This document shows positions 1 through 64,000 of a stretch of DNA of 64,000 nt, one piece after another. Both the position numbers and the translations under genes were made by a program. Below the pieces are notes generated by a model that worked only from the letters and a program-made list of their open reading frames with translations, did no database searches and was not told where the DNA came from. Source of the stretch: Archaeoglobus sulfaticallidus PM70-1 (lineage in GTDB: Archaea; Halobacteriota; Archaeoglobi; Archaeoglobales; Archaeoglobaceae); contig NC_021169.1 of assembly GCF_000385565.1 (NCBI RefSeq), forward strand, positions 1,656,571 through 1,720,570, in the 5' to 3' direction. Every line of letters starts with the position of its first letter. Within the stretch, counting starts at the first letter, position 1.

Positions 1-168
1 CTCCTCGATGTTTATCTCCCCGGTATCGATGCCCTCAATAACAGTAACCTCTTTCCCGTATCTCCTCTTCGTTGTTTTTATCACGATCTGCTGTTGCTCC
101 TTGGCAACCTCTTCACACACACACAAATCTTTCGGCAACCCACATATGCTGCATATTTCCGAGCTCAT
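1..168 (-). CDS. Translation initiation factor aIF1 (SUI1 family), 3' part outside window
   Basis: The minus strand opens with an ATG at 166-168 and stays open for 56 codons to the window edge. The N-terminus has two Cys pairs ([13 protein letters not shown]), a basic stretch ([15 protein letters not shown]) and then the start of the SUI1 fold. This matches archaeal aIF1, which binds the small ribosomal subunit and promotes start-codon selection. The C-terminal half lies beyond the window, so the SUI1 core cannot be checked. It is 119 bp downstream of the diadenylate cyclase gene on the same strand. Confidence 0.85.
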
Positions 169-287
169 TTTTTGCTAATACCCCCGTTATCGTTTTTCTT
201 TTCCAAAATTTTAAATTTTCGGTATTGCATCTCCCCACCCCATCAGAGTGTAAATCACAATACAATCAAGAGGATAAAAACCTTACC

Positions 288-1142
288 TCAGAAAAGTATC
301 CCACTGATCCTCAGCAGTTCCTTTCCATCCTTGAATATCGTTATGTCCCCACCGCTCTCAGAAACAACCACCGATATCGCTTCAGTCTCTTGCGATATTG
401 CTGCACATGCCAGGTGCCTCGTTCCCAGACCCGGTCTGAGGTCGAGGTTCGTGGCCGAGACATCTAAATACCTCCCGGCAGAGATTATCGTGCCTTCCTC
501 ATCCACAATGAAAACACCATCGAGCTGGGCGAACTCCATTATGCTCTCCCAGATGTATGGATCCTTAATGTTTCTAACTTCAACAGGATGTCCCTCAAAG
601 GGGTTTATTATCATCTGCTTCGATCTCTTCATGACCTCCTTAACATCACCGATCACGAATGCCGTTCCAATTTTTCTACCTTCCCTACCTTTCAGGGATA
701 CGCTTATTGCTATGTTGATTATCGCCTTCAGCACCTCTGGATTTATCCTATCGCTGCATTCCTGAATTGCCTTATTCACCCTGCTCTTCTTCTGATTCGA
801 CACGATCAGGCCTTTATACGATTCGAGATCGATCAGCATTATGCAGTTCTCACTCAACGGGATGTTCTTGAGGAATGACAGGGATGAAACATACTCGAGA
901 ATGTTCTGAGCGATCAGGGATTTCTCGATCAGACTTCCAAGGACCTTCTCGGCATCATAGTCTTTCTCAAAGGAGAACAGCATGGATTCGAGATAGTTGG
1001 AAAATTTCTTTGGAATGTTGTATATCTTCACTCCATTAAAATCATCAATATCATAGAATTCATGCGATATGACAAAGATGTGATCCTCATTCAGTTTTTT
1101 TGCGATTTCAACCGCTTTTTCGAGCAGCAGTTCGAACATCAA
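288..1142 (-). CDS. dacZ: Diadenylate cyclase (DisA_N/DAC domain), DacZ-like
   Basis: This 284-residue protein probably condenses two ATP into cyclic di-AMP. The C-terminal half carries the DAC-domain signatures: LDGVFIVDEEGTIISAGRYL, in the position of the DGA motif, and GLGTRHLACAAIS, in the position of the RHR motif. The N-terminal half is an unassigned alpha/beta region typical of archaeal DacZ. Seen: the motifs and their spacing. Known: DacZ is the archaeal c-di-AMP synthase family. The motif variants DGV and RHL differ from textbook DGA and RHR, so activity is inferred. It is followed on the same strand by aIF1. No phosphodiesterase gene is recognised nearby. Confidence 0.85.
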   Translation of the reverse strand: MMFELLLEKAVEIAKKLNEDHIFVISHEFYDIDDFNGVKIYNIPKKFSNYLESMLFSFEKDYDAEKVLGSLIEKSLIAQNILEYVSSLSFLKNIPLSENCIMLIDLESYKGLIVSNQKKSRVNKAIQECSDRINPEVLKAIINIAISVSLKGREGRKIGTAFVIGDVKEVMKRSKQMIINPFEGHPVEVRNIKDPYIWESIMEFAQLDGVFIVDEEGTIISAGRYLDVSATNLDLRPGLGTRHLACAAISQETEAISVVVSESGGDITIFKDGKELLRISGILF

Positions 1143-1480
1143 ATACTAAAACGATTTATTGAAATTTTAATTTTGCGTTACCCTGGCCAAACTTGCACCA
1201 ACGGTGGTTTTTCCAGTCAGTTAAATCAAAGCTATTAAAGCAAAATTAAAGCACTGTATCTTGACAATATCATCTACAAAAAATAATATCAAGTGAATAA
1301 ACTTCATCAAACATCAGCAGTTCATGATCTACAAAAACTTAGCACCAATATATTTTTTCAGATTATTTTTAGGTTAAAAAGACTGATCTATCAAAACTAG
1401 AACCATTCCAGGCTCAAAACCGGAATTCTGGAAGAAAAAGGTTATATTCACATCTGCCGCACACTACAGTGGTGAGAGAT
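1143..1480. other. Divergent intergenic region
   Basis: About 340 bases of AT-rich DNA lie between the divergently transcribed diadenylate cyclase and CGGC-domain genes. I see no reading frame or stable stem here, only A/T runs that could hold promoters for both sides. Confidence 0.5.
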
Positions 1481-1819
1481 ATGAAGAAAGTGTTTGTCGT
1501 TGGTTGTGGGGCATACATGGACGCCACATATGGCTGTCCGGGAGAGTGGAGGTGTCTGAAGGCTGCAGCACTCGGTGAGGGTGAATTTGACGAGCCCTCA
1601 GCAATAATAGCCTTCGTGAGATGCGAATGCCCCGGTAAAACATTGGTGCCAAACATAGGAATGGCGATGAAGCTTTCAGAAATAAAGCCAGATGTTATAT
1701 ACATGAGCTCATGCATGGCAAAGCCCGGATGCCCGTACATGTCTCCAGAAGATGCCAAGAAAGCAATAGAGGAAAAAACAGGCATCAAAGTTGTAATGGG
1801 AACTCACAACTATCAGTAA
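1481..1819 (+). CDS. CGGC-domain putative metal-binding protein
   Basis: A small soluble protein of about 112 residues with conserved Cys at GCGAYMDATYGCPGEWRC, RCECPGKT and SSCMAKPGCPY. The pattern matches the CGGC domain family, a presumed metal- or cluster-binding fold found in anaerobes; its reaction is unknown. The start is placed at ATG 1481 because GGTGA at 1471-1475 sits as a ribosome binding site five bases upstream; a GTG at 1469 would lie before that site. It converges on trpS with 7 bp between the genes. Confidence 0.7.
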   Translation: MKKVFVVGCGAYMDATYGCPGEWRCLKAAALGEGEFDEPSAIIAFVRCECPGKTLVPNIGMAMKLSEIKPDVIYMSSCMAKPGCPYMSPEDAKKAIEEKTGIKVVMGTHNYQ

Positions 1820-1826
1820 AAGTCAA

Positions 1827-3098
1827 TTAGATTACAATGTTGTACTCCTCAAGCTCCACTTCATCCATTTTTTCCTGAAAGCTTTTCAGAAACTCTCTCA
1901 CAATCTGTGCACATCTTTTCTTGCAACTTCCGCACAGGATTTTTCCATTCCTGCACTCGCTTTCAATCTCTGCAAGTTCCTTATCATCTTCAACGAGGTG
2001 GTAGCTGTAGAACTCAAAGACCGTGCATATCTCTGGCCTTCCACCATATCTCCTCTGCTCCTCTGCAGTAGCCCTCCCACCGGTAACAGCCCTCATTATC
2101 TTCTTCTCAGCAGTATCTGGTCTTTCCATAAGAGAAATGAAGCTTTCAGGCTTGCTTGAACTCATCTTACCTCCTGTCAACCCCGTTATGAACTTGTGGT
2201 AGGTCGAAGATGGTTGAATGAACGCAAAACCTCCACTTTCCACCTCAATTTTTCTGACCTGCTTTTCGATCTCCACATGATCCCCAAAAACATCAACATG
2301 AGCCTCATAAACCTTCATTTCAAAATCCAGAGCTTCAAGCTTTTTCAGATGCTCTTCACCTTTCCTGCTTCTTACCCTCACACCGTTCTCAATTCTCTCG
2401 AATGAGAAAATACTGATTCTATCTGCCAGATCCCTCGTAAGCCTGAGATGAGGATCCTGATCCGCTCCAACCGGGACAACTACAGGCTTTGGCCCACCAT
2501 AAAACTCAAGCTGAGGATGAAGGATGTCTGAAGCCTGAACACAGGTAACGAACATCTTTGCCAGACTTGTTTCCGGGAGGAAGCCATATATCGCTTTCAA
2601 CTCGCTGAAGTTAACCTCCGCGGATAGCTCAAAGGCCAAATCCTTTACTGTTTGATTCGCGGACTGGAAATAGATTAAGGACTCCTTCTCCAAACCAAGA
2701 GCTATTATGCTTTTAACATAAAGCAGTCCAATCTCCTTGCATTTCTCCTTTGATAAACCTCTGACAACATTTGCCTCCAGATCGGCAATTCCGACAAAAG
2801 CCATACCACCCATTTTTTGATGCCAGATTATCTCATCCATCGTCATTTTATGCCCGAAATGAGGGTATCCAGACGGCATGAAACCGGACATCACTGCCCA
2901 GGGTTCTTTATTTTTGATAGAATCTATAATCCTCTCGTAATTTCTATGACCAAAAATGATTCCTCTCCGTATCAGATGGTTTGGATTTGGGATTTTATCA
3001 ACGAGTTCCGCCATCGGCTGGATTCCGAATTCATCCATCAGTCTCTGGTAATCAACAACTCCCTCGACTTCCCATGGCGTCACGATGTTCTTTTCCAT
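1827..3098 (-). CDS. trpS: Tryptophanyl-tRNA synthetase
   Basis: A class I aminoacyl-tRNA synthetase of 423 residues that charges tRNA-Trp. The HIGH-type nucleotide site is seen as PSGYPHFGHKMT near residue 75, and the KMSKS loop as GGKMSSSKPES near residue 310. Length and the extended C-terminus with a Cys-rich segment (CGSCKKRC) fit the archaeal/eukaryotic TrpRS group. The ATG at 3098 opens MEKNIVTPWEV. Transcription runs away from the divergent or unlinked upstream gene endA, 80 bp away on the same strand. Confidence 0.93.
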   Translation of the reverse strand: MEKNIVTPWEVEGVVDYQRLMDEFGIQPMAELVDKIPNPNHLIRRGIIFGHRNYERIIDSIKNKEPWAVMSGFMPSGYPHFGHKMTMDEIIWHQKMGGMAFVGIADLEANVVRGLSKEKCKEIGLLYVKSIIALGLEKESLIYFQSANQTVKDLAFELSAEVNFSELKAIYGFLPETSLAKMFVTCVQASDILHPQLEFYGGPKPVVVPVGADQDPHLRLTRDLADRISIFSFERIENGVRVRSRKGEEHLKKLEALDFEMKVYEAHVDVFGDHVEIEKQVRKIEVESGGFAFIQPSSTYHKFITGLTGGKMSSSKPESFISLMERPDTAEKKIMRAVTGGRATAEEQRRYGGRPEICTVFEFYSYHLVEDDKELAEIESECRNGKILCGSCKKRCAQIVREFLKSFQEKMDEVELEEYNIVI

Positions 3099-3177
3099 AA
3101 TCTGGGCAACGAGCGGTGTGTATAATAGCTTTTTGATTCCCTTGATTCTCGCAGTTATTCTCAGTTATTCTATACAC

Positions 3178-4125
3178 CTATACCTTAACCCTCTCGAGAC
3201 ACAGGTATGTCCAACCCCCATCCTTAAATGTGAATACCATTTTCTTCCTGACGCTGTGAGCAAGTCTAACAGCTCTCGAGATGTCCTGCAGATTGAGTCC
3301 ATCATTCGAGACTATCGATACGAGGTATTTGCTATGTGGGAGCTGGCTTACATCTTCTATCTCCTCATAAACCCTGAAATCAGCTCCGAATTTAAATCCC
3401 GTCTTAACCACCAGACCCTTCTCTCTCAAATCCCTGTAAACCTCATACCTCTCCAAAAAGTTGCTTTCAATAGCCTCTGCCTTAGCCCTGAACTCGTTCA
3501 AGCTTAGATTAAGTGTTAGAATACCTTCTTCTATCATGTAGAGCGACTCCAGAATCGATAACGCAACCATACCATCCTTTTCACTCCCAAAGAAGAACCT
3601 GCTGAAGATTTCGAGATCATCCGTTAAAACCCTGTCTCCGGCAAAGTAGCCCTCTATTTTTTTGTCTATCCCCTTCGTTTTCCCAGCCATCTTGGGCTTG
3701 TAAACGCGATAGTAAGTTATCTCGCTCTCCTCATCCACCACAGCAAGAATGAACGCTCCATGCTCATCAAAAAATTCGTTCAAATCTTTAAGGAAAACCT
3801 TTTTTCTCTCAGAGACCGGAAGGTAAATGTTGTTGGCGACAATGTAGTTTTCAACTGGAGCTGCTTTTCTCCCCCTATCCCTCAGATCACAGTAAACAAA
3901 AAAGTACGGAAGGAAACCTTCTTTCTCTGAGAATTTTTCAATAAACTCAGCAAAGCTTATGGTTTTATCGCCATCCTTAAGTGTTACAATACCTTTCAAT
4001 AACAGGTATCCTACTTCAACTGGATGTAGCTCAAGCTTATCACCCACATCCTTACCGAAGTTTCTCCTGAGAAGTTTTCTGTATCGATCGCAGATGAAGT
4101 TTCCATCGATGATGTTCACTTCCAT
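3178..4125 (-). CDS. endA: tRNA-intron lyase (splicing endonuclease)
   Basis: Cuts bulge-helix-bulge introns out of precursor tRNAs. The C-terminal catalytic unit has the expected Tyr (FGADFRVYEE), His (LPHSKYLVSIV) and Lys (AHSVRKKMVF) triad. At about 315 residues it has the doubled length of the homodimeric type described in Archaeoglobus, with a degenerate N-terminal repeat. The start is set at ATG 4125 because GGTGGT lies just before it; the GTG at 4134 overlaps that Shine-Dalgarno sequence. It probably shares an operon with trpS. Confidence 0.9.
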   Translation of the reverse strand: MEVNIIDGNFICDRYRKLLRRNFGKDVGDKLELHPVEVGYLLLKGIVTLKDGDKTISFAEFIEKFSEKEGFLPYFFVYCDLRDRGRKAAPVENYIVANNIYLPVSERKKVFLKDLNEFFDEHGAFILAVVDEESEITYYRVYKPKMAGKTKGIDKKIEGYFAGDRVLTDDLEIFSRFFFGSEKDGMVALSILESLYMIEEGILTLNLSLNEFRAKAEAIESNFLERYEVYRDLREKGLVVKTGFKFGADFRVYEEIEDVSQLPHSKYLVSIVSNDGLNLQDISRAVRLAHSVRKKMVFTFKDGGWTYLCLERVKV

Positions 4126-4235
4126 CAAGACCACCTTTTACAGCCATAATGCGAAATGAGTTATTAAATCCTCTCCAAGTAAGAGAATAAAAAGTAACCA
4201 AAAAAATAAAATAGTTCTCAAAATAATTCCCTAAT

Positions 4236-6893
4236 GTGGCACAGGAAAGGCTTGAGATATCCGCTCCTCTTGACAGGAAAGTGCTGGGGGCCCTTCTAAC
4301 GATTCTCATACTGATAATCCTGTCGAGTACCGGAGTATACCTGTACACAGAATACCTGTGGTTTAAGTCGCTCGATCTTGGAACATATTTCGTAAAGACC
4401 ATAATCTACAGACTCGAGCTTTTCGGGTTCTTTTTCACACTAAGCTTTCTGATATTTGCTATTAATAGGTTTGCGATGCATAAAGCAAGTGAAGAGTTCC
4501 TAGGAGAGCCTTTAAAAGTACCCTTATGGATCCTCTTCCTGCTTTCTCTGTTTATAGGATATGTTCTCGCGAGAGATTGGATTAAATTCGTTTTTTTCCA
4601 GAATGCAGAGAATTTTGGCATATCAGACCCAATATTTGGGATTGATGTGTCGTTCTATGTATTCAAACTTCCTTTTCTGAAAGATATACTGTACACCATA
4701 CTGGCAATAGTCATTTTCTGCTTTCTCATATCGGTAGTGTACTACTTTTTCATCTTCAGATGGGTTAAGAGTTTTGAGGAGTTTAAAGAGCTGTTTCCGA
4801 ACCTCGGGTATATACACATAAGTGCTCTAATAGCTGTAATCCTCTTCATTGTTGGGATCTATGCATACATAGGAAGATTTGATTTGCTAAACGCTCAGGG
4901 AGGTGTTCTGAGTGGAGCGGGATACACGGATGTGTACGTCAGGATACCCTCCCTGCTCCTGATCTCGTTCATATCATTTTTGGCATCGATCTTTGCTATA
5001 TATTACGGAGTCAAAAGACAGCTGGAGATGCTTCCAACGCTCTTTCTGATAGTGATAGCCATATTCTTCTTAGCAATGGTCTTTGCATTTGCCTTTCAGA
5101 AAGTGAGAGTTGAGCCAAACGAGATTTCTCTGGAGGAAAAGTACATCGAGTACAGCATAAACTTCACGAGGATGGCCTACGGGCTGGATGTCAACAAGAA
5201 ACTGTTTCCCGTGGGAAAAACTCTAACGATCCAGGATATCGAGAGAAACAAGGGTATCATAAACAACATAAGGCTCTGGGATCACCGTCCTTTGCTGGAG
5301 GTGTACCGTCAGCTTCAGCAGATTAGAACCTATTACTACATCAACGATGTTGACATAGACAGATACTACATAAACGGAAACTACACACAGATAATGATTT
5401 CCGCAAGAGAGCTCTCAACAGACCTTCTCCAGACAAACGCGCAGACATGGGTCAACAGGCATCTGATATACACACACGGATATGGAATCATAGCCTCACC
5501 CGTTAATGTTGTCTCCGAAGAGGGTAAGCCAGATTTCATAGTGTACGATATCCCGCCAAAGGGAGAGATTGAGGTTGACAGGCCGGAGATTTACTTCGGA
5601 GAGCTAACAAACGATTATGTAATAGTAAAAACGAAACAGAAAGAGTTCGACTATCCTTCCGGAGAGAGAAATGTTTTTACAACATACAACGGCACTGGTG
5701 GAGTAAAAATAGACAGCTACCTTAAAAAATTGCTCTTCAGCATAAGGTACGGTGATGTTAACCTCCTCCTCACAACATACCTCACTCCGGAAAGCAGGAT
5801 ACTGATACACAGAAACATATTGGACAGGGTTCAGAGCGTGGCACCATTTCTGAAGTACGATACCGACCCATACATCGTGGTGATAGATAAAAAACTCTAC
5901 TGGATTGTTGATGCCTACACCGTACTGGATAGATTTCCGTATTCTGCTGGATTCAACAACTACGGATTCTTCAACTACATCAGGAACTCTGTAAAGGTGT
6001 ACATCGATGCGTACAACGGCTCCCTCAAGTTCTATGTTGTTGACGATGAGCCAGTCGTAAAAACACTCATGAAGGCATTTCCGGAGCTATTTATCCCATC
6101 ATCTGAGATGAGTGAAGAAGAGAAAGAGCACATGAGATATCCGGCAGACCTCTTCAAGATTCAGGCGATCATATACTCCATATATCATATGGATGACCCA
6201 AGAACATTCTACAACAAGGAGGATGTATGGGATATCCCAACAGAGATGTTCGACCAGTTTGAGATCAAAATGGAGCCGTACTATGTTATGATGAATATAG
6301 GAAACAGAACCGAGTTCATCCTTATGCTCCCGTTCACACCCAAGGACAGGAACAACATCATCGCCTGGATGGCAGGAAGATGCGATAAGGAGAATTATGG
6401 TGAGATCCTGCTGTACGAGTTTCCAAAGGGCACACTCGTTTACGGCCCAATGCAGATCGAAGCCAGAATAGATCAGGATCCCGAGATATCCAAGATATTC
6501 ACACTGTGGGGCCAGACCGGATCGAGGATAATAAGAGGCAATCTTCTCGTGATTCCGATAGATAGCTCGATAATCTATGTGGAGCCAGTATATCTGAGGG
6601 CCGAGAACGCACAAATACCTGAGCTAAGAGGGGTAGTGATAGCCTATGGAAACAAAATCGCCATGACCTCTAGCCTCGAGGGCTCGCTCAAGCTCGTTTT
6701 CGGACAACTGCAGGAAGAGAGCTACGAAACCCAAGATCTGCAGACCCTGATAAAGACATCCATTCAGCTGTACCAGAATGCAATGGAAGAGATAAGGAAA
6801 GGAAACTGGAGCGGTTTTGGAGAGTACATAGAGAAGCTTGGAGAAGCTCTCAAGAAGATGGGTTCTGCATACAACGAGAGTTCAAATAAGTAG
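4236..6893 (+). CDS. UPF0182 family integral membrane protein
   Basis: An 885-residue protein whose first ~290 residues hold about seven strongly hydrophobic helices, followed by a large, mostly polar domain and a short coiled C-terminus rich in Glu/Lys. This layout matches UPF0182 (COG1615), a family of unknown function spread through actinobacteria, cyanobacteria and some archaea. The polar domain is rich in Tyr and Asn, as in extracellular domains. Translation starts at GTG 4236; an overlapping ATG at 4234 is out of frame. No operon partner is evident, and the next feature is a tRNA on the opposite strand. Confidence 0.85.
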   Translation: MAQERLEISAPLDRKVLGALLTILILIILSSTGVYLYTEYLWFKSLDLGTYFVKTIIYRLELFGFFFTLSFLIFAINRFAMHKASEEFLGEPLKVPLWILFLLSLFIGYVLARDWIKFVFFQNAENFGISDPIFGIDVSFYVFKLPFLKDILYTILAIVIFCFLISVVYYFFIFRWVKSFEEFKELFPNLGYIHISALIAVILFIVGIYAYIGRFDLLNAQGGVLSGAGYTDVYVRIPSLLLISFISFLASIFAIYYGVKRQLEMLPTLFLIVIAIFFLAMVFAFAFQKVRVEPNEISLEEKYIEYSINFTRMAYGLDVNKKLFPVGKTLTIQDIERNKGIINNIRLWDHRPLLEVYRQLQQIRTYYYINDVDIDRYYINGNYTQIMISARELSTDLLQTNAQTWVNRHLIYTHGYGIIASPVNVVSEEGKPDFIVYDIPPKGEIEVDRPEIYFGELTNDYVIVKTKQKEFDYPSGERNVFTTYNGTGGVKIDSYLKKLLFSIRYGDVNLLLTTYLTPESRILIHRNILDRVQSVAPFLKYDTDPYIVVIDKKLYWIVDAYTVLDRFPYSAGFNNYGFFNYIRNSVKVYIDAYNGSLKFYVVDDEPVVKTLMKAFPELFIPSSEMSEEEKEHMRYPADLFKIQAIIYSIYHMDDPRTFYNKEDVWDIPTEMFDQFEIKMEPYYVMMNIGNRTEFILMLPFTPKDRNNIIAWMAGRCDKENYGEILLYEFPKGTLVYGPMQIEARIDQDPEISKIFTLWGQTGSRIIRGNLLVIPIDSSIIYVEPVYLRAENAQIPELRGVVIAYGNKIAMTSSLEGSLKLVFGQLQEESYETQDLQTLIKTSIQLYQNAMEEIRKGNWSGFGEYIEKLGEALKKMGSAYNESSNK

Positions 6894-6920
6894 TTTGTAA
6901 AGTTTGAAAATCACAATCTA

Positions 6921-6994
6921 AGCCGTCGGCGGGACTCGAACCCGCGACCTGGTGATTACAAGTCACCCGCTCTGGCCAGCTGAGCTACGACGGC
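6921..6994 (-). tRNA. tRNA-Thr (anticodon TGT)
   Basis: On the minus strand the sequence folds into a full cloverleaf: acceptor stem GCCGTCG/CGACGGC, a D arm with AGCTCAGCTGG, anticodon stem GGTGA/TCACC with loop CTTGTAA, and T arm GCGGG-TTCGAGT-CCCGC. The anticodon TGT reads ACA threonine codons. The discriminator is U73, as expected for archaeal tRNA-Thr. CCA is not encoded and there is no intron. Confidence 0.96.
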
Positions 6995-7018
6995 GTCAAA
7001 GATTTTTAACTCCCGGAT

Positions 7019-7037
7019 TGAATATAAGAATTTCGCT
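7019..7037 (-). promoter_or_regulatory. Promoter of tRNA-Thr
   Basis: Read on the minus strand, CGAAAT followed by TCTTATATT gives a BRE/TATA pair centred about 27 bases before the mature 5' end of the tRNA, the usual archaeal spacing. Confidence 0.6.
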
Positions 7038-7065
7038 AATCAATTTTGCCTGTAGTTTCCTAAAA

Positions 7066-8001
7066 TTATTTTCCGCCATCAAACCACCTCCAGCAGTAAC
7101 CCAATATCCTTTCAGCAGGAAGCTTTCTCAGAAACGCCTGATAAGGTGTCTCTAAATCCTCCAAATTAGGGCCCATATGAGGTTTTTTGGTTATATCACT
7201 CCACAAACTCATCTATGATATCGAAATACCTTATCTTTGCCTTAAGAGTCCCGTAGAACTTCTCAATCTTTCCGTTTGTCTGGGAATGTTTACTCTACCA
7301 ACTATATGTTTAATTCCGTTCTCTGCAAGAATTTTCCAAACTTAGAGATTCCTTTAGCTTTATTCTCTCCTGGAGAAGCGTAGAATTGAGATCCTCTGTC
7401 AGTTAATATTGACTCAGGCTTGCCATAATTTTCTATGGCTTCCTTCAGAAACTTTTATAGCATTTTCAGAGGTTGCATTGTCGAATACACCATAGCCAAC
7501 AATTAAACGGGAAGCATCATCTAAATAGGCTATTATCCTTGCATTATAATAGAACCAGTCTGTATACCTCAAACTCATGGAATGTTCTCTTTCGTAGCGT
7601 ATCCTTGTTTCTCTTCTTTTTGGCTTTTTCTTCCTTAGCATAGCCGTTCATCCTTAACACTTCATGTATTTTGTTCTTGCTTATGTTATAGCCTTTTTTC
7701 TAAATTGTTTGGAGAACTGCTGCATTGCACCTATATTCTTCGTATGCTTCTTTATAGCTTTTATTTCATTGTTGGATAGTTCTTTCTTTGATCTTCCTGG
7801 TTTCTTTAGCTTTAGTATCCCTCCTGTTTCCTTGTATTGTTTGTAGATCTGATTTATTCTCTGTGGTGTGATATTCTCTATTTTTGCTATCAGTTTGGTC
7901 GGTGTACCTTTCTTTTTTTCTCGGATTATCCATTTTATCGCTTTTTCATCGAGTTTCACACAGGGGTTTGTTGAAGTGAAGAAATAATTTCGGGAAAACA
8001 C
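7066..8001 (-). pseudogene. Decayed IS481-like transposase (HTH + DDE integrase core)
   Basis: Reading the minus strand through several frames rebuilds one transposase. First comes a helix-turn-helix segment (WIIREKKKGTPTKLIAKIE, then ITPQRINQIYKQY), then NISKNKIHEVLRMNGYAKEE in a second frame, then RIIAYLDDASRLIVGYG and ILTDRGSQF (two Asp of the DDE core), then QTNGKIEKFYGTLKAKIRYF (the catalytic Glu), and finally a C-terminus ending GYCWRWFDGGK at a TAA at 7066-7068. At least three frameshifts and an in-frame stop (after FDIIDEFVE) break it. Terminal inverted repeats were not identified. It is a dead insertion sequence of the IS481/rve type beside the tRNA gene. Confidence 0.8.
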
Positions 8002-8075
8002 AGGAGAAATCTCATGATAAATCTATGGACTTTTCGCCAAGATGTAATTTTCTCTTGACAAGGCTACTGACTTGG

Positions 8076-8483
8076 CTACTTGCAAGGAGCAAATCTTGGC
8101 TTCTTACCGCATATTCTCCTGTCTTGGCTACAGACTTGACTACAGACTAAAATATAAATTTTCATCTTATTCTTGAGGTAATCAAAGAACAGTTTATTAA
8201 GACCTGTTTTTTCTCCTGACTTATCTCTTGACTCTAATACGATATAGAACTCTAGAAAAGAATGCGTTGGCCTGGCACACCCCTTGCTTCTGAGGGCGGA
8301 CGATGCACCTGAGGGCAGAAGCCCGATGTGGGTGTAGATGGTTGTGAAACCCTCAGAAGCAAGAATTTCCTCACTAAAAGTGTGGAGAGTGTCAAAGGTT
8401 CTTATGATCTTCTCTTTGCTGAATTTCTCTTTTCTACCATCTCTTTTTACGACAAAAACGATCTTGGACCACTTACTCTTTAT
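8076..8483 (-). pseudogene. ATP-cone-like open frame without a start codon
   Basis: A 135-codon stop-free stretch on the minus strand has no ATG, GTG or TTG near its beginning. Its first part, VVKRDGRKEKFSKEKIIRTF, closely resembles the nucleotide-binding ATP-cone domain found in ribonucleotide reductases, NrdR and some nuclease-like proteins. The rest is not recognised. The missing start and the neighbouring transposase debris suggest a gene remnant cut off at its 5' end by rearrangement. The resemblance was judged by eye only. Confidence 0.35.
8283..8363. repeat. 14-bp perfect inverted repeat with 53-bp spacer
   Basis: The arm CTTGCTTCTGAGGG (8283-8296) is exactly repeated in inverse as CCCTCAGAAGCAAG (8350-8363). 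It lies inside the stop-free ATP-cone-like frame. It could be an insertion-sequence end or simply a remnant hairpin; no mobile gene is intact beside it. Confidence 0.6.
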
Positions 8484-8493
8484 CTATTTATTT

Positions 8494-8545
8494 TATTTCT
8501 ATAAACGATCCTTATAAACTATTTCTATAAACGATCCTTATAAAC
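8494..8545. repeat. 26-bp tandem duplication at the 3' end of tatC
   Basis: Two exact copies of a 26-bp unit lie back to back (8494-8519 and 8520-8545). Because 26 is not a multiple of three, the duplication shifts the reading frame at the very end of tatC and moves its stop codon. Confidence 0.9.
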
Positions 8546-9249
8546 AATATGCTGATCTCGAAGAACAGGATCATCGGGAAGGCGACCATCGCCTGTGTGA
8601 ACACATCTGGAGGGGTTATCGCTGCCCCGATAATGAAGAAAGCAACATAAAAGTGTTTTCTGTAATAGGTTATTGTTCTGTACTCTACAAGATCGTTTCC
8701 AACGAGGAACAGCATTATCAGTGGCATTTGAAAAACTAGACCGAATACGGCAAGCATCAAGATTATGAAGTTTATGAACTCTGCGAGGGAGTATGTGGCA
8801 AGCACACCCTGAGATGCTGCACTGCTGTAGAGGAATTGCATGAAAATCGGCAGCATTATCATGTATCCGTAAGCTATGCCCAAGGTGAACAGCATGATTG
8901 CCACAATAAGATATTTGATCGCAGAGCTTTTCGTTAGGTTGATGTTCTCGAGAAGCTCAGTTCTTGTTTTCAGGGCTTTATATATCAGATAAACCAGATA
9001 TGGCGTCCCGGCAATTATGCCGATGTACAGACTTATCTTCAGCTTGAGAATGAGACCCTCAAGTGGAGCAGTATAGATCAGGTTGGCCCCTTCTGGCAGA
9101 AGATCGGTTTTTATTTTGGATATTATAGTATCTGCGATGAACATGTATGTCAAAGCCCATGTCACTGCTATGATTGCAACCAGCCTCATGAACCTGTTTC
9201 TTATCATCAACAGTATCTCTGCCATTTCTGTAGCTGTAAAATCAGCCAT
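8512..9249 (-). CDS. tatC: Twin-arginine translocase subunit TatC
   Basis: A 245-residue membrane protein with six hydrophobic segments, matching TatC, the receptor that recognises twin-arginine signal peptides and works with TatA-type subunits to export folded proteins. Conserved landmarks include a Glu/Met-rich amphipathic N-terminus, GTPYLVYLIYKALK after the second helix and GAAITPPDVFTQ before the last helices. The last two residues (SL) come from a 26-bp tandem duplication; without it the frame would read on to KINR and stop. No tatA gene is visible in this window. Confidence 0.88.
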   Translation of the reverse strand: MADFTATEMAEILLMIRNRFMRLVAIIAVTWALTYMFIADTIISKIKTDLLPEGANLIYTAPLEGLILKLKISLYIGIIAGTPYLVYLIYKALKTRTELLENINLTKSSAIKYLIVAIMLFTLGIAYGYMIMLPIFMQFLYSSAASQGVLATYSLAEFINFIILMLAVFGLVFQMPLIMLFLVGNDLVEYRTITYYRKHFYVAFFIIGAAITPPDVFTQAMVAFPMILFFEISILFIRIVYRNSL

Positions 9250-9395
9250 CGAAGAGAGGATTTCGCAGAACTATATAAACTTAGCTAAGCCTGCGCGTTG
9301 GCAAGATTGATTAGTGTGTTTTCCCGAAATTTTTAAGTATTTATCAAACTATAATTATTAGTGATGATAGTGATTAGTGGATGGGAGTGCGATGT

Positions 9396-11240
9396 ATGTG
9401 GTATGGCTATGTTGGAAAAATTTTGAGAGTAGACCTAAGCAGAGATGAAGTGTGGTTCGAGCCCCTACCAGACGAAAGTGTTCTTAAGAGCTTTATAGGC
9501 GGAAAAGGACTGGGCTTATGGTATCTCTTTAATTGTTTGGATGAAAATATTTCTCCGTTCGATCCAGCCAATCCTTTAATATTCATGACGGGACCTCTCA
9601 CAGGTTTGCCCGTTCCGTGCGGCAATAACACAACAGCAGTCTCAATCAATGCAGACACGGGCTATACTACGGGGGCATCACACACCCACGGATATTTCGG
9701 TCCAAATTTAAAGAAAGCTGGATTTGACGGAATAATAATAACAGGAAAAGCTGAAAGTCCAGTGTATCTGTGGATCCAAGACAAAGAAACTGAAATAAGA
9801 AATGCTTCGAAATTTTGGGGAAAAGATACCCACGAAACTGAAGATCTGATCAAAAAAGATGTGGGCGAGGATAAAGCAAGTGTGGCAGCAATTGGCCCAG
9901 CGGGAGAAAATATGTGCTGCGGAGCTGGCATATGGAACGACAAGCATCATTCATTTGCACATTCTGGAATGGGAGCAATAATGGGATCAAAAAACCTCAA
10001 AGCAATAGCTGTCTACGGAACCCAGGACGTGCAAATCAGAGATGAGGAAAAACTAAAAGAAGTTGCGAAGATGTGGCGAGAAAACCTCTGGAAAAGCGAT
10101 GTAGTCAATGCTCTCGCAAAAGGAGGTCTTCCGCAGTCCGAATACAAATATACTAAAGAAAGTTACTTGCTGTCTGCCAAAAACTTTACCGATGTCAGTC
10201 CTCCAGAATTTGCTGTAGGCATGTCTAAGTTCAAATATAAACCTAAAGCATGCTTTAGCTGCCCGATTGCATGTTCTTATGAAGTTGAGATAACTGAAGG
10301 GCCTTACAAAGGATTTGTAGCTACTCCCGCAGGGGGAGGAGAAAATTTAGAGGGAGTCTCGTCTCTTCTTGGCGTTTACGATCCTGGAGCTACATTTTAC
10401 CTGATTGAGTTAGCAGACAGGTTAGGATTTGAAACCAGCACAATAGGCTCAACAATAGCCATGCTCATTGAAGCGTATGAGAGAGGCATAGTGAGCAAGG
10501 AAGATCTCGATGGCATGGAACTTAAGTGGGGTGATCCAAAACTTGTTGAAGAACTTATGAAGAAGGCGGCGAATAAGGAAGGATTTATAGGTTACTTGCT
10601 TTCTTTGGGTCCAAAAAGAGCTGCTGAAGCTATAGGTGCTGAAAACATTGCAATCCATGTGAAAGGTACTGGAATAAATCTGCATGACTGGAGAGTTACA
10701 TGGGCGATTCTTCTTGGTCAGCTGATTGGTGGTGGCTACAGCTGGCCTGCTCCAGGAGTTGATGCTTGGGCAACAGAACCAGATATCGGCTATGATTCAT
10801 ATCAGGATCCCTTTGACTGGAGGCTAAAGCCGAAAGCAGTAAGAGATACGCAATTGAAGAAGAACTGGGTTGATAGCATTGGAATTTGTTGGTTTGCTGA
10901 CTGGGGTGTTCCAAGTGCTTTAGAATTCGAAGCAATGGTTGTTGAGGCAGCAACAGGATTTACCGTTTCAAGAGATGAAGCACTTATAATCGGAGAGAAG
11001 GTGATAAATTTAGAAAGGATTGTTAATCTGAGGCTTGGATTAAGACCAGAAGATGACATATACGATGTTGGCCCCAGATTTCTTGAACCACCTCCAAAGG
11101 GGCCGGGAAAAGACAAGGATGTTAGAAAGCATGTTAAGTGGATGGTCAGGGAATACTACAGGCTAATGGGTTGGAATGAGAAAACAGGAGAGCCATTAAA
11201 GTCTACACTACAACGATTAGGATTAGATAATTTAATTTAA
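9396..11240 (+). CDS. Aldehyde:ferredoxin oxidoreductase family (tungstopterin enzyme)
   Basis: A large catalytic subunit of the AOR family, which oxidises aldehydes to acids with ferredoxin as acceptor, using a tungsten bis-pyranopterin and one [4Fe-4S] cluster. It begins MWYGYVGKILRVDLS, typical of the family. The cluster ligands CFSCPIAC lie near residue 285, and a fourth Cys occurs in SIGICWF near residue 500. The start is set at ATG 9396 because GGAGTG (9384-9389) is a good ribosome binding site six bases upstream; an earlier ATG at 9381 would include that site. A TATA-like TTTTTAAGTATTTA precedes it. The specific substrate cannot be told from sequence. Confidence 0.92.
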   Translation: MWYGYVGKILRVDLSRDEVWFEPLPDESVLKSFIGGKGLGLWYLFNCLDENISPFDPANPLIFMTGPLTGLPVPCGNNTTAVSINADTGYTTGASHTHGYFGPNLKKAGFDGIIITGKAESPVYLWIQDKETEIRNASKFWGKDTHETEDLIKKDVGEDKASVAAIGPAGENMCCGAGIWNDKHHSFAHSGMGAIMGSKNLKAIAVYGTQDVQIRDEEKLKEVAKMWRENLWKSDVVNALAKGGLPQSEYKYTKESYLLSAKNFTDVSPPEFAVGMSKFKYKPKACFSCPIACSYEVEITEGPYKGFVATPAGGGENLEGVSSLLGVYDPGATFYLIELADRLGFETSTIGSTIAMLIEAYERGIVSKEDLDGMELKWGDPKLVEELMKKAANKEGFIGYLLSLGPKRAAEAIGAENIAIHVKGTGINLHDWRVTWAILLGQLIGGGYSWPAPGVDAWATEPDIGYDSYQDPFDWRLKPKAVRDTQLKKNWVDSIGICWFADWGVPSALEFEAMVVEAATGFTVSRDEALIIGEKVINLERIVNLRLGLRPEDDIYDVGPRFLEPPPKGPGKDKDVRKHVKWMVREYYRLMGWNEKTGEPLKSTLQRLGLDNLI

Positions 11241-12139
11241 AATTTTTTATATTTAAAGTTAATTGTTTCATCCATGCAGTTCTTGACTTGAGAGTATCGA
11301 ACAACTTCTGCCTACAGTGCTTATCTCATGTATTCTGTTCTTATCACTGGAGTACTTTAAGACTTGATTTATAAATACATCATTGTAAAGATTGAATTGC
11401 AAAAATAAAAACAACAAACAAAAAATCTAAAAAGTGAAGATACTGTTGTGATGGGTCTCAGAGCCAGGAAATTCAAGATTTTGAAGGTAACTATTTCGGG
11501 AGCGAGAAGAGATGTAACGGGTTCGTTTGCTTATAGCTGGTAACCGCATTGAGTATTTAAGCTATAAACTTGGCGTCTCTTTCTACGAGACCGTTCACAT
11601 GTGTTCTGTTGAAGTTTGGAAGGGTTTATTTACGTGATCACACTGCCAGTACTTTATATATTCATTTATGCCCTGTTGAAAGTGAGAGCAGGTTTGTGGT
11701 GCACCTTAAAACTTGAATCATTGTAAGGAGTACGACTGTACTTTCTAGCATTCTAACGACTTTAACAATCTACAGTGAATCGAGCCGAATGGCGCGAGGA
11801 TTAAAAGTATAACAATTACAGGAAGGAATATGAATATTCTCACCTAATAGTAAGTGTTAACACAACTTCAACGCTTGTTACTTTGTGAAATACTATCACG
11901 CACGGGGTCTTGCAAGCAACGGGAAGATAAACGATGCTCGTAAAGCATATCAAGGACGAGATCGAAAAACCTAGATCTCAAAAAATAAATTATTAATAAA
12001 GTTTCATAACAATTTTTAAAAACAGTTAGATAGCCCCTAAATAGCAGATGATAGAAACTGATAAAAGATTAACAAACCGAAATGTTTTTATTTGCGATGT
12101 TTTTAAAATTATTAAAAACTATGATTTGGGGGTTAGAGG
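11241..12139. other. 900-bp gene-poor region with a transposon-end remnant
   Basis: No convincing gene is present. Short open stretches on the plus strand (for example one reading GNRIEYLSYKLGVSFYETV near 11540-11600) have no start and no recognised relative. The only identifiable item is a truncated left end of a tnpB element at 11896-11930. The last 80 bases hold the livK promoter (CGAAAT followed by a TTTTTA run) and a GGGGGTTAGAGG leader. Confidence 0.5.
11896..11930 (-). repeat. Truncated left end of a tnpB element (orphan)
   Basis: On the minus strand this block repeats the outer half of the left ends found at 19351 and 59548 (TTATCTTCCCGTTGCTTGCA followed by AGACCCC). It stops inside the terminal hairpin after GTGCGTGA. 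No tnpB follows, so it is a solo scar. Confidence 0.7.
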
Positions 12140-13474
12140 ATGCAAAAAATTAAAATCGGGATTTTAGTGGCTCTTTTGATTGGGGCTCTATTGATTGGAT
12201 GTGCCCAACAGCAGGAGCAGGCTAAACCAACACCAACCCAGGAAGCAAAAGCTGAAAACACTGAAACTCTGCCAGAGAGCATTCTAATTGGTGGAACACT
12301 CAGCATGAGTGGTAAATATTCCAAAGAAGGACAGATGTCCTTATGGGGTATTCAGGCCGCCATAAAATGGGTTAACGATGTCCATGGCGGAGTTAGTGTT
12401 GGTGGAAAGAAACTAAAATTGGAGTTCAAGTATTACGATGATGAGTCTAAAAAGGAGGCCGTTCAGAGTTTGGTTGAAAGGCTTATAACCTCAGATAAGG
12501 CCAACTTCCTGTTAGCCCCATACAGCTCCGGACTGACTCTTGCCGGAGCACCCATAGCTGACAAGCATGGTGTGCTCTACATGAGCCACGGTGGTGCAAG
12601 TGACAGAATATTCGATCAGGGTTATGCCTATGTTGTGCAGACATTAAGCCCGGCCAGCGAGTACCAGACGGCCTTCATCGACATGATAAAGGCTATCGAT
12701 CCAGATGCCAAGAAAATAGCGATGGTCTATGAAGACAGCGAGTTCTCAAAGGCTGTTTTTGCCGGAGCCAAAAAGCATGCCGAGGAACTTGGATTTGAAG
12801 TTGTGATAGACAAGACCTATCCGCCAAACCCACAGGATCTAACGCCATTGCTGCAGGAAGTTAAGGCCGCTAATCCAGACATAATAATCGGCGGTGGACA
12901 CTTCGCAGATGGCCAGCTGCTTGCGAGCCAGATGGCTGATCTGAAGCTTGATGCAAAAGCAATATCGATACTCGTCGCCCCAGCACTGCCAGCATTCTAT
13001 GAAGCTTTGGGCAACAACGCTGAGGGTATATGCGGTCCCGGACAGTGGGAGGTTGGAGTCAAGTACAGCCCAGAGTCTGCTAAGGAAGCCGGATTGGAGT
13101 ACTTCGGACCAACACAGGATGAATTCCTCGAGCTGTTCCATGAGTTCGCCGGAAAGGATGTGACTCCAAGCTACCATGCTGCTGAAGCAGCTGCTGCAGT
13201 TCTTGCATATGTCAAAGCAATTGAGTCTGCCAACAGCCTCGACACTGACAAGGTCAGGGAGACAATGAACAACCTGCACTTCATGACCTTCTTCGGTGAG
13301 TGGAAGATCGATCCAGCGACTGGAAAGCAGATAGGACACAAGATGGTCATATTCCAGTGGCAGGGCGGAGAGAAGAAGATTGTCTGGCCTAAAGCTGCCG
13401 CAAATGCGGATCCATACTACCCTATCCCGACTTGGGAAGAAAAAGCTGAAGGTAAGAAAGCTGTTAAAGAGTGA
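12140..13474 (+). CDS. livK: Branched-chain amino acid ABC transporter, substrate-binding lipoprotein
   Basis: A 444-residue solute-binding protein with a hydrophobic leader ending in the lipobox LIGC (Cys near residue 21), followed by a Gln/Thr/Pro linker and then a type I periplasmic-binding fold of the Leu/Ile/Val family. The mature start region reads ILIGGTLSMSGKYSKEGQ, with the usual ligand-loop position after the first strand. It heads the livKHMGF operon, and its ligand is probably a branched-chain amino acid or a related acid, though family members differ. A GGGGGTTAGAGG leader lies right before ATG 12140. Confidence 0.9.
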   Translation: MQKIKIGILVALLIGALLIGCAQQQEQAKPTPTQEAKAENTETLPESILIGGTLSMSGKYSKEGQMSLWGIQAAIKWVNDVHGGVSVGGKKLKLEFKYYDDESKKEAVQSLVERLITSDKANFLLAPYSSGLTLAGAPIADKHGVLYMSHGGASDRIFDQGYAYVVQTLSPASEYQTAFIDMIKAIDPDAKKIAMVYEDSEFSKAVFAGAKKHAEELGFEVVIDKTYPPNPQDLTPLLQEVKAANPDIIIGGGHFADGQLLASQMADLKLDAKAISILVAPALPAFYEALGNNAEGICGPGQWEVGVKYSPESAKEAGLEYFGPTQDEFLELFHEFAGKDVTPSYHAAEAAAAVLAYVKAIESANSLDTDKVRETMNNLHFMTFFGEWKIDPATGKQIGHKMVIFQWQGGEKKIVWPKAAANADPYYPIPTWEEKAEGKKAVKE

Positions 13475-13513
13475 TAATTTTATAAATTTTTTTAATTTTT
13501 TAGGAGTGGAAAG

Positions 13514-14410
13514 ATGGTGTTTTTAGAGCAGTTAGCTGGGAATCTAATTTATGGAGCTATCCTCGGTTCAGTGTATGGCCTATCCACAATGGGTCTGAGC
13601 CTGATATTTGGCGTGCTCAGAATCGTCAATGTCGGTCATGGACCGTTCATAATGGTCGGAGCATTCACAGCATTCTGGATGTTCACACTGTTCGGCCTGG
13701 CACCGATAGGCTCGATCCCGGTAGCGATAGTGCTTGGACTGGCTTTAGGTTTTGTGATATTCTACACGGTCATACGAAGGCTCTTAAACGCTCCAGAACT
13801 GTCAACTTTGCTGGCGACATTCGCAATAGGTATTCTGCTTGAAGAAGTTGCGAAGTTCATCTGGGGGCCAGATCACAGAGGATACTCATGGAACATAGGT
13901 GATGTAGATATTGGGATAATCCTAATTCCATACTCAAAGATACTTGCATTCATTTCGAGCATAATTATAGCGTACCTGCTGTATCTCTGGTTCCAGAAGA
14001 CCAAGCTCGGAAAGGCTGTCAGAGCTGTTGTTGAAGATGCTGAAGGTGCTGCGACATGCGGGATAAATGTGAGGTGGATCTACGCCCTGAGCTTTGCAAT
14101 AGGAATAGCTCTCACAGTCGCAAGTGGTGTTCTGGTAACGCTGTTCGTTCCTGTGGGAATAAACCCATACATGGGCCATGAGTACACGCTGAAGGCTTTC
14201 GTAATAGCAGTGCTTGGTGGGCTTGGCTCTCCATGGGGGGCCTTCTTTGCAGGATTCTTATTCGGACTGATAGAGAATGGCTCATACACAATTCTCGGAC
14301 TTATACCGGGTGTTGAGCCGTTCAGCCTGACAAGGTTTGTTGCTTTCACGCTTCTGCTGGTTATACTGCTGATAAAGCCAACAGGTCTGTTCGGAGGGGA
14401 TAGCAAATGA
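13514..14410 (+). CDS. livH: Branched-chain amino acid ABC transporter permease LivH
   Basis: A 298-residue inner-membrane permease with about eight hydrophobic helices. The early GSVYGLSTMGLSLIFGVLRI and later AVVEDAEGAATCGINVRWIY segments match LivH, the latter being the cytoplasmic loop that couples to the ATPases. It sits 39 bp after livK and overlaps livM by four bases (ATGA), so the two permeases are translated together. Confidence 0.93.
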   Translation: MVFLEQLAGNLIYGAILGSVYGLSTMGLSLIFGVLRIVNVGHGPFIMVGAFTAFWMFTLFGLAPIGSIPVAIVLGLALGFVIFYTVIRRLLNAPELSTLLATFAIGILLEEVAKFIWGPDHRGYSWNIGDVDIGIILIPYSKILAFISSIIIAYLLYLWFQKTKLGKAVRAVVEDAEGAATCGINVRWIYALSFAIGIALTVASGVLVTLFVPVGINPYMGHEYTLKAFVIAVLGGLGSPWGAFFAGFLFGLIENGSYTILGLIPGVEPFSLTRFVAFTLLLVILLIKPTGLFGGDSK

Positions 14411-15396
14411 TTGAAAAATACAGCTCTCTACTTCCAGTGATGCTGATCTATGCTGTGCTCTTTCTCATAGGAATCTCAACCCCAGGAATGTGGCAGCCAG
14501 TGGCTTTCATAATGTTCTACATAACTCTGGGACAGGCTTTCAACATATTCCTCGGGCTGACAGGATATGTTGACTTCGGCTATGTGGCATTTCTTGCTTT
14601 GGGTGCATATGGAATGGCTCTAGCTTTCGATACCTTTGCCTCTCCAGGAATGGGCTTCGGGATCATTATACTTGGCCTGATCCTTGCGATAATAATGTCC
14701 TCGATTCTCAGCCTTGCAGTTGGTGCCGTTGCGCTGAGGTTGAGGGGAGCCTACTTCGCAATTGCCACCATAGGTGTCAACGAGGGTTTCAGATATTTCA
14801 TCGAGGGTGCAAAGCTCTGGGGTGGCTCGGAGGGGATAATCATCTCAGGAGACATGAGAAAGATGTTTGGCAGGGAGATGGCGAACTACATCTCAACATT
14901 CGTCTCAGATGTCCTCGTGTTCATCATAGCAATCCTTGCAGCAATTGTAACTGTAATGATCCTGAACAGAAAAATGGGGTATGCATTGATGGCAGTTAGA
15001 GAGGATGAAGATGCGGCGAAGGTTATGGGAATAAATGTAACGAAGTATAAGATCATGGCATTCATAACAAGTGCATCCTTTGCGGGATTGATTGGTGCTA
15101 CCGCATGGACGCTCAAGATGACATATGTGTTCCCATCAGATGTGTTTCTGATAACCTACACTGTAGAGGCTATAGTCATAGTCATGCTCGGAGGGGCTGG
15201 CACATTGCTTGGCCCGATTGTTGGAGGATTGATTTACGGAATACTGAAATACTACCTGTCAATAATTCTACCTGGATTCCAGCTGCTGATTCTAGCACCA
15301 CTGCTGATTGTCATAATTGTCGCATTCCCGGATGGTGTTGTTGGCAGTATCAAGAACAGGTTGTCGAGTGAAACTGCAAGAAAATATCTGAGGTAG
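14407..15396 (+). CDS. livM: Branched-chain amino acid ABC transporter permease LivM
   Basis: The second permease, 329 residues with about nine helices. It carries the family segments GLTGYVDFGYVAFLALGAYG and AVREDEDAAKVMGINVTKYK, the latter being the ATPase-contact loop matching that in LivH. It starts at an ATG overlapping the livH stop and is followed 13 bp later by livG. Confidence 0.93.
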   Translation: MIEKYSSLLPVMLIYAVLFLIGISTPGMWQPVAFIMFYITLGQAFNIFLGLTGYVDFGYVAFLALGAYGMALAFDTFASPGMGFGIIILGLILAIIMSSILSLAVGAVALRLRGAYFAIATIGVNEGFRYFIEGAKLWGGSEGIIISGDMRKMFGREMANYISTFVSDVLVFIIAILAAIVTVMILNRKMGYALMAVREDEDAAKVMGINVTKYKIMAFITSASFAGLIGATAWTLKMTYVFPSDVFLITYTVEAIVIVMLGGAGTLLGPIVGGLIYGILKYYLSIILPGFQLLILAPLLIVIIVAFPDGVVGSIKNRLSSETARKYLR

Positions 15397-15409
15397 AGAG
15401 GTAGAGATT

Positions 15410-16144
15410 ATGGAAATCTTAAAGCTTGAGAATGTCACAAAAAGATTTGGTGGACTTGTAGCAGTAAACAAGGTCAGCTTCTCAATCGAGAAGGGCGAGG
15501 CAATAGGAATAGTTGGCCCAAACGGAAGTGGAAAGACAACACTGTACAATCTCATCAATGGGGTTTACATCCCAGATGAGGGAAAGATTTTCTTTGAGGG
15601 GCAGGATATAACAAACCTCCCAATCCACACCAGAGCCCACCTCGGCATAGCGAGAACCTTCCAGATACCACGACCGTTCAACTCCGCTACAGTGAGGGAG
15701 AATGTAGCTGTTGGGGCGATGTTTGGGTATGCAAAAGCTTCTGTTGATGAGGCGTTAGCCATTGCAGATGACTACCTGAAAGTGGTTGGATTATATGATA
15801 AGAGGGATGCCCCAGCAGGCAAGCTAACTCCTCTGGAAAAAAGGTTGATGGAGGTTGCCAGAGCGTTAGCAATGAAGCCAAAGCTTCTGCTTTTAGATGA
15901 GGTCATGGCAGGAATGAATCCATCAGATATTGACAGGCTGATCAACTTGCTCAAAAGGATTAGAGAGGAAGAAGATATATCGATAGTCTCTATGGTAGAG
16001 CATTTGATGCATGCGATAACGAAGTTTGCGGAAAGAGTTATAGTCATGCATCAGGGCTCAAAACTGCTTGAAGGGGAAACGATCAAGGTTCTAAACGATC
16101 CGAGAGTTGTGGAAGTCTATCTTGGCAAAAAGTTGGAGAGTTGA
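15410..16144 (+). CDS. livG: Branched-chain amino acid ABC transporter ATPase LivG
   Basis: A 244-residue ABC ATPase. Walker A is GPNGSGKT near residue 36 and Walker B is KLLLLDEVMAGM near residue 165. The stretch before Walker B reads LTPLEKRLMEVARAL, where the ABC signature is degenerate, as is common in LivG. RTFQIPRPFNSATVRENV after the Q loop is typical of LivG. It pairs with LivF to drive LivHM. Confidence 0.92.
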   Translation: MEILKLENVTKRFGGLVAVNKVSFSIEKGEAIGIVGPNGSGKTTLYNLINGVYIPDEGKIFFEGQDITNLPIHTRAHLGIARTFQIPRPFNSATVRENVAVGAMFGYAKASVDEALAIADDYLKVVGLYDKRDAPAGKLTPLEKRLMEVARALAMKPKLLLLDEVMAGMNPSDIDRLINLLKRIREEEDISIVSMVEHLMHAITKFAERVIVMHQGSKLLEGETIKVLNDPRVVEVYLGKKLES

Positions 16145-16155
16145 GGGGTGTTTTT

Positions 16156-16869
16156 ATGGATAAAATTCTCAGGGTTGAAGCTCTCGAATCCGGATACGGC
16201 ACTATGCAGGTGCTCTGGGGCGCTGAGATTGAAGTGAGTAAAGGCAGCATAACCACCGTCCTGGGACCAAACGGAGCAGGAAAATCTACTCTGCTGAAAA
16301 CGATTTTTGGACTGGTTAGACCGTGGAACGGTAAGATCTTCTTCAAGGATGAGGATGTAACACTTATGCCACCGCACAAGAAAGTTGAGAATGGATTAAC
16401 AATGGTTCTCGAAGGTAGACATCTGTTCCCAAACATGACTGTCAGAGAAAATCTGATACTTGGGGCCTACAGCGATAGGGCAATGGAGAAAATGAACGAA
16501 TCACTGGAACTGATATATTCGCTTTTTCCGAGGCTCAAAGAGAGGTCTGAGCAACTTGCAGGAACACTCAGTGGTGGAGAGCAGCAGATGGTGGCGATAG
16601 CAAGAGCCTTAATGACAAATCCAGAGATAATTCTTTTAGATGAACCAAGCCAGGGACTGGCTCCAAAACTCGTGATGCAGATGTTCGACACAATCCATAA
16701 ACTAAAAGATGAGGGGCTGACGATACTGCTCGTGGAACAGAATGTCTTTGCCTCTCTGGAAATATCAGATTATGCGTATGTCCTCAACGAGGGCAGGATC
16801 GTTCTCGGAGGGACGATAGACGAGATCAAGGATTCTGAGGAAATAAAAAGAATCTATCTCGGTGTTTAA
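16156..16869 (+). CDS. livF: Branched-chain amino acid ABC transporter ATPase LivF
   Basis: The second ATPase of the importer, about 237 residues. It has Walker A GPNGAGKST, signature LSGGEQQMVAIARAL and Walker B EIILLDEPSQGL; VLEGRHLFPNMTVRENL is characteristic of LivF. The start is placed at ATG 16156, preceded by GAGGGGTG, which overlaps the livG stop; an in-frame TTG at 16141 is less likely. It is the last gene of the operon. Confidence 0.92.
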   Translation: MDKILRVEALESGYGTMQVLWGAEIEVSKGSITTVLGPNGAGKSTLLKTIFGLVRPWNGKIFFKDEDVTLMPPHKKVENGLTMVLEGRHLFPNMTVRENLILGAYSDRAMEKMNESLELIYSLFPRLKERSEQLAGTLSGGEQQMVAIARALMTNPEIILLDEPSQGLAPKLVMQMFDTIHKLKDEGLTILLVEQNVFASLEISDYAYVLNEGRIVLGGTIDEIKDSEEIKRIYLGV

Positions 16870-16883
16870 TTTTTTTCAACAAG

Positions 16884-16890
16884 ATATTTA
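16884..16890 (+). promoter_or_regulatory. TATA box of the LutB-like gene (leaderless)
   Basis: ATATTTA lies about 26 bases before the ATG at 16914, so transcription would begin at or next to the start codon. No ribosome binding site is seen, which agrees with a leaderless message. Confidence 0.5.
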
Positions 16891-16913
16891 ATCTTAAAGT
16901 GGATTTCACGACA

Positions 16914-18104
16914 ATGAACGACATTCAATTGCTTTCGATGAAGAAAGCATTCGAGGAAGTGAAAAGGAGGCAGAGACAGAATCTTCCAAAAATAGGAGAT
17001 CTCGATAACAGACTGAAGAGACTGAAGGATGTTAGGGAAAGATCAGTGGGCAACAAGAAACTCATGGATGCAGCTATAAAGAGTTTAAAAGAGAATGGGT
17101 TCAATGTGTTTTTTGCTGAAGATAGTTCTAAAGCGATTGAAATTATAAAAAAAGAGATAGGTAAAGAGAGGTTAGTGGTTAAATCAAAATCAAACATAAC
17201 AAAGGAGATCAACCTTGTTAAAGAGTTAGAAGCAGATGGAATAGAAGTTGTGGAAACCGATATCGGAGATAGGCTGATACAACTGCTCAACGAGAACCCA
17301 TCTCATCCTACAGGACCAGCAGTTCATCTGTCCTTAAACCAAATTTCAAGTATCCTTGATAAAAAATATGGTGTCCGATTGAATGGTCCTAAAGAGATTA
17401 TCAAATTTTTGCTTAAGGATGTGAAGGAAAGTATACAAAAATCAAAGATAGGAATAAGTGGTGCAAATGCGATAACTGCTGAAGGTTCCATTTTAGTCCT
17501 GCATAATGAGGGCAACATTTTTGAGGTTGCAAATAGGCCAGAAAAGTGGATCATAGTTGCCGGAATAGACAAGTTCTATCCAAATATAGAGGAGGCTATT
17601 AATTCGGCAAAAATACAGACATTTTACGCTACTGGAAACATCGTACCATCATTCATAGAAATCATTAGCGGTGTCAGTAAAACAGCAGATATTGAAAAAA
17701 AGCTTATTAAAGGGATCCACAATCCAAAAGAGTGTACAGTTATTTTAATAGACAACAAAAGGAAATATCTGATCGAAAATGGATACAAGGAGCTTTTTCA
17801 TTGCATAGGTTGCGGAAACTGCGTTATTAACTGTCCCGCATACAGAGTTTTTGGTGAAGAGTTCAAAGGAGGAAGATTTGCATTATATTCAGCATTCTAT
17901 GAAGGAAAATCCAATCTGAAGCTCTGTCTTTCGTGTAAGAGGTGCAAGAAAAACTGTCCCCTTGAGATAGACATACCGAAGATGATAAGCAATGCCAGAG
18001 AAGGTAGCGAAATATACAACTTCTTGCTATCTCACGCAAAGTGGATAACAAGAGCAGTATATCTGGAATTTCTGAGCCTGTACTATCAGATTATGGAAGG
18101 CTAG
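16914..18104 (+). CDS. LutB-like LUD domain / 4Fe-4S protein
   Basis: About 396 residues: an N-terminal LUD domain (roughly residues 40-280, with LVVKSKSNITKEINLVKELE and ISGANAITAEGSILVLHNEG) followed by two [4Fe-4S] motifs, CIGCGNCVINCP and CLSCKRCKKNCP. This is the layout of LutB, the iron-sulphur subunit of the lactate oxidation complex LutABC. No LutA or LutC gene is adjacent, so the partner and substrate are unknown. Its gene ends in CTAG, which also encodes the stop of the convergent neighbour. Start chosen from the TATA spacing. Confidence 0.8.
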   Translation: MNDIQLLSMKKAFEEVKRRQRQNLPKIGDLDNRLKRLKDVRERSVGNKKLMDAAIKSLKENGFNVFFAEDSSKAIEIIKKEIGKERLVVKSKSNITKEINLVKELEADGIEVVETDIGDRLIQLLNENPSHPTGPAVHLSLNQISSILDKKYGVRLNGPKEIIKFLLKDVKESIQKSKIGISGANAITAEGSILVLHNEGNIFEVANRPEKWIIVAGIDKFYPNIEEAINSAKIQTFYATGNIVPSFIEIISGVSKTADIEKKLIKGIHNPKECTVILIDNKRKYLIENGYKELFHCIGCGNCVINCPAYRVFGEEFKGGRFALYSAFYEGKSNLKLCLSCKRCKKNCPLEIDIPKMISNAREGSEIYNFLLSHAKWITRAVYLEFLSLYYQIMEG

Positions 18105-18484
18105 CTTTTACCAATTTTCTCAATCAGAGTCACGAGCTTATCTGCCAAATTTGTCAGTCTTTCTATTTCATCTATTGTTTTCGCTTTTTTCATATATTCA
18201 AGCACATAATTAAGTTTCTCTTCGAGAATGCTCTTGTGATTCATACCTAAAGCCTGATTCTCCCGATTTTCAATCTTTGTTGTAGAGGCTTCAGGGATAA
18301 CCTCAGCACCCATTATAGTATTCTCAACATCTTTTTCAAATACAGCTTCTTTCTTGCAATACGGACAAAACATTTTATCATCCTTTTTAAAAAGTGGTGA
18401 GTTGCATTCAGGACAGTGATATGGGAGCATTTTAGCCCCTTTATATAGTAATTTTACCGACTCCGAAATTTTTTTATCTTCCAT
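18101..18484 (-). CDS. UPF0148 family (Sjogren's autoantigen p27-like) zinc-ribbon protein
   Basis: A 127-residue protein with a zinc ribbon (CPECNSPLFKKDDKMFCPYC) near residues 24-43 and a helical C-terminus (LEEKLNYVLEYMKKAKTIDE) likely to form a coiled coil. It matches the archaeal UPF0148 family, related to the human Sjogren/scleroderma autoantigen 1; the function is unknown. Its stop codon overlaps that of the LutB-like gene on the other strand within a shared CTAG. Confidence 0.8.
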   Translation of the reverse strand: MEDKKISESVKLLYKGAKMLPYHCPECNSPLFKKDDKMFCPYCKKEAVFEKDVENTIMGAEVIPEASTTKIENRENQALGMNHKSILEEKLNYVLEYMKKAKTIDEIERLTNLADKLVTLIEKIGKS

Positions 18485-18540
18485 GATGTTAAGTTGTTGA
18501 ACGGTAATAAAAAATTTCAGTTTTCAGAGGGGTGATGCCT

Positions 18541-18801
18541 ATGGCAAAAACAGTACCACAGGAAGTGTTAGATGTCCTCGACAGAATAATATTCGATGAT
18601 TCAGTTCCGAGGAATATTAGAAAGCTTGCGAATGAAATTAAGGAAGATTTGATTCATGGTGAGGAATCTCTAGCTGTTAGAGCATCCTCAGCAATATCTC
18701 AGCTTGAAGAGGTAGCTTCAGACCCAAATCTGCCAATGCATGTGAGAACATTGATATGGAATGTTTCCAGCCAGCTCGAGAGGATTTCAGTCGACGAATA
18801 G
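18541..18801 (+). CDS. UPF0147 family protein
   Basis: A small all-helical protein of about 86 residues, matching the archaeal UPF0147 family (VLDRIIFDDSVPRNIRKLAN and RASSAISQLEEVASDPNLP). The function is unknown. ATG 18541 is preferred over upstream GTG/ATG codons because GAGGGGTG (18527-18534) is placed correctly for it. Confidence 0.85.
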   Translation: MAKTVPQEVLDVLDRIIFDDSVPRNIRKLANEIKEDLIHGEESLAVRASSAISQLEEVASDPNLPMHVRTLIWNVSSQLERISVDE

Positions 18802-18918
18802 AGAGATTAGCTAAAGTTATTGCTTATTATTATTAATATATTATCAATACTTTTTAGATTTTTAACACAAGTCGGAAAACGAACAAATCTTAAATAATTT
18901 GAGATGTACTCAAATCTC

Positions 18919-19266
18919 ATGAAGAGAGTCCTGATTGTAGACGATGACCCTCTTGTTAGATCCATTCTGAAGAGTATGCTCTCAAAAGAGTATAAGGTAT
19001 ATGAGGCTGAAAATGGAAAAGAGGCTATAGCACTGTACAAGGTTTACAAGCCAGATCTGGTACTGATGGATGTTGTTATGCCTGAAATGGATGGCATTAA
19101 AGCTTCAGAGATGATCTTAAAGATAGACCCCAATGCAAAAATAATTGGAGTTACAGCATATGCTAAAGGGAAAGGAAAGGAGCTGGTCAATGCCGGAGCT
19201 TTAGAGGTACTCGAAAAACCGATTACAAGAGAGAGATTAAGCGAAAGAATGAGAAAGTATTTGTGA
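18919..19266 (+). CDS. Stand-alone response regulator receiver (CheY-like)
   Basis: A single receiver domain of 115 residues with no output domain. Acidic pocket LIVDDDP near residue 8, phospho-acceptor Asp in LVLMDVVMPEMDG near residue 52, conserved Thr in GVTAY and Lys in VLEKPI are all present, so it should be phosphorylatable. The histidine kinase is not in this window. Start placed at MKRVLIVDD; an in-frame ATG at 18904 would add five residues. Confidence 0.88.
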   Translation: MKRVLIVDDDPLVRSILKSMLSKEYKVYEAENGKEAIALYKVYKPDLVLMDVVMPEMDGIKASEMILKIDPNAKIIGVTAYAKGKGKELVNAGALEVLEKPITRERLSERMRKYL

Positions 19267-19269
19267 TGT

Positions 19270-19329
19270 GGGCTTGCAGAGCGCACGGAGCATCACTGCT
19301 CAGCCCCGCCGGTTTTGCAAGCCCGTATA
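19270..19329 (+). ncRNA. Candidate structured RNA (H/ACA-like hairpin)
   Basis: Four bases after the receiver gene stops, GGGCTTGCA (19270-19278) pairs perfectly with TGCAAGCCC (19316-19324). An inner hairpin GAGCA-TCAC-TGCTC (19288-19301) caps a large unpaired pocket on both sides, and an ATA follows three bases after the outer stem. The outline resembles an archaeal H/ACA guide RNA, but no kink-turn is obvious, so it may be only a 3' stem-loop of the receiver message. Confidence 0.3.
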
Positions 19330-19350
19330 GAACTTGTCATTTTCAGGATT

Positions 19351-20880
19351 TAAAGTTTAGGTTTTTATCTTCCCGTTGCTTGCAAGACTCCTTCCGCGAG
19401 GGAGGGGATACGCAAGGGGAGGTGGGCGGGTTGATACTCCTGTTCACTTTCACACCACTCTCAACATATATATCCTCAAACGCAGACGTATGCATGTGCA
19501 GGAAAACCGATGCATAGTCATTCAGCCCAGACTAACCAGGGAGCAGGAGATAGTCATCGGTAACCTCTGCTACAACGCTGGCAAGGTGTGGAATGTCGTC
19601 AACTACCACCTCATAAACGGAAATCTCAAGTTCAACGTTTACGATATCTACAGCAAACTCAGAAACAACTTCTTCGTCAGAAACATTCACTCAAGGTCAG
19701 CCCAGATCCTCATGGGTCAGCTCGTTGAGGGCTGGGAAAAGTATTTCGACTACCTGAAGAATCCTGAGAATTACAGTTCTCCCGTAAGAAGGCCAGGATT
19801 CATGGATAAGAGGAGGGCACATCATACCATTATCTACGACAAAACAGGTTTCAAGGTGCTCGGGAGTAAGATCAGGTTATCCATACAAAACAACTGAGAG
19901 AATACTTGAAAGAGGAGTACGGTTTTGACAAGAAGTACTTGTGGATTGATACTGGTATCGACTTAACTCAGTATGATGTAAGAAACATCCAGATCACACC
20001 TCTCAAGTACTCTGGCAGGATATTCTACCAGATGGGGATCATATATTCAGTGGAGCAAGAGCAAACCCAACAACCAGAAAAAGAGAGGTTGATGAGCATC
20101 GACTTCAACACCTCCAACTTTGCAGTCATCGTTATCGAGGACCACCCCACATCATACATCATCGATGGCAGAGGTCTAATGTCCCTTCTAAGAAAATACC
20201 TCAAGAAAATCTCCAGATTGCAGTCTAGAAGAGACAACCTGAAAGAGGGCTTACCACACCACAAACTCAACGAAAGAATTGCCAAGCTCTGGAAGCGGGT
20301 GAGAAATTTGCTGAGAGATTTCTCTCACCGTGTATCAAACCTGATTGTGGAGCTTGCCAGGAGACAGGTGACAAGGATCATCGTTGGGAATGTTCACTCA
20401 TCCAAGAACAAGGAAAGCAAGTTGCCCGACCTCGTAAACCAGATGTTCTCCCTGCTTCCTCACGGGAAGGTGGTAAGACACCTCAAGTACAAGTTTGGGG
20501 ATGTCGTAGAAGTAAGTGAGGAGTATACCTCTGGTGTGGACTCTGTCAAGTACGAGTACCCCTCAAGAGAGTACTACGAACCTCGAAAAAGGGTAAAGAG
20601 GTTCAAGTCCGTGATTGGTATCATCAACGCAGATGTCAACTCAGCAAGAAACATCCTGAAAAAGTACCTGTACGAGATTGGCCAGACGGATCATGTTTTG
20701 AAGGATATGGCGTCTGGCCTCAAACAAATAATCAGGTTAAGAGTCTTCCACAGGCTGAGAGGTAGCTCCGAATCTGCCGTGCTGGGACAGATAGGAGTAG
20801 TAAGGGGTTGTGTCCCCCTTGGGGTGGTAAGGGGCTTAGCTCAAACCCATCCCGAAACCCCTTGCGTGAGCGAGGGGTGA
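19351..20880 (+). mobile_element. IS605-type element with tnpB only (no tnpA)
   Basis: The left end (19351-19434) shares its sequence with that of the element at 59.5 kb and holds a hairpin CTCCTTCC-GCGA-GGGAGGGG (19388-19407). The right end has CCCCTTGC-GTGA-GCGAGGGG (20858-20877), built on the same plan. Between them lies a frameshifted tnpB. With no transposase of its own it would need TnpA from elsewhere. It sits between the receiver gene and the 3' end of the surface-protein operon. Confidence 0.75.
19490..20880 (+). pseudogene. tnpB: TnpB-family RNA-guided nuclease, frameshifted
   Basis: Two consecutive frames rebuild one protein of about 460 residues. The first ends at TGA 19895-19897 after KIRLSIQNN; the second continues as LREYLKEEYGFDKKYLW. 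Restoring one A in the AAAA run at 19887-19890 joins them. RuvC-I Asp is in LMSIDFNTSNFA and RuvC-III Asp in IGIINADVNSARNILK. The RuvC-II position reads RIIVGNVHSS without Glu, but a Glu occurs in VSEEYTSGVD. The Cys zinc finger is absent. It ends ETPCVSEG, codons that also form the right-end hairpin. Start at ATG 19490 (MHVQENRCIVIQ). Confidence 0.8.
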
Positions 20881-20881
20881 T

Positions 20882-21907
20882 TCACTTTCTGGATATTAGC
20901 TTTATTGAAACTATGGCTGCTATAATCAACAGTGTGTGAGTGAATCCAGGCACATACAGGACTGGGGTTGGGGTAGGTTCAGGAGTGGGTGTTGGAGTGG
21001 TTGGCACGGGTGTTGGGGTTGGTGTGGATGTTGGTGTTGGTTCAGGAGTGGATGTTGGGGTTGGGGTAGGTTCAGGAGTGGGTGTTGGAGTGGTTGGCAC
21101 GGGTGTTGGGGTTGGTGTGGATGTTGGTGTTGGTTCAGGAGTGGATGTTGGGGTTGGGGTTGGAGTAGTTGGAATTGATGTAGCTGGTGGTTTGGTTGGG
21201 GTTGGGGTAGGTTCAGGATTGGATGTTGGGGTTGGGGTTGGAGTAGTTGGCACAGGAGTTGGGGTTGGTGTGGATGTTGGTGTTGGTTCAGGGATTTCAC
21301 TGCTGCTTCCAACAACAAATGCCTTGAACGACTTATCGTCAGCAACAATGTGCAACTCCCCAATTGGTATTTTGGAGGTATCATACACCAACTCATATTT
21401 TCCACTGCTATCAAGAGCTATTGTGGATTTAACTGTGGCCTCGATAGTAACCTGAGTATAGTTAGTGTCTCCGAATATCTCTATATCGTAACTTCCCTTA
21501 GATATCCTCTGATTTATCGAGACTGTAGCATATCCTGCTGAATCTGCAACTTTCGGGCCACTTGTAGGTACATAGACAGGAAAAATGAAAAAAACTGTCT
21601 TGAGTCGCAGGTTATTAACCCTGTACGCTTTAACCGATACCGAATCAACATCCAACGGTATAGGAAAACTGTCTATTTTATAATCATATTTCCCAGAACT
21701 CGCAGATACTGTGAACTTACATGTGAGGCTCACCTGAACAACCTGATTGGGTGATCCTGTTACAGTTATTTTCTCAGCATCTCCTTTGACGATGTAGTAA
21801 TTACCACCAACAACTTTTGAGGGTGTAACTGTGATCTCTATTGCATTAGCTGCATTAGCTGCAACCAAAATAAAAAAAAGAGGAATGAAATATTTCAAGT
21901 ACTTCAA
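20882..21907 (-). CDS. Surface protein with Pro/Thr linker and PGF-CTERM-type anchor
   Basis: A 341-residue secreted protein: signal peptide ([16 protein letters not shown]), about 185 residues of beta-rich sequence of unknown family ([19 protein letters not shown] onward), a long Pro/Thr/Glu linker (about residues 205-315), then [20 protein letters not shown] and a basic end. The PGF plus helix plus basic tail matches the PGF-CTERM signal that archaeosortase A uses to attach proteins to lipid. It is the last gene of the surface operon, 17 bp after the preceding one. The linker would be heavily O-glycosylated if typical. Confidence 0.75.
20960..21290 (-). repeat. Pro/Thr-linker repeats, 93-bp higher-order unit
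   Basis: Short GGTGTTGG-type repeats encode the Pro-Thr-Pro linker. A larger block of 93 bp (31 codons) is repeated nearly exactly, starting at 20981 and 21074. Such DNA expands and contracts easily. Confidence 0.85.
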
Positions 21908-21924
21908 TTAAATCCTCCTATCCA

Positions 21925-24900
21925 TTACTTTCTCCTTCTCAACAGATAAGCCACTGCAAGCAATCCAGCGATCGCATAGACTATCTTAAATCCAGGTATA
22001 GACCACCATGGCTTTGGAGTTGGGGTAACCGGTGGCTTGGTTGGAGTTGGGGTAACCGGTGGCTTGGTTGGAGTTGGGGTAACCGGTGGCTTGGTTGGAG
22101 TTGGGGTAACCGGTGGCTTGGTTGGAGTTGGGGTAACCGGTGGCTTGGTTGGAGTTGGGGCTGGAGTAACAACATATCCACCTCCAGCACCGATTCTACC
22201 AACCACTGGTGCCGGGGCTGGAGCTGGCTTTGCACCACCAAGTGCGAATACACTGAGGTTGCTCAGTGCGACCTTGATGTAGTTGGCATTCTTGTTGTGC
22301 TCATAGCTGTAAACATAGTGCGTCGCATCGATCCACTTCCCAACATAAGCTTTCAGATCAACCCATGTGGCGTTTGCAGCATTCCAGTAGAATAAAGTTA
22401 GGCTGTTTTCGTCCAATCCTGCAATCTCTGCATCTGTGTACTTGACATACAGGTACACCTTCCTGACACTCCCGTTTACAATCTTCATCTCTGCCTTGAC
22501 ATATTTAACTGGTTTCTTGGCAGTTAGGGCTACTGTAACCCCAACATCCTGTGGATCATTGGAAGCTTTCGTAACAACACTCACATTGGCTCCACCAGTT
22601 CCACCCTCAACCTCTACTTTCGTATCAGGAACATCTATTGCCGGCTGGGTTACATTTGGTGGAACAATAACTGGCTTGCTGAATTTGATCGAATCTGTGG
22701 CCAAGTTGCCCGCAATATCTGTGGTCTCTGCACTGACAGTATAAGCACCACTCTGTGTCATTGGCACTGTAAAGGTTCCCGAATAGCTTTCCTTTCCGAT
22801 ATTTGATAGATCCACAACGCTAACTTTTGTTCCATTTGGATATGTCAGATACACTTTCAGAGTGTCCAGTTCATTTGTATCCGAGGCAGAGTAGGAAACA
22901 TTAGCATTATTTCCGCTAAATGAGACATCCAGATACACTTTTGGTTTTTCAGTATCTGTGGTTACAGTCAAAAGCAATTCTCCAATATAGAATACCTTGT
23001 AATCGTTATCCAGTGCAACAACATAAACTCTGTAAGTTCCAGTCTCCAGTCCTGATGTGTCGAGTTCGAGTTCGTTAGATGAAGTGTACGCCGCCTTAAC
23101 CATCCTCTCCGGTATCCAGATGTTTGTATGCTTGTTGAGCAGTATGATCTCCTTCAAGGCTTTGCCACCATAGTTGAGCGTTATGTTCGCGATGTTCAGC
23201 AGCCCCTGTGTGATGTCCATTCTAACGGCTGCATCATATTTAACATCCTTTATTGCAACTGCTGAAACTGCCTTAATCTGCTGATTAAATGAGATCTTTA
23301 CCTTTCCACCTGCAACAACAGAAGTATCCATCGTCGGCTTGTTATTTGCAAGGGTTCCGTTAACTGTTACAATAGGCACCACACAGTCCAGTGCTGTAAC
23401 ATCATTGTCGATTCCGATCACCAGCAACACATAGAATCCAGAGCTGAGTTCCGGTCTTGTGGTGTAGCCGGAAGTTGCATATTTGCTGTCATAGTTGCTC
23501 AACCTGAATCCATTGGTGATATCAACCGCATGTGAGTTGATTATATCCTTTATGTTAGCCTGAAGTGTGAATGTCCCTCTTGTCGTTCCAATCTTTGTAA
23601 ACTGGTTGTTTACATATTTAGCTTGGACCCAACCATTTTCGTCGAAAATGTATGCATATTCCATGAGTTCTGGCAGATTGTCAAGGCTCAATGAGCTTAG
23701 AGATAAGCTGCTGACAAGATCGTTGGCCAGATCCTTCGCTTTCGTGTCGTTAATCTTCATAACCATTATCAACCCTTTTGCAGGAGCTTTGACATAGAAG
23801 TCGAGCATTGTATTTTCGTCGTATACAATTGCTGTGCTCGGGAAGCTTGTAATCGTTTTGTTTGCATTGTTATCTATATAGACGGTATAATTGGTTTTGC
23901 TCCCGGGTACTATCGTCTTTTCCACCTGGTTCAGCGGAAGTGTGAAGCCAGTAGCACCGTACAGCGTGTAGCTAACAATATTCTTATCAAGCAGATCCAG
24001 AATTGCGAGCTTCGTTATGTTGAGACCCATTACCTCTTTTGCCTGGGATCTAACTGCATAAGCCACATAGTTGTTATAAACATAGTATTCTGCTGAGTCC
24101 ACAAAGTTACCAGCCTTATCATATACTCTGATCTTGATCTTGTTTCCGTAACTATCAAGAGTGAACTGCTTTGTCGACTGGTTGGAGTTACTCGTGTATA
24201 TCTCAGTTGTGCCATATAGCAAGACAACTCTGTCAAAGTTCGTATCTGCAACATTCCAGCTTGCTGTTAGAACTTCATTTCTCTCAATAAATCCATCCCC
24301 ATCACTATCTGAGATGGTAAAGCTTGCGATCTGTGGTTTTACTGTATCTACAGTAAAGCTCCAGGTAAGACTATGTCCGCTGTTATCCGTTCCTGTTCCG
24401 TTTATTTTAACTGTATGTGCTCCTTCCGCAAGATTTGTAGCTTGATATGTAATTGTTGAAGTGTTTTGATCAACTGTAATCGAAGAGGTAACATTATTTC
24501 CATCAACAAACATCTTTATCGTTGAGGGATCTATCAAAGAATATCTTACAGATATTGTCGTCGCATTTGCGTTTATATAGCTGCCATCCGCAGGAGATGG
24601 GTTGAAGAATCCCATCTCAGATACAGTGACAATAACGGAGGATGTGTTTGCATTACCCATACTGTCCGCTGCCACAACTTTTATTGCGATGCTGGTTGGG
24701 AGCGTGTAACCAAGCTGAGTTATGTTCGGGGTGATACTTACTTGATAGTTCTGGGAGTCGATCTGTGTTACAGTATAGCCCGTAGTGAGTTCTGTGCCGT
24801 TTATGTAAACCTTAACCAGCGTCGTGTTTATACCGCTCAGATCAAAGAGGTTCGCCTTAACATCAATAACTGGGCCTCCGATTGTTGAGTAGTTCGCCCT

Positions 24901-25431
24901 GTTGAAGGTTATTGTCGGTGGTTTTTCGTCGAGGGTCGTGAAGGTTCCGTTTGTTATCTGATAGGGGATATCACCAGTATCGAAATCTTTCAGAGAATCT
25001 ACCTGCGTTATGTTGATCCATGTAAATGATCCGTCGTTTACTTTTTCTTTAAAGTAAATTCCTACAAGAATGGGGTTTGTTAACTGTGGAGGGTTTGTAC
25101 TGCTTACAGTTATTTTCAACAGACCATTTGCAGAACTGTCAAACAGAGTATATGAGTATCCAGCACCTGAAAGGGTCTGATTAATCCCCTCGTAACTCAC
25201 CATGTTCTGATCAAATTTAATCCAGAACGATGCCTGCGCCAGTTTTCCAGAATAGTTATCGAGAGATATTGTTACTTCCATTGTATCGAGCTGTCCATCA
25301 GTTTTTGTTTGTGTCACGCTACCAACGATGAGATTAGCTCCAATTGCTGGATAAATCAAGGCTATGACCAACGCTGTACTCAGAAGTATTTTTAGTGACA
25401 ATCTTTCGCTCTTATCCTTTCTAAAAATCAT
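21925..25431 (-). CDS. Cohesin-domain surface protein with PGF-CTERM-type anchor
   Basis: An 1168-residue secreted protein. After a signal peptide comes a cohesin-like domain (about residues 33-165; VTISLDNYSGKLAQASFWIK and the hydrophobic strands that follow). Next are several Ig/cadherin-like beta modules, a long central region of unknown family, and a segment near residues 950-1070 resembling the domain that often precedes PGF-CTERM (FYWNAANATWVDLKAYVG). It ends with five PTPTKPPVT repeats and SIPGFKIVYAIAGLLAVAYL plus RRRK. Asn-X-Thr/Ser sites are abundant. It is predicted to be a membrane-attached cohesin carrier able to hold dockerin partners such as the subtilase encoded upstream. Confidence 0.82.
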   Translation of the reverse strand: MIFRKDKSERLSLKILLSTALVIALIYPAIGANLIVGSVTQTKTDGQLDTMEVTISLDNYSGKLAQASFWIKFDQNMVSYEGINQTLSGAGYSYTLFDSSANGLLKITVSSTNPPQLTNPILVGIYFKEKVNDGSFTWINITQVDSLKDFDTGDIPYQITNGTFTTLDEKPPTITFNRANYSTIGGPVIDVKANLFDLSGINTTLVKVYINGTELTTGYTVTQIDSQNYQVSITPNITQLGYTLPTSIAIKVVAADSMGNANTSSVIVTVSEMGFFNPSPADGSYINANATTISVRYSLIDPSTIKMFVDGNNVTSSITVDQNTSTITYQATNLAEGAHTVKINGTGTDNSGHSLTWSFTVDTVKPQIASFTISDSDGDGFIERNEVLTASWNVADTNFDRVVLLYGTTEIYTSNSNQSTKQFTLDSYGNKIKIRVYDKAGNFVDSAEYYVYNNYVAYAVRSQAKEVMGLNITKLAILDLLDKNIVSYTLYGATGFTLPLNQVEKTIVPGSKTNYTVYIDNNANKTITSFPSTAIVYDENTMLDFYVKAPAKGLIMVMKINDTKAKDLANDLVSSLSLSSLSLDNLPELMEYAYIFDENGWVQAKYVNNQFTKIGTTRGTFTLQANIKDIINSHAVDITNGFRLSNYDSKYATSGYTTRPELSSGFYVLLVIGIDNDVTALDCVVPIVTVNGTLANNKPTMDTSVVAGGKVKISFNQQIKAVSAVAIKDVKYDAAVRMDITQGLLNIANITLNYGGKALKEIILLNKHTNIWIPERMVKAAYTSSNELELDTSGLETGTYRVYVVALDNDYKVFYIGELLLTVTTDTEKPKVYLDVSFSGNNANVSYSASDTNELDTLKVYLTYPNGTKVSVVDLSNIGKESYSGTFTVPMTQSGAYTVSAETTDIAGNLATDSIKFSKPVIVPPNVTQPAIDVPDTKVEVEGGTGGANVSVVTKASNDPQDVGVTVALTAKKPVKYVKAEMKIVNGSVRKVYLYVKYTDAEIAGLDENSLTLFYWNAANATWVDLKAYVGKWIDATHYVYSYEHNKNANYIKVALSNLSVFALGGAKPAPAPAPVVGRIGAGGGYVVTPAPTPTKPPVTPTPTKPPVTPTPTKPPVTPTPTKPPVTPTPTKPPVTPTPKPWWSIPGFKIVYAIAGLLAVAYLLRRRK
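22014..22158 (-). repeat. 27-bp tandem repeat (PTPTKPPVT linker)
   Basis: Five consecutive 27-bp units, nearly or fully identical, encode nine-residue repeats just before the C-terminal anchor of the cohesin protein. Confidence 0.9.
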
Positions 25432-25452
25432 ATTCTTACCTCCCTAACTTAT

Positions 25453-26268
25453 TTACCATATTTTCCTCCTATATATAACCATTGCTATTATTAAACTTAA
25501 TGCGAACAAATAAACCTGAAAACCCCCAATAAAATATTTTTCGGCAAATCCACCACTTTCTCCACTATTCTCCAATGTTGATGTAACCTTTTGCTCAGAA
25601 CTTTCAGGAATTATATTGGTTTTAGAATTAGAGTTATTTAAATTTGTTTCTACACTCTTTTCATGTTTGACCACGGTACTGTTGACTGTAACCTTGTTTT
25701 CGGAGTTATTTTTCTGAGTATTATCAGCATATCCACCAAAATTACTATTCTGCTCAACAGTAATTTCAGTCTTAGGCTTTGAGGATTGTTCTGGATGGAC
25801 ATTTTTCTGAATAGTTATATTATTCTCCATTGAGATATATTTGTACCCAGTACTAATCACATTCCCATTATAATCTCGCAATTCTAGAGCCGTTACATTC
25901 ACCCATTCATCTGAAAAACTACCCTCCTTACACTCAAAAACGAGTGAAAATAAAGTGGGATTGCGCAAAATTTGGGGGCTAACATTGTACAAAGACATCT
26001 TAATAATACCTACCTCTTTGTACTCATCGAATATCGCATAGATATAACCATTCAGAGTTTTGTCGTACTCTACGAATTCTACATGATTTGGATCATATTT
26101 GATAAGAAATGAGCCTAACGCAAGTTTTCCCGTAAAGTTCTCTAAAGACACACCAACGACTACATAACTATTCTCTACCTTCGTTTTTACATTTATCTGA
26201 CTCCCACTTACGAGATGAACAGCTAGTAAGCAAAAAAAAATTAGATAAAAAATTTTTCTCACATTCAA
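25453..26268 (-). CDS. Small membrane-anchored cohesin protein
   Basis: A 271-residue protein: signal peptide (IFYLIFFCLLAVHLVSG), one cohesin-like domain (about residues 24-150; VGVSLENFTGKLALGSFLIK, clearly parallel to the first domain of the next gene), an Asn/Ser/Thr-rich linker with many Asn-X-Ser/Thr sites (about 160-240), and a C-terminal helix GGFQVYLFALSLIIAMVIYR followed by RKIW. The GGF in place of PGF makes archaeosortase processing uncertain; it may simply be a transmembrane anchor. It lies 4 bp after the giant gene and 21 bp before the 1168-residue gene. Confidence 0.78.
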   Translation of the reverse strand: MNVRKIFYLIFFCLLAVHLVSGSQINVKTKVENSYVVVGVSLENFTGKLALGSFLIKYDPNHVEFVEYDKTLNGYIYAIFDEYKEVGIIKMSLYNVSPQILRNPTLFSLVFECKEGSFSDEWVNVTALELRDYNGNVISTGYKYISMENNITIQKNVHPEQSSKPKTEITVEQNSNFGGYADNTQKNNSENKVTVNSTVVKHEKSVETNLNNSNSKTNIIPESSEQKVTSTLENSGESGGFAEKYFIGGFQVYLFALSLIIAMVIYRRKIW

Positions 26269-26272
26269 CTAT

Positions 26273-29200
26273 CTAACCTCCCCAGAGATCCGCTGTATCT
26301 GGGTGGCGCTGTACCTGTATGCCCATGTTCTCGAGAGTCTTCTCGTAGTTGTATCTCAGCACAACCCATGAGTCCCAGTCAGTAACCCCTGAGTCGCCGT
26401 CTACATCACCGTAGACTGAACTCTTCGACCACATGTATGACGTATCTGGGTGGCGCTGTACCTGTATGCCCATGTTCTCGAGAGTCTTCTCGTAGTTGTA
26501 TCTCAGCACAACCCATGAGTCCCAGTCAGTAACCCCTGAGTCGCCGTCTACATCACCAAGCTTTCTACCCTCAAATGTCACATTAACGGTAGCACTCCCA
26601 TCCACATCAAGTATAAGCACTTTCTCGTTGCCAATGGTAACTTCCTCCGGCTGAACTGCCTGTCCGTTAACCTCCACAGTTACGCTGTCGTTGATCCACG
26701 CCCACAGATTGCCTCTCTCAAACTTAGGCATTGGTATTGCAATCTTTTTCTTTCCAACACCGCCCAGGCTTAGCATGTACTCCTTGCTGGCTTTAACTGA
26801 TGCATTTGGAGTTATCGACAGATCCTTGGACACGGACATGATTGTGTTCATGTCGTTGAACTCTGTAGCTTCTGCAAACACGACTTTTGGCTGTGTAAGC
26901 TCTTCTGGTTTGTATAGTGCAACCGAGTAGGTAACATTGTCACCTGGGTTCAGCGATACATCGAACTCAACTGGCACATATCCACTCTTGGAGATCCTTA
27001 TCTTGTGCGATCCCTCTATTGCCTGAATCTTGCTCGTCTTTGCAGCTCCATCAAGTGTAACACTCGCATCCAGTGCAGCTCCAGATGCGTTGAAGATCTT
27101 CAGACTTATGTTGCCATAGCCCTTGACATACTTCGTAGTATTGGCAATGTATTGGTTCTCCTCATTGTACATCGGGAACATCTTGACCTCCAAGGTTGTA
27201 TCTCCGGCACTCGGAGTTACATTAAAGCGGATATCTATGTAGCCCGTGCCCGGCACCTGATCCGGATAGAACTTGAGCGTGTTGTTGACAGAATCATACT
27301 CAAAGTTCTTGCCATCTATAAAGTTGTTCCATCCAAGAGCACTGTCAAACCACCTCGGAGTAACTGAACTATCAAAGTTCATGGTTCCCAGCGGAACAGT
27401 AATAACTGGAGACAGCAAAGCTGTGGCATTGTTGTTGTCAACCCTGACCGTCACCTCATACGACTTGCCTTCTACCATGTTGTCTGGAAGCGTTGGCAGG
27501 ATTGTTAACTCGTTCTGCTGCTGTACCTCCATTGATGCGATTTTTACAGTTCCACTTCCACTACCCACCTCAAGAATCTTGTGTCCTACATAATCCGTAC
27601 CGTAGATCAAGTCTGTCTGAGCGACCGTCTGCTCATTTTCAACTGAGACTATGACCAGACTGTCACCACTTACTCTCGTCACATTAACAGTATGAATCCT
27701 CCTGTTTGTATTCTCTGAAGTTCCGTTGCTGTTCACAGCATTTAACTCATCGGGTGTCAGCACTATAATGACTTTTGGATTTGTTGAATTAACTGTGACA
27801 TCCTTCACAACCGCTCCGTTGTCTATGTTTATCGTAACAGTGGTCTCATTCATCGGAACAACCTGCAACAGTGTCAGAGCATGTAAAGCAGCCTGAGTTG
27901 ATGCTGTGTATCCAAAGCTACCATGACCTCTGTAAACACTTACAAGATAATTCACCGCCTTAGCAATCGTTGCATTGTTGGAGTCCAGAACTGTGAAGTT
28001 CAAATTGTTCATACTTCTGCTCTCGTTGAGTGCTATTATTGCGTAAGCTGTAGCTTCACTCTTCCTGCCATAATTGTCCCACCACGGGCTTGCCAGTGGA
28101 TGGTGCCAGTAAACCTTGTCTGGAGCTGCAGAGTAAGTATTATTCAGCAACCATGCTACGCCCTTCTCAATTGCGTTCTCTATCTGGCTTCTGTTAACCT
28201 CGTCAGATGGTGTACCATACAGCTTAAGACCCCATACACTCAGTGCAGTTGAGATCGCATCCGATGGCTTGGCCGGATCGTCCTTGGCTCCCCACTGGTT
28301 CCATCCACCGTCTGAGTTCTGAACGCTCACAAGATACTTCGTCACGTTTGCCATCGTCTGATTGGCAACCTGTTTGGCTGAACTGTTTATCAAACCTTCA
28401 TTGATAAGCTGGTAGTGTGAAACCATGATCCATGATGTTACAGGCAAATGACCCTGGAAGAACCAGTGTGTACCCTGCCATGGCTCCCACCATATTGCCC
28501 CTGTTGTTTCATTCCTATTCGCCGCCTGAGCGAACCAATAGATTGTGTCGTTGAAGTTGAACTTACCCTTGTTCACACTCGAGCTGTACACATGGGTTGT
28601 TGTGAGATTGTTTTTGACAAGGTATCCAAACACATCGTCTTCCGCAACCCTTCCAAGTCCATAGCTTGCATACATTGTGTAGAACCCATCTCCCTTGGGG
28701 TTCCAGCCCCACATACTCCATGATCCATTGTCGTGCTGTCCTCTGACACCTCCTTTGGCAAGGCTTTGTACACCCATCATTATGGACTTATTGACTCTTG
28801 CTGAATCGTAAACATCCGGATATCCTTTCGTTCTGTAGTACCAGTCGGTATGCAGTGCACCAAGCAGCCTGCTTGTGGTCTGTTCAACACAACCGTAGGG
28901 ATACTGGACAAGATAATCAAGTCCTCTAAGCACTCTTCCCTCCTGTCCTGCAAGCACAACGAGAGATATTTTCTGGCTGAATGTTGTAACATTACTGGTG
29001 TCTATTGTCTTGAAGGTCATTTCATTTGATGTGTCGCTCAGTATGGTTGTATTGTAAGATCTCAGTTTGATGGTCGGCACCCAGACAATCAGCTTGTAAT
29101 CTGGAACCTGATCTACCGCTGAACTCGAGTTGATCTCATCAACCTTATCTCTGCCAGTAAATGTTATGTTGATCTCCTTGGTAGTTCCATTTCCGTACTC

Positions 29201-32200
29201 TCCAACTTTGACTGCTTTCAGTCTGAATCCAAACCAGTTCCACTTTCCGCCCCAGAGGAACCTCTCAATTTTGGCAGTATCGTTCCATCCAGTTCCATTC
29301 CACACCAGTAAACCATCAGGAACCTTTATGGTAGCGTTCACCTTACCCGGAGCAGTTACATTAACATAGCTACCTATCCAGAACTCCCTGCCCATCATCA
29401 CTTTCCGTGGATAGTACATCCTCCATGCATCGAGATGGAATTCTTTCAGTGTGATTGGGTGTGTTGTATACACATTGTTCGCAGTTATCGTATCACCAGA
29501 AACCTTTGCAACAATCCAATATTTTCCACCAAGATAACCTGTTGTATTCCAAGTTATTTTTGTCACATTCCAGCCATATCCTGTCAGTGCTGGCCCTTTC
29601 AATAATGTTTGCATAGTCTTGTTAAACAGAACTTCCTGCAAGCCATTCTCATTATACACTGAAACATTCAGCACATAGCTGTCGACCTCCGTTTTTCTGA
29701 GATTTCTGACTATAACATCGAAGTTAGCCTCATCGCCAACCACATAGTAGCTGTAGTAACCATAGATATAAGGTTGAATGTCGGTAACCTTTGACACAAC
29801 AACACTCGCATTCTCAGGAACAACTTTCATGTAGAGATTGTTTGTGGATATTAAGTTTCCAGTCAGGTTAAACCATGAGAATACATACTTGTCCGTCTTT
29901 ACCCTGAAAGTCAGATTTGCAAGCAGGAACTTACCGCTTGCGTTTATATTGTCACCAGTAATTCTGATCGCCCTGTATGGCCAGCCCCACATGTTGTAGT
30001 AGTTGAGGTTGTAATCTGAGGATGCTGAGACGAAGTAGAAGGCTTTGTAGTTATATATTAAATACAGATTGACACTATCAATCTCAAGCGAGGAGTTTAG
30101 CTCAATGCTGACATTAACAGTATCTCCCAGCATTGCAGAGGTTGTGTTTGGTATCACGGTGCCATTAACCTCAAGAATGGCTGCTGTAAGCATCTTTGTG
30201 AATGTGTTATTGCCCTCATTAAGTTCTGCCTCAACATCATCGGAGTCTGCAACCAGAGTTATGTTGTGTATTCCCGCAGGGAAGTTGTAGTTAACAGAGA
30301 TGTTCCAGAACTCCCCAGGCTTTAACAATGGTATTGAATACGTATTCACCAAGTTGTTGTTTATGTATAGCGATGCATTGGTCTGTTTTGCCCAGACATC
30401 TCCAATATTTACAACAACAATCTCAAAGTTTGCCGTTCCGGGGTTTATGAGGTCTGGTGCTAACACGATTGGTACAAGATCAGGCTGAGAAATGCAAAGT
30501 GTTCTCGTAGCATTGTTGTTGCCTTCATTAATCTCCTCAATATCATTATTTGAATCAACTGTTATGTTGAACGTGTAGCAACCGACATCGATGCTCGATG
30601 CATCCACAACTGCCGTATCACTCAGATTGAGGACTCCATCAGCATTCAGATCATTTAGCTCCTCCTGACCAATGCTGGTACTGTAGCTGTGGCCTTTGTA
30701 GGTGGCAGACAGATCGAATGTTTTGTCCACAGTTACACCAGGAATCAGATTTCTTATCTCAAATGTTGAATTCACCACTACAAAAGGATAGCTGTATGTT
30801 GTTCCACCATAGCTATCCCCTGCTTTGTGCTTTTTGATATACATCGTCTCGTTACCGAATTCGTCATAGACATGCAGTATACCTACTAGATCCGGTTTTG
30901 GTTTTATGACATAAACGTAGGCAATACTAAAGTTGTTCAACTCGTTCAGTTCATCGTTCGCATTTCCAGGATCCACAACAGCCTTGATTTCATGCAACCC
31001 CTCTGATGTGAAAGTGTAGCTGTAGCTGAACTTGGCTTCTGCATTAGGTGCCAGTTGCGGTACATTGAATGTCTGAACTCTCGTGCCACTCACATACAGA
31101 TCAAGGGTTGTTGAATTAGAGTTAGCAGAACCGATGTTCTTAACCGTGAGGTTGATTTGTAGCTGTTCGTTTATATTAAGATGGTCGACACACTCAATGC
31201 TGACAGTTAGATCCGGCTTGGGTGCAGGTGGTTGCTTAACTGTGATGACATATATCGATGAGTTGGGTTCATAGGGGTTCAGCACGGCAATTAAGTCCTT
31301 AGCACCATCTCCATTTACATCATACCCCATTCCATCATATGAGTAGAATGGTTGTATCAGCATAAACTGATCACTGCTGCTGACATTGAATATATAGGCC
31401 AGATTATCTCCCGTTAACACAATTCCACTCAGGTACTTGTCGGAATCGAAGCCCGCAAACTCTGTCACATTGAACAGGTCGCCCTTTCCGTCCCCATCAA
31501 AGTCCCCTAAGAAGATATAGAACACAGTATTTTTCTCCCAGATTATACTTCCATCAGCACCATTTACAGCCAGAGCGTAACCAACACCATAGTACGGTCT
31601 CACTACATAATCCAAGACACCATCTCCCGTGAGATCACCCACACAGAATAGATCTAATCCAGCATTGCTAACATAATCTCTTGATAAGTTCCAGAGTTCG
31701 TTTCCGTTGACTTCTAATTTGACAAGTTTGAAGTTACCAGTGTGATTCTTCCAGTCATAATTGTTTCCATAAACCACTATGCTTCCTTTCGCAACCGTAA
31801 CTTCCTCAAAGTCTCCAAGCTCATAGTTCCATTCAGCGTTTCCTGTGTTGTCCCTCACGTATACAGAACTCTTGTCATATGTGAGGAACTCACAGGCTCC
31901 ATCCAGATCGGCATCTAGACAGGGAGTTATTAGTTTTTGGGAGACATTAAACAGTTCATTTCCATTATTACCACCACTGAGGATTACCGTATATGGTCCA
32001 TCTAAGCTTACCAGAACATCCTCTATTCCATCACCATCCTTGTCGTCCACAGGTGAATAAACATTCGGCTCGTAATCGAAAGTCCTTGTCCAGAATGTTT
32101 CTCCACTGCTGCCGTTTATCGCTTCAAGTACATATTTTCCTCCCTGAGAATACTTCAGAAGGACATCCTTTCTCCCATTGTTGTCAAAATCGTATCCCCA

Positions 32201-33361
32201 TGAATAATACGAGAAATCATATCCCGCTATTTCGTTCTGGGCTGTGGTAACAATCATCACCGCATTCTTATCCAAATCTCCCTCACTTGCTGCATTACCT
32301 GATATAACATTTGGCCACTCTTCCACAAAGGATCTTACCCATAGAACGTTGTTGAACCCGAAGTCAATAGCCACCACATAGCCATTCACCACATAGGAGC
32401 TGAACCAGTCAGAATCCGTTGCTCCAACTATAATCTCCTTGAATCCGTCATTATCTACATCGGTTATCCCGTAGTTCCAGTGGGATATACTAAGACTTGA
32501 ATTAATGTAAGTTACAAGAAGTGATCCATCATTTCTCACAGCAAAGATTGCATCACCGCAGAATATGACAATATCCTTCAATCCATCTCCATTTAGGTCA
32601 TCTGCAGTAATATGACTTATTTCATGACTCGCCAGAGGAACATTCCACAACTCGCTGCCATCCACACCATTCAAAGCCACCACTTTGTAAACCATGCCAC
32701 CCTCATTAGGATCATAAGTGTGTATGGCAAAAACAAAGTCTTTTGCCCCATCTCCGTTTAGATCTTCAAGAACTGAAGTATCCCATACAGAAATATTGCT
32801 GTAGCTGGCATTCCAAAGCACTTTTGCATTTCCCGCAACATTGAAAAACGCTGTCTTATTAACCTTATTCACTGTAATTGAACCATTAACAACATTGTCA
32901 AAATAGCTCGTGTTGAAATCCTGACCACTGTATTCTGCCATAGTTATATTAAGGTCGCTTGTTCCTGCATCTATTCCCCTGAAATATATCCTAGCTATTT
33001 CCGTTGGCTGAACAATCGTTGGATAATTCGACAGCACCATCACAACCCTGATACTTCCATTTTTGTTGTCAATTGCGCTGAGGTTAAATGCAACAAAGGT
33101 GGAGTTCTTTAGCCCTGTAGCCACTACAACAGTAGGATCAAATGTTAGCTCCAAATCTATGCCTGTAGCGTTGGTTATATTTCCTACCATTACTGGTATC
33201 TCAGCAGTATCACCCCAGTCAATCGTTGCAGATCCCACAGAGATATCTGATGCACTGGATGTCCCTAATACAATGAAAACCAGAAGAATAGTGGCAATTG
33301 ATAACTTTTCTATGGTAATTGCTCTGCGAAGAACATCTCTATTTTTTTCATGTGATTTCAT
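26273..33361 (-). CDS. Giant surface protein: cohesins, FG-GAP-like repeats, CARDB, thioester domain, PEGA, dockerin-like repeats
   Basis: 2362 residues. In order: signal helix; cohesin-like domain (about 38-165); FG-GAP-like repeats with DxNxDGxxD loops (about 195-705, e.g. DLNGDGAKD, DFDGDGKGD); three CARDB-type domains (from about 710, 822 and 959); a second cohesin-like domain (about 1058-1195); beta domains resembling alpha-2-macroglobulin; a thioester-type domain with YPYGCVEQTTS (Cys1491, Gln1494) and an alpha/alpha repeat region to about 1800; a PEGA domain (about 2075-2150); and two copies of a 49-residue dockerin-like repeat (DVDGDSGVTDWDSW) at the C-terminus. No membrane anchor is seen, so it is probably held by its dockerin-like end binding a neighbour's cohesin. 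Domain borders are judged by eye. Confidence 0.82.
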   Translation of the reverse strand: MKSHEKNRDVLRRAITIEKLSIATILLVFIVLGTSSASDISVGSATIDWGDTAEIPVMVGNITNATGIDLELTFDPTVVVATGLKNSTFVAFNLSAIDNKNGSIRVVMVLSNYPTIVQPTEIARIYFRGIDAGTSDLNITMAEYSGQDFNTSYFDNVVNGSITVNKVNKTAFFNVAGNAKVLWNASYSNISVWDTSVLEDLNGDGAKDFVFAIHTYDPNEGGMVYKVVALNGVDGSELWNVPLASHEISHITADDLNGDGLKDIVIFCGDAIFAVRNDGSLLVTYINSSLSISHWNYGITDVDNDGFKEIIVGATDSDWFSSYVVNGYVVAIDFGFNNVLWVRSFVEEWPNVISGNAASEGDLDKNAVMIVTTAQNEIAGYDFSYYSWGYDFDNNGRKDVLLKYSQGGKYVLEAINGSSGETFWTRTFDYEPNVYSPVDDKDGDGIEDVLVSLDGPYTVILSGGNNGNELFNVSQKLITPCLDADLDGACEFLTYDKSSVYVRDNTGNAEWNYELGDFEEVTVAKGSIVVYGNNYDWKNHTGNFKLVKLEVNGNELWNLSRDYVSNAGLDLFCVGDLTGDGVLDYVVRPYYGVGYALAVNGADGSIIWEKNTVFYIFLGDFDGDGKGDLFNVTEFAGFDSDKYLSGIVLTGDNLAYIFNVSSSDQFMLIQPFYSYDGMGYDVNGDGAKDLIAVLNPYEPNSSIYVITVKQPPAPKPDLTVSIECVDHLNINEQLQINLTVKNIGSANSNSTTLDLYVSGTRVQTFNVPQLAPNAEAKFSYSYTFTSEGLHEIKAVVDPGNANDELNELNNFSIAYVYVIKPKPDLVGILHVYDEFGNETMYIKKHKAGDSYGGTTYSYPFVVVNSTFEIRNLIPGVTVDKTFDLSATYKGHSYSTSIGQEELNDLNADGVLNLSDTAVVDASSIDVGCYTFNITVDSNNDIEEINEGNNNATRTLCISQPDLVPIVLAPDLINPGTANFEIVVVNIGDVWAKQTNASLYINNNLVNTYSIPLLKPGEFWNISVNYNFPAGIHNITLVADSDDVEAELNEGNNTFTKMLTAAILEVNGTVIPNTTSAMLGDTVNVSIELNSSLEIDSVNLYLIYNYKAFYFVSASSDYNLNYYNMWGWPYRAIRITGDNINASGKFLLANLTFRVKTDKYVFSWFNLTGNLISTNNLYMKVVPENASVVVSKVTDIQPYIYGYYSYYVVGDEANFDVIVRNLRKTEVDSYVLNVSVYNENGLQEVLFNKTMQTLLKGPALTGYGWNVTKITWNTTGYLGGKYWIVAKVSGDTITANNVYTTHPITLKEFHLDAWRMYYPRKVMMGREFWIGSYVNVTAPGKVNATIKVPDGLLVWNGTGWNDTAKIERFLWGGKWNWFGFRLKAVKVGEYGNGTTKEINITFTGRDKVDEINSSSAVDQVPDYKLIVWVPTIKLRSYNTTILSDTSNEMTFKTIDTSNVTTFSQKISLVVLAGQEGRVLRGLDYLVQYPYGCVEQTTSRLLGALHTDWYYRTKGYPDVYDSARVNKSIMMGVQSLAKGGVRGQHDNGSWSMWGWNPKGDGFYTMYASYGLGRVAEDDVFGYLVKNNLTTTHVYSSSVNKGKFNFNDTIYWFAQAANRNETTGAIWWEPWQGTHWFFQGHLPVTSWIMVSHYQLINEGLINSSAKQVANQTMANVTKYLVSVQNSDGGWNQWGAKDDPAKPSDAISTALSVWGLKLYGTPSDEVNRSQIENAIEKGVAWLLNNTYSAAPDKVYWHHPLASPWWDNYGRKSEATAYAIIALNESRSMNNLNFTVLDSNNATIAKAVNYLVSVYRGHGSFGYTASTQAALHALTLLQVVPMNETTVTINIDNGAVVKDVTVNSTNPKVIIVLTPDELNAVNSNGTSENTNRRIHTVNVTRVSGDSLVIVSVENEQTVAQTDLIYGTDYVGHKILEVGSGSGTVKIASMEVQQQNELTILPTLPDNMVEGKSYEVTVRVDNNNATALLSPVITVPLGTMNFDSSVTPRWFDSALGWNNFIDGKNFEYDSVNNTLKFYPDQVPGTGYIDIRFNVTPSAGDTTLEVKMFPMYNEENQYIANTTKYVKGYGNISLKIFNASGAALDASVTLDGAAKTSKIQAIEGSHKIRISKSGYVPVEFDVSLNPGDNVTYSVALYKPEELTQPKVVFAEATEFNDMNTIMSVSKDLSITPNASVKASKEYMLSLGGVGKKKIAIPMPKFERGNLWAWINDSVTVEVNGQAVQPEEVTIGNEKVLILDVDGSATVNVTFEGRKLGDVDGDSGVTDWDSWVVLRYNYEKTLENMGIQVQRHPDTSYMWSKSSVYGDVDGDSGVTDWDSWVVLRYNYEKTLENMGIQVQRHPDTADLWGG
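26295..26557 (-). repeat. Exact 116-bp duplication in the dockerin-like region
   Basis: 116 bp at 26295-26410 recur without a single change at 26442-26557, a period of 147 bp (49 codons). Each copy encodes a Ca-binding DVDGDSGVTDWD loop. Identity at synonymous sites points to recent duplication or gene conversion. Confidence 0.95.
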
Positions 33362-33586
33362 TTTAGAAACCTCCCATACAATAATTCGATTCTAAATAAA
33401 ATATTTTAAGCTTTTGGTATCGTATCACCAAAGAATAAATACTGAGAAAAAACCTGAAATATCTGAAAATCGAAACATTTGAAGATATTAAATCGAAAAT
33501 CATTCAGAATAGGGCAGAAATGCGTAAATAATCAAAAACAATTTTACTTAAAACTAATCAATAAAATAATAAAATAATATCTGGTT

Positions 33587-35758
33587 TTAATTGTTACTTG
33601 ATTGACCTGTAACCCCACCTAACTCAAATCTTTCATTAAGAGTGTACCACAGCTTCGCAAGGTCACCGATATCTATCCTACCGTTTCTGTTGAGGTCTCC
33701 GTTGTAGTAGTGAATGCCATCGGCTTTAACCTTGCCAACAAGAAGATATGCCATGTTGGTTATATCCGCTATATCCACATTCCCGTCCAGGTTTATATCT
33801 CCCTTCACAGTGCTGTTCGTTACCGCCCAGAATGCATTGACCATCCCGAAGCCATACACATTATCTGGCCCGGCATCTCCAAGATCAATTGATGCGTTTT
33901 TGAGTATGTTTCTGATTTCTTCAGGTGTCAGCTTGGGATTAACCTGGAGCATCAATGCTATCACTCCACTGATGTGGGGTGTCGCCATCGAGGTTCCGCT
34001 CATGTAACAGTAGCCCCAGAGACATGTTGATACAATATTATACCCGGGAGCAACGAAATCCGGCTTAATTGTAATGTTGCTTCCAAAGCCTACAGGACCT
34101 CTTGAGCTGAAATCAGCTATCCTGGCACTGCTGTCTATGGCTCCAATAGTTATGGCAGAGTAGGATGTTCCCGGCGAGTTTATGGTTCTGAAACCATATG
34201 ATCCGCTATTCCCAGCAGCAATGACAACCGCTGTTCCATTTCTCACGATGGCATCAACAGCCTTATCCGCCAAGCTCGTTCCGTCACTCTCGTATCCTAC
34301 ATAAACCTTAACATAATATGGTATAACCCCTTCTTCTACAATGCTCCATCCGCTCGCATTCCATCCAGTGCTACCCTTTTCGACATCATCGTAAAATCCT
34401 ATTTCAGGAATCTCTATGTCATCGATATACCAGCCCGGATAAACAACACTGGAATCGGTAACGTATCTGAATACTAGCGTTATGTTGTTTCCAGCAAACT
34501 TGCTCAGATTGATCTCCTCAACATATGGCTTGGAATAGCCTGTGTATTCTGCGAGCACATAAGTTGTGTTGTTGCACACAACCTCGACATAACCATAATC
34601 CCATCCTTCATCAATGTCATAGTATGTTTTAAACCTGAGTGTCGCTTTTGTAATGTTCCTAAGGTCAAAATCTCTGCTAAGAGTGTTATCCAAATTGTTC
34701 CCATTTCCGGAATACCAGATGTAGTTTTCTGTATTTTTAAGAGATTCAACTTTTAAAGTCCAGTTTCCGTTTATCAAAGGTTTATCATCGTTGTAGAACC
34801 CATAAACCATATCATTCGTCTGAGTCCAGTTAATTTCAATTCCCTGAACTTCATTACCATTCGGATCGTATAGGGTGAAGCTCAGATTATTTAGGTCAGA
34901 CGACCAAATATTGAGTGTTATGAAAGCTGGCTTGTAAGCTTCCTCAAACAGATGAGGCTCAACGCTGATGTTGTACTCCTCAACCTCACTTGCTGAGAGT
35001 GATGACGAGTAGTAGAACCACTCCATTTGCAAAACTCCACCACTATAGCTTATAACATCCGCACCATTACTGTAAGCCCACTGAAGTCCCTCTATAACCC
35101 GAGAAACCGGAGCCGATCCACTGCTATCAAAAACCTTAACACCCATCAGATAAGCATCCGGAGCCACACCCGTTATTGTTCCGCTTGCCCCATTTCCAGC
35201 CACAGTCCCGGCCACATGAGTTCCGTGACCGTTATCATCATAGGGATAATTTTTGTTGTTCACAAAATCCTTCCATGCTATTATCCTATCTGAAAAATCT
35301 TTATGTGGATAGATCCCGGTATCAACAACAGCAACCTTGATTCCACCACCATCTATGCCAAGACCCCAGACCTTTTCGGCATCCATGAAATCAACGCCCC
35401 ATGCGATGTTTGATGTGGCCTGTATGCTGGACTGTATATCGAAAGCATTGCTACCAGTAACATCGTTTGTATTCACTTCGAAGTCGGGCAGTCTAACAAT
35501 ATAATCAGGTACCACCCTAAAACCTTTCATCTTTAACTCGTCAATAACTTCAGGAGACGCATTTATGGCAACACCATTGACCAGCCATAGGTCCCTTTTC
35601 CCCTTAACTGGTATTTCCGACAGTATCGTGTGACCCTTCATTTTAGCTTTAGGATTTTTATCGAGTAATACAATAACATTCTCCCCCAAGGCTGAAGGAA
35701 AGAGAATAAAAACTATCAGCACAATTGCCAGAGCTTTTACAAAAATTCTACACTCCAT
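33587..35758 (-). CDS. Secreted subtilisin-like serine protease with dockerin domain
   Basis: 723 residues: signal peptide (ALAIVLIVFILFPSALG), a propeptide of about 100 residues, then an S8 peptidase with catalytic Asp146 (VAVVDTGIYP), His178 (NGHGTHVAGTVAG), the oxyanion Asn in IAAGNSGS and Ser590 (MSGTSMATPHISG). A beta-rich insert of about 220 residues splits the catalytic domain between His and Ser. The C-terminus is a dockerin with two Ca loops, GDINLDGNVDIADI and GDLNRNGRIDIGDL. It is the first gene of the surface cluster, 225 bp ahead of the giant gene. It could mature or trim partners after docking; that is inference. Confidence 0.9.
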   Translation of the reverse strand: MECRIFVKALAIVLIVFILFPSALGENVIVLLDKNPKAKMKGHTILSEIPVKGKRDLWLVNGVAINASPEVIDELKMKGFRVVPDYIVRLPDFEVNTNDVTGSNAFDIQSSIQATSNIAWGVDFMDAEKVWGLGIDGGGIKVAVVDTGIYPHKDFSDRIIAWKDFVNNKNYPYDDNGHGTHVAGTVAGNGASGTITGVAPDAYLMGVKVFDSSGSAPVSRVIEGLQWAYSNGADVISYSGGVLQMEWFYYSSSLSASEVEEYNISVEPHLFEEAYKPAFITLNIWSSDLNNLSFTLYDPNGNEVQGIEINWTQTNDMVYGFYNDDKPLINGNWTLKVESLKNTENYIWYSGNGNNLDNTLSRDFDLRNITKATLRFKTYYDIDEGWDYGYVEVVCNNTTYVLAEYTGYSKPYVEEINLSKFAGNNITLVFRYVTDSSVVYPGWYIDDIEIPEIGFYDDVEKGSTGWNASGWSIVEEGVIPYYVKVYVGYESDGTSLADKAVDAIVRNGTAVVIAAGNSGSYGFRTINSPGTSYSAITIGAIDSSARIADFSSRGPVGFGSNITIKPDFVAPGYNIVSTCLWGYCYMSGTSMATPHISGVIALMLQVNPKLTPEEIRNILKNASIDLGDAGPDNVYGFGMVNAFWAVTNSTVKGDINLDGNVDIADITNMAYLLVGKVKADGIHYYNGDLNRNGRIDIGDLAKLWYTLNERFELGGVTGQSSNN

Positions 35759-35889
35759 CTTTAAACGCTTCCTCCCAAACAGTATATAACTATTTTGAAT
35801 ACCTGAATAGATACCAGTGTTAACCAGTCATTTCAAGTACATTCAAGCCTGCAAAAGAATTTTATTATGAGACCATTTTCAGCATAAGG

Positions 35890-36819
35890 ATGTTCGAGCG
35901 AAAGAACGGAGTGAAAATATACTTCCCGGATGGACATCTGGAGAAGCCAGTATGGGATGCGATGATCGAGGCAGGATATAAGCTGAAGAAGAGCGAAAGA
36001 GGTTATCACATCAGTGTTGACCATCCCGAGATCATTTTAAAGCAGGTCAGGCCCCAAATCATGCCATTCTACATTATGAGGGGTAGAGGAGATGGTGGTT
36101 TTACCGGAGAGGATATTCTCGAGAACTCCATGCTTAGATATGAAAAGCTGAATGAGAAGGTTGTTGTTGTGGAGAGGTTACCTTTCAGACCGACAAAACT
36201 TGTTGTTGCAGTATCAGAAGAAATGTATCCGGGAGTAAAAACAATTGAAGATCTGAAAGAGGTTGCCGGAGATAAAGAGCTTATGTTCGCATCCGAGTTC
36301 CCAGATCTGGCTAAAAAATATTGCGAGGAGAAGGGATTGAATGCTATTGTTTTTGATCCCATTGGCAAAACAGAGGCATCAATTCTTCCCCCAGATCCAG
36401 AAGCAGATTTAATTTTGGAAATAACCGAATTCGGGACAACTTTGAGAGAGAACGGATGCAGAATAATAGATGTCGTTAAAGATCCTGTTTATTCCGTTTT
36501 CATAGCAAATAAAGAATCATACAGCAATCCGCACAAGAGAAAACTGATGGAAAATCTGATAACAGACATAAAAGAGGTGCTCGATTCAAGAAATCTCGTT
36601 AGCTTCCTGTTCAATGTCCCGGATGAGAACGACATACCCAAGATACTTGAGTTCCTCACCAGCGAGGGTTTTGATCCAACCGTATCAAAGCTCGCTAAAG
36701 GCGGCGTGGCAATACACATAATTATCGACAGATCGAAGGTTAAGTTCCTCAAGCCCGTTATCAGAGAGATGGGAGGCAAGAGAATAGCCACACAGCCAGT
36801 AATATCCTTTGGAGAGTGA
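35890..36819 (+). CDS. hisG: ATP phosphoribosyltransferase, long form
   Basis: Catalyses the first step of histidine synthesis, ATP plus PRPP. The 309-residue length and the extra C-terminal domain (about 225-309, VAIHIIIDRSKVKFLKPVIR) indicate the long, self-contained, histidine-regulated form. The PRPP site is seen as EITEFGTTLRENG near residue 178, and the N-terminal FPDGHLEKPVWDAM replaces the more usual PKGRL-type start. No other his genes are adjacent. It is divergent from the protease gene with 131 bp between. Confidence 0.85.
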   Translation: MFERKNGVKIYFPDGHLEKPVWDAMIEAGYKLKKSERGYHISVDHPEIILKQVRPQIMPFYIMRGRGDGGFTGEDILENSMLRYEKLNEKVVVVERLPFRPTKLVVAVSEEMYPGVKTIEDLKEVAGDKELMFASEFPDLAKKYCEEKGLNAIVFDPIGKTEASILPPDPEADLILEITEFGTTLRENGCRIIDVVKDPVYSVFIANKESYSNPHKRKLMENLITDIKEVLDSRNLVSFLFNVPDENDIPKILEFLTSEGFDPTVSKLAKGGVAIHIIIDRSKVKFLKPVIREMGGKRIATQPVISFGE

Positions 36820-36902
36820 GAAATTAGTCAATAGAATTTAACCCAGGAGTTTAACCCAAGCCGGACAGAAAATTTTTTATTTTTTTATTCTGAAGTTGTC
36901 AC

Positions 36903-36971
36903 ATGGATGCGATAATATATCTGGCATTGTTGCTGTTCGCACTGTCCTGGATAGCCTTGATGGCGAGTTAA
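36903..36971 (+). CDS. Possible 22-residue membrane peptide
   Basis: ATG 36903 opens a 22-codon frame that is one hydrophobic helix (MDAIIYLALLLFALSWIALM then AS). A T/A-rich TATA-like stretch (36874-36880) lies about 26 bases upstream, so the message could be leaderless, and a T-rich run (36981-36993) follows as a possible terminator. No relative is recognised. It could be a real small protein or chance. Confidence 0.3.
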   Translation: MDAIIYLALLLFALSWIALMAS

Positions 36972-37004
36972 CTAACCAACCTTTTTTATTTTTGCCTTAT
37001 GCTA

Positions 37005-37235
37005 AAAGCTGTTCCCGGCACTTAACACTGCAGTTCATAGCTTTGCTATTGCAGCCTCCAGCAGATGACCCGGGCCGGGATGTACCACGCATGGGTTGAC
37101 CCGAAATCATTGAAAGCTGAGCTCTCTCATCCGGGGACCTAGATGCGTGGATGCAAGATGCATGTACCCCTATGCTTGCGGGAAGCATCATCATCTGCCA
37201 CGCATACTCCGCTCCCTCCCCGATAGGGGTTATTA
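37005..37235 (+). ncRNA. Candidate structured noncoding RNA, strand uncertain
   Basis: A conspicuously GC-rich block in AT-rich DNA with no coding frame. GCAGATGA (37061-37068) can pair with TCATCTGC (37191-37198), enclosing several local hairpins: GGGT-TG-ACCC, ATGCA-AGA-TGCAT and ATGCTT-GCGGG-AAGCAT. The segment CCACGCAT occurs twice (near 37085 and 37198) around a single ATGCGTGG (near 37143), so two pairings exclude each other. On the plus strand it ends CCCC-GATA-GGGG-TTATT, like a terminator, and a T/A box lies upstream. It does not match tRNA, 5S, SRP or RNase P RNA signatures I know. Confidence 0.45.
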
Positions 37236-37366
37236 GATATTTGATACTAATGATTAATAAGTTTTTCATAGGTTTCCAGCAACCCGATACCAACCAAACA
37301 ATTCTGCAAAATAAATGATTGAAAAAAATTTAATATTCGAAAATTAACTGAGTTAATGGTGATAAT

Positions 37367-38431
37367 ATGAAAAACCTGCAGGAGGTTATCTCCCTCATCC
37401 AGAAAAGATCTGCTGAGATTGATGCAAAAAACGAGATGCCTGAAGAGGTTCTGAAAGCCTTATTCGAAAACGGTTTGATGTCAGCATTAGCAAGTAAAGA
37501 TTTTGGTCTGGAAAGCTACTCAAAAGCCTCGCTGATTGCTGAAGAGCTTGCAAAGGTCAGTGCTGGGGTGGCACATGTTACAGTTGTTCACAACATGGCA
37601 GTTGATGCCTTAAGACTCTTCGGCAGCGAAGATCAGAAAGAATACATGAAAAGGCTGGTTGAATCAGATGTCGGAACCATAGCGATAACCGAGCCATCAG
37701 GGGGGAGCGATGTCGCATCGATGAAAACAGTGGCAGAGAAAGTTGAAGGGGGCTATCTGATTAACGGAAGAAAAACCTTGATAACTAATGCCGCTTTTGC
37801 GAAGATATTCATTGTTTTTGCCAAGGTTGATGGGAAGATCACTGCATTTATCGTGGATAGAGACGATGGCATAACAACAAGAAAGCTCAACCCCTCTGGA
37901 TTTCGAGGGAGCGGACTTTCTTCAGTCGAGTTCAAGGATGTTTTCGTTAGCGAAGACAGCATCCTCGGCGGGACTGGCAAGGGTATGAAGGTGGCTCTGG
38001 CTACCTTAGCAGTCAACAGAATTCCTTTTTCAGCGATAGGTCTCGGGATTGCGAAAAGATGCTTCGAGCTTGCAGTAAAATACGCCAAAGGGAGAGATGC
38101 CTTCGGCAAGAAGTTGATGGACTTTCAGGGAATGCAGTGGATGCTCGCAGACATTTTCGCAGATATCGAAGCGTTAGACAAACTGATAAAATACTCAGCA
38201 ATGGTAGCCGATGGAGAGATAGAGGGGTCAACCACAGTGCTTGGAGCTGTATGCAAGCTGAAGGCTGCCGAGGTTGCGAAGAGGTGTGCAGATGTGGCGA
38301 TAGAGGTCTATGGAGGGCATGGAGTGATGTCCGGCTCTCCTGTAGAGAGAGCATACAGAGATGCCAAGATTCTTGATATAGCTGAGGGTACTTCTGAGAT
38401 CATGAAGGTAATCCTGTCAAGGAGCTTCTGA
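37367..38431 (+). CDS. Acyl-CoA dehydrogenase
   Basis: A FAD enzyme of 354 residues that introduces the alpha-beta double bond in acyl-CoA during fatty acid or organic acid breakdown. Family landmarks: IAITEPSGGSDVASMKT (flavin/substrate loop), GRDAFGKKLMDFQGMQW and YGGHGVMSGSPVERAYRDAK. The likely catalytic Glu is in DIAEGTSEIMK near the C-terminus. It is slightly shorter than the usual 380 residues, with a trimmed N-terminal helix. It lies 5 bp ahead of the CBS-domain gene. Confidence 0.92.
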   Translation: MKNLQEVISLIQKRSAEIDAKNEMPEEVLKALFENGLMSALASKDFGLESYSKASLIAEELAKVSAGVAHVTVVHNMAVDALRLFGSEDQKEYMKRLVESDVGTIAITEPSGGSDVASMKTVAEKVEGGYLINGRKTLITNAAFAKIFIVFAKVDGKITAFIVDRDDGITTRKLNPSGFRGSGLSSVEFKDVFVSEDSILGGTGKGMKVALATLAVNRIPFSAIGLGIAKRCFELAVKYAKGRDAFGKKLMDFQGMQWMLADIFADIEALDKLIKYSAMVADGEIEGSTTVLGAVCKLKAAEVAKRCADVAIEVYGGHGVMSGSPVERAYRDAKILDIAEGTSEIMKVILSRSF

Positions 38432-38436
38432 TAAAT

Positions 38437-40248
38437 ATGGCCGCACCACCAAAGGAGTTCCTCAGGAAGATAAAGCCATTCTCATTTTTATCTGAAAAAG
38501 AGCTTGACTATCTGGTCGCAAACCTGGATGTTGAGGCATATGAAAAGGGAGAGGTTGTTTTCAAAAAAGGTAAGCACTCAAAGTATGTCTATGTCGTCTT
38601 TCAGGGTTCTGTCGGGCTGTATGATGACGATACGCTCATAGATGTTGTTACAAGGGGTGAGATATTCGGAATAATTTCTGCAATAACAGGAAACCCGTTA
38701 TCGCTAACCGCTATCGCAATGGAAGATCTGATATGCTACGAGATCAAGAAGGATGCGTTCAACGAGATTTTCGAGAAAAACCCGAAGTTCTCAGCTTTCT
38801 TCACAACATTCATCAACAAGAGGTTCAGATCCTTCACGAACCTCGTCAGAGAGACTGAAGGTACACTGCAAGAAGAGATATATCTGATGAGCGTCGAGAA
38901 GCTGATCCGTAAAGATCCTGTTGTTTGTAGCAGAGACACTGTAGTGGAGGATGCTGCAAAGACGATGATAAACAACAGGGTTGGATCGATCGTTGTTGTT
39001 GAGAATGGAAAACCCGTCGGGGTTCTCACCGACAGCGATCTGAAGAAGGTTCTGGTTTATGGAGACAAAAAAGATCCTGTTGAGAGGCACATGGTCTCTC
39101 CAGCGATTTATATTGATAGCGAGAAGCCTGTCTTTGAAGCTTATCTGACCTTGCTGAACAAGGGAATAAATCATCTGATTGTTGTGAACAAGGATTCGAA
39201 GGCCATTGGAGTCATAACGAGCAAGGATATCCTGTCACAACTGGAGCCAGCATCCTCACTCATCTCCCTGTACAGGGGAATACAGAAGGCCAGCAGCATT
39301 GAAGAGCTGAAATCTTACCTGAGTGGAGTTAGAAAAGCTGTTGCTGCTCTGGCGTTGAAGGGTTTCCACTTCTACGAGCTCAGCAGAATGATTACCTCCG
39401 TCTATGATTCAGCAGTCCACAGGGTGCTCGTGATGACCGAAAAGGAATTCGACCTGCCAGATTATGTCTGGATCCACATGGGAAGTTCTGGAAGAAAGGA
39501 GCAGATCATTGCGACTGATCAGGACAACATGATAATTTACGATGGCGATAAGAAGGAGGTGCTCGAGTTCGCGAAAAGAGTCAACGACAGGCTTGATGAA
39601 ATAGGCATTCCAAAATGCACGGCCAACTACATGGCCTCAAACCCCAAATGGAATCTAACCATTGATGAGTGGAAGGATAACTTCAAGAGGTGGTTTAACG
39701 CATTAACCGGAGAAAATATAAGATACCTTTCGGTCTTTCTCGATCTGAGGCCGATTCATGGAGATACCAGCCTCTACACTGAGCTTCTGGAGTTCATAAA
39801 GGATAACATAACCTCTCAGGCAATAAGGTTCCTCGCCCTTGACGCAACCACAATTGAGCCCCCGATCGGAATTTTCGGGATCAAAGGGCTGGATAAGGGA
39901 CTGGATATTAAAAAGTTCGGAATATATCCAATAGCGAACGGTGTCAGGGTGCTGGCACTTGAAAATGGAATTGTAAAGATAACTAACACCAAAGAGAGAA
40001 TTGAGAGATTATCTGAGATCTCAGCTATTGGCGATAGAAAGGATGATCTGCTTGAGGCTTACGAGTTCCTGCAGGAGTTGAGATTGAGACACCAGTCGAT
40101 TTCATTTTCAGCTGGATTTGAAGGAGACAACATAATAAAAATCGATGAGATCGACAAGATCGAGAGCTTTGTTTTGAGAGAGGCTTTAAAGATTGTTTCC
40201 TCATTCCAGAAGTTCATAAAAGGAAGATACAAGGTGTATGGACTATAG
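38437..40248 (+). CDS. cNMP-binding / CBS / DUF294 nucleotidyltransferase-like signalling protein
   Basis: 603 residues in four parts: a cyclic-nucleotide-binding fold (about 10-125, EKGEVVFKKGKHSKYVYVVF); two CBS domains (about 150-275, VVENGKPVGVLTDSDLKKVL and VVNKDSKAIGVITSKDIL); a DUF294 nucleotidyltransferase-like domain (about 290-420, GSSGRKEQIIATDQDNMI, with Asp residues typical of GlnD-type enzymes); and a DUF294 C-terminal helical domain. The family is thought to sense adenine nucleotides, but the target is unknown. A dnaQ-like gene follows with almost no gap. Confidence 0.85.
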   Translation: MAAPPKEFLRKIKPFSFLSEKELDYLVANLDVEAYEKGEVVFKKGKHSKYVYVVFQGSVGLYDDDTLIDVVTRGEIFGIISAITGNPLSLTAIAMEDLICYEIKKDAFNEIFEKNPKFSAFFTTFINKRFRSFTNLVRETEGTLQEEIYLMSVEKLIRKDPVVCSRDTVVEDAAKTMINNRVGSIVVVENGKPVGVLTDSDLKKVLVYGDKKDPVERHMVSPAIYIDSEKPVFEAYLTLLNKGINHLIVVNKDSKAIGVITSKDILSQLEPASSLISLYRGIQKASSIEELKSYLSGVRKAVAALALKGFHFYELSRMITSVYDSAVHRVLVMTEKEFDLPDYVWIHMGSSGRKEQIIATDQDNMIIYDGDKKEVLEFAKRVNDRLDEIGIPKCTANYMASNPKWNLTIDEWKDNFKRWFNALTGENIRYLSVFLDLRPIHGDTSLYTELLEFIKDNITSQAIRFLALDATTIEPPIGIFGIKGLDKGLDIKKFGIYPIANGVRVLALENGIVKITNTKERIERLSEISAIGDRKDDLLEAYEFLQELRLRHQSISFSAGFEGDNIIKIDEIDKIESFVLREALKIVSSFQKFIKGRYKVYGL

Positions 40249-40257
40249 GTGAGGATC

Positions 40258-40872
40258 ATGAACCTCAGATCAGCAAGATTTTCGGTTATCGATCTCGAGA
40301 CCACCGGATTGAATGTAAAGAGAGATGAAATCCTATCTATAGCCGTAGTGCCAATGCAAGGGACGAAGATACTGAGCAGTGAGAGCTTTCATACATACAT
40401 AAAGCCAAAGAGATACAAACTGAAGTCGATGAGGATCCATGGGATCGATCCCAGCACGATAGAGAACGCACCAAAATTTTCCGAGGTTTCAAAATACCTG
40501 TTCGACCTCCTAAGGGATACTATAATTGTTGGACATGCAGTTGAGATAGATTTCAGCTTTCTCAAGAAATATTTCAAAAACGAGAACATGAACCTGAACA
40601 ACAAGTACATAGACATAGCGATAGTGGAGAAGTGGCTCTGTGAGAGGCTGGGAGAGAGAAAGGGCAATATGGATCTGACTCTCGATGTTCTCCTGAAATC
40701 ATACAACCTCAGCGGGAGGTTCAGGCATCATGCCTTGACAGATGCTTTCCTGACAGCCCAGATATTCCAGATCCAGCTTCTCAAGATGCTCAAATACGGG
40801 ATGAATTCTGTGGAAAGAATTCTCTCCATTATGGAGTCCTCAAAGGCTACGAGAATTGACTTTATTTTTTAA
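40258..40872 (+). CDS. DnaQ-like 3'-5' exonuclease
   Basis: A stand-alone DEDDh exonuclease of about 204 residues. Exo I is SVIDLETTGL, Exo II is HAVEIDFSFLKK and Exo III is RHHALTDAFLTA, giving all four acidic residues and the His. It resembles the proofreading epsilon subunit of bacterial DNA polymerase III, although archaeal replicases proofread in cis, so it more likely trims RNA or DNA ends in repair. GGTGAGG precedes ATG 40258. Same strand and tight spacing with the CBS-domain gene. Confidence 0.85.
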   Translation: MNLRSARFSVIDLETTGLNVKRDEILSIAVVPMQGTKILSSESFHTYIKPKRYKLKSMRIHGIDPSTIENAPKFSEVSKYLFDLLRDTIIVGHAVEIDFSFLKKYFKNENMNLNNKYIDIAIVEKWLCERLGERKGNMDLTLDVLLKSYNLSGRFRHHALTDAFLTAQIFQIQLLKMLKYGMNSVERILSIMESSKATRIDFIF

Positions 40873-40912
40873 TTTTGTCTTGTTGATGTTTTGAGGCTGA
40901 TTCCCGAGTTTC

Positions 40913-41632
40913 TCATATCACTCCTGCAGACTCCAGAAGCCCATGATCCTCAAGTATCTCAAGACTTCCATCAGCTTTCACTTTTTTATCCATGCCAATC
41001 AGAATGATCCGATCTGCTATTTTCGGCACAATGTCGAGCTCATGAGTGGCAACGATCAGCGTAGAATTTCTTTTTTGCAGGATTTCCACAATCTTCCGCC
41101 TCGTCTTTCCATCAACATTTGCAGTAGGTTCATCCAGGAAAAGAATTTTTGGATCCAGCATCAGGGCACATACGATTGACACTTTCTTTTTCTCCCCACC
41201 GCTCAACCGGAATGGTGGTTTCTCAAGGAGATAATCAATTCCAAACTTTCGTGCATGGGTTCTGGCAAGCTCGACAGCTTCATCGTAAGGAATGTTGAGC
41301 TGAGAAGGCGTATAAAGAAGCTCTTCGAGGACTGTTGGGTTGAAAAGGAAATCATCTGGATTCTGGAAAACCACACCGATGTTCCTTCTCAAAAACTCGG
41401 CATTATTTCTGTTTGGTTCAACTCCAAAAATCCTGATTTTTCCTGTCTTGGGCTTAACCAGCCCCGACAGAAGCATGATCAGTGTGGACTTTCCACACCC
41501 ATTTGGCCCAAGCAGAACTATCCTTTCCCCATCTCGTATCTCAGCCGAGAAATCCTTTACGGCTAAAGTCCCATCTGGATACTCATATGATACATTCTCT
41601 GCTGAAACCACTACCTCTCTCAGATGCACCAC
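40913..41632 (-). CDS. cbiO: Cobalt/nickel ECF transporter ATPase CbiO
   Basis: A 239-residue ABC ATPase: Walker A GPNGCGKST near residue 39, Q loop VVFQNPDDFLF, signature RLSGGEKKKVSIVCAL, Walker B KILFLDEPTANVD and the switch His in VATHELD. The Q-loop QNPDDQ/LF-type motif is typical of energy-coupling factor ATPases. It overlaps cbiQ by a few bases and is the last gene of cbiMNQO, so it probably works as a homodimer under CbiQ. Confidence 0.92.
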   Translation of the reverse strand: MVHLREVVVSAENVSYEYPDGTLAVKDFSAEIRDGERIVLLGPNGCGKSTLIMLLSGLVKPKTGKIRIFGVEPNRNNAEFLRRNIGVVFQNPDDFLFNPTVLEELLYTPSQLNIPYDEAVELARTHARKFGIDYLLEKPPFRLSGGEKKKVSIVCALMLDPKILFLDEPTANVDGKTRRKIVEILQKRNSTLIVATHELDIVPKIADRIILIGMDKKVKADGSLEILEDHGLLESAGVI

Positions 41633-42381
41633 CAGAGGGCTATGGAGATCACGAGAATAAAAAATCCTTCGATTGAGCCTAACTTGTAAGGTTTAACATA
41701 CGGCTTGTATCTGTAACCCCCTCTCGCCATCGATGCGAGATGGAGTCTCTCAGACCTCTCAAAGACCCTTATGAAGAACACACCCATCGCGTTGCCACCA
41801 TTTCTCCATATCTCGGAGAACCCCATCTTCCGAAATCTCCTGCTCTCTCTTGCAAGAATTATCCTGAAAAGCTCGGAGAAGGTCAGGTGGATGTATCTGT
41901 ATGTCACCACGATGATCGATACGAAAGTTTCAGGGAGTCTGTAGGACCTGAAGGCTGAAACTATGTCGGAGAAAGGCGTTGTGAGAATTAAGAGTGAAAG
42001 CAAAGCAACGGCAATTAAAACCCTGAAAGTAAAGACTGCAGCATAAACGAAACCATCCCAGTTGATGCCGCTGTAACCGAACATGTGGGGCATCACAATA
42101 ATGAAAGAAAACAGCGGAAAAAGCCATACCCTCTTCAAAAAGAGCATAACCTCTATTTTGGACAGAATCAAAAATAACACCACTACAAAAAATACAGCCA
42201 AGAGCTTATCCACATCAAATGTTGTCGTTGTAAGCACAATCAGCAAAAAAATTCCGGCAATTTTAATTCTGGGATCCACTCTCTGCAAGAATCCGTTCTT
42301 ATATACCGTCCTCTCAGAGCTAAAAAAATTATTAAAAAATGCTGAGGCCTCCTTTGCCGTCTTTTCGATTAACTCGATCAT
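41620..42381 (-). CDS. cbiQ: ECF transporter transmembrane coupler CbiQ
   Basis: About 253 residues with five or six hydrophobic helices and the two cytoplasmic coupling helices marked by ARESRRFRKMGF and SMARGGYRYKP (Ala-Arg-Gly type motifs that contact the ATPase). It links the metal-binding subunits CbiMN to CbiO. ATG 42381 is preferred; an in-frame TTG at 42411 lies within the preceding gene. Confidence 0.9.
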   Translation of the reverse strand: MIELIEKTAKEASAFFNNFFSSERTVYKNGFLQRVDPRIKIAGIFLLIVLTTTTFDVDKLLAVFFVVVLFLILSKIEVMLFLKRVWLFPLFSFIIVMPHMFGYSGINWDGFVYAAVFTFRVLIAVALLSLLILTTPFSDIVSAFRSYRLPETFVSIIVVTYRYIHLTFSELFRIILARESRRFRKMGFSEIWRNGGNAMGVFFIRVFERSERLHLASMARGGYRYKPYVKPYKLGSIEGFFILVISIALWWCI

Positions 42382-42394
42382 GACTATTCTCTTG

Positions 42395-42670
42395 CTACTC
42401 TCTCGAAGCAACGACTTTCGCTATGCCATATGCAACTGCAAGAGTAATCAATGCACCGATAACTCCGGAGATCAAGGTCCCAGAGAACATGTCCAAGCCT
42501 GGTACGGAGTAGTCCGGAAGTATTCCTTCATAATCCTGATGCTCCTCAGCTCCAAGATGCTCAGCAACATTCTCAAGGGGTTCGGAGTAGTTGACGAGGT
42601 CTGCGAGATATGCAAATACTGGAGACAGAAACAGAAGAATACCAAGCAGGATCCAGAACTTTTTTGACAT
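42395..42670 (-). CDS. CbiN-like / PDGLE-type small subunit of the metal importer
   Basis: A 91-residue protein with an N-terminal helix (KKFWILLGILLFLSPVFAYL), a short outer loop with PDYSVPGLD and a second helix (SGTLISGVIGALITLAVAYG). Two helices and the PDY-PGL motif place it with CbiN or the PDGLE proteins that replace CbiN beside CbiM. It sits between cbiM and cbiQ. Confidence 0.8.
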   Translation of the reverse strand: MSKKFWILLGILLFLSPVFAYLADLVNYSEPLENVAEHLGAEEHQDYEGILPDYSVPGLDMFSGTLISGVIGALITLAVAYGIAKVVASRE

Positions 42671-42695
42671 ATACTACACCCCTTACTTTATTTCT

Positions 42696-43337
42696 TCACG
42701 CACCTACTTTCGATTTGCTCTCCGTGAAAAGGATGTCCGGCCTTGTGGAATATATGTATGCAACAACACCAGCAGTTATTACTCCCTCAATAATGCCAAG
42801 GATACCATGCCACATCCCCATTACTGGAACGGTCACAGCAATCGAATACTTGAACGTACTTGACAGCCCAATTTCAATCCCAGCAAATATTGCTGCAAGC
42901 GTTATGCCAAGCCACCCGGCTACTGCTGCTGCAAGATACGGGTTCTTCTTTTCCAGCAGCTTGAACACATAGTATCCAACAAAGACTGCAACAACACCCA
43001 TGTTCCATATGTTCGCTCCCAGGGCCGTTATACCACCATCAGCAAAAACCAGCGTCTGAATGATCAGCACTGAAGCCATTGCAAGAAATCCAGCATACGG
43101 ACCGAGAATTACGCCAGCCAGTGCACCACCCACGAAGTGCGCTGATGTACCTCCTGGAATGGGCCAGTTTAGCATCTGTGCTGCAAAAATGGCTGAAGCA
43201 ACCATCCCAACAACAGGAACCCTCTTTTCATCAAGTTCATCCTTAGCCTTTATCAAAGATATGACAAACACTATCCCAGTCAAAACATAAAAAACACCGG
43301 CTATACTCAGATCAAGGAAGCCATCAGGTATATGCAA
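42696..43337 (-). CDS. cbiM: Cobalt/nickel-binding ECF subunit CbiM
   Basis: A polytopic S component of about 213 residues that binds the metal. The start is set at TTG 43337, which gives Met-His-Ile-Pro-Asp-Gly at the N-terminus. In CbiM and NikM the second-residue His and the free amino end form the metal site, so this start matters. GGAGGTGA lies just upstream of that TTG, while a GTG at 43346 falls inside the ribosome binding site. Conserved GGTSAHFVGGALAGVILGPY and LGANIWNMGV are present. Whether cobalt or nickel is preferred cannot be told. Confidence 0.9.
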   Translation of the reverse strand: MHIPDGFLDLSIAGVFYVLTGIVFVISLIKAKDELDEKRVPVVGMVASAIFAAQMLNWPIPGGTSAHFVGGALAGVILGPYAGFLAMASVLIIQTLVFADGGITALGANIWNMGVVAVFVGYYVFKLLEKKNPYLAAAVAGWLGITLAAIFAGIEIGLSSTFKYSIAVTVPVMGMWHGILGIIEGVITAGVVAYIYSTRPDILFTESKSKVGA

Positions 43338-43506
43338 CGATCTCACCTCCGTATTACCAACACTTTGTGTGGTGTTACTTGTTAATAAGTCTTTTGGTTT
43401 ATGTTAGATACAGTAAAACAAGAAAGGTGTTCAGATACAAGTATGGGTAGAATTCCCAGCAACAATTGAAAATTGTGAAAAAGCCGAAAGCTACAAACTA
43501 TCCGAT

Positions 43507-44670
43507 TTACCTCAGACTATTCACAAACTCAGAGATGCGATCTGCAGCCTCTCTCAACTTATCCATGCTAACCGCATAGGCACATCTGATATATCCCTCT
43601 CCGCTCTCCCCAAAAGCGTTTCCCGGAACTACAGCAACATTCTTTTCCAGCAAAAGCCTCTCTGCAAATTCTTCGCTCGACAGGCCGGTGTCTTTTATGC
43701 TCGGGAAAGCGTAAAATGCCCCTTCTGGCATGTGAGTTTCTAAAACTTCATTCAGCTTTCTGACAAAGAAGTTTCTTCTCCTCATATATTCCGCTCTCAT
43801 CTCATCAAGCTCGCTCTCACCATTCCTCAGAGCTTCAATAGCTCCAATCTGAGAGGTTATCGGGGCGCATAGCATGGAGTACTGATGGATCTTGAGGACT
43901 GCATCGAGTATCTCATCCGGAGCGATAACATACCCAATTCTGAGCCCGGTCATAGCAAAAGACTTTGAGAACCCGTTCAAAACCACTACTCTATCCTCCA
44001 TTCCATTAAGTCCAGCAATAGATGTGTGAGGGAATTTATAAGTGAGTTCAGAGTAGATTTCATCAGATATTACAATCATATCCATCTCTACTACCGCATC
44101 AGCTATCTCCTCTAGCTCTTTCTTGCTGTAGCTAACCCCAGTTGGATTCGATGGATAGTTCAGAATCAGAATTTTCGGGTCTATCATTCTTGATGCGGTA
44201 GTTATTTCTTCGTATGTCAGCCTTGAAGGTGGAGGAATAGATATTGTAACAACATTCCCTCCGCAAAGAATTGCCAGTGGCTGATAGGAAACATACGATG
44301 GCTCAGGGATCAGAACAAAATCACCGGGGTTTACGGTAGCCCTCAAACTCAGATCAAATCCTTCGCTAACACCAGAAGTTACAACGATGTTGTCCGGGTT
44401 GGCATCGAGACCGAATTTTCTGTAATACTTAGCGATTTCAACCCTCAATTCTTCAAGGCCATAGTTTGATGTATAGGATGTTATTCCCTTCTCGAGAGAA
44501 TAGATCATTTCCTCTCTTATCCTCCAAGGAGTTGGGAAATCAGGTTCTCCTACTCCAAGGCTTATAACATCTTCCCTTCCAATAATGAGGTCAAAAAATC
44601 TCCTGATCCCGGATGGCTTTATTTCAAGTAGCTTTTCATTCACCTTCTTTTTTTCCTTCATTTTCTCCAT
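43507..44670 (-). CDS. PLP-dependent class I/II aminotransferase (Asp/aromatic type)
   Basis: A 387-residue fold-type I aminotransferase. Landmarks are the N-terminal SLGVGEPDFPTPW, the NYPSNPTGV loop near residue 170, the Asp that holds the pyridine N in VISDEIYSELTY, the Schiff-base Lys in NGFSKSFAMTGLRIGY near residue 235, and a C-terminal Arg in GYIRCAY that binds the substrate carboxylate. It resembles archaeal enzymes annotated as aspartate or aromatic aminotransferases; the amino donor is uncertain. An Lrp-type gene lies 30 bp upstream on the same strand, suggesting co-regulation. Confidence 0.88.
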   Translation of the reverse strand: MEKMKEKKKVNEKLLEIKPSGIRRFFDLIIGREDVISLGVGEPDFPTPWRIREEMIYSLEKGITSYTSNYGLEELRVEIAKYYRKFGLDANPDNIVVTSGVSEGFDLSLRATVNPGDFVLIPEPSYVSYQPLAILCGGNVVTISIPPPSRLTYEEITTASRMIDPKILILNYPSNPTGVSYSKKELEEIADAVVEMDMIVISDEIYSELTYKFPHTSIAGLNGMEDRVVVLNGFSKSFAMTGLRIGYVIAPDEILDAVLKIHQYSMLCAPITSQIGAIEALRNGESELDEMRAEYMRRRNFFVRKLNEVLETHMPEGAFYAFPSIKDTGLSSEEFAERLLLEKNVAVVPGNAFGESGEGYIRCAYAVSMDKLREAADRISEFVNSLR

Positions 44671-44700
44671 TCAAATCCTCCCGATTTCACGGAATTATCG

Positions 44701-45198
44701 CTACGGAACTATCGCAAGCCTCCTATCCTCTTCATCACTGAAAAGCAGAACTCCCTCTTCCTTATACGATTTGAGCACAAAATGTGTGTTCGTATCCCTG
44801 ACCTCAGGCAGGGTTGATACCTTTTCTGAAACGAAGAATGACACATCCTTCAAGGATTTGCCTTTAACAACGATCTGAAAGTCATACTCTCCGCTAACCA
44901 GCCTTACAGCATGTACCTCAGGAAACTTGGCAATTCTTCTTGCAATATCATCGTAATTTTTCTCTCTCGTGAGGTTAACCCTAACATCGATTAAAGCCAC
45001 CACAAACTCCTCACCAAGCTTTTCCCAGTCGATTATAGTCTTGTATTTTAGAATCGATTTCTCATTCTCGCATTCGGATATTATCTTTTCTACATCTTCA
45101 CGGCTCAGGCCAGTTATATCGGCTATCTCATCCACAGAATATCTTGCATTGTCTTCAAGGAGTTTCAGCACCTCCACCTTCTTATCAGCTTCATGCAT
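44701..45198 (-). CDS. Lrp/AsnC family transcriptional regulator
   Basis: 165 residues: a winged helix-turn-helix (about 8-55, YSVDEIADITGLSREDVEKI) and an RAM/AsnC effector domain (about 65-145, VVALIDVRVNLTREKNYDDI and VRLVSGEYDFQIVVKGKSL). Proteins of this type bind amino acids and form octamers. Its position just ahead of the aminotransferase suggests it controls that gene in response to an amino acid; that is inference. Confidence 0.88.
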   Translation of the reverse strand: MHEADKKVEVLKLLEDNARYSVDEIADITGLSREDVEKIISECENEKSILKYKTIIDWEKLGEEFVVALIDVRVNLTREKNYDDIARRIAKFPEVHAVRLVSGEYDFQIVVKGKSLKDVSFFVSEKVSTLPEVRDTNTHFVLKSYKEEGVLLFSDEEDRRLAIVP

Positions 45199-45278
45199 CC
45201 AATCACCTGATTTGAAAAAAACAGGAAGGATTATTTAAAATGTTGGTTGCTGCTCGCTCTATCTAACCTACTAACCTA

Positions 45279-46073
45279 CTACCTCGGCAGTCCAAGCAGA
45301 GATCTGACAAGATTCTCTCTCGACCACTCCTTCTGGCTGACCGCCTCCATCATAAGAACATTCGGTGGTGGTTCTGGAAAAACTTCGGCAACTATTTCCT
45401 CTATGCTCTTACCAGCATCAAAAAGCTCTTTAACCCTATCTCTCAAGTCAGACACATATTCAGCATATTTCACCGCATACTCTCTTTCTGCTATACCCAC
45501 TCCTCCAAAGTAGTACTCAAAATCCTTTTTGAGGATTCTCTCCAAAGAGGTTATAGTGTCGCCAAACTCCTCTTCCCTCAGGCAGATCATCTGATTGGTG
45601 GATATTATGAGGTCTCCGGAGAAAAGAAAGTCATCGATGAGGATAGAAACATGGTCAAATGTATGCCCAGGAGTTTCCACAACTTCCACAACAGTATCTC
45701 CAAACTCCATTTTGCTGTCCAACGGCTCACAATCTGCAGCTACTGGCTGACCCCACACCAATTTTCTGTAATCAGGAATTTCAGGAGGAGATTTGAGAAT
45801 GCTGATGGATTTCTCAGGAGCATACACCTTAATTCCAATCTCCTTTAGATTATTAATCGCCCCAACATGATCTTCGTGGTAATGGGTTATGAGTGCTATC
45901 TCAACATCCAAGTTCTTCACCAGGTCCACGACTTCTCTAGCTGTGTTCGGGCATCCACAGTCTATCAGAAGATTTCTGTAAACATAAAAGTGAGTCCAGT
46001 AGAGAACCTTGCCACCAACCTCAGTTCCGCACTTAACTGCAAGCACATCGTCGTGCTTCTCAGCAATCAGCAC
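45279..46073 (-). CDS. Metallo-beta-lactamase fold hydrolase
   Basis: A 264-residue hydrolase with the dizinc motif THYHEDHVGA near residue 64, a second ligand His in ETPGHTFDH and an Asp in FLFSGDLIIS. The C-terminal helical part (YAEYVSDLRDRVKELFDAGK) resembles the glyoxalase II-like and LACTB2-like branch. The substrate is unknown. It lies 24 bp after truA on the same strand. Confidence 0.85.
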   Translation of the reverse strand: MLIAEKHDDVLAVKCGTEVGGKVLYWTHFYVYRNLLIDCGCPNTAREVVDLVKNLDVEIALITHYHEDHVGAINNLKEIGIKVYAPEKSISILKSPPEIPDYRKLVWGQPVAADCEPLDSKMEFGDTVVEVVETPGHTFDHVSILIDDFLFSGDLIISTNQMICLREEEFGDTITSLERILKKDFEYYFGGVGIAEREYAVKYAEYVSDLRDRVKELFDAGKSIEEIVAEVFPEPPPNVLMMEAVSQKEWSRENLVRSLLGLPR

Positions 46074-46097
46074 AGTTCCACCTATTCAGTGAGCCAC

Positions 46098-46913
46098 CTA
46101 CTCGGTGAGATCATCCAGAAAGTCATCCATAATCGAGAAAACCTTGAACTGAGTACCATAAAATCTTATCTTCTGCTCAAGCTTCCTCTTGAACATGTTA
46201 AAGGCATATTCATCGATCTCAAACTCGATATCGGAGTATTTAACGTCCTTGAGCAGCAGGCCATATGCTGGAGAGGGTTCCATTCGCTCAAAGTAGTTTT
46301 CCGGATCGAGCATAGATTTCATCCACTCAACATCCCTGACCCCTCTGCCAATCATTTCTAGTGCTGTGGCAAGATTCCTGACCATGTTCCATGTAAATGC
46401 ATTACCTTCAATTTCTATGGTTATGAAGCGATCGTCAAGCCTAACCTCAACGCTCTTTATGGTTCTGATGTTGCTCGAAGATTCAGCGAACCTCTTCGTA
46501 AAGTTCGAGAAATCATGAGTTCCCTCTATTATGCACGCAGCCTTCCTCATCAGCGAGACATCTATATCGGACTTCAACATAACATATGAGTAGACCCTTG
46601 AGGTTGCATCCCTTCGGGGATCGAAGTCATCGCTGACCTTAGCCCATGCCCATATCGTTATATCTTCAGGAAGCTTGGAGTTGATTATTCTCGGCAGATA
46701 CTTTTTCGCATCGACATCGATTGCAAAAACATTGCCCAGAGCGTGAACTCCAGCGTCAGTTCTGCTCGAGCATCTGTATCTCGCCACCCCAGCATCTATT
46801 CCCAGTTCGCTGAAGGCTTTGAACAGCTCACCCTCAACAGTCCTCAGATTGGGCTGATACTGCGATCCATGAAAGTTATCCCCGAAATAGGCGAATTTAT
46901 AGGCAACCCTCAT
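46098..46913 (-). CDS. truA: tRNA pseudouridine synthase A
   Basis: A 271-residue enzyme that converts uridines 38-40 in the tRNA anticodon arm to pseudouridine. The catalytic Asp is in RCSSRTDAGVHALGN near residue 52. The N-terminal YKFAYFGDNFHGSQYQPN and the central FTWNMVRNLATALEMIGRG are TruA hallmarks. It is followed by the MBL-fold gene and preceded by a small conserved gene, all on the minus strand. Confidence 0.93.
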   Translation of the reverse strand: MRVAYKFAYFGDNFHGSQYQPNLRTVEGELFKAFSELGIDAGVARYRCSSRTDAGVHALGNVFAIDVDAKKYLPRIINSKLPEDITIWAWAKVSDDFDPRRDATSRVYSYVMLKSDIDVSLMRKAACIIEGTHDFSNFTKRFAESSSNIRTIKSVEVRLDDRFITIEIEGNAFTWNMVRNLATALEMIGRGVRDVEWMKSMLDPENYFERMEPSPAYGLLLKDVKYSDIEFEIDEYAFNMFKRKLEQKIRFYGTQFKVFSIMDDFLDDLTE

Positions 46914-46932
46914 ACTGAACCTTCTTTCTAAG

Positions 46933-47244
46933 TTATTTATTGGGAATCAGAGATGACACGAATTCATTTACCGTGGATATCTTCCTTCTCAGAACATCCT
47001 TAACATTCTTCTGACCCTGATAGTATCCTATTGCCGCTCCAACTATGAAGAGGAAATCAATGTCATCCAGCTGATATTTGTTCTTTATCTCATACAGCTT
47101 TTCAGCCCAGCTTTGGGGAATTCCATCCACAGTTTCTTCTTCACCGTAATCAAGATTTTCAAGGATCCTCTCATCAACACCCCATGTTTTTCTCAACTCA
47201 TCAAAGGCATCCCATAAAAGGGATTTTTTCATCTGAACATCCAT
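46933..47244 (-). CDS. Small archaeal protein of unknown function
   Basis: 103 residues, mostly helical, with no membrane segment (it contains WDAFDELRKTWGVDERIL and DIDFLFIVGAAIGYYQGQ). I do not recognise a family. GGGGGGAAC stands before ATG 47244, a plausible ribosome binding site. It is 19 bp ahead of truA and probably in the same transcript, so a link to tRNA modification is possible but unproven. Confidence 0.65.
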   Translation of the reverse strand: MDVQMKKSLLWDAFDELRKTWGVDERILENLDYGEEETVDGIPQSWAEKLYEIKNKYQLDDIDFLFIVGAAIGYYQGQKNVKDVLRRKISTVNEFVSSLIPNK

Positions 47245-47286
47245 GAAGTTCCCCCCAGCTTAGTTTTCAGTTTAAATATATAAATC

Positions 47287-47850
47287 TTAACCTCTTTTGA
47301 CAGTCTCTTTGTAAGTGTGATATACCCTCTGAATGGCAGTAAAGTGAGACAGCAACGCCACAATCAGCACTGCAAGTTCTGGATTACCGAGAATCAGACC
47401 AGCGAAGATTATGATTAACCGCTCCCCTCGCTCGGCAATCCCAACATCGCATTTTTCAATTATGTTCTCAGCTCTTGCTCTTGTATAACTGACAAGAAGT
47501 GCCCCACTCATCGCAAACGCCACATATACCCAGTTAACACCGTATATGCCAAGAGCTATGAAAATTGCCACATCAACATATCTATCCGAAACAGAATCTA
47601 TATATCCCCCAAAATCCGTTTTCAGGGTTTGATTTCTCGCTAAAGCTCCATCGAGCATATCAAATAATCCACTTAAAATTATAAAAATCCCACCAAGAAT
47701 TAATTCTCCAATCGAGATTAAATACGCTGAAGAAAATCCAACGAGCAACCCGATAAATGTGAGGTGGTTCGGTTTTACACCAAGTCTGTAAATGGTAGAA
47801 GTTAGTGGTGCGAGAACCTTGGTTATATGCAACTTTAGCGAACTGAGCAT
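47287..47850 (-). CDS. CDP-alcohol phosphatidyltransferase (archaeal lipid head-group synthase)
   Basis: An integral membrane enzyme of about 187 residues and five or six helices. It carries the full CDP-alcohol transferase motif: DMLDGALAR, then eight residues, then GGYIDSVSD, supplying the metal-binding Asp residues. Archaeal members move a CDP-archaeol group to inositol phosphate or another polar head. The short length and archaeal context favour an archaetidylinositol phosphate synthase, but the acceptor is not provable here. Start at the second Met codon, 47850. Confidence 0.85.
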   Translation of the reverse strand: MLSSLKLHITKVLAPLTSTIYRLGVKPNHLTFIGLLVGFSSAYLISIGELILGGIFIILSGLFDMLDGALARNQTLKTDFGGYIDSVSDRYVDVAIFIALGIYGVNWVYVAFAMSGALLVSYTRARAENIIEKCDVGIAERGERLIIIFAGLILGNPELAVLIVALLSHFTAIQRVYHTYKETVKRG

Positions 47851-47891
47851 GACCAAAGGGATGAGATAAGATATTAATTTTTTACTTCCAG

Positions 47892-48464
47892 TTACTTCCA
47901 GATCTTCCCTCTATAGTGTCCCGTTATCGGACACCCAAGACAGAGTTCGTTCTGCCAGTAGTCACACACATCGCAGTTAGAATTACATGGTGCTGTATCT
48001 GCTGGCTCGATGTGTATCCTCATCGGAACCACTGTATCTCTTTCAGCCCTGACAACTATGCCAACATCGATATCGTAAACATTTGGATCCGGTCTTATAT
48101 GCTGGTCAACAATGGCCTCGAGCGTTGAAAGATCCTCCCCGATGAACATCATTGTTAGATTTTTGTTCCCTGCAACTATAAACCCGTTGAGGAAGAAAGG
48201 ACATCCAGAAAACACATTGATCAGATCCCTTGGCTGCCTGCACTTCAAATCAACCTTCAATACATAAAGCCCAGCATTTTTTAGATTTATACCATAAGCA
48301 TGATTTATTATTCCAAGTTCCCTCATCTTCTTTATTCTCGCTCCTACTGACGGCTGCGACAGTCCAACCTCTTTGGCAATCTCGTTCTGCGAAATTTCAG
48401 GGTTTCTCTCAAGGATTTCAAGTATCATCTTATCCTTCTCATCAAGTTCAAAGATTCCAACCAT
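47892..48464 (-). CDS. Lrp-type regulator with Cys-rich C-terminal tail
   Basis: 190 residues: an N-terminal winged helix (about 8-60, NPEISQNEIAKEVGLSQPSV), an AsnC-like effector region (about 65-145) and a C-terminal tail with CNSNCDVCDYWQNELCLGCP (five Cys). The tail could bind zinc or an iron-sulphur cluster and sense metal or redox state. It lies upstream of the lipid synthase gene with 36 bp between. The target genes are unknown. Confidence 0.8.
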   Translation of the reverse strand: MVGIFELDEKDKMILEILERNPEISQNEIAKEVGLSQPSVGARIKKMRELGIINHAYGINLKNAGLYVLKVDLKCRQPRDLINVFSGCPFFLNGFIVAGNKNLTMMFIGEDLSTLEAIVDQHIRPDPNVYDIDVGIVVRAERDTVVPMRIHIEPADTAPCNSNCDVCDYWQNELCLGCPITGHYRGKIWK

Positions 48465-48503
48465 ATAACCACCAGTGTCTTTTCTACATTTGCTTATAAA
48501 AAA

Positions 48504-48880
48504 TTAGCGATTACAACCTTGTAAGAAATAAATAAAAGACAATAAACTTAGGGCACTTAGATGTCCAGCTACTCCAGAAACCTTCCTAAAATAGATATTC
48601 TGTATTTCTTTCTCCAATTTGATATCGCCTGAAATTTCTATTTTGAATATCACATTCTCGAAACTTCTTTGCCTATCAATCCTTAGAAAATCAATATTTT
48701 CAGCGATTGAATTTAAATACGAACAGACTGCATCCACCTCTACGACATTATCTCCAGCAACAATAACTACATGATCTATGGGTTTTGTATTACTCTCCGA
48801 ATTCTCTCCACAGCAATACCGTCCACAACAATAAAATCAGGGGTCATTGAAAGCACGTCAACAGTTTCGTGTTTATGTTG
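48504..48880 (-). pseudogene. Remnant of a DUF362-like gene
   Basis: Two frames on the minus strand look like consecutive pieces of the C-terminal half of a DUF362 protein: VDVLSMTPDFIVVDGIAVER, then, after a stop and frame change near 48785, IDHVVIVAGDNVVEVDAVCS and about 60 further residues. The segment further upstream is too eroded to follow. The family assignment rests on the PDFxVVDGI and GDNxVxVDAVC patterns alone. Confidence 0.45.
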
Positions 48881-48951
48881 ATGTGCATGTTTGTAGCTGG
48901 TTTTTTACAATAACGGCCACTTAAACAACTCAGCGTCAAAATCTAAAAAAG

Positions 48952-49230
48952 CTATCCCCCACCTCTTAGATAGTACAGCTTTTTCTGAATTTTTTCGTGG
49001 ATGTCTTTTTTGCATTCTATCTCAACTATTGTTCTTTGAATTCCCAGTTCATTTCTTCCACCTGGTTTAAACCTGATCTTAACAATATCTCCATTTTTTA
49101 TAGCAGTGATGCTGCAATTGATGCTATTATTCACCTTCACAGCATAACCAAGTCCCTGAAGGAGTCTGATAAACTCTTCCACAGCTTCTCTCAAGAACAT
49201 ACCTACATCATGAACATATACTTCTTTCAT
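48952..49230 (-). CDS. Small protein of unknown function
   Basis: 92 residues from ATG 49230 (MKEVYVHDVGMFLREAVEEF). It looks like a compact alpha/beta fold with KIRFKPGGRNELGIQRTIVE in the middle and a basic C-terminus. I do not recognise it. It is divergent from radA with about 80 bp between, sharing its promoter region. Confidence 0.55.
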   Translation of the reverse strand: MKEVYVHDVGMFLREAVEEFIRLLQGLGYAVKVNNSINCSITAIKNGDIVKIRFKPGGRNELGIQRTIVEIECKKDIHEKIQKKLYYLRGGG

Positions 49231-49308
49231 CACTTTCAGACCACCCACAACATTAATTTATATCATACCTTAATTTGAGTCTAACCCAAGTGTATAGAGG
49301 GATTTTGT

Positions 49309-50304
49309 ATGGCGAAGAAAAAATCAGAATCTGAGGCTAATAACAAAATAGTTGATCTCGAGGATATACCGGGTGTTGGATCAGCAATAGCCGAAAAGCT
49401 AAGAGAAGCCGGAATATACACTATTGAAGCTGTAGCAGTAGCAACTCCTGGAGAGATAAGCAGCATTGCTGAAGTTGGGGAATCAACTGCTGTCAAGATA
49501 ATCTCCTCTGCAAGAAAGCTGGCAGAGATTGGAGGTTTCGAGAGTGGAGAAAAAATACTTGAGAGAAGAAAAAAGGTCGGAAAGATCACCACAGGCAGCA
49601 AAGAACTCGACAAACTTCTCGGTGGCGGAGTTGAAACTCAGGCAATAACAGAACTTTTCGGAGAATTTGGTTCAGGTAAAACCCAGCTATGCCACCAGCT
49701 TGCCGTAAATGTTCAGCTCCCAAAAGATCAGGGAGGGTTGGAAGGGTGCGTTGTGGTCATAGATACCGAAAACACATTCAGGCCTGAGAGAATCGTGCAG
49801 ATGGCTGAGGCGAAAGGTTTGAATCCTGACGAGGTTCTGAAGAACATCTATGTCGCCCAGGCCTATAACTCCAACCATCAAATGCTTCTTGTTGACAACG
49901 CAAAAGAGCTTGCACAGAAAATAAAGAAAGATGAAGGGAAAAATGTCAAACTGATCATCGTCGATTCCCTGATGGCCCATTTCAGGGCAGAGTATGTTGG
50001 CAGGGGTACGCTCGCAGACAGACAGCAGAAGCTGAACAGGCACCTCCACGATCTTATGAGGTTTGGAGAGATATTCAATGCTGCAATCGTCGTAACAAAC
50101 CAGGTTCAGGCCAAGCCGGACACGTTTTTTGGAGATCCGAACAGACCGGTGGGAGGACATATAGTTGCACATACGGCCACATTCAGAATATACCTCAGAA
50201 AGAGCAAGGGAGAGTTGAGGGTTGCAAGGCTTATTGACTCTCCACATCTTCCAGAGGGAGAGGCCATCTTTAAGGTAACGGAAAAAGGAATTACAGATAA
50301 ATGA
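49309..50304 (+). CDS. radA: DNA repair and recombination protein RadA
   Basis: The archaeal RecA/Rad51 recombinase, 331 residues. It has an N-terminal helix-hairpin-helix domain (about 15-75, [20 protein letters not shown]), Walker [10 protein letters not shown] near residue 121, Walker [15 protein letters not shown] near residue 220, and the ssDNA loop region [20 protein letters not shown]. It forms filaments on single-stranded DNA and catalyses strand exchange. No frame damage is seen. Confidence 0.96.
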
Positions 50305-50369
50305 AGAATAAATAATGAACACCGCTACTAAGAACAAACTTTATATTTGATTATTACATGCTAATGATA

Positions 50370-51221
50370 ATGGAAAGGATAGATACTGGTATAATCGGCC
50401 TAAATGAACTGTTAGACGGTGGATTCCTCCCGAATTCTGTGGTAGCTGTCTTAGGTTCAAGCGGTGTTGGTAAAACAATATTCTCAATACAGTATCTGCT
50501 GAGTGGCGTTCAGAGAGGAGATAGATGCATATACATTTCATTCGATCTCGAAAAAGAAGATATAATAAAGCAGATGAGTTCCTTGGGATGGACAGAAATC
50601 GCAGACTATATCGAAAATGGAAAAATTTATGTAAAAAGCTTTTTTGCAGAGAATGTCTCTTTTGTCAACAACGATCTTCTAAACATCCTCGTCTCCGAAG
50701 CTGGAATTAGTACCAGAATAGTTATAGATTCATTCACACCGATGATCTCATCTTTCAACCTCGAATCGAGAAATGATATAAAGTGGTTCTTCCAGAGAGT
50801 AAGGGAGATAAGCACAGCGATTATAACAGTCGAAGAACCGCTCGATGGGAAGATTGACGATCCTTCCGTATCCATACCAATCTTTCTGTCAGATACAGCA
50901 ATTCACCTGAAAAACATTGGGTATGGAGAGGCGTTTAGCAGAACTCTTAAAATTATAAAACACAGAGGCTCCTGGCATGCGGAAGGTATATTCCCCTATA
51001 AAATCCTAAAAGGGATTGGATTATTTGTTGAAACCGGAGATATCCTAGAAGAACTCGTTGAAGAAAAAATAGACCTTGACGAGATTCTCAGAGATCATGG
51101 AGTTAGCCGAGAGAATATAGATCCATTTCTGTTAAGGAGACTTGAAATTTTAGCAAATTCCGGGCAGAAGAATGCGAAAGAAGTAATATCCAATATTATA
51201 GAGAGAGTAGTGGGAAAATGA
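50370..51221 (+). CDS. KaiC-like RecA-fold ATPase
   Basis: A single KaiC domain of about 283 residues: Walker A GSSGVGKTIFS near residue 28 and Walker B RIVIDSFTPMI near residue 118, plus an ADP-binding DGGFLPNSVVAVLGS start. The C-terminal 60 residues (EELVEEKIDLDEILRDHGVS) are helical and outside the core. Single-domain archaeal KaiC proteins are signalling ATPases of unclear role. It overlaps the next gene by four bases (ATGA), implying a functional pair. Start at ATG 50370. Confidence 0.85.
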   Translation: MERIDTGIIGLNELLDGGFLPNSVVAVLGSSGVGKTIFSIQYLLSGVQRGDRCIYISFDLEKEDIIKQMSSLGWTEIADYIENGKIYVKSFFAENVSFVNNDLLNILVSEAGISTRIVIDSFTPMISSFNLESRNDIKWFFQRVREISTAIITVEEPLDGKIDDPSVSIPIFLSDTAIHLKNIGYGEAFSRTLKIIKHRGSWHAEGIFPYKILKGIGLFVETGDILEELVEEKIDLDEILRDHGVSRENIDPFLLRRLEILANSGQKNAKEVISNIIERVVGK

Positions 51222-51577
51222 TTTCAGATGTGTCCAAAATTCTCAAAAAAATTTTGGCGATAGATGGAGTTATTATGAGTGCACTGTATCGCATAGATGG
51301 CGAAATACTCTGCGCAAAAACGAACGTGAGTAGCAGAGAAGTACTGACTGCACTTTACTGGCTTGAGAACCAGATAAAGGAAATGCTATACCAGATATCC
51401 TCAAGAGATCTGGATGAAGCCAGGTTCAAATTCGGAAAAATTGTTATAATACTATTTCCGGCATCAAAAACAACAGTTATTGGCGTTATGATAGACGAAG
51501 AAGCTTCAAAATATAAAATAGAGATAGATATCAAAACGATGTGTAGGAAAATAGGCAAACTTGTATCCAGCTTCTGA
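51218..51577 (+). CDS. Roadblock/LC7-like small protein
   Basis: 119 residues with an alpha/beta/alpha pattern like roadblock/LC7 domains (KILAIDGVIMSALYRIDGEI at the start, TVIGVMIDEEASKYKIEIDI later). Roadblock proteins often partner small GTPases; this one is translationally coupled to a KaiC-like ATPase. The family call is by pattern and is moderate. Confidence 0.55.
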   Translation: MISDVSKILKKILAIDGVIMSALYRIDGEILCAKTNVSSREVLTALYWLENQIKEMLYQISSRDLDEARFKFGKIVIILFPASKTTVIGVMIDEEASKYKIEIDIKTMCRKIGKLVSSF

Positions 51578-51598
51578 TCTTTTTTATTCCACTCTGAC

Positions 51599-52339
51599 CT
51601 ACGATTTTGACTTCACAAATTCAAGAATGGTGGAATTCACCTCATCGGGCTTTTCGATCATTACCATATGTCCTGCATCTTCTATTACCTTAACCTCAGC
51701 ACCTATCGTTTTTCTGAAAAATTCAGAATATTTCACAGGAGTCATTATATCGTCACTTCCAACTATGCACAAAACCGGAACATCAACCTTGACTTTACCT
51801 TCTTTGTAGTCACTGAGCAGATCAAACTTGTCACATGCACTGAAATCCCGGTGAGTTATCCTGCTTCCACAACTCAGGAGATCCTTGAGTACCTCATCCT
51901 TTATACGAGAATCAGAGAATTTCCTTGAAAACAGCATATTTACGAGCTTCTTAGCCATAGTATCAAAATCATTCTTCAAACCCTCGAGAATCTCATCCAG
52001 CACCCTCAATCTCGCTCCGGTTCCAACGAGTATCAGCCCCATTACCCTGCTCCTGTCGATAAGGTAGACCATTTGGGCTATGGCTCCACCTAAGGAGTGG
52101 CCAGCAATGAACATTCTGTCCAAGCCCTTTTCCTCCATTGCTTCTAAAACATATCTTGCATAATCCTCCACTGTTTCGATATTAGCATCATCAGACTCTC
52201 CATGTCCTGGAAGATCGATGGCGTATCCGCCAATAGCCTCTAACTGATTTTTCCAGATCTTTGAATTGGAACCAGAACCATGAATATATAGGACTGGAAG
52301 GTCTTTATCCGCTCTGTGGATTTTTATATTAACATCCAA
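51599..52339 (-). CDS. Alpha/beta-fold hydrolase
   Basis: About 246 residues: oxyanion strand VLYIHGSGSNSKIW, nucleophile elbow FIAGHSLGGAIAQM (Ser near residue 90), Asp in CIVGSDDIMTP, and His in IEDAGHMVMIEKP. The triad is complete. The substrate is unknown; lipases, esterases and C-C hydrolases share this layout. TTG 52339 is the likely start because GGAGGTGG lies a few bases before it; the frame could also open further upstream. Confidence 0.85.
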   Translation of the reverse strand: MDVNIKIHRADKDLPVLYIHGSGSNSKIWKNQLEAIGGYAIDLPGHGESDDANIETVEDYARYVLEAMEEKGLDRMFIAGHSLGGAIAQMVYLIDRSRVMGLILVGTGARLRVLDEILEGLKNDFDTMAKKLVNMLFSRKFSDSRIKDEVLKDLLSCGSRITHRDFSACDKFDLLSDYKEGKVKVDVPVLCIVGSDDIMTPVKYSEFFRKTIGAEVKVIEDAGHMVMIEKPDEVNSTILEFVKSKS

Positions 52340-52360
52340 GTCAAACCACCTCCACAAAAA

Positions 52361-52654
52361 TCAACCATTTCTGAGCTTCTCAATTACCGATTCAACCTTA
52401 TAATCCAGATCATAATCCTTGAACCGCTCATCAGCTTTAATAACAAAATAAAGTCTCGGACAGTCTTTGAGTTCCTCCCTGATCAGATCGAGCAATTTTC
52501 CAAGTTCTGTGAACGAGTCAACTTTAATTATCGTACCCATATCCGTGAGTTTGAAGTCTTTAGATTGTTTTTTGATTACATCAATCACTCTTGCAATATA
52601 TCTGCTAAGAGACTCACCAACACCAATGGGCACAACAGAGATTTCAACAATCAT
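52361..52654 (-). CDS. MTH1187/UPF0045 family thiamine-binding-type protein
   Basis: 97 residues of ferredoxin-like fold. It begins IVEISVVPIGVGESLSRYIA, and the middle GTIIKVDSFTELGKLLDLIR fits the MTH1187/YkoF-like group, whose members bind thiamine or related compounds. It ends just before the hydrolase gene on the same strand (21 bp), so the two may be co-transcribed. Confidence 0.8.
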   Translation of the reverse strand: MIVEISVVPIGVGESLSRYIARVIDVIKKQSKDFKLTDMGTIIKVDSFTELGKLLDLIREELKDCPRLYFVIKADERFKDYDLDYKVESVIEKLRNG

Positions 52655-52697
52655 GAATAATAAATTAAATAAAAAATAGAAAAAATTTTTGGTTTTA

Positions 52698-53864
52698 CTA
52701 AAGCCTATCTATTTCTCTTAAATAACTCCTTCTGGATCTAACAACTTTTTCCAGCTTCTTGGCTCTCTGAATTTTCTCTATTTTTCTGAATTTTGATCTG
52801 CCATTTCCATTTTCAAAATTCGCTTCCTCTTCTATCAGATTTCTTGATATTATGTTCGGCGATGACACTCCAGTCATTATAGCCATTACTCTCACACAGC
52901 CCTCCATCTCCTTCGATATTCTGGCACCCCATATGACATTCGCAGCATCGTCAATCTCGAAGGTCAGGTTGTTCACGATCTCTTCAGCTTCCTTTATTGT
53001 GAGATCTGTGCCACCACTCAGGTGTATCAAAGCCCCTTTCGCCCCTCTGTAATCCACCTCGAGGAGCGGATGATTCAGGCAGTCCTTGACGACATCCTTT
53101 GCCTTGTTCTGAGACCTCGATTCCCCAACAAGCATCACCGCAACTCCGCCCTGTCCCATAACAGCCCTCACATCCGCAAAGTCTATGTTCATTAGAGAGG
53201 GCTGGGTGATAGTATCAGAGATTCCTTTTATTGTCTCCGAGATAAGCTGATCCATGACGCTAAAAGCCTGCTCTATCGGCAAATTAGGAACATACTCCAG
53301 AAGCTTGTTGTTGTCCAGAACTACAACCGTATCAGCCTGCTTTCTTAGCTCTTCAAGGCCCTCTTCAGCTTTTTTTATCCTCGCTCTCTCCACCCTGAAG
53401 GGCGTCTGAACCATTCCGATAACAATCGCTCCCTGCTTCTTCGCAATCTCAGCAACAACAGGAGCGCTTCCTGTTCCAGTGCCGCCCCCCATGCCCGCAC
53501 AAACGAATACCAGATCTGCCCCGCTCAAAAGCTCTTCAAGTGTTCCTCTAGCCAGCTCGGCAGCCTTCCTACCAATTTCAGGATAGCCTCCTGCTCCTAA
53601 TCCCTTCGTGAGCGTTCTTCCAATCAAAACTCTCTTATCCGCCTGAGTATTCAACAAATGCTGCTTATCCGTATTTATTGCAATCGTGGTTACACCTTCA
53701 ACTCCAAGCTGCTTCAGCCTAGTTATCGTATTATTACCACTACCTCCACACCCTACCACAATGATCTTCGGCAGACCGTATTCCTCGATGTCGAAATTGC
53801 TGCTCATCCTCCTGTTTCTCTCTTCCATATAATACTTCTGGGCTTCACTTACAAGAGACTTCAT
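52698..53864 (-). CDS. ftsZ: Cell division GTPase FtsZ
   Basis: A tubulin-family GTPase of about 388 residues. It shows [15 protein letters not shown] (phosphate loop), the tubulin signature [20 protein letters not shown], and a T7-type [20 protein letters not shown] loop that activates the neighbouring subunit. The C-terminus is basic rather than the usual conserved peptide. ATG 53864 is chosen, after GGGGGGTT; an in-frame ATG at 53882 overlaps the stop of the preceding gene. It forms an operon with the small ribbon-helix-helix gene upstream. Confidence 0.95.
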
Positions 53865-53878
53865 ACAAACCCCCCAAA

Positions 53879-54052
53879 TCATGTAAAGGTGCTAAACTTC
53901 TGGATTCTTTCAAGCACCTCAGCTTTCTCAGTAATTAGCTTCCTGATCGCATCTCTAATCGCTTCGCTAACCGAGGGATATTCCCCCGCAGCCACCAAAG
54001 CTTCAAGAATTTCATAATGCTGTTCCGTCAATCTCAAAGATATCTTCTTCAT
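53879..54052 (-). CDS. CdrS-like ribbon-helix-helix regulator upstream of ftsZ
   Basis: A 57-residue protein beginning [20 protein letters not shown], with [13 protein letters not shown] completing a MetJ/CopG-type ribbon-helix-helix fold that would dimerise on DNA. In haloarchaea the short ribbon-helix-helix protein CdrS is encoded with and controls ftsZ2; size, fold and position match here. Its stop (TGA 53879-53881) overlaps the in-frame ATG at 53882 of the ftsZ frame. GGGTGG precedes ATG 54052. The role is inferred by synteny and fold. Confidence 0.8.
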
Positions 54053-54066
54053 ACTCCACCCTCTGT

Positions 54067-54153
54067 GGGTGACCGGGGTGCTCCTCCCGCCGCACCACCG
54101 TGAGCCTTACGTCACCCTTCTGTCCGACAGAAGTATGACGCCATCGTATTTAA
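54067..54153 (-). promoter_or_regulatory. Promoter, palindrome and structured leader of the cdrS-like/ftsZ operon
   Basis: On the minus strand CCTTAAATAC (TATA at 54147-54153) predicts transcription starting near 54124. There a perfect 7-bp palindrome, CTTCTGT-CGG-ACAGAAG (54117-54133), overlaps the start site, like an operator. The ~70-base leader can form GGGTGAC (54111-54117) paired with GTCACCC (54067-54073), with GGTGC/GCACC nested inside. Confidence 0.55.
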
Positions 54154-54263
54154 GGATTTTGGTTTAACTATGATGATTGTTAATTTAAATTACAAATAAT
54201 AATAATTTGATTGTTCTATATTAAAATAGCAAATTATTTTTACACACAGACCGATGAAAGATC

Positions 54264-54683
54264 ATGGAGATCGAGACCCACGAACTGGTTTTCGATACAG
54301 GAAGAGAGGATATAGACATAATCGACATAACAAGAGAGATCAGAAAGGTTATTGAGGGTTGGAAGGAGGGTTTCGTGAATGTTTTCGTTCAAGGATCGAC
54401 AGCAGGAGTAACGGTAATGGAGTACGAAAGCGGCCTTATAAAGGACATCAGGGAATTTTTTGAGGAAATCATCCCGAAGAACAGGAACTATGCCCACAAT
54501 CTAACATGGGGGGATGCTAACGGCCACTCCCATCTCAGGGCATCTTTGCTCAAACCATCCCTTACAATTCCATTCAAGGACGGAAAGGACTTCCTGGGGA
54601 CTTGGCAGCAGGTGGTTGTCCTAGACTTCGATAACAAGAGAAGAAAAAGGAAGATTATTTTGCAGGTTGTTGGAGAAAAATGA
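54264..54683 (+). CDS. YjbQ/UPF0047 family protein
   Basis: A 139-residue protein with the family signature HNLTWGDANGHSHLRASLLK and LGTWQQVVVLDFDN; the His and Asp residues form a metal-like site in known structures. Bacterial YjbQ has weak thiamine-phosphate synthase activity, but the true role is unsettled. It stands alone, divergent from the ftsZ operon. Confidence 0.88.
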   Translation: MEIETHELVFDTGREDIDIIDITREIRKVIEGWKEGFVNVFVQGSTAGVTVMEYESGLIKDIREFFEEIIPKNRNYAHNLTWGDANGHSHLRASLLKPSLTIPFKDGKDFLGTWQQVVVLDFDNKRRKRKIILQVVGEK

Positions 54684-54896
54684 CGATCGGACAGATTTAA
54701 AAACACATCTGAAAACTATAGAGTCCAAAATAAAGACAACCCGAACTCAATTAGAACTGGAGTCTGTAGAAAAGGTACATGGCAGCTTTAAAACACCAGT
54801 TGCTTAGTAGTCCACATATATCAATCTAATCATTTTAATGGCTTTCAGCCCAGCCAAAACCAAAAACTTAAAAGAACTTCGCTATAAATGCAGAGC

Positions 54897-55394
54897 ATGT
54901 TGAAGGGCAGAGCTTGGAAGTTCGGAGATGATATTTCCACAGACCACATCACTCCGGGAAGATACTACCATCTCAGAAGCAACCTCCCGGAGCTTGCAAA
55001 GCATGTTATGGAAGATGCGGATCCAGATTTTGCTAAAAAAGTTGAGAAAGGAGACTTCATTGTAGCCGGGAAGAATTTTGGGATGGGAAGCAGCAGAGAG
55101 CACGCACCTATCGTGATAAAACTTGCAGGAGTTTCAGCAGTTATTGCAAAATCCTTTGCAAGAATATTCTACAGAAACTCGATAAATGTTGGCCTTCCGC
55201 TCCTTATAGCAGATACCGACAAGATAGATAGCGGTGATGAGCTTGAAGTTGATTTGAGGAAGGGAATCATAAGAAACCTCACCAAAAATATCGAGATCGA
55301 GGCAAAACCCCTGCCGGATTTCATGCTGAAGATAATCGATACTGGTGGACTGGTTCATTACATAAAGAAAGAGGGTGATTTGGTTATCGGCTAA
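54897..55394 (+). CDS. 3-isopropylmalate/homoaconitate-type dehydratase small subunit
   Basis: A 165-residue swivel domain that pairs with a [4Fe-4S] large subunit to isomerise isopropylmalate or a similar acid. It has GDDISTDHITPGRYYHLRSN, the Ser loop NFGMGSSREHAPIVIKLAGV and FARIFYRNSINVGLP. The substrate-selecting loop reads YHLRS, not the YLRT or YLVY versions described in methanogens, so substrate is open (leucine synthesis or homocitrate). ACTTAAAA at 54866-54873 suggests a leaderless start at ATG 54897. The large subunit is not in the window. Confidence 0.88.
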   Translation: MLKGRAWKFGDDISTDHITPGRYYHLRSNLPELAKHVMEDADPDFAKKVEKGDFIVAGKNFGMGSSREHAPIVIKLAGVSAVIAKSFARIFYRNSINVGLPLLIADTDKIDSGDELEVDLRKGIIRNLTKNIEIEAKPLPDFMLKIIDTGGLVHYIKKEGDLVIG

Positions 55395-55403
55395 GGTGTT
55401 TGG

Positions 55404-56336
55404 ATGAACCTGTTCAGGCTGCTCAAAAGCTTCGACACGAGGAAGGCTGTTGTTTTCGGAATGGGTGGTGGAGGAGATATAGTCGCAACAGTCCCCACAG
55501 CGAACCTCATGCGGGAGTTCGGGTTCGAAGTGCTCCACGGAACCATAGTCTGGGATAGATATATAATAGACCCGGAACCGGGACCGAGAGCAATAGAGGA
55601 TCTGGAGAATGTCGAGATCGTGAACGACACCATAGCCATAGCATCCGAGAAAACGAGGATAGGAGAGATAATTCCAACCGTTGCAAGGGCTGGAAGGTGC
55701 CTAGGAAAGGTGGTCGCTCTGGACATAACAAAGGGCCCAAAAAGGCTTGCAGAAGGGCTGAAGGCCTTCATGGATGAGAACAATATAGCCATAGCGGTCG
55801 GGATAGATAGCGGAGGAGATGTTCTCGCTTCCGGTTTCGAATCTGGAGTTAGAAGTCCACTGGCTGATGCGATTTCCCTAGCAACGCTATCTCTGATAGA
55901 GAACTCATTCATAGGTTTTTTCGGGTTTGGAAGCGATGGAGAACTCAGAATTGAAGAACTGCTTATGAAAGTCTCAAGCCTCATAAAGGAGAATATGTTT
56001 CTGGGATCGGTATCGATGAGCGATGAGGACTACAGAGAGATGATGGAACTCACGAAAAACGTCGTTACAGAGGCAAGCTCCATCCCTTTAAGGGCCTATG
56101 AGGGGGAGCTTGGAGTTTTGAGGGTCAGGGCTGAGAGAAGCGTTCCGGTCTCTCCGCTATCAATCATGACCTTCTACTTCAAAACAGAAGGTGTTTTCAA
56201 AATGAACAAGCTCGCAAAAACCGTACTGGATGTCGAGAGTATAGATGTAGCAAGGAAAAGGCTGAATGAGATGGGTATCTTCACGGAGATGGATTTTGAA
56301 TATCTGGTCAAAAACAAGAACATTCCTTGGGATTGA
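55404..56336 (+). CDS. DUF1152 family protein
   Basis: A 310-residue soluble protein with a glycine-rich VVFGMGGGGDIVATVPTANL near the N-terminus and the acidic AVGIDSGGDVLASGFES in the middle. It matches DUF1152, an archaeal and bacterial family of unknown function with a nucleotide-binding-like loop. It starts 9 bp after the dehydratase subunit and is likely co-transcribed. No enzyme assignment is justified. Confidence 0.8.
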   Translation: MNLFRLLKSFDTRKAVVFGMGGGGDIVATVPTANLMREFGFEVLHGTIVWDRYIIDPEPGPRAIEDLENVEIVNDTIAIASEKTRIGEIIPTVARAGRCLGKVVALDITKGPKRLAEGLKAFMDENNIAIAVGIDSGGDVLASGFESGVRSPLADAISLATLSLIENSFIGFFGFGSDGELRIEELLMKVSSLIKENMFLGSVSMSDEDYREMMELTKNVVTEASSIPLRAYEGELGVLRVRAERSVPVSPLSIMTFYFKTEGVFKMNKLAKTVLDVESIDVARKRLNEMGIFTEMDFEYLVKNKNIPWD

Positions 56337-56340
56337 GAGG

Positions 56341-56859
56341 CTACCAATTATCGAGGAGCTTTTTCACATCCTCCTTTGAGATTTCCTTTTTCTTTTCCTC
56401 CTCGACGATTTTATAGACTTCTGGCTGGTATCCGAGCTTATCTCCATAAAGCTCAAAGACATACCTGGCTGCGAGCATTGCAATTTCATGCATCTTCATC
56501 TTAACTCTCGAATCCTCAAGCTCGATCTCCTTCTTTCTGCTTCTATCAACGTAGTCCACACAGAACAGGCATTTATACGGGTTTAAAGGTTCTGGCTTTC
56601 TGTCTTCAAATAAATCCCCGAGAGTTTCAAGGGCACAGTATGATCCGTCGCTGTACTTGCATTTTACCCCCCTCTCCTTCGCTATATTCATCGCATTGCT
56701 CACGAACTCGTTAACACTGACCGCCGGCTTTCTATCTCTCCTGAGAAAGTACCACTCTACCAATGCGTTAATGAACTCGGATGGCGAAACTCCCGCAGCG
56801 TTGCATTTCTCGAGCAATTTCTTCTCCACATCGGGAGGTATATCGATCGTAATTCTCAT
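56341..56859 (-). CDS. Ribbon-helix-helix protein paired with actin-like gene
   Basis: 172 residues: an N-terminal CopG-type ribbon-helix-helix (MRITIDIPPDVEKKLLEKCN, then VSPSEFINALVEWYF), a middle with Cys (KCKYSDGSYC, YKCLFCVDY) that could hold a metal, and a helical acidic end. It lies 44 bp downstream of the actin-like gene on the same strand. In plasmid ParMRC systems ParR is a ribbon-helix-helix DNA binder encoded right after the actin ParM, so this may be the adaptor; the length and Cys cluster are unlike known ParR. Confidence 0.65.
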   Translation of the reverse strand: MRITIDIPPDVEKKLLEKCNAAGVSPSEFINALVEWYFLRRDRKPAVSVNEFVSNAMNIAKERGVKCKYSDGSYCALETLGDLFEDRKPEPLNPYKCLFCVDYVDRSRKKEIELEDSRVKMKMHEIAMLAARYVFELYGDKLGYQPEVYKIVEEEKKKEISKEDVKKLLDNW

Positions 56860-56903
56860 CCAGACAAAAATTAATTTAAAATTTTATAAATCTTTAGCCA
56901 AGC

Positions 56904-57902
56904 CTATTTCTTCTTCTTTTTAGATTCTTCCTTCCCCTGATCCTTCTGCTCTTCAGGCGTTTCAGCCTTTTCTTCAGGTGTCTCTCCAGAATAGACCTTG
57001 GCCAGCGTGTAATATCCAAGGGCGTTTGCTTTCATCGGATCCTTTGGTGTTGAGATCGTACCAACATCCTCAAAGCTCTTCCTGAACTCCTCAAACACTC
57101 CCGGAAGTGCGCTTCCCCCGCCAGTCAGTATGATGTTATCGACTATTGTTGTGGATAATCCTTCCACTATCATCTTTGCTCTGTTGGCTATCCTTTCTGC
57201 CCATGATACCATTAAATCCCTGTAATCCTCAATTATGTCTCCATGAGATACGGATATTCTCTTCCCACCTCTTATCCTTCCAATCTCGAAATTCTCGTTC
57301 ATAAGAAGCATTGTCATCTCTTCAGGAGTTAAGCTGATTCCAGCCTTATTCCTTACCGTAACCTCAAGGTTCTCATACAGCCTGTCAACACCCATTAGAA
57401 GTGTATCCCCCTTTAGATACTCCATGTGGCTTATCACGACAATATCTGTCGTTCCAAAACCGATGTCTATGCAGACTCCTGTCTCAACACCCATGTGTGC
57501 CATCGTCCCAACTGGCTCTGGAAAAAGCAGAACCTTGGCCTTTAGCTCGGTTTCGAGACTCTTAACAACATCCTCCCTCTCCTTTCTCGATGATTTTACA
57601 GGCAAGCCTGTAGCAATGATCGCATCGTTTACATCCAGCGTTTTGAGAGCATGCTTCGCAAGCTCGAGATACGATTTATGCATAACCCTTCCTTCATGAA
57701 GTGGTCTGAGTATTTCGACATTCTCTACGTTCTGCACGATCGTGAGAGCTTCATCTCCGATGTAGATGTCCTTGTGACTCGCTTTAAGGCTCCAGTCTCT
57801 CTCCTCTCCAAAAACAACCAAGCTTGGAAAGGTGAGAACCTCCTTGCCATCTGCTGTGGTTTTCGTGTAGTTCGTGCCAATGTCCAACCCTACTGGCTTC
57901 AT
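56904..57902 (-). CDS. Archaeal actin-like ATPase (ParM/Ta0583-type)
   Basis: About 332 residues with all actin-fold nucleotide motifs: phosphate 1 VGLDIGTNYTKT, connect-type FPEPVGTMAHMG, phosphate 2 CIDIGFGTTDIVVISH, and adenosine IILTGGGSALPGVF. It belongs with the single-chain archaeal actins and ParM, not MreB or crenactin. The C-terminus is a charged, low-complexity tail ending in five Lys. ATG 57902 is preferred, after AGGAGAAGC. It likely forms filaments; a cargo-segregation role with the adjacent ribbon-helix-helix gene is inferred. Confidence 0.82.
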   Translation of the reverse strand: MKPVGLDIGTNYTKTTADGKEVLTFPSLVVFGEERDWSLKASHKDIYIGDEALTIVQNVENVEILRPLHEGRVMHKSYLELAKHALKTLDVNDAIIATGLPVKSSRKEREDVVKSLETELKAKVLLFPEPVGTMAHMGVETGVCIDIGFGTTDIVVISHMEYLKGDTLLMGVDRLYENLEVTVRNKAGISLTPEEMTMLLMNENFEIGRIRGGKRISVSHGDIIEDYRDLMVSWAERIANRAKMIVEGLSTTIVDNIILTGGGSALPGVFEEFRKSFEDVGTISTPKDPMKANALGYYTLAKVYSGETPEEKAETPEEQKDQGKEESKKKKK

Positions 57903-57934
57903 GCTTCTCCTGAAAGTTAACATTATTAATAAAT

Positions 57935-57967
57935 TTAGCTATCACTTAGCTATCACTGGCCTATCCC
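57935..57967. repeat. Short iteron-like repeats upstream of the actin gene
   Basis: TTAGCTATCAC at 57935-57945 is repeated exactly at 57946-57956, and a weaker third copy (TGGCCTATCCC) follows. They lie directly upstream of the TATA-like AAATTTATTAATA of the actin gene, where an autoregulator or partition adaptor would bind. Confidence 0.55.
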
Positions 57968-57994
57968 CCGGCTCATCCGCAATCGCAACGTGAA

Positions 57995-59323
57995 CTACTC
58001 CGCCCTTACGGACGGAGCTTCTACCTTCAAGGGCTTCTGCCCTATCATCGGTAGTTCGGGCTGGTTCACAGCAGCCCCCGCTCCTTTACGGAGCGCTTTA
58101 GTTAGACCAAACTTAAGGATGTTCTTAGCGGCATTAACGTCTCTGTCATCCTCATAACCACATTCAAGACATCTAAAGTGTCTATCGTTAACTTCCGTTT
58201 TCTTTGAACCACATTCAGAACACTGTTTGGTTGACATCCATTCGTTAACGATTATTGCTATGTTGTTGTTCTCCATCAACTTAGTCTTTAAAATTTCAGC
58301 AAATTCACGAAAAGCCCAGTGATTTATGCGTTTTCTGTTTTTACGATGTCCAGAACCTTTGTAGTGTTTATCCCTCACGTGGGAGGGATGTCCTATGAAA
58401 ATCAAGCAATTACTGAACTGTCTTACAAGTTCAACTGCCAGTTTCCTGCGGAAGTCCCTTGCATAGTTTCTCCTCTTATGCCTTAGCTTCTTTAAAATTC
58501 TGTATTTTCTCAATCTTTGCAGTTTGCCTATTCTGTTGTTTAATCTTCTCATCCGAATGAAGAACTCTTTGTATTCTTCCTTTGAGAAGAGGAGAACACG
58601 GTTCTCCTCTCCGTTAGTTTCGTATGCAGTTATTATCCTTTTTAAACCCAAATCTATTCCCACCAATCTTTTAGGCTTAACTACCACCTCCTTTTCAACC
58701 ACAACATGAACTTCATATCGCTTAAGCTTGCTCCTCCAAACAATCTGGAAGGATTTTATCGACCAACTTTTAAGGTGTTTTTCAGCATAAGCATAGGAAT
58801 GTAGCGGGACGTCAATTCTCTTACCCTTCTCAAGCGTTGAAATCCTCATCCAGAGCTTGAACTCCTTAGCTGAATAAGAGAACTCGATTGAGCCAACACG
58901 ATAGTCAAACATAACAGGAATTTTACCCATAATGGTTGGTAAGGATGGTTCTCTCTTCTTCAATCGATATAGTTTGTGTTCAAGCTTTTTACGCTTATGC
59001 TTATCCATACATCGCTCAATCTTTCGTTCAAGTTTAACAACCTCTTTCTGCCACTCCCTGTGAAGTTTCTTGTAAGATTTGTACATCCACAAAGCTTTAT
59101 CTCTGCAGGCTTGAGCGAAAGCAGAGGGTAAGCCAGTTATCTGCTGGATTTCTTTTCTAAATTGCTCAGCCTCTTTTAATGAAGTAATATCGTTTTCGAT
59201 GATTTTATCAAGGAATATATGAACACCGTAAGTAAGCCGAGCAGTTAATCTGTCAAGTTTCTCAAGCTTTTCTTGGGTTATTTTATCTGAAACAGGTATT
59301 TTAATCGTCTTTTGCACTTTCAT
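57995..59323 (-). CDS. tnpB: TnpB-family RNA-guided nuclease with displaced RuvC-II glutamate
   Basis: 442 residues, intact. RuvC-I Asp224 in LVGIDLGLKR; RuvC-III Asp395 in DRDVNAAKNI; zinc finger CSECG (368-372) and CLECG (385-389). The usual RuvC-II Glu position reads LIFIGHPSHV without Glu; instead Glu361 in IIVNEWMSTKQCSECG stands just before the zinc finger. The C-terminus EAPSVRAE is encoded by the right-end hairpin, as where omega RNA overlaps tnpB in known elements. It cuts DNA guided by that RNA if typical. It overlaps the small upstream ORF by 23 bp. Confidence 0.9.
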   Translation of the reverse strand: MKVQKTIKIPVSDKITQEKLEKLDRLTARLTYGVHIFLDKIIENDITSLKEAEQFRKEIQQITGLPSAFAQACRDKALWMYKSYKKLHREWQKEVVKLERKIERCMDKHKRKKLEHKLYRLKKREPSLPTIMGKIPVMFDYRVGSIEFSYSAKEFKLWMRISTLEKGKRIDVPLHSYAYAEKHLKSWSIKSFQIVWRSKLKRYEVHVVVEKEVVVKPKRLVGIDLGLKRIITAYETNGEENRVLLFSKEEYKEFFIRMRRLNNRIGKLQRLRKYRILKKLRHKRRNYARDFRRKLAVELVRQFSNCLIFIGHPSHVRDKHYKGSGHRKNRKRINHWAFREFAEILKTKLMENNNIAIIVNEWMSTKQCSECGSKKTEVNDRHFRCLECGYEDDRDVNAAKNILKFGLTKALRKGAGAAVNQPELPMIGQKPLKVEAPSVRAE

Positions 59324-59548
59324 ACAGCCATCTTACCGCATCTGAAAAAGTAGCGTTTATTCCCTTCTTTTTGAGTTTATCTCTAACTTCTTTCAAGATT
59401 TCATGAGCGTTGTTGTCTATCCTTATTACTGGCATATATACTAATTGTTTACTAATAGTATTTAAGCTTAACTACCCACCCACCTCCCCTTGCGTATCCC
59501 CACGCTCACGCATGGGGTCTTGCAAGCAACGGTAAGATAAAAAGTTTA
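57998..59548 (-). mobile_element. IS605-type element with tnpB and a ribbon-helix-helix ORF
   Basis: Read on the minus strand: left end 59548-59474 with hairpin CCCCATGC-GTGA-GCGTGGGG (59498-59517), a 44-residue ribbon-helix-helix ORF, tnpB, and a right-end hairpin CTCCGTCC-GTAA-GGGCGGAG (57998-58017). No tnpA is present. The left end is nearly the same as that of the element at 19.35 kb. Exact boundaries are not known. Confidence 0.75.
59301..59435 (-). CDS. 44-residue ribbon-helix-helix-like ORF in the tnpB element
   Basis: ATG 59435 opens MPVIRIDNNAHEILKEVRDK, followed by INATFSDAVRWLYESAK, a short CopG-like pattern (strand, helix, helix). Its 3' end overlaps the start of tnpB by 23 bp in another frame, so they are probably co-translated. 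It could repress the element's own promoter. Too short for a firm call. Confidence 0.6.
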   Translation of the reverse strand: MPVIRIDNNAHEILKEVRDKLKKKGINATFSDAVRWLYESAKDD

Positions 59549-59641
59549 GAGTGCTGAAATAATCTGGAAAACCGGTACTGCAAAAAGTTACCCCAAAATG
59601 CTTAAATACAAAACGATTGTCTATCTTGAGAAGGTGATACC

Positions 59642-60166
59642 ATGGCAAGAAAACCAGCAAGAATGTTCAGGAGGCTCGAAAGACCGCTCACAAAAAGACA
59701 GTATGTAGATGGTGCTCCAGGTATTAGAGTCAGACAGTTCGATATGGGTAACAAGAATGCTGAGTTCCCAATCCAGCTCACGCTTGTAGCCAAGGAAAAT
59801 GTTCAGATCAGAGATACAGCTTTAGAGGCCGCAAGAATTACCGCAAACAAGTATGCTGCTAAAAGGCTCGGAGGTTCAAACTATTACCTCAAGCTCAGAA
59901 TCTATCCACATCACATACTCAGGGAGCACAAAATGGCTGTAGGAGCTGGAGCAGACAGAATTTCACAGGGAATGAGAATGGCATATGGAAAACCAGTTGG
60001 AAACGCTGCAAGAGTGTTCAAGGGAACGAAGGTTATGAGCATATGGGTTCGCCCTGAAGGTTTCGAGGTTGGCAAGAACGCCCTCAAGAGGGCTGGATAC
60101 AAGCTACCAACTCCAACTCAGGTAGTGGTTGAAAAGGGTGCAGAACTGCTGAAGGGCAAAGTCTGA
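59642..60166 (+). CDS. rpl10e: 50S ribosomal protein L10e (L16 family)
   Basis: A 174-residue ribosomal protein that sits near the peptidyl transferase centre. ARKPARMFRRLERPLTKRQY at the start and YPHHILREHKMAVGAGADRI with GMRMAYGKPVGNAARV are hallmarks of archaeal L10e. GAAGGTGATACC stands before ATG and GCTTAAATAC (near 59598) is a good TATA box. The tnpB element's left end stops about 95 bp upstream without harming the promoter. Confidence 0.95.
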   Translation: MARKPARMFRRLERPLTKRQYVDGAPGIRVRQFDMGNKNAEFPIQLTLVAKENVQIRDTALEAARITANKYAAKRLGGSNYYLKLRIYPHHILREHKMAVGAGADRISQGMRMAYGKPVGNAARVFKGTKVMSIWVRPEGFEVGKNALKRAGYKLPTPTQVVVEKGAELLKGKV

Positions 60167-60284
60167 AGAATCAACCTAATTTTTCTTTGATTTTGGCGAT
60201 TTCAGGATTTTAATTTTAGAATTTTTGTGACAGATTTCTGCGAATTGCAAAAATAATATTATCCTGGCTAGACCAACACCCTCT

Positions 60285-60845
60285 ATGAGAAAAATTTACG
60301 CCCTCAGTTTCAGCTTACTGCCTTTAATGATCTCAACAGGCATGATATACTCCATACTCCCGATATACATTTCAAAAGAGCTTGGAGCTGAAGAAATACA
60401 TGTTGGTTTGCTGTTCACCACAGGAGCTGTAACTGGAGCAATTGTATCCATTCTGCTTGGCAAGGTATCTGACAGATTCGGCAGAAAGCCCCTTATACTG
60501 CTCTCCCAGTTCCTTTTCGCGATTACGATGCTGCTGTATTCCACGATCAACCACTACATCTATGCTTTCCCAATACATGCTCTGGAGGGGTTTGCATGGG
60601 CTACAGCATCAACCTCAGCTCCAGCACTGGTTGCCGACTTCTCAGACATAAAAAATCGTGGAGAAGCAATGGGTGTTTACAACACAGCATGGAATCTGGG
60701 ATGGGTTATAGGCCCGCTCTTAGGTGGAACCCTCGCACAGGTGTACGGATTCAGGATCATGCTCAGGTTCTCTTTCATAATGATAATTTTTGGAATGGTT
60801 CTGACAGCCTTTACGGTTGAGGAGGTAAGAAGTAAGTGGGGGTAA
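60285..60845 (+). CDS. Half-size MFS transporter
   Basis: A 186-residue membrane protein with six helices corresponding to the N-terminal half of a Major Facilitator Superfamily permease. The inter-helix GKVSDRFGRKPLILLSQFLF motif and helix 5 GWVIGPLLGGTLAQVYG are intact. It stops cleanly at TAA where the central loop would start. No second half follows; the next gene starts 22 bp on. It may act as a dimer or be a truncated gene. Confidence 0.8.
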   Translation: MRKIYALSFSLLPLMISTGMIYSILPIYISKELGAEEIHVGLLFTTGAVTGAIVSILLGKVSDRFGRKPLILLSQFLFAITMLLYSTINHYIYAFPIHALEGFAWATASTSAPALVADFSDIKNRGEAMGVYNTAWNLGWVIGPLLGGTLAQVYGFRIMLRFSFIMIIFGMVLTAFTVEEVRSKWG

Positions 60846-60867
60846 AGTTAAATAAGGCATTTATATC

Positions 60868-61845
60868 ATGACCATTATGGATTTCAAATTCGATGACATC
60901 GGTAGCTTTCCACTACCAGAGGGCATAACCAAAGAATGGGTTGAAGAAAATCTATCAAGCAGAGAATTCGAGGAAATGTGTCAGAGGGCTTTTGTTATGA
61001 AAGTTAAGTCTGGTGTTGAGGTGCCGAACTACCCGCAGTTCAGAGATATGGTTAAGATGTTTCTCGATCTAATGAAAGATGAGGCGTTTCAGGAGAGTCC
61101 GTACCTGATAAAGAAAGAAAATGCGATCATACCAGAACTTGAGAGTCTGAAGAAGTTGAGCTATGGTAGCGGTATCCGAATCTGTCTGACCGGACCGTTT
61201 GAAATCTATCTTAAGGAGTTTGGACCTGTCATCTATGAAGATGTTCTCTCAGCAATATCCAAATCTATTGCGAGATTTGCTGAGAATGCGATCAAATCCA
61301 GCTTAAATGTTACATGCATAAGCATTGACGATCCGAGCTTAGGTTTAAATCCGGAACTCCAGCCAACTCCCGAACAGATGGAATTAGCTTATGAAAACTT
61401 CGATTTCAGCGTTGATGTTCAGATACACCTCCATGCTCCCCTTTACTATCAAAAATTTCTGGAGATAGAGGCAATAGATGTCATCGGGGTCGAGTCAGCA
61501 AAGGATGAAAATGTCATGAACTTCATTGATGCTGAAGAGCTTGAATCATACGATAAAATGCTGAGGATCGGCATATCGAGAAGCGATATAGATGCGCTGA
61601 TCGCCGAGTTTAATACTAAGCACAATGTTAACGCATGGAAAGACAGAGATCTTATAGTCAAGGCCATTGATGAACTCGAAAGCCCTGAAAAGATATACGA
61701 GAGGATTGAAAAAGCATACAACATTTTTGGAGAGCTAATAGCCTATGTTGGCCCAGATTGCGGGCTTGGAGGGTTCCCAACACAGGAATCAGCAGTAAAA
61801 CTGCTCGAGAACACAGCAGAAGCCATATCAAGATTCAAGGGGTGA
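60868..61845 (+). CDS. Core methionine synthase-like protein (MetE C-terminal fold)
   Basis: 325 residues matching the zinc-dependent catalytic domain of cobalamin-independent methionine synthase, without the N-terminal half that binds methyl-folate polyglutamate. Expected zinc ligands: His187 in VQIHLHAP, Glu in DVIGVESAKDEN and Cys in YVGPDCGLGGFPT. The usual HxC is HLH here, so His189 replaces the first Cys. Short archaeal forms take methyl groups from corrinoid proteins. Start may be ATG 60868 or 60877. Confidence 0.8.
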   Translation: MTIMDFKFDDIGSFPLPEGITKEWVEENLSSREFEEMCQRAFVMKVKSGVEVPNYPQFRDMVKMFLDLMKDEAFQESPYLIKKENAIIPELESLKKLSYGSGIRICLTGPFEIYLKEFGPVIYEDVLSAISKSIARFAENAIKSSLNVTCISIDDPSLGLNPELQPTPEQMELAYENFDFSVDVQIHLHAPLYYQKFLEIEAIDVIGVESAKDENVMNFIDAEELESYDKMLRIGISRSDIDALIAEFNTKHNVNAWKDRDLIVKAIDELESPEKIYERIEKAYNIFGELIAYVGPDCGLGGFPTQESAVKLLENTAEAISRFKG

Positions 61846-61849
61846 TGAA

Positions 61850-62491
61850 GTGGACTACCTGAGCTTCTTCATCACCTCTTTCACAACCATCTTCATAATC
61901 GTTGATCCTCCTGGAAATATACCTATGTTCATAGCCATAACGGAGATGCTGGATGAAAAAGACAGGGACAGGATTTCAAAGAAAGCCGTTCTGCTTGCAA
62001 CAGTCCTGCTACTGCTTGTAACGGTTACAGGAGGATACATCCTCTACTTCTTCAAGATTTCGATGGATTCTTTGAAGATTGCCGGTGGCATTCTGCTCTT
62101 CGCCGTATCTGTAGATATCCTGATGGGAAGCAGAAGGAAGGAAGCGTATGTGGAAAAAAGCAAAGAGAGTGTTGATGTCGATTCGCTGGCTGTATTTCCG
62201 ATAGCCCTGCCACTCTACTCTGGCCCCGGAGCAATAACGGCAGCCATAGTGCTTTACTCAACCGCTGAGACTCCAGTTATGAAGCTGATGGTCATACTGA
62301 GCATTCTGCTGACATACGCCATTGTCAGACTAACACATATATATACGAATCAAATTATCAGGGTACTCGGAAAGAGTGGTTCGGATATAGTTGCGAGACT
62401 GATGGCGATATTTCTTGCTGCGATAGCTGTTGAGTACACATTCTCAGGCCTAGAAGGAAAGATCGAACTGATCATGAAGGGGATAAAATGA
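61850..62491 (+). CDS. MarC family (UPF0056) membrane protein
   Basis: 213 residues and six hydrophobic helices, with IIVDPPGNIPMFIAITEML and AVFPIALPLYSGPGAITAAI, the two family signatures. The function is unknown; the link to antibiotic resistance in the name has not held up. It starts at GTG 61850 after GGGGTGAT, and its end overlaps the Nudix gene by four bases (ATGA). Confidence 0.85.
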   Translation: MDYLSFFITSFTTIFIIVDPPGNIPMFIAITEMLDEKDRDRISKKAVLLATVLLLLVTVTGGYILYFFKISMDSLKIAGGILLFAVSVDILMGSRRKEAYVEKSKESVDVDSLAVFPIALPLYSGPGAITAAIVLYSTAETPVMKLMVILSILLTYAIVRLTHIYTNQIIRVLGKSGSDIVARLMAIFLAAIAVEYTFSGLEGKIELIMKGIK

Positions 62492-62925
62492 GAGAGAATC
62501 CAGTGAGGCCTATGGTTGGTGTTGGAGCAGTTATAATACAGAACGGAAAGGTTTTGCTGGTTAAGAGAGCCAATGAGCCAAACAAGGGCTACTGGTCTGT
62601 TCCTGGAGGATTAGTTAGGGTTGGTGAGTCTCTCAGGTCAGCACTCGCCAGAGAGGTTAAGGAGGAGACCGGGCTTGAGATAGAGATTGGAGATGTTGCC
62701 TGTGTGAGCGAGGAGATAATCGGGAATGGGGAAGTAAGGTTCCACTATGTGATAATCGATTTCTTTTCAGAGATTAAGGGTGGAGAACCAAAGGCCGGAA
62801 GTGATGCTCTTGAGGTTAGATGGTTCGACATAAACAGCATAGATAGCTCAGAGAAGGTTGTTGACTTTGTCAAAAAGTTGATGAAAAACTTAAAGCATAA
62901 AGACAGAACAGTTTATCTAAAATAA
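62488..62925 (+). CDS. Nudix hydrolase
   Basis: A 145-residue pyrophosphohydrolase. The Nudix box is complete (GLVRVGESLRSALAREVKEE followed by TGL), supplying the Glu residues that hold magnesium. Length and the surrounding VGVGAVIIQNGKVLLVKRAN resemble ADP-ribose or nucleoside-diphosphate-linked substrates, but the substrate is not certain. Translationally coupled to the MarC gene. Confidence 0.9.
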   Translation: MRENPVRPMVGVGAVIIQNGKVLLVKRANEPNKGYWSVPGGLVRVGESLRSALAREVKEETGLEIEIGDVACVSEEIIGNGEVRFHYVIIDFFSEIKGGEPKAGSDALEVRWFDINSIDSSEKVVDFVKKLMKNLKHKDRTVYLK

Positions 62926-62943
62926 ATAGATATAGTCAGTATT

Positions 62944-63636
62944 ATGATAATCTCAGACATCAACTCGATAATCGAGGCCCTGAAGGCTGATAGGGTCAAC
63001 AAGATATATTACAACCCAGAAAAAGCCAGTGCAAGAATAAAAGAGGTTATTTCGCTCTGTAAAAAGAGGGGTGTTCCTGTAAAAAAATCTGTAATCAAAG
63101 GTGAGCATCCAATCAAGGCTGAGGTCTCTCCAGTCCCGTACGCTTCACTGGATCACATAATAGAGAGAGCATTGCTTAAAAGTTCACCCATAGTTATATT
63201 AGATGGGGTTAAAGACCCGAACAACCTCGGAGCGGTTATCAGAACGGCAGAATTCTTCTCCTGTGCCGGAGTGGTTATAAGAAAGCGTAGGAGTGCTGGA
63301 ATCAACGAAACTGTTGCAAAGGTCTCCACAGGAGCGGTTTTCCACATACCCATTGCGAGAGAGAACCCCGTTAATGCCGTGAAAAAAATCAAAAATGCGG
63401 GGATTGAAGTATATTCAGCAGAGAACTTTGGAGAAGATATATCTCAGTTTGATCTAACCCCACCCATTGCTTTTGTGATAGGAGAAGAGGATAAGGGAGT
63501 GTCCAAACCAGTTTTGAAGGTTTGTGATGGGGTTCTGAAAATCAGAGGGTTTGGCAAAGTGAATTCATTAAATTTATCCAACGCGACATCAATCCTTATC
63601 TACGAATCGTTGAGACAGGGTGGAAAGTTCGGGTGA
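62944..63636 (+). CDS. SpoU/TrmH family RNA 2'-O-ribose methyltransferase
   Basis: 230 residues: an N-terminal RNA-binding part (about 1-75) and a SPOUT domain with the three motifs LDGVKDPNNLGAVIRTAEFF, FVIGEEDKGVSKPVL and VNSLNLSNATSILIYESLRQ. The knot binds S-adenosylmethionine. It probably methylates a ribose in rRNA or tRNA; it resembles RlmB-type enzymes, but the site cannot be assigned. Confidence 0.9.
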   Translation: MIISDINSIIEALKADRVNKIYYNPEKASARIKEVISLCKKRGVPVKKSVIKGEHPIKAEVSPVPYASLDHIIERALLKSSPIVILDGVKDPNNLGAVIRTAEFFSCAGVVIRKRRSAGINETVAKVSTGAVFHIPIARENPVNAVKKIKNAGIEVYSAENFGEDISQFDLTPPIAFVIGEEDKGVSKPVLKVCDGVLKIRGFGKVNSLNLSNATSILIYESLRQGGKFG

Positions 63637-63640
63637 TCTC

Positions 63641-64000
63641 ATGGATCTTGAGGGTTTTGTTAGGAGAATGATAAAGCGAATGGATGAGGATAGAGTTAAA
63701 AAAGTTCTTGCAGAGAGAATTGCTGAAATAAAAGGATGGGATACAGACAAAGCTCTGAAGTGGGCTGAAGCTGTTATTCTGGAAGTTAAAAATGCTGATT
63801 CAAAGAGCAACTACATCCTCGAGTACTACCGTTCAGGAGTTAAGATGGGTGAGTTCGGTGTTGGTTCAAGAGGTAGAGGAGACTTTTATGTTCACAGGAA
63901 GATCGCCGAAGTTATTGGGGATAGCTCGGCAGTTCTATCAACCAAAGACCTAGATGATGCCGGGGTTATGAAATACAAAGACTTTTACATCTCAATCGCT
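63641..64000 (+). CDS. AIR synthase (PurM/HypE)-related protein, 3' part outside window
   Basis: An ATG at 63641, after GGTGATC overlapping the previous stop, opens 120 codons to the window edge. GEFGVGSRGRGDFYVHRKIA and LDDAGVMKYKDFYISIA fit the N-terminal part of AIR synthase-related archaeal proteins, in which an acidic loop (DDAG) binds metal-ATP. The helical lead of about 65 residues is typical of the archaeal branch. The substrate is unknown. Confidence 0.6.
   Translation, partial: MDLEGFVRRMIKRMDEDRVKKVLAERIAEIKGWDTDKALKWAEAVILEVKNADSKSNYILEYYRSGVKMGEFGVGSRGRGDFYVHRKIAEVIGDSSAVLSTKDLDDAGVMKYKDFYISIA

What the first reader, a model, noticed from the sequence alone, without database searches (positions are those of the whole stretch)
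28850..28920. Complement-like thioester motif in an archaeal surface giant
YPYGCVEQTTS at Cys1491-Gln1494 has the C-x-E-Q arrangement that forms the internal thioester of alpha-2-macroglobulins and complement proteins, and is followed by an alpha/alpha repeat region as in thioester domains. In bacteria, A2M-type proteins trap attacking proteases or bond to surfaces. Here it shares an operon with a subtilase, so the protease could be the trigger or the target.
Basis: partly seen in the sequence, partly recalled or inferred. Interest (0 to 1): 0.75.

Follow-up and report, generated by a model that had tools for sequence, protein, structure and literature searches.

The report
Archaeal complement-like module with docked protease
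A heat-loving archaeon carries on its surface a relative of our complement and alpha-2-macroglobulin proteins, encoded beside its only subtilisin-type protease and probably held in place by plug-and-socket (dockerin/cohesin) domains, and in related archaea the plugs and sockets that anchor it vary together between species as if they were a recognition code.

Summary
Observation confirmed. The ORF at 26273-33361(-) (2362 aa, Archaeoglobus sulfaticallidus PM70-1) encodes YPYGC1491VEQ1494, the only Cys in residues 1285-2080. An AlphaFold2 model of that stretch is MG7-CUB-TED(alpha/alpha toroid)-CUB-MG8 and matches native C3, C5, CD109, TEP1 and E. coli A2M (Foldseek E 1e-22 to 1e-25). All four residues of the bacterial thioester-protecting pocket are present (Y1487, Y1489, M2064, Y2065). 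Archaeal CxEQ homologs are already published (PMC8416519), so the motif itself is not new.

The conserved context seems new. This genome's only S8 subtilase, dockerin-bearing, lies next to its only TED. In 20 of 26 loci an S8 gene lies directly upstream; in one haloarchaeon S8 and TED are fused. The TED protein has a cohesin-like N-terminus and dockerin-like C-terminus; downstream genes encode membrane-anchored cohesin-like proteins. In methanogen relatives a low-GC cassette (TED dockerin, small cohesin, anchor cohesin) is hypervariable and co-varies, while the subtilase dockerin and TED are conserved.

No bait region or MG1-6 was recognised, so I favour a surface-tethered, protease-armed covalent tagger over an A2M-type trap. 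Thioester chemistry, trigger and target are untested.

The parts
26273..33361 (-). Gene of the thioester-domain protein (2362 aa): signal/TM segment, cohesin-like, FG-GAP, CARDB, MG7, CUB, TED, CUB, MG8, PEGA-like, dockerin-like
28880..28891 (-). CVEQ thioester motif, residues 1491-1494
27869..28948 (-). TED helical region, residues about 1472-1831
   Evidence: PF07678 at 1478-1830; helices in model
29129..29434 (-). MG7-like beta domain, residues about 1310-1411
   Evidence: model and whole-length Foldseek matches
28949..29095 (-). First half of CUB-like sheet, residues about 1423-1471
27620..27844 (-). Second half of CUB-like sheet, residues about 1840-1914
27485..27607 (-). Low-confidence linker between CUB and MG8, residues about 1919-1959; candidate cleavage site (inferred)
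   Evidence: pLDDT below 50; haloarchaeal chain break at the same place
27128..27463 (-). MG8-like cap domain, residues about 1967-2078, with M2064-Y2065 of the pocket
32858..33256 (-). N-terminal cohesin-like domain, residues 36-168
   Evidence: family profile matches PDB cohesins incl. 2xdh; own sequence has no Pfam hit
26294..26557 (-). C-terminal dockerin-like region: two copies of a 39-aa unit (residues 2269-2307 and 2318-2356), 116/117 nt identical
   Evidence: family profile matches PDB dockerins; own sequence has no Pfam dockerin hit
33587..35758 (-). S8 subtilase with D, H, S motifs, MAM-like insert and C-terminal dockerin; only S8 gene in the genome
33650..33805 (-). Dockerin of the subtilase (residues 652-703)
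   Evidence: PF00404 22.8 bits, cut-off 22.9; 25.2 bits, over cut-off, in the genome search
25453..26268 (-). Small cohesin protein (271 aa) with C-terminal membrane segment
   Evidence: AlphaFold2 model matches cohesins; PF00963 E 4.9e-4, below cut-off
21925..25431 (-). Anchor protein (1168 aa), cohesin-like N-terminus, Ig-like middle, PGF-CTERM
20882..21907 (-). Next co-directional surface protein (341 aa, Pro/Thr-rich); membership in the module uncertain
   Evidence: no homolog at this position in other loci

Best explanation
A cell-surface, protease-armed covalent tagging device that works like complement C3/TEP rather than like an A2M cage. Shown by computation: the TED protein has the MG7-CUB-TED-MG8 architecture with thioester residues and protecting pocket; it is encoded next to a subtilase with complete triad motifs and a dockerin, and next to membrane-anchored cohesin-like proteins. 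Inferred: the subtilase dockerin binds the TED protein's N-terminal cohesin, while the TED dockerin-like tail binds the small membrane cohesin and/or the anchor protein's cohesin, tethering everything at the surface. Inferred: the thioester is shielded by the MG8 cap until cleavage, most simply in the flexible CUB-MG8 linker, frees the TED, which then acylates a nearby nucleophile (an attacking protease, a virus or competitor surface, or a neighbouring cell). The variable TED-to-anchor docking pair would keep each system matched to its own cell.
For: Fold and pocket: with PMC4498604. Only S8 and only TED of the genome are adjacent; S8 directly upstream in 20 of 26 loci, triad motifs complete in all 14 subtilases checked, fusion in L150. 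Cohesins and dockerins. TED dockerin co-varies with small cohesin and anchor cohesin, not with the TED's own cohesin. Haloarchaea encode the MG8 cap as a separate dockerin-bearing protein.
Against: No experiment shows a thioester, docking or cleavage. No bait region was recognised. Four loci lack an upstream S8, and six of twelve haloarchaeal loci show none nearby. The S8-dockerin/TED-cohesin correlation is not separable from linkage. The cassette is contiguous, so part of its co-variation may come from block exchange.
Confidence: 0.45

Rival explanations
1. Protease guard: the TED protein inhibits proteases as A2Ms do. It captures foreign proteases, or restrains its own docked subtilase, by covalent attachment after being cut.
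For: Same C-terminal half and same protecting pocket as bacterial A2M, a protease inhibitor. A protease is always the commonest neighbour. From general knowledge: some cellulosomes carry dockerin-bearing serpins, a precedent for docked inhibitors.
Against: No MG1-6 ring and no bait region, which form the A2M trap; a constantly docked cognate protease would be a poor target. The variable tether has no obvious role in inhibition.
Confidence: 0.25
2. Envelope assembly or adhesion: the subtilase matures the TED protein, which cross-links surface proteins or attaches the cell covalently to surfaces or partner cells.
For: Large modular extracellular protein with FG-GAP and CARDB domains typical of adhesion, membrane-anchored partners; variable cassettes are common in adhesins.
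Against: Does not explain conservation of the shielding pocket better than the tagging model; the module is patchy across relatives, so it is not a basic envelope component.
Confidence: 0.2
3. The CxEQ motif is a relic and the TED is only a structural domain.
For: Motif variants exist in haloarchaea (YPYWCVEQ, YPHACVEQ); no biochemical data.
Against: C, E and Q are kept in the relatives read here, together with pocket residues in a different domain, and C1491 is a lone cysteine in its region.
Confidence: 0.08

Closest known systems
Archaeal alpha-2-macroglobulin homologs of PMC8416519 (27 CxEQ proteins in 24 genomes)
   Same: TED with CxEQ, signal peptide, surface-protein neighbourhoods that can include endoproteases
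   Different: That paper's main text mentions no cohesin or dockerin and describes differing domain organisations; the conserved S8-TED-cohesin order, the fusion and the co-varying cassette are not described there. Whether this very protein is in its tables could not be checked.
Bacterial A2M (E. coli ECAM, Salmonella SaA2M)
   Same: MG7-CUB-TED-MG8 fold, YPYGCxEQ, protecting pocket Tyr/Tyr/Met/Tyr
   Different: Lacks recognisable MG1-6 and bait region; has cohesin-like, FG-GAP, CARDB and dockerin-like parts instead; paired with a protease
Complement C3/C5 and insect TEP1
   Same: Fold match over the same half; model superposes better on native C3 than on C3b; activation by a dedicated protease is proposed by analogy
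   Different: No anaphylatoxin domain or MG1-6; protease is a subtilase held by dockerin/cohesin in the model, not a chymotrypsin-like convertase
Non-cellulosomal cohesin/dockerin proteins of archaea (A. fulgidus cohesin 2xdh; ANME proteins in PMC9012536)
   Same: Archaeal cohesin and dockerin modules on surface proteins
   Different: Here the modules are tied to a thioester protein and its protease and show a co-varying cassette

Membership tests
Thioester-containing A2M/complement superfamily | CxEQ motif in a TED | tested here: met
Thioester-containing A2M/complement superfamily | alpha/alpha toroid inserted in a CUB domain, between MG7 and MG8 | tested here: met
   AlphaFold2 model and Foldseek matches
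Thioester-containing A2M/complement superfamily | Hydrophobic pocket shielding the thioester | tested here: met
   Y1487, Y1489, M2064, Y2065 by alignment with bacterial A2Ms (pocket from PMC4498604)
Thioester-containing A2M/complement superfamily | Intact Cys-Gln thioester bond | not testable with these tools
   needs mass spectrometry
Canonical A2M protease trap | MG1-MG6 ring | tested here: not met
   No Pfam or PDB sequence match to MG domains N-terminal of MG7; that part is cohesin-like, FG-GAP and CARDB. By sequence only; not modelled
Canonical A2M protease trap | Bait region | tested here: inconclusive
   None recognised by sequence; the CUB-MG8 linker (about 1919-1959) could serve
Archaeal A2M homologs of PMC8416519 | Secreted archaeal protein with TED and CxEQ | tested here: met
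VARTIG loci of Thermococcales | arCOG07710 large Ig-domain protein with hypervariable C-terminus | not tested
   Considered because both have variable C-termini; no arCOG07710 profile was used here
Cohesin (PF00963) | Cohesin jelly-roll fold | tested here: met
   P0002 model; TED N-terminus by family profile only
Dockerin (PF00404) | Duplicated calcium-loop/helix unit | tested here: inconclusive
   Subtilase dockerin is borderline; the window TED tail has two DxDxD loops but no Pfam hit, while the family profile matches PDB dockerins
Cohesin-dockerin complex | Measured binding between the paired modules | not testable with these tools
   no multimer prediction or binding data

The most novel reading that the evidence does not exclude
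A polymorphic, complement-like surface system in archaea: a convertase-like subtilase is docked on a thioester protein whose tether is a hypervariable, co-evolving dockerin-cohesin lock-and-key, exchanged between lineages as a low-G+C cassette, so that covalent tagging is confined to, or distinguishes, self and non-self.
Probability: 0.25. Interest if true: 0.9.

Novelty: new variant of a known kind. Interest (0 to 1): 0.72.

Why it matters
Complement-type thioester proteins are a pillar of animal innate immunity, and their prokaryotic relatives are little studied outside Gram-negative bacteria. A conserved archaeal module that couples such a protein to its own protease through dockerin/cohesin domains gives a concrete, testable model of protease-controlled covalent tagging outside animals. 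The variable docking pairs give a ready system for studying how protein-protein specificity diversifies, and the thermophilic parts should be stable for structural work.

Tried and rejected
Self-polymerisation through the TED protein's own cohesin and dockerin: the two domains do not co-vary (partial Mantel r -0.16, p 0.88), so it is unlikely in the relatives. Simple linkage as the whole cause of cassette co-variation: the stretch just after the anchor cohesin (P3next) correlates weakly with the TED dockerin (r 0.18) and with its own neighbour P3N (r 0.10), against r 0.57 for TED dockerin with P3N, so linkage alone is insufficient; the same control does not clear the S8-dockerin/TED-cohesin pair. 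An empty insertion site beside hisG in congeners: hisG neighbours are not syntenic, so the question stays open. A second cohesin-like stretch at residues 1060-1190 was read by eye only and is not claimed. The promoter/terminator scan gave nothing above shuffles, and its sigma-70 model does not suit archaea. A first MG8 Met-Tyr listing printed wrong contexts because of an indexing slip; one search replaces it. Supplements of PMC8416519 could not be opened.

Full report
WHAT IS THERE. The window lies in a 2,076,931-bp single-contig genome, the size published for Archaeoglobus sulfaticallidus PM70-1 (PMC3703591). The ORF at 26273-33361(-) encodes 2362 aa with YPYGC1491VEQ1494 at 28880-28891. Pfam assigns CARDB, FG-GAP and TED_complement (E 6.5e-6), and bacterial A2M structures are found by sequence. 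Composition alone predicts 0.008 CxEQ in this protein, and C1491 is the only cysteine among residues 1285-2080.

FOLD. An AlphaFold2 model of residues 1285-2080, built on window and the search for related loci sequences (35 rows), has mean pLDDT 77.6 and pTM 0.81. It shows a beta domain, half a CUB-like sheet, about twelve helices, the second half sheet and a final beta domain. Foldseek places it with native C3, C5, CD109, TEP1 and E. coli A2M (E 1e-22 to 1e-25), with better superposition on native C3 (TM up to 0.55) than on C3b (about 0.25-0.28). The Cys-Gln distance could not be measured. In Salmonella A2M the thioester sits in a pocket of two TED tyrosines and a Met-Tyr pair from the C-terminal MG domain (PMC4498604). 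The window protein has all four (Y1487, Y1489, M2064, Y2065), conserved in 35, 32, 34 and 35 of 35 aligned homologs. The archaeal loci keep CxEQ, with Met or Leu before the MG8 tyrosine where the pattern found it (three loci gave no pattern hit).

PRIOR ART. PMC8416519 already describes archaeal TED proteins with CxEQ, 27 in 24 genomes, some near endoproteases. Its main text mentions neither cohesin nor dockerin. So the motif is known in archaea; I did not find the rest of what follows described in the library searched, which lacks most subscription papers.

THE MODULE. Upstream lies a subtilase (33587-35758) with D, H and S motifs, a MAM-like insert and a C-terminal dockerin. It is the only S8 gene of the genome, as the TED is the only TED. 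In 29 other genomes of the family no close homolog of this subtilase was found apart from MAM-region pieces in one, and no family member in the phylum draw has a full-length match to the profile of this TED type; two members (G033, G160) carry a different, canonical GCGEQ type. Downstream are a 271-aa cohesin with a membrane segment and a 1168-aa anchor with PGF-CTERM. The order S8 / TED / small cohesin-like / anchor recurs in relatives. Counting unique loci including the window, an S8 gene with His and Ser motifs is directly upstream in 20 of 26; in L155 the upstream gene is cut by the contig end, in L158 S8 is two genes upstream, and four lack it (L141, L146, L147, L162). The loci are related, so these are not independent events. 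In haloarchaea the TED ORF is followed by a separate dockerin-bearing ORF holding the MG8-like domain and by an anchored cohesin-like protein; a dockerin-bearing S8 is nearby in five loci of one genus, S8 is fused to the TED in L150, and six loci show none.

ASSEMBLY DOMAINS. The family profile of the TED N-terminus matches PDB cohesins, including 2xdh of A. fulgidus (8 of 12 members hit PF00963). The C-terminal profile matches PDB dockerins. The small membrane protein models as a cohesin (pLDDT 79; its best PDB matches are nearly all cohesins). The anchor N-terminus is cohesin-like. The window's own TED cohesin and dockerin are divergent and rest on these family profiles.

THE VARIABLE CASSETTE. 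Among 23 pairs of loci with TED identity of at least 75%, mean identity is 79% for the TED, 81% for the S8 dockerin and 69% for the anchor body, but 48% for the TED dockerin, 59% for the small cohesin and 44% for the anchor cohesin. Partial Mantel tests controlling TED and anchor divergence link the TED dockerin with the anchor cohesin (r 0.57) and small cohesin (0.43), both at the permutation floor, whereas the TED's own cohesin does not follow (-0.16). These tests ignore shared ancestry beyond the two controls, domain limits were fixed offsets, and the cassette is contiguous, so block exchange probably contributes. The two halves of the TED dockerin agree within proteins (73%) and not between them (31%), permutation p 2e-4, while S8 dockerins show no such pattern; the segments were chosen by eye from pattern hits and then checked to occur in the proteins. 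In the window the two halves are 116/117 nt identical. G+C is lower than in the rest of the gene, or than the TED gene, for the anchor cohesin (25 of 25 loci), TED dockerin (24) and small cohesin (23); the window follows for the anchor and small cohesins but not for the dockerin.

INTERPRETATION. Association and fold are computed; binding, cleavage and chemistry are inferred. Without recognisable MG1-6 or bait region an A2M cage is unlikely; a docked protease that uncaps a shielded thioester, as in C3, fits best. The low-confidence CUB-MG8 linker (about 1919-1959) is the candidate cut, and haloarchaea break the chain there at gene level. The target is unknown.

Noticed in passing
window 19376-20880 (+): Two consecutive ORFs, the second an OrfB_IS605 (TnpB-like) protein, flank the module on its 3' side; the gene looks split and may mark a mobile element.
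   Followed up: partly
L149, L150, L164, L167-L173: In haloarchaea the MG8-like cap and dockerin are encoded by a separate secreted protein directly after the TED gene.
   Followed up: partly
L149, L168, L170-L172 and L165-L167, L169: Thioester motif variants YPYWCVEQ and YPHACVEQ replace the Gly before Cys in haloarchaea.
   Followed up: no
L056 17751-18734 and similar genes in other loci: A DUF1616 gene (PF07760) often lies near the module in methanogens and similar ...HLWVN proteins in haloarchaea.
   Followed up: no
G000:C1 near 75201, 1322194, 1750904 and 1975277: The genome has a few other dockerin and cohesin genes that could exchange partners with this module.
   Followed up: partly
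L141 11895-14654 (-): A cohesin-containing protein with the subtilase-type dockerin but no S8 domain sits where the subtilase normally is.
   Followed up: partly
L049 and L050 (G033, G160): Two genomes of the same family carry a different TED type with GCGEQ, a much stronger PF07678 match.
   Followed up: no
window 25453-26268 (-): The small cohesin gene has 33.5% G+C against 43-44% for its neighbours.
   Followed up: yes

Follow-up and report, generated by a model that had tools for sequence, protein, structure and literature searches.

The leader of the cdrS-ftsZ2 operon of Archaeoglobus sulfaticallidus PM70-1 carries a row of two-fold-symmetric 7-bp boxes (GTCnGAC) that recur roughly every helical turn (10-11 bp). 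Comparison with related leaders shows that this array has been kept across archaeal classes. Its first box lies between the TATA box and the start site, its last close to the start codon. We propose that the leader is the operator of the operon, to which dimers of the cell-division regulator CdrS probably bind cooperatively along one face of the DNA and thereby repress their own synthesis. Such a phased array appears to be new, i.e. apparently undescribed in the literature (open-licence papers only). The analysis started from a stretch of 64,000 nucleotides, referred to as the window, which is contained in a closed genome of 2,076,931 bp. The features discussed are listed in Table 1.

Table 1. 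Positions of the cdrS-ftsZ2 features within the window
Feature	Position	Strand	Basis
ftsZ2-type FtsZ gene	52698..53864 (first-ATG ORF to 53882)	-	TIGR00065 436 bits; probable start M7
cdrS-like gene, 57-aa ribbon-helix-helix protein	53879..54052	-	ORF list, RHH_1 match, ftsZ adjacency in relatives
Box 7 GTCACCC (degenerate)	54067..54073 (centre 54070)	-	11-bp phase
Box 6 GGAGCAC (degenerate)	54078..54084 (centre 54081)	-	11-bp phase
Box 5 GTGCGGC (degenerate)	54089..54095 (centre 54092)	-	11-bp phase
Box 4 GGCTCAC (degenerate)	54100..54106 (centre 54103)	-	pattern of boxes 2-4 single in genome
Box 3 GGGTGAC (degenerate)	54111..54117 (centre 54114)	-	in phase with boxes 2 and 4
17-bp palindrome CTTCTGTcggACAGAAG	54117..54133	.	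sole exact copy within the window
Box 2 GTCGGAC, palindrome core, at predicted start site	54122..54128 (centre 54125)	-	TGTC(G/C)GACA in 50/50
Box 1 GTCATAC, between TATA and start site	54133..54139 (centre 54136)	-	phase, relatives
TATA-box-like CTTAAATA	54147..54154	-	conserved TTTAAATA/TTTATATA in relatives

The cdrS gene and its ftsZ2 neighbour

An earlier note on this DNA had pointed to a 57-residue ribbon-helix-helix (RHH) gene ahead of ftsZ. The open reading frame is indeed present, and its product matches RHH_1 with 34.9 bits against a cut-off of 20.5. With 57 amino acids the protein comprises little beyond an RHH domain and its gene lies immediately 5' of ftsZ2, both of which are characteristic of CdrS. 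The haloarchaeal CdrS model NF058555 is its top NCBIfam match (42.9 bits), below the equivalog cut-off of 100 bits. As this model is named for the haloarchaea, and the cut-off is exceeded in only one of the five control genomes that register, the low score argues against a haloarchaeal-type CdrS and not against orthology. An AlphaFold model of the protein (pLDDT 85.5) is nearest to ParD and NikR RHH domains (best Foldseek E 0.048, the E-values being weak because the domain is short), and a profile search against solved structures leads to the same families. We rejected an identity as a ParD antitoxin for want of an adjoining toxin gene; the neighbours of cdrS are ftsZ on one side and a divergent UPF0047/YjbQ gene on the other.

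The FtsZ adjoining cdrS can be assigned to the FtsZ2 type. It shares 61-69% identity with the cdrS-linked FtsZ proteins of methanogens and haloarchaea and 49% with haloarchaeal FtsZ1, while the second FtsZ of the genome (locus L053) is 64% identical to FtsZ1. The overlap of cdrS with the ftsZ frame that had been described before exists only if ftsZ begins at its first ATG (53882). A start at M7 (53864) is more likely, as this ATG is preceded by GGGGGG and many FtsZ homologues begin to align at residue 7; it lies 14 nt past the cdrS stop, so that the two genes do not overlap.

A cdrS relative is present in 50 of the 59 Archaeoglobi genomes, and ftsZ is found directly 3' of cdrS at all loci examined, i.e. 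50 of 50 in Archaeoglobi, 25 of 25 in methanogens and 14 of 14 in haloarchaea. Five weaker RHH matches (L201-L205) have no ftsZ downstream and were taken to be other RHH proteins. The proposal that the gene is a CdrS orthologue outside the haloarchaea, to which a lack of the small ORF beside ftsZ in relatives had been named as a possible objection, is thus borne out by FtsZ2 synteny at every orthologous locus and by the CdrS model as best, if sub-threshold, NCBIfam match. Together, the sequence data support the small gene as the CdrS orthologue of the Archaeoglobi, and cdrS and ftsZ2 are presumably co-transcribed. An orthologue beyond the haloarchaea is no new claim, since Darnell et al. (2020, PMC7439475) had already described the cdrS-ftsZ2 pair from every major archaeal group other than DPANN. 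A requirement of CdrS for normal cell division has been shown in haloarchaea only (PMC7439475, PMC8406309).

The helically phased array of the leader

The earlier note had also described a 17-bp palindrome where transcription should start. Its centre lies ~26 bp downstream of the TATA-like box, and archaeal transcription is expected to begin about that far past TATA, which agrees with the proposed position. As the operator unit, however, the palindrome does not hold. A search of related genomes recovers the extended form in only 2 of 50 Archaeoglobi relatives, while the core TGTC(G/C)GACA is found in all 50 leaders. We also discarded the palindrome as a genome-wide motif, as its 116 matches in the genome (three mismatches allowed) are close to the 95 of a control pattern and give no clear signal. 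The unit is instead the symmetric 7-bp box, which recurs with each helical turn; the longer palindrome is best read as a local extension of one array box.

When the leaders are placed side by side, the core is seen to belong to a series of 7-bp units spaced 3-4 nt apart. A chain model places 5-11 units per leader, and because such a model can overfit, a separate test of periodicity was made. Across the 50 related loci, G.....C frame pairs are over-represented at distances of 10-11, 21-22 and 32-33 bp, with z=22 at lag 11. This is further supported by letter identity in 21 representative leaders, which peaks at lags of 10-11 and 21-22; these peaks are absent in far-upstream DNA and in coding sequence, the latter peaking at lag 12. 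Taken singly, not every locus shows significant periodicity. The part of the leader 3' of the strong boxes is still periodic (z ~10 at lag 11). The first GTCnGAC box is centred 15 bp past the TATA centre in 31 of 46 Archaeoglobi leaders, as is box 1 of the window, and at 25-30 bp in most of the others.

In the window the array comprises seven boxes at exact steps of 11 bp, most of them degenerate. That five of the seven match only four of the six consensus positions counts against the array model; we accept them because of their phase and the leaders of the relatives. Periodicity in the window's own leader alone is significant (p=0.0005).

In methanogens the first box is located at or past the expected start site. 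Distances of 11, 22, 33, 44, 55 and 66 bp between boxes are over-represented in 25 leaders (z ~10-50), with a single minor extra distance of 41 bp. We then derived a content-blind profile from windows chosen by phase alone, every 11 bp counted from the first box. At period 11 this yields aTGTC(A/T)GACAa, with an information content of 6.2 bits compared to 0.65-1.7 bits at periods 8-10, 12 and 13, and the period-11 profile is itself two-fold symmetric (r=0.94). Two-fold symmetry together with helical phasing points to dimers bound on one face of double-stranded DNA.

The pattern formed by boxes 2-4 occurs once in the genome, at cdrS, as judged by pattern searches, which degenerate arrays elsewhere might escape. 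A strict double-box pattern has 30 matches in 59 Archaeoglobi genomes and a triple-box pattern 27 in 61 methanogen genomes (class of G161), and every one of them lies in a cdrS leader; these counts include overlapping matches and related genomes and therefore show location rather than independent events. Upstream of this genome's own ftsZ1 (L053), no GTCnGAC-type boxes were seen. The genome also encodes a CdrS-like RHH paralogue of 61 aa (L087 1501..1686, genome 1493117), which directly precedes a membrane-protein gene resembling, by eye, queuosine-precursor transporters. No boxes were seen upstream of this paralogue.

The likely binder and its proposed mode of action

Liao et al. (2021, PMC8406309) used ChIP-seq to locate CdrS at 18 sites in Haloferax volcanii, with a symmetric motif. 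One of these sites is ftsZ1, at -50 relative to the start site. We find two GTCnGAC-type boxes exactly 11 bp apart in 28 of 30 haloarchaeal ftsZ1 promoters (0.13 in shuffles), and no other spacing is comparably frequent. The pair lies 62-68 bp 5' of the start codon, just upstream of the BRE/TATA-like region. Because these pairs stand where CdrS ChIP-seq maps, CdrS is the best candidate for the array binder and likely recognizes GTCnGAC boxes, the ChIP motif being equated with the box pair by gene, approximate position, length and symmetry. A search of ten haloarchaeal genomes gives several matches of the pair pattern in each and none of a reversed control. Among the targets of the pair pattern are DUF7139 genes, one CetZ and, in several genomes, ftsZ1. 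The pairs are located 42-45 bp before the start of the DUF7139 genes (L211, L312, L314), which are predicted CdrS targets, and, in one haloarchaeon, upstream of the CetZ gene (L304 168..1346).

According to the model that we favour, each symmetric 7-bp box of the cdrS leader would take one CdrS dimer, with the dimers aligned on one face of the DNA. While CdrS is low, the operon would be transcribed. With rising CdrS, dimers would first occupy the strong box at the start site and then spread over the weaker ones until the filled array blocks initiation or early elongation, so that CdrS and FtsZ2 would be held at a set level. Here CdrS as the binder, cooperativity and repression are the parts that we infer. 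Repression is suggested by the boxes covering the predicted start site, and cooperative loading by RHH precedents (SvtR, and ParR on 11-bp repeats). Once filled, the array would be expected to block initiation or early elongation, so its most likely effect is autorepression that depends steeply on how much CdrS is present. A conserved, sequence-defined operator of this kind would bear on how division-protein levels are set in FtsZ archaea outside the haloarchaea. The box code also marks haloarchaeal ftsZ1 promoters, which would permit CdrS targets to be predicted in any genome and is testable in vitro.

The autorepression model has to be weighed against haloarchaeal ChIP data. The cdrS promoter itself is missing from the H. 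volcanii CdrS list (PMC8406309), which counts against autorepression, while the Halobacterium RHH protein CdrL has its only ChIP-seq peak at cdrS-ftsZ2 (PMC7439475). Moreover, the leaders of haloarchaeal cdrS genes have another pair, GTAAGACnnnnGTCTTAC, whose spacer is sometimes 3 or 5 nt; in each of the six genomes having it, the exact form is found a single time, at cdrS. The array could thus be the operator of another regulator, with CdrS acting elsewhere, and this seems partly true in haloarchaea, where CdrL binds the cdrS promoter. As an account of the array it is unlikely, since CdrL is reported from haloarchaea only (PMC7439475) whereas the array is found in Archaeoglobi and methanogens. 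In addition, the GTCnGAC pair is present at ftsZ1, a ChIP-mapped CdrS target, and the arrays adjoin cdrS, as would be predicted for an autoregulator. This suggests that in haloarchaea CdrL may have taken over an old autoregulatory site, the box of which has changed, while CdrS would have kept the ancestral GTCnGAC boxes at ftsZ1 and other genes.

CdrS might also bind the array and activate or tune the operon instead of repressing it. What has been reported in haloarchaea is activation and not autorepression: loss of CdrS lowers ftsZ expression, and CdrS is described as activating ftsZ2 in Halobacterium and, in H. volcanii, as a probable activator of ftsZ1 (PMC7439475, PMC8406309). The boxes of haloarchaeal ftsZ1 fit this activation, as they lie upstream of the BRE/TATA region. 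The cdrS boxes, in contrast, start after TATA and extend over both the start site and the leader, the usual position for repression, and we regard activation through the array as rather improbable.

Nearly all boxes are transcribed and the leaders fold well (window z=-2.17), as would be expected if the leader acted as RNA, with protein-bound repeats or a hairpin controlling translation or termination. In one Archaeoglobi genus group (leaders L027, L028, L033, L036, L037, L039, L041-L044, L046 and L047) a 14-bp hairpin lies 5' of the cdrS start codon, with 8 pairs changed on both sides, and there it may add a layer of RNA-level control. We consider this reading of the array itself very unlikely. 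The box has its two-fold symmetry at the level of DNA, box 1 is upstream of the predicted start site, and the haloarchaeal ftsZ1 pair lies upstream of the TATA region and hence outside the ftsZ1 transcript. Furthermore, the hairpin is lineage-specific, and an Rfam search gave nothing at gathering score.

At 2.5 kb from cdrS, the window harbours an actin-like gene of the MreB/ALP families, with a gene of 172 aa following it (56341..57923, minus strand). The N-terminus of the latter's product looks RHH/MetJ-like by eye, with no Pfam match, and the two genes are a possible chromosomal ParM/ParR-type pair. Just upstream of the actin-like gene there is a perfect 11-bp tandem repeat, TTAGCTATCAC (57935..57957), which could be an operator, a parC-like site or the end of a TnpB-like element (57995..59323).

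Comparison with known systems

Dimers of RHH proteins cooperatively occupy adjacent boxes to repress, as seen for the met boxes of MetJ and the operators of Arc and CopG. These operators usually have few boxes, whereas cdrS leaders have up to ~10 that span the leader. Among archaeal viruses, SvtR and AvtR are RHH repressors, and SvtR is thought to load along the DNA from a strong site (PMC5569661). These proteins are viral and recognize other motifs, and that paper describes no phased array of boxes kept across classes. The aCcr1 protein of Sulfolobales is an RHH regulator of cell-division genes that controls cdvA of the ESCRT-type division machinery (PMC7617429). It differs in its target, cdvA rather than an ftsZ operon, and the aCcr1 model barely registers the 57-aa protein (15.2 of 60 bits).

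In array and gene order the locus resembles, by analogy, the ParMRC- and TubZRC-like partition loci, in which the adaptor protein that binds the iteron array also contacts the cytoskeletal filament. ParR of plasmid R1 (ParMRC) is an RHH protein that binds 11-bp direct repeats 5' of its operon, which is autoregulated (PMC9426499). The cdrS locus shares with it the RHH protein, the 11-bp repeats and the cytoskeletal gene in the operon; the partner is FtsZ and not the actin ParM, and the likeness is one of arrangement rather than of sequence relation or centromere role. We give little credence to the notion that CdrS on the array forms a ParR/parC-like helical body that also touches the FtsZ2 encoded next to it, by which the locus would mark the chromosome or couple it to the division ring; if true, this would represent a centromere-like element of a chromosomal tubulin system predating the haloarchaeal CdrS network.

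CdrS as known from Halobacterium salinarum and Haloferax volcanii is likewise among the closest systems. The locus described here differs in the long GTCnGAC-type array of its operon leader and in the lack of visible boxes before its ftsZ1, and the haloarchaea add CdrL. In common are a small RHH protein encoded directly before ftsZ2 and the GTCnGAC-type box, which is present as a pair at the haloarchaeal ftsZ1 gene targeted by CdrS.
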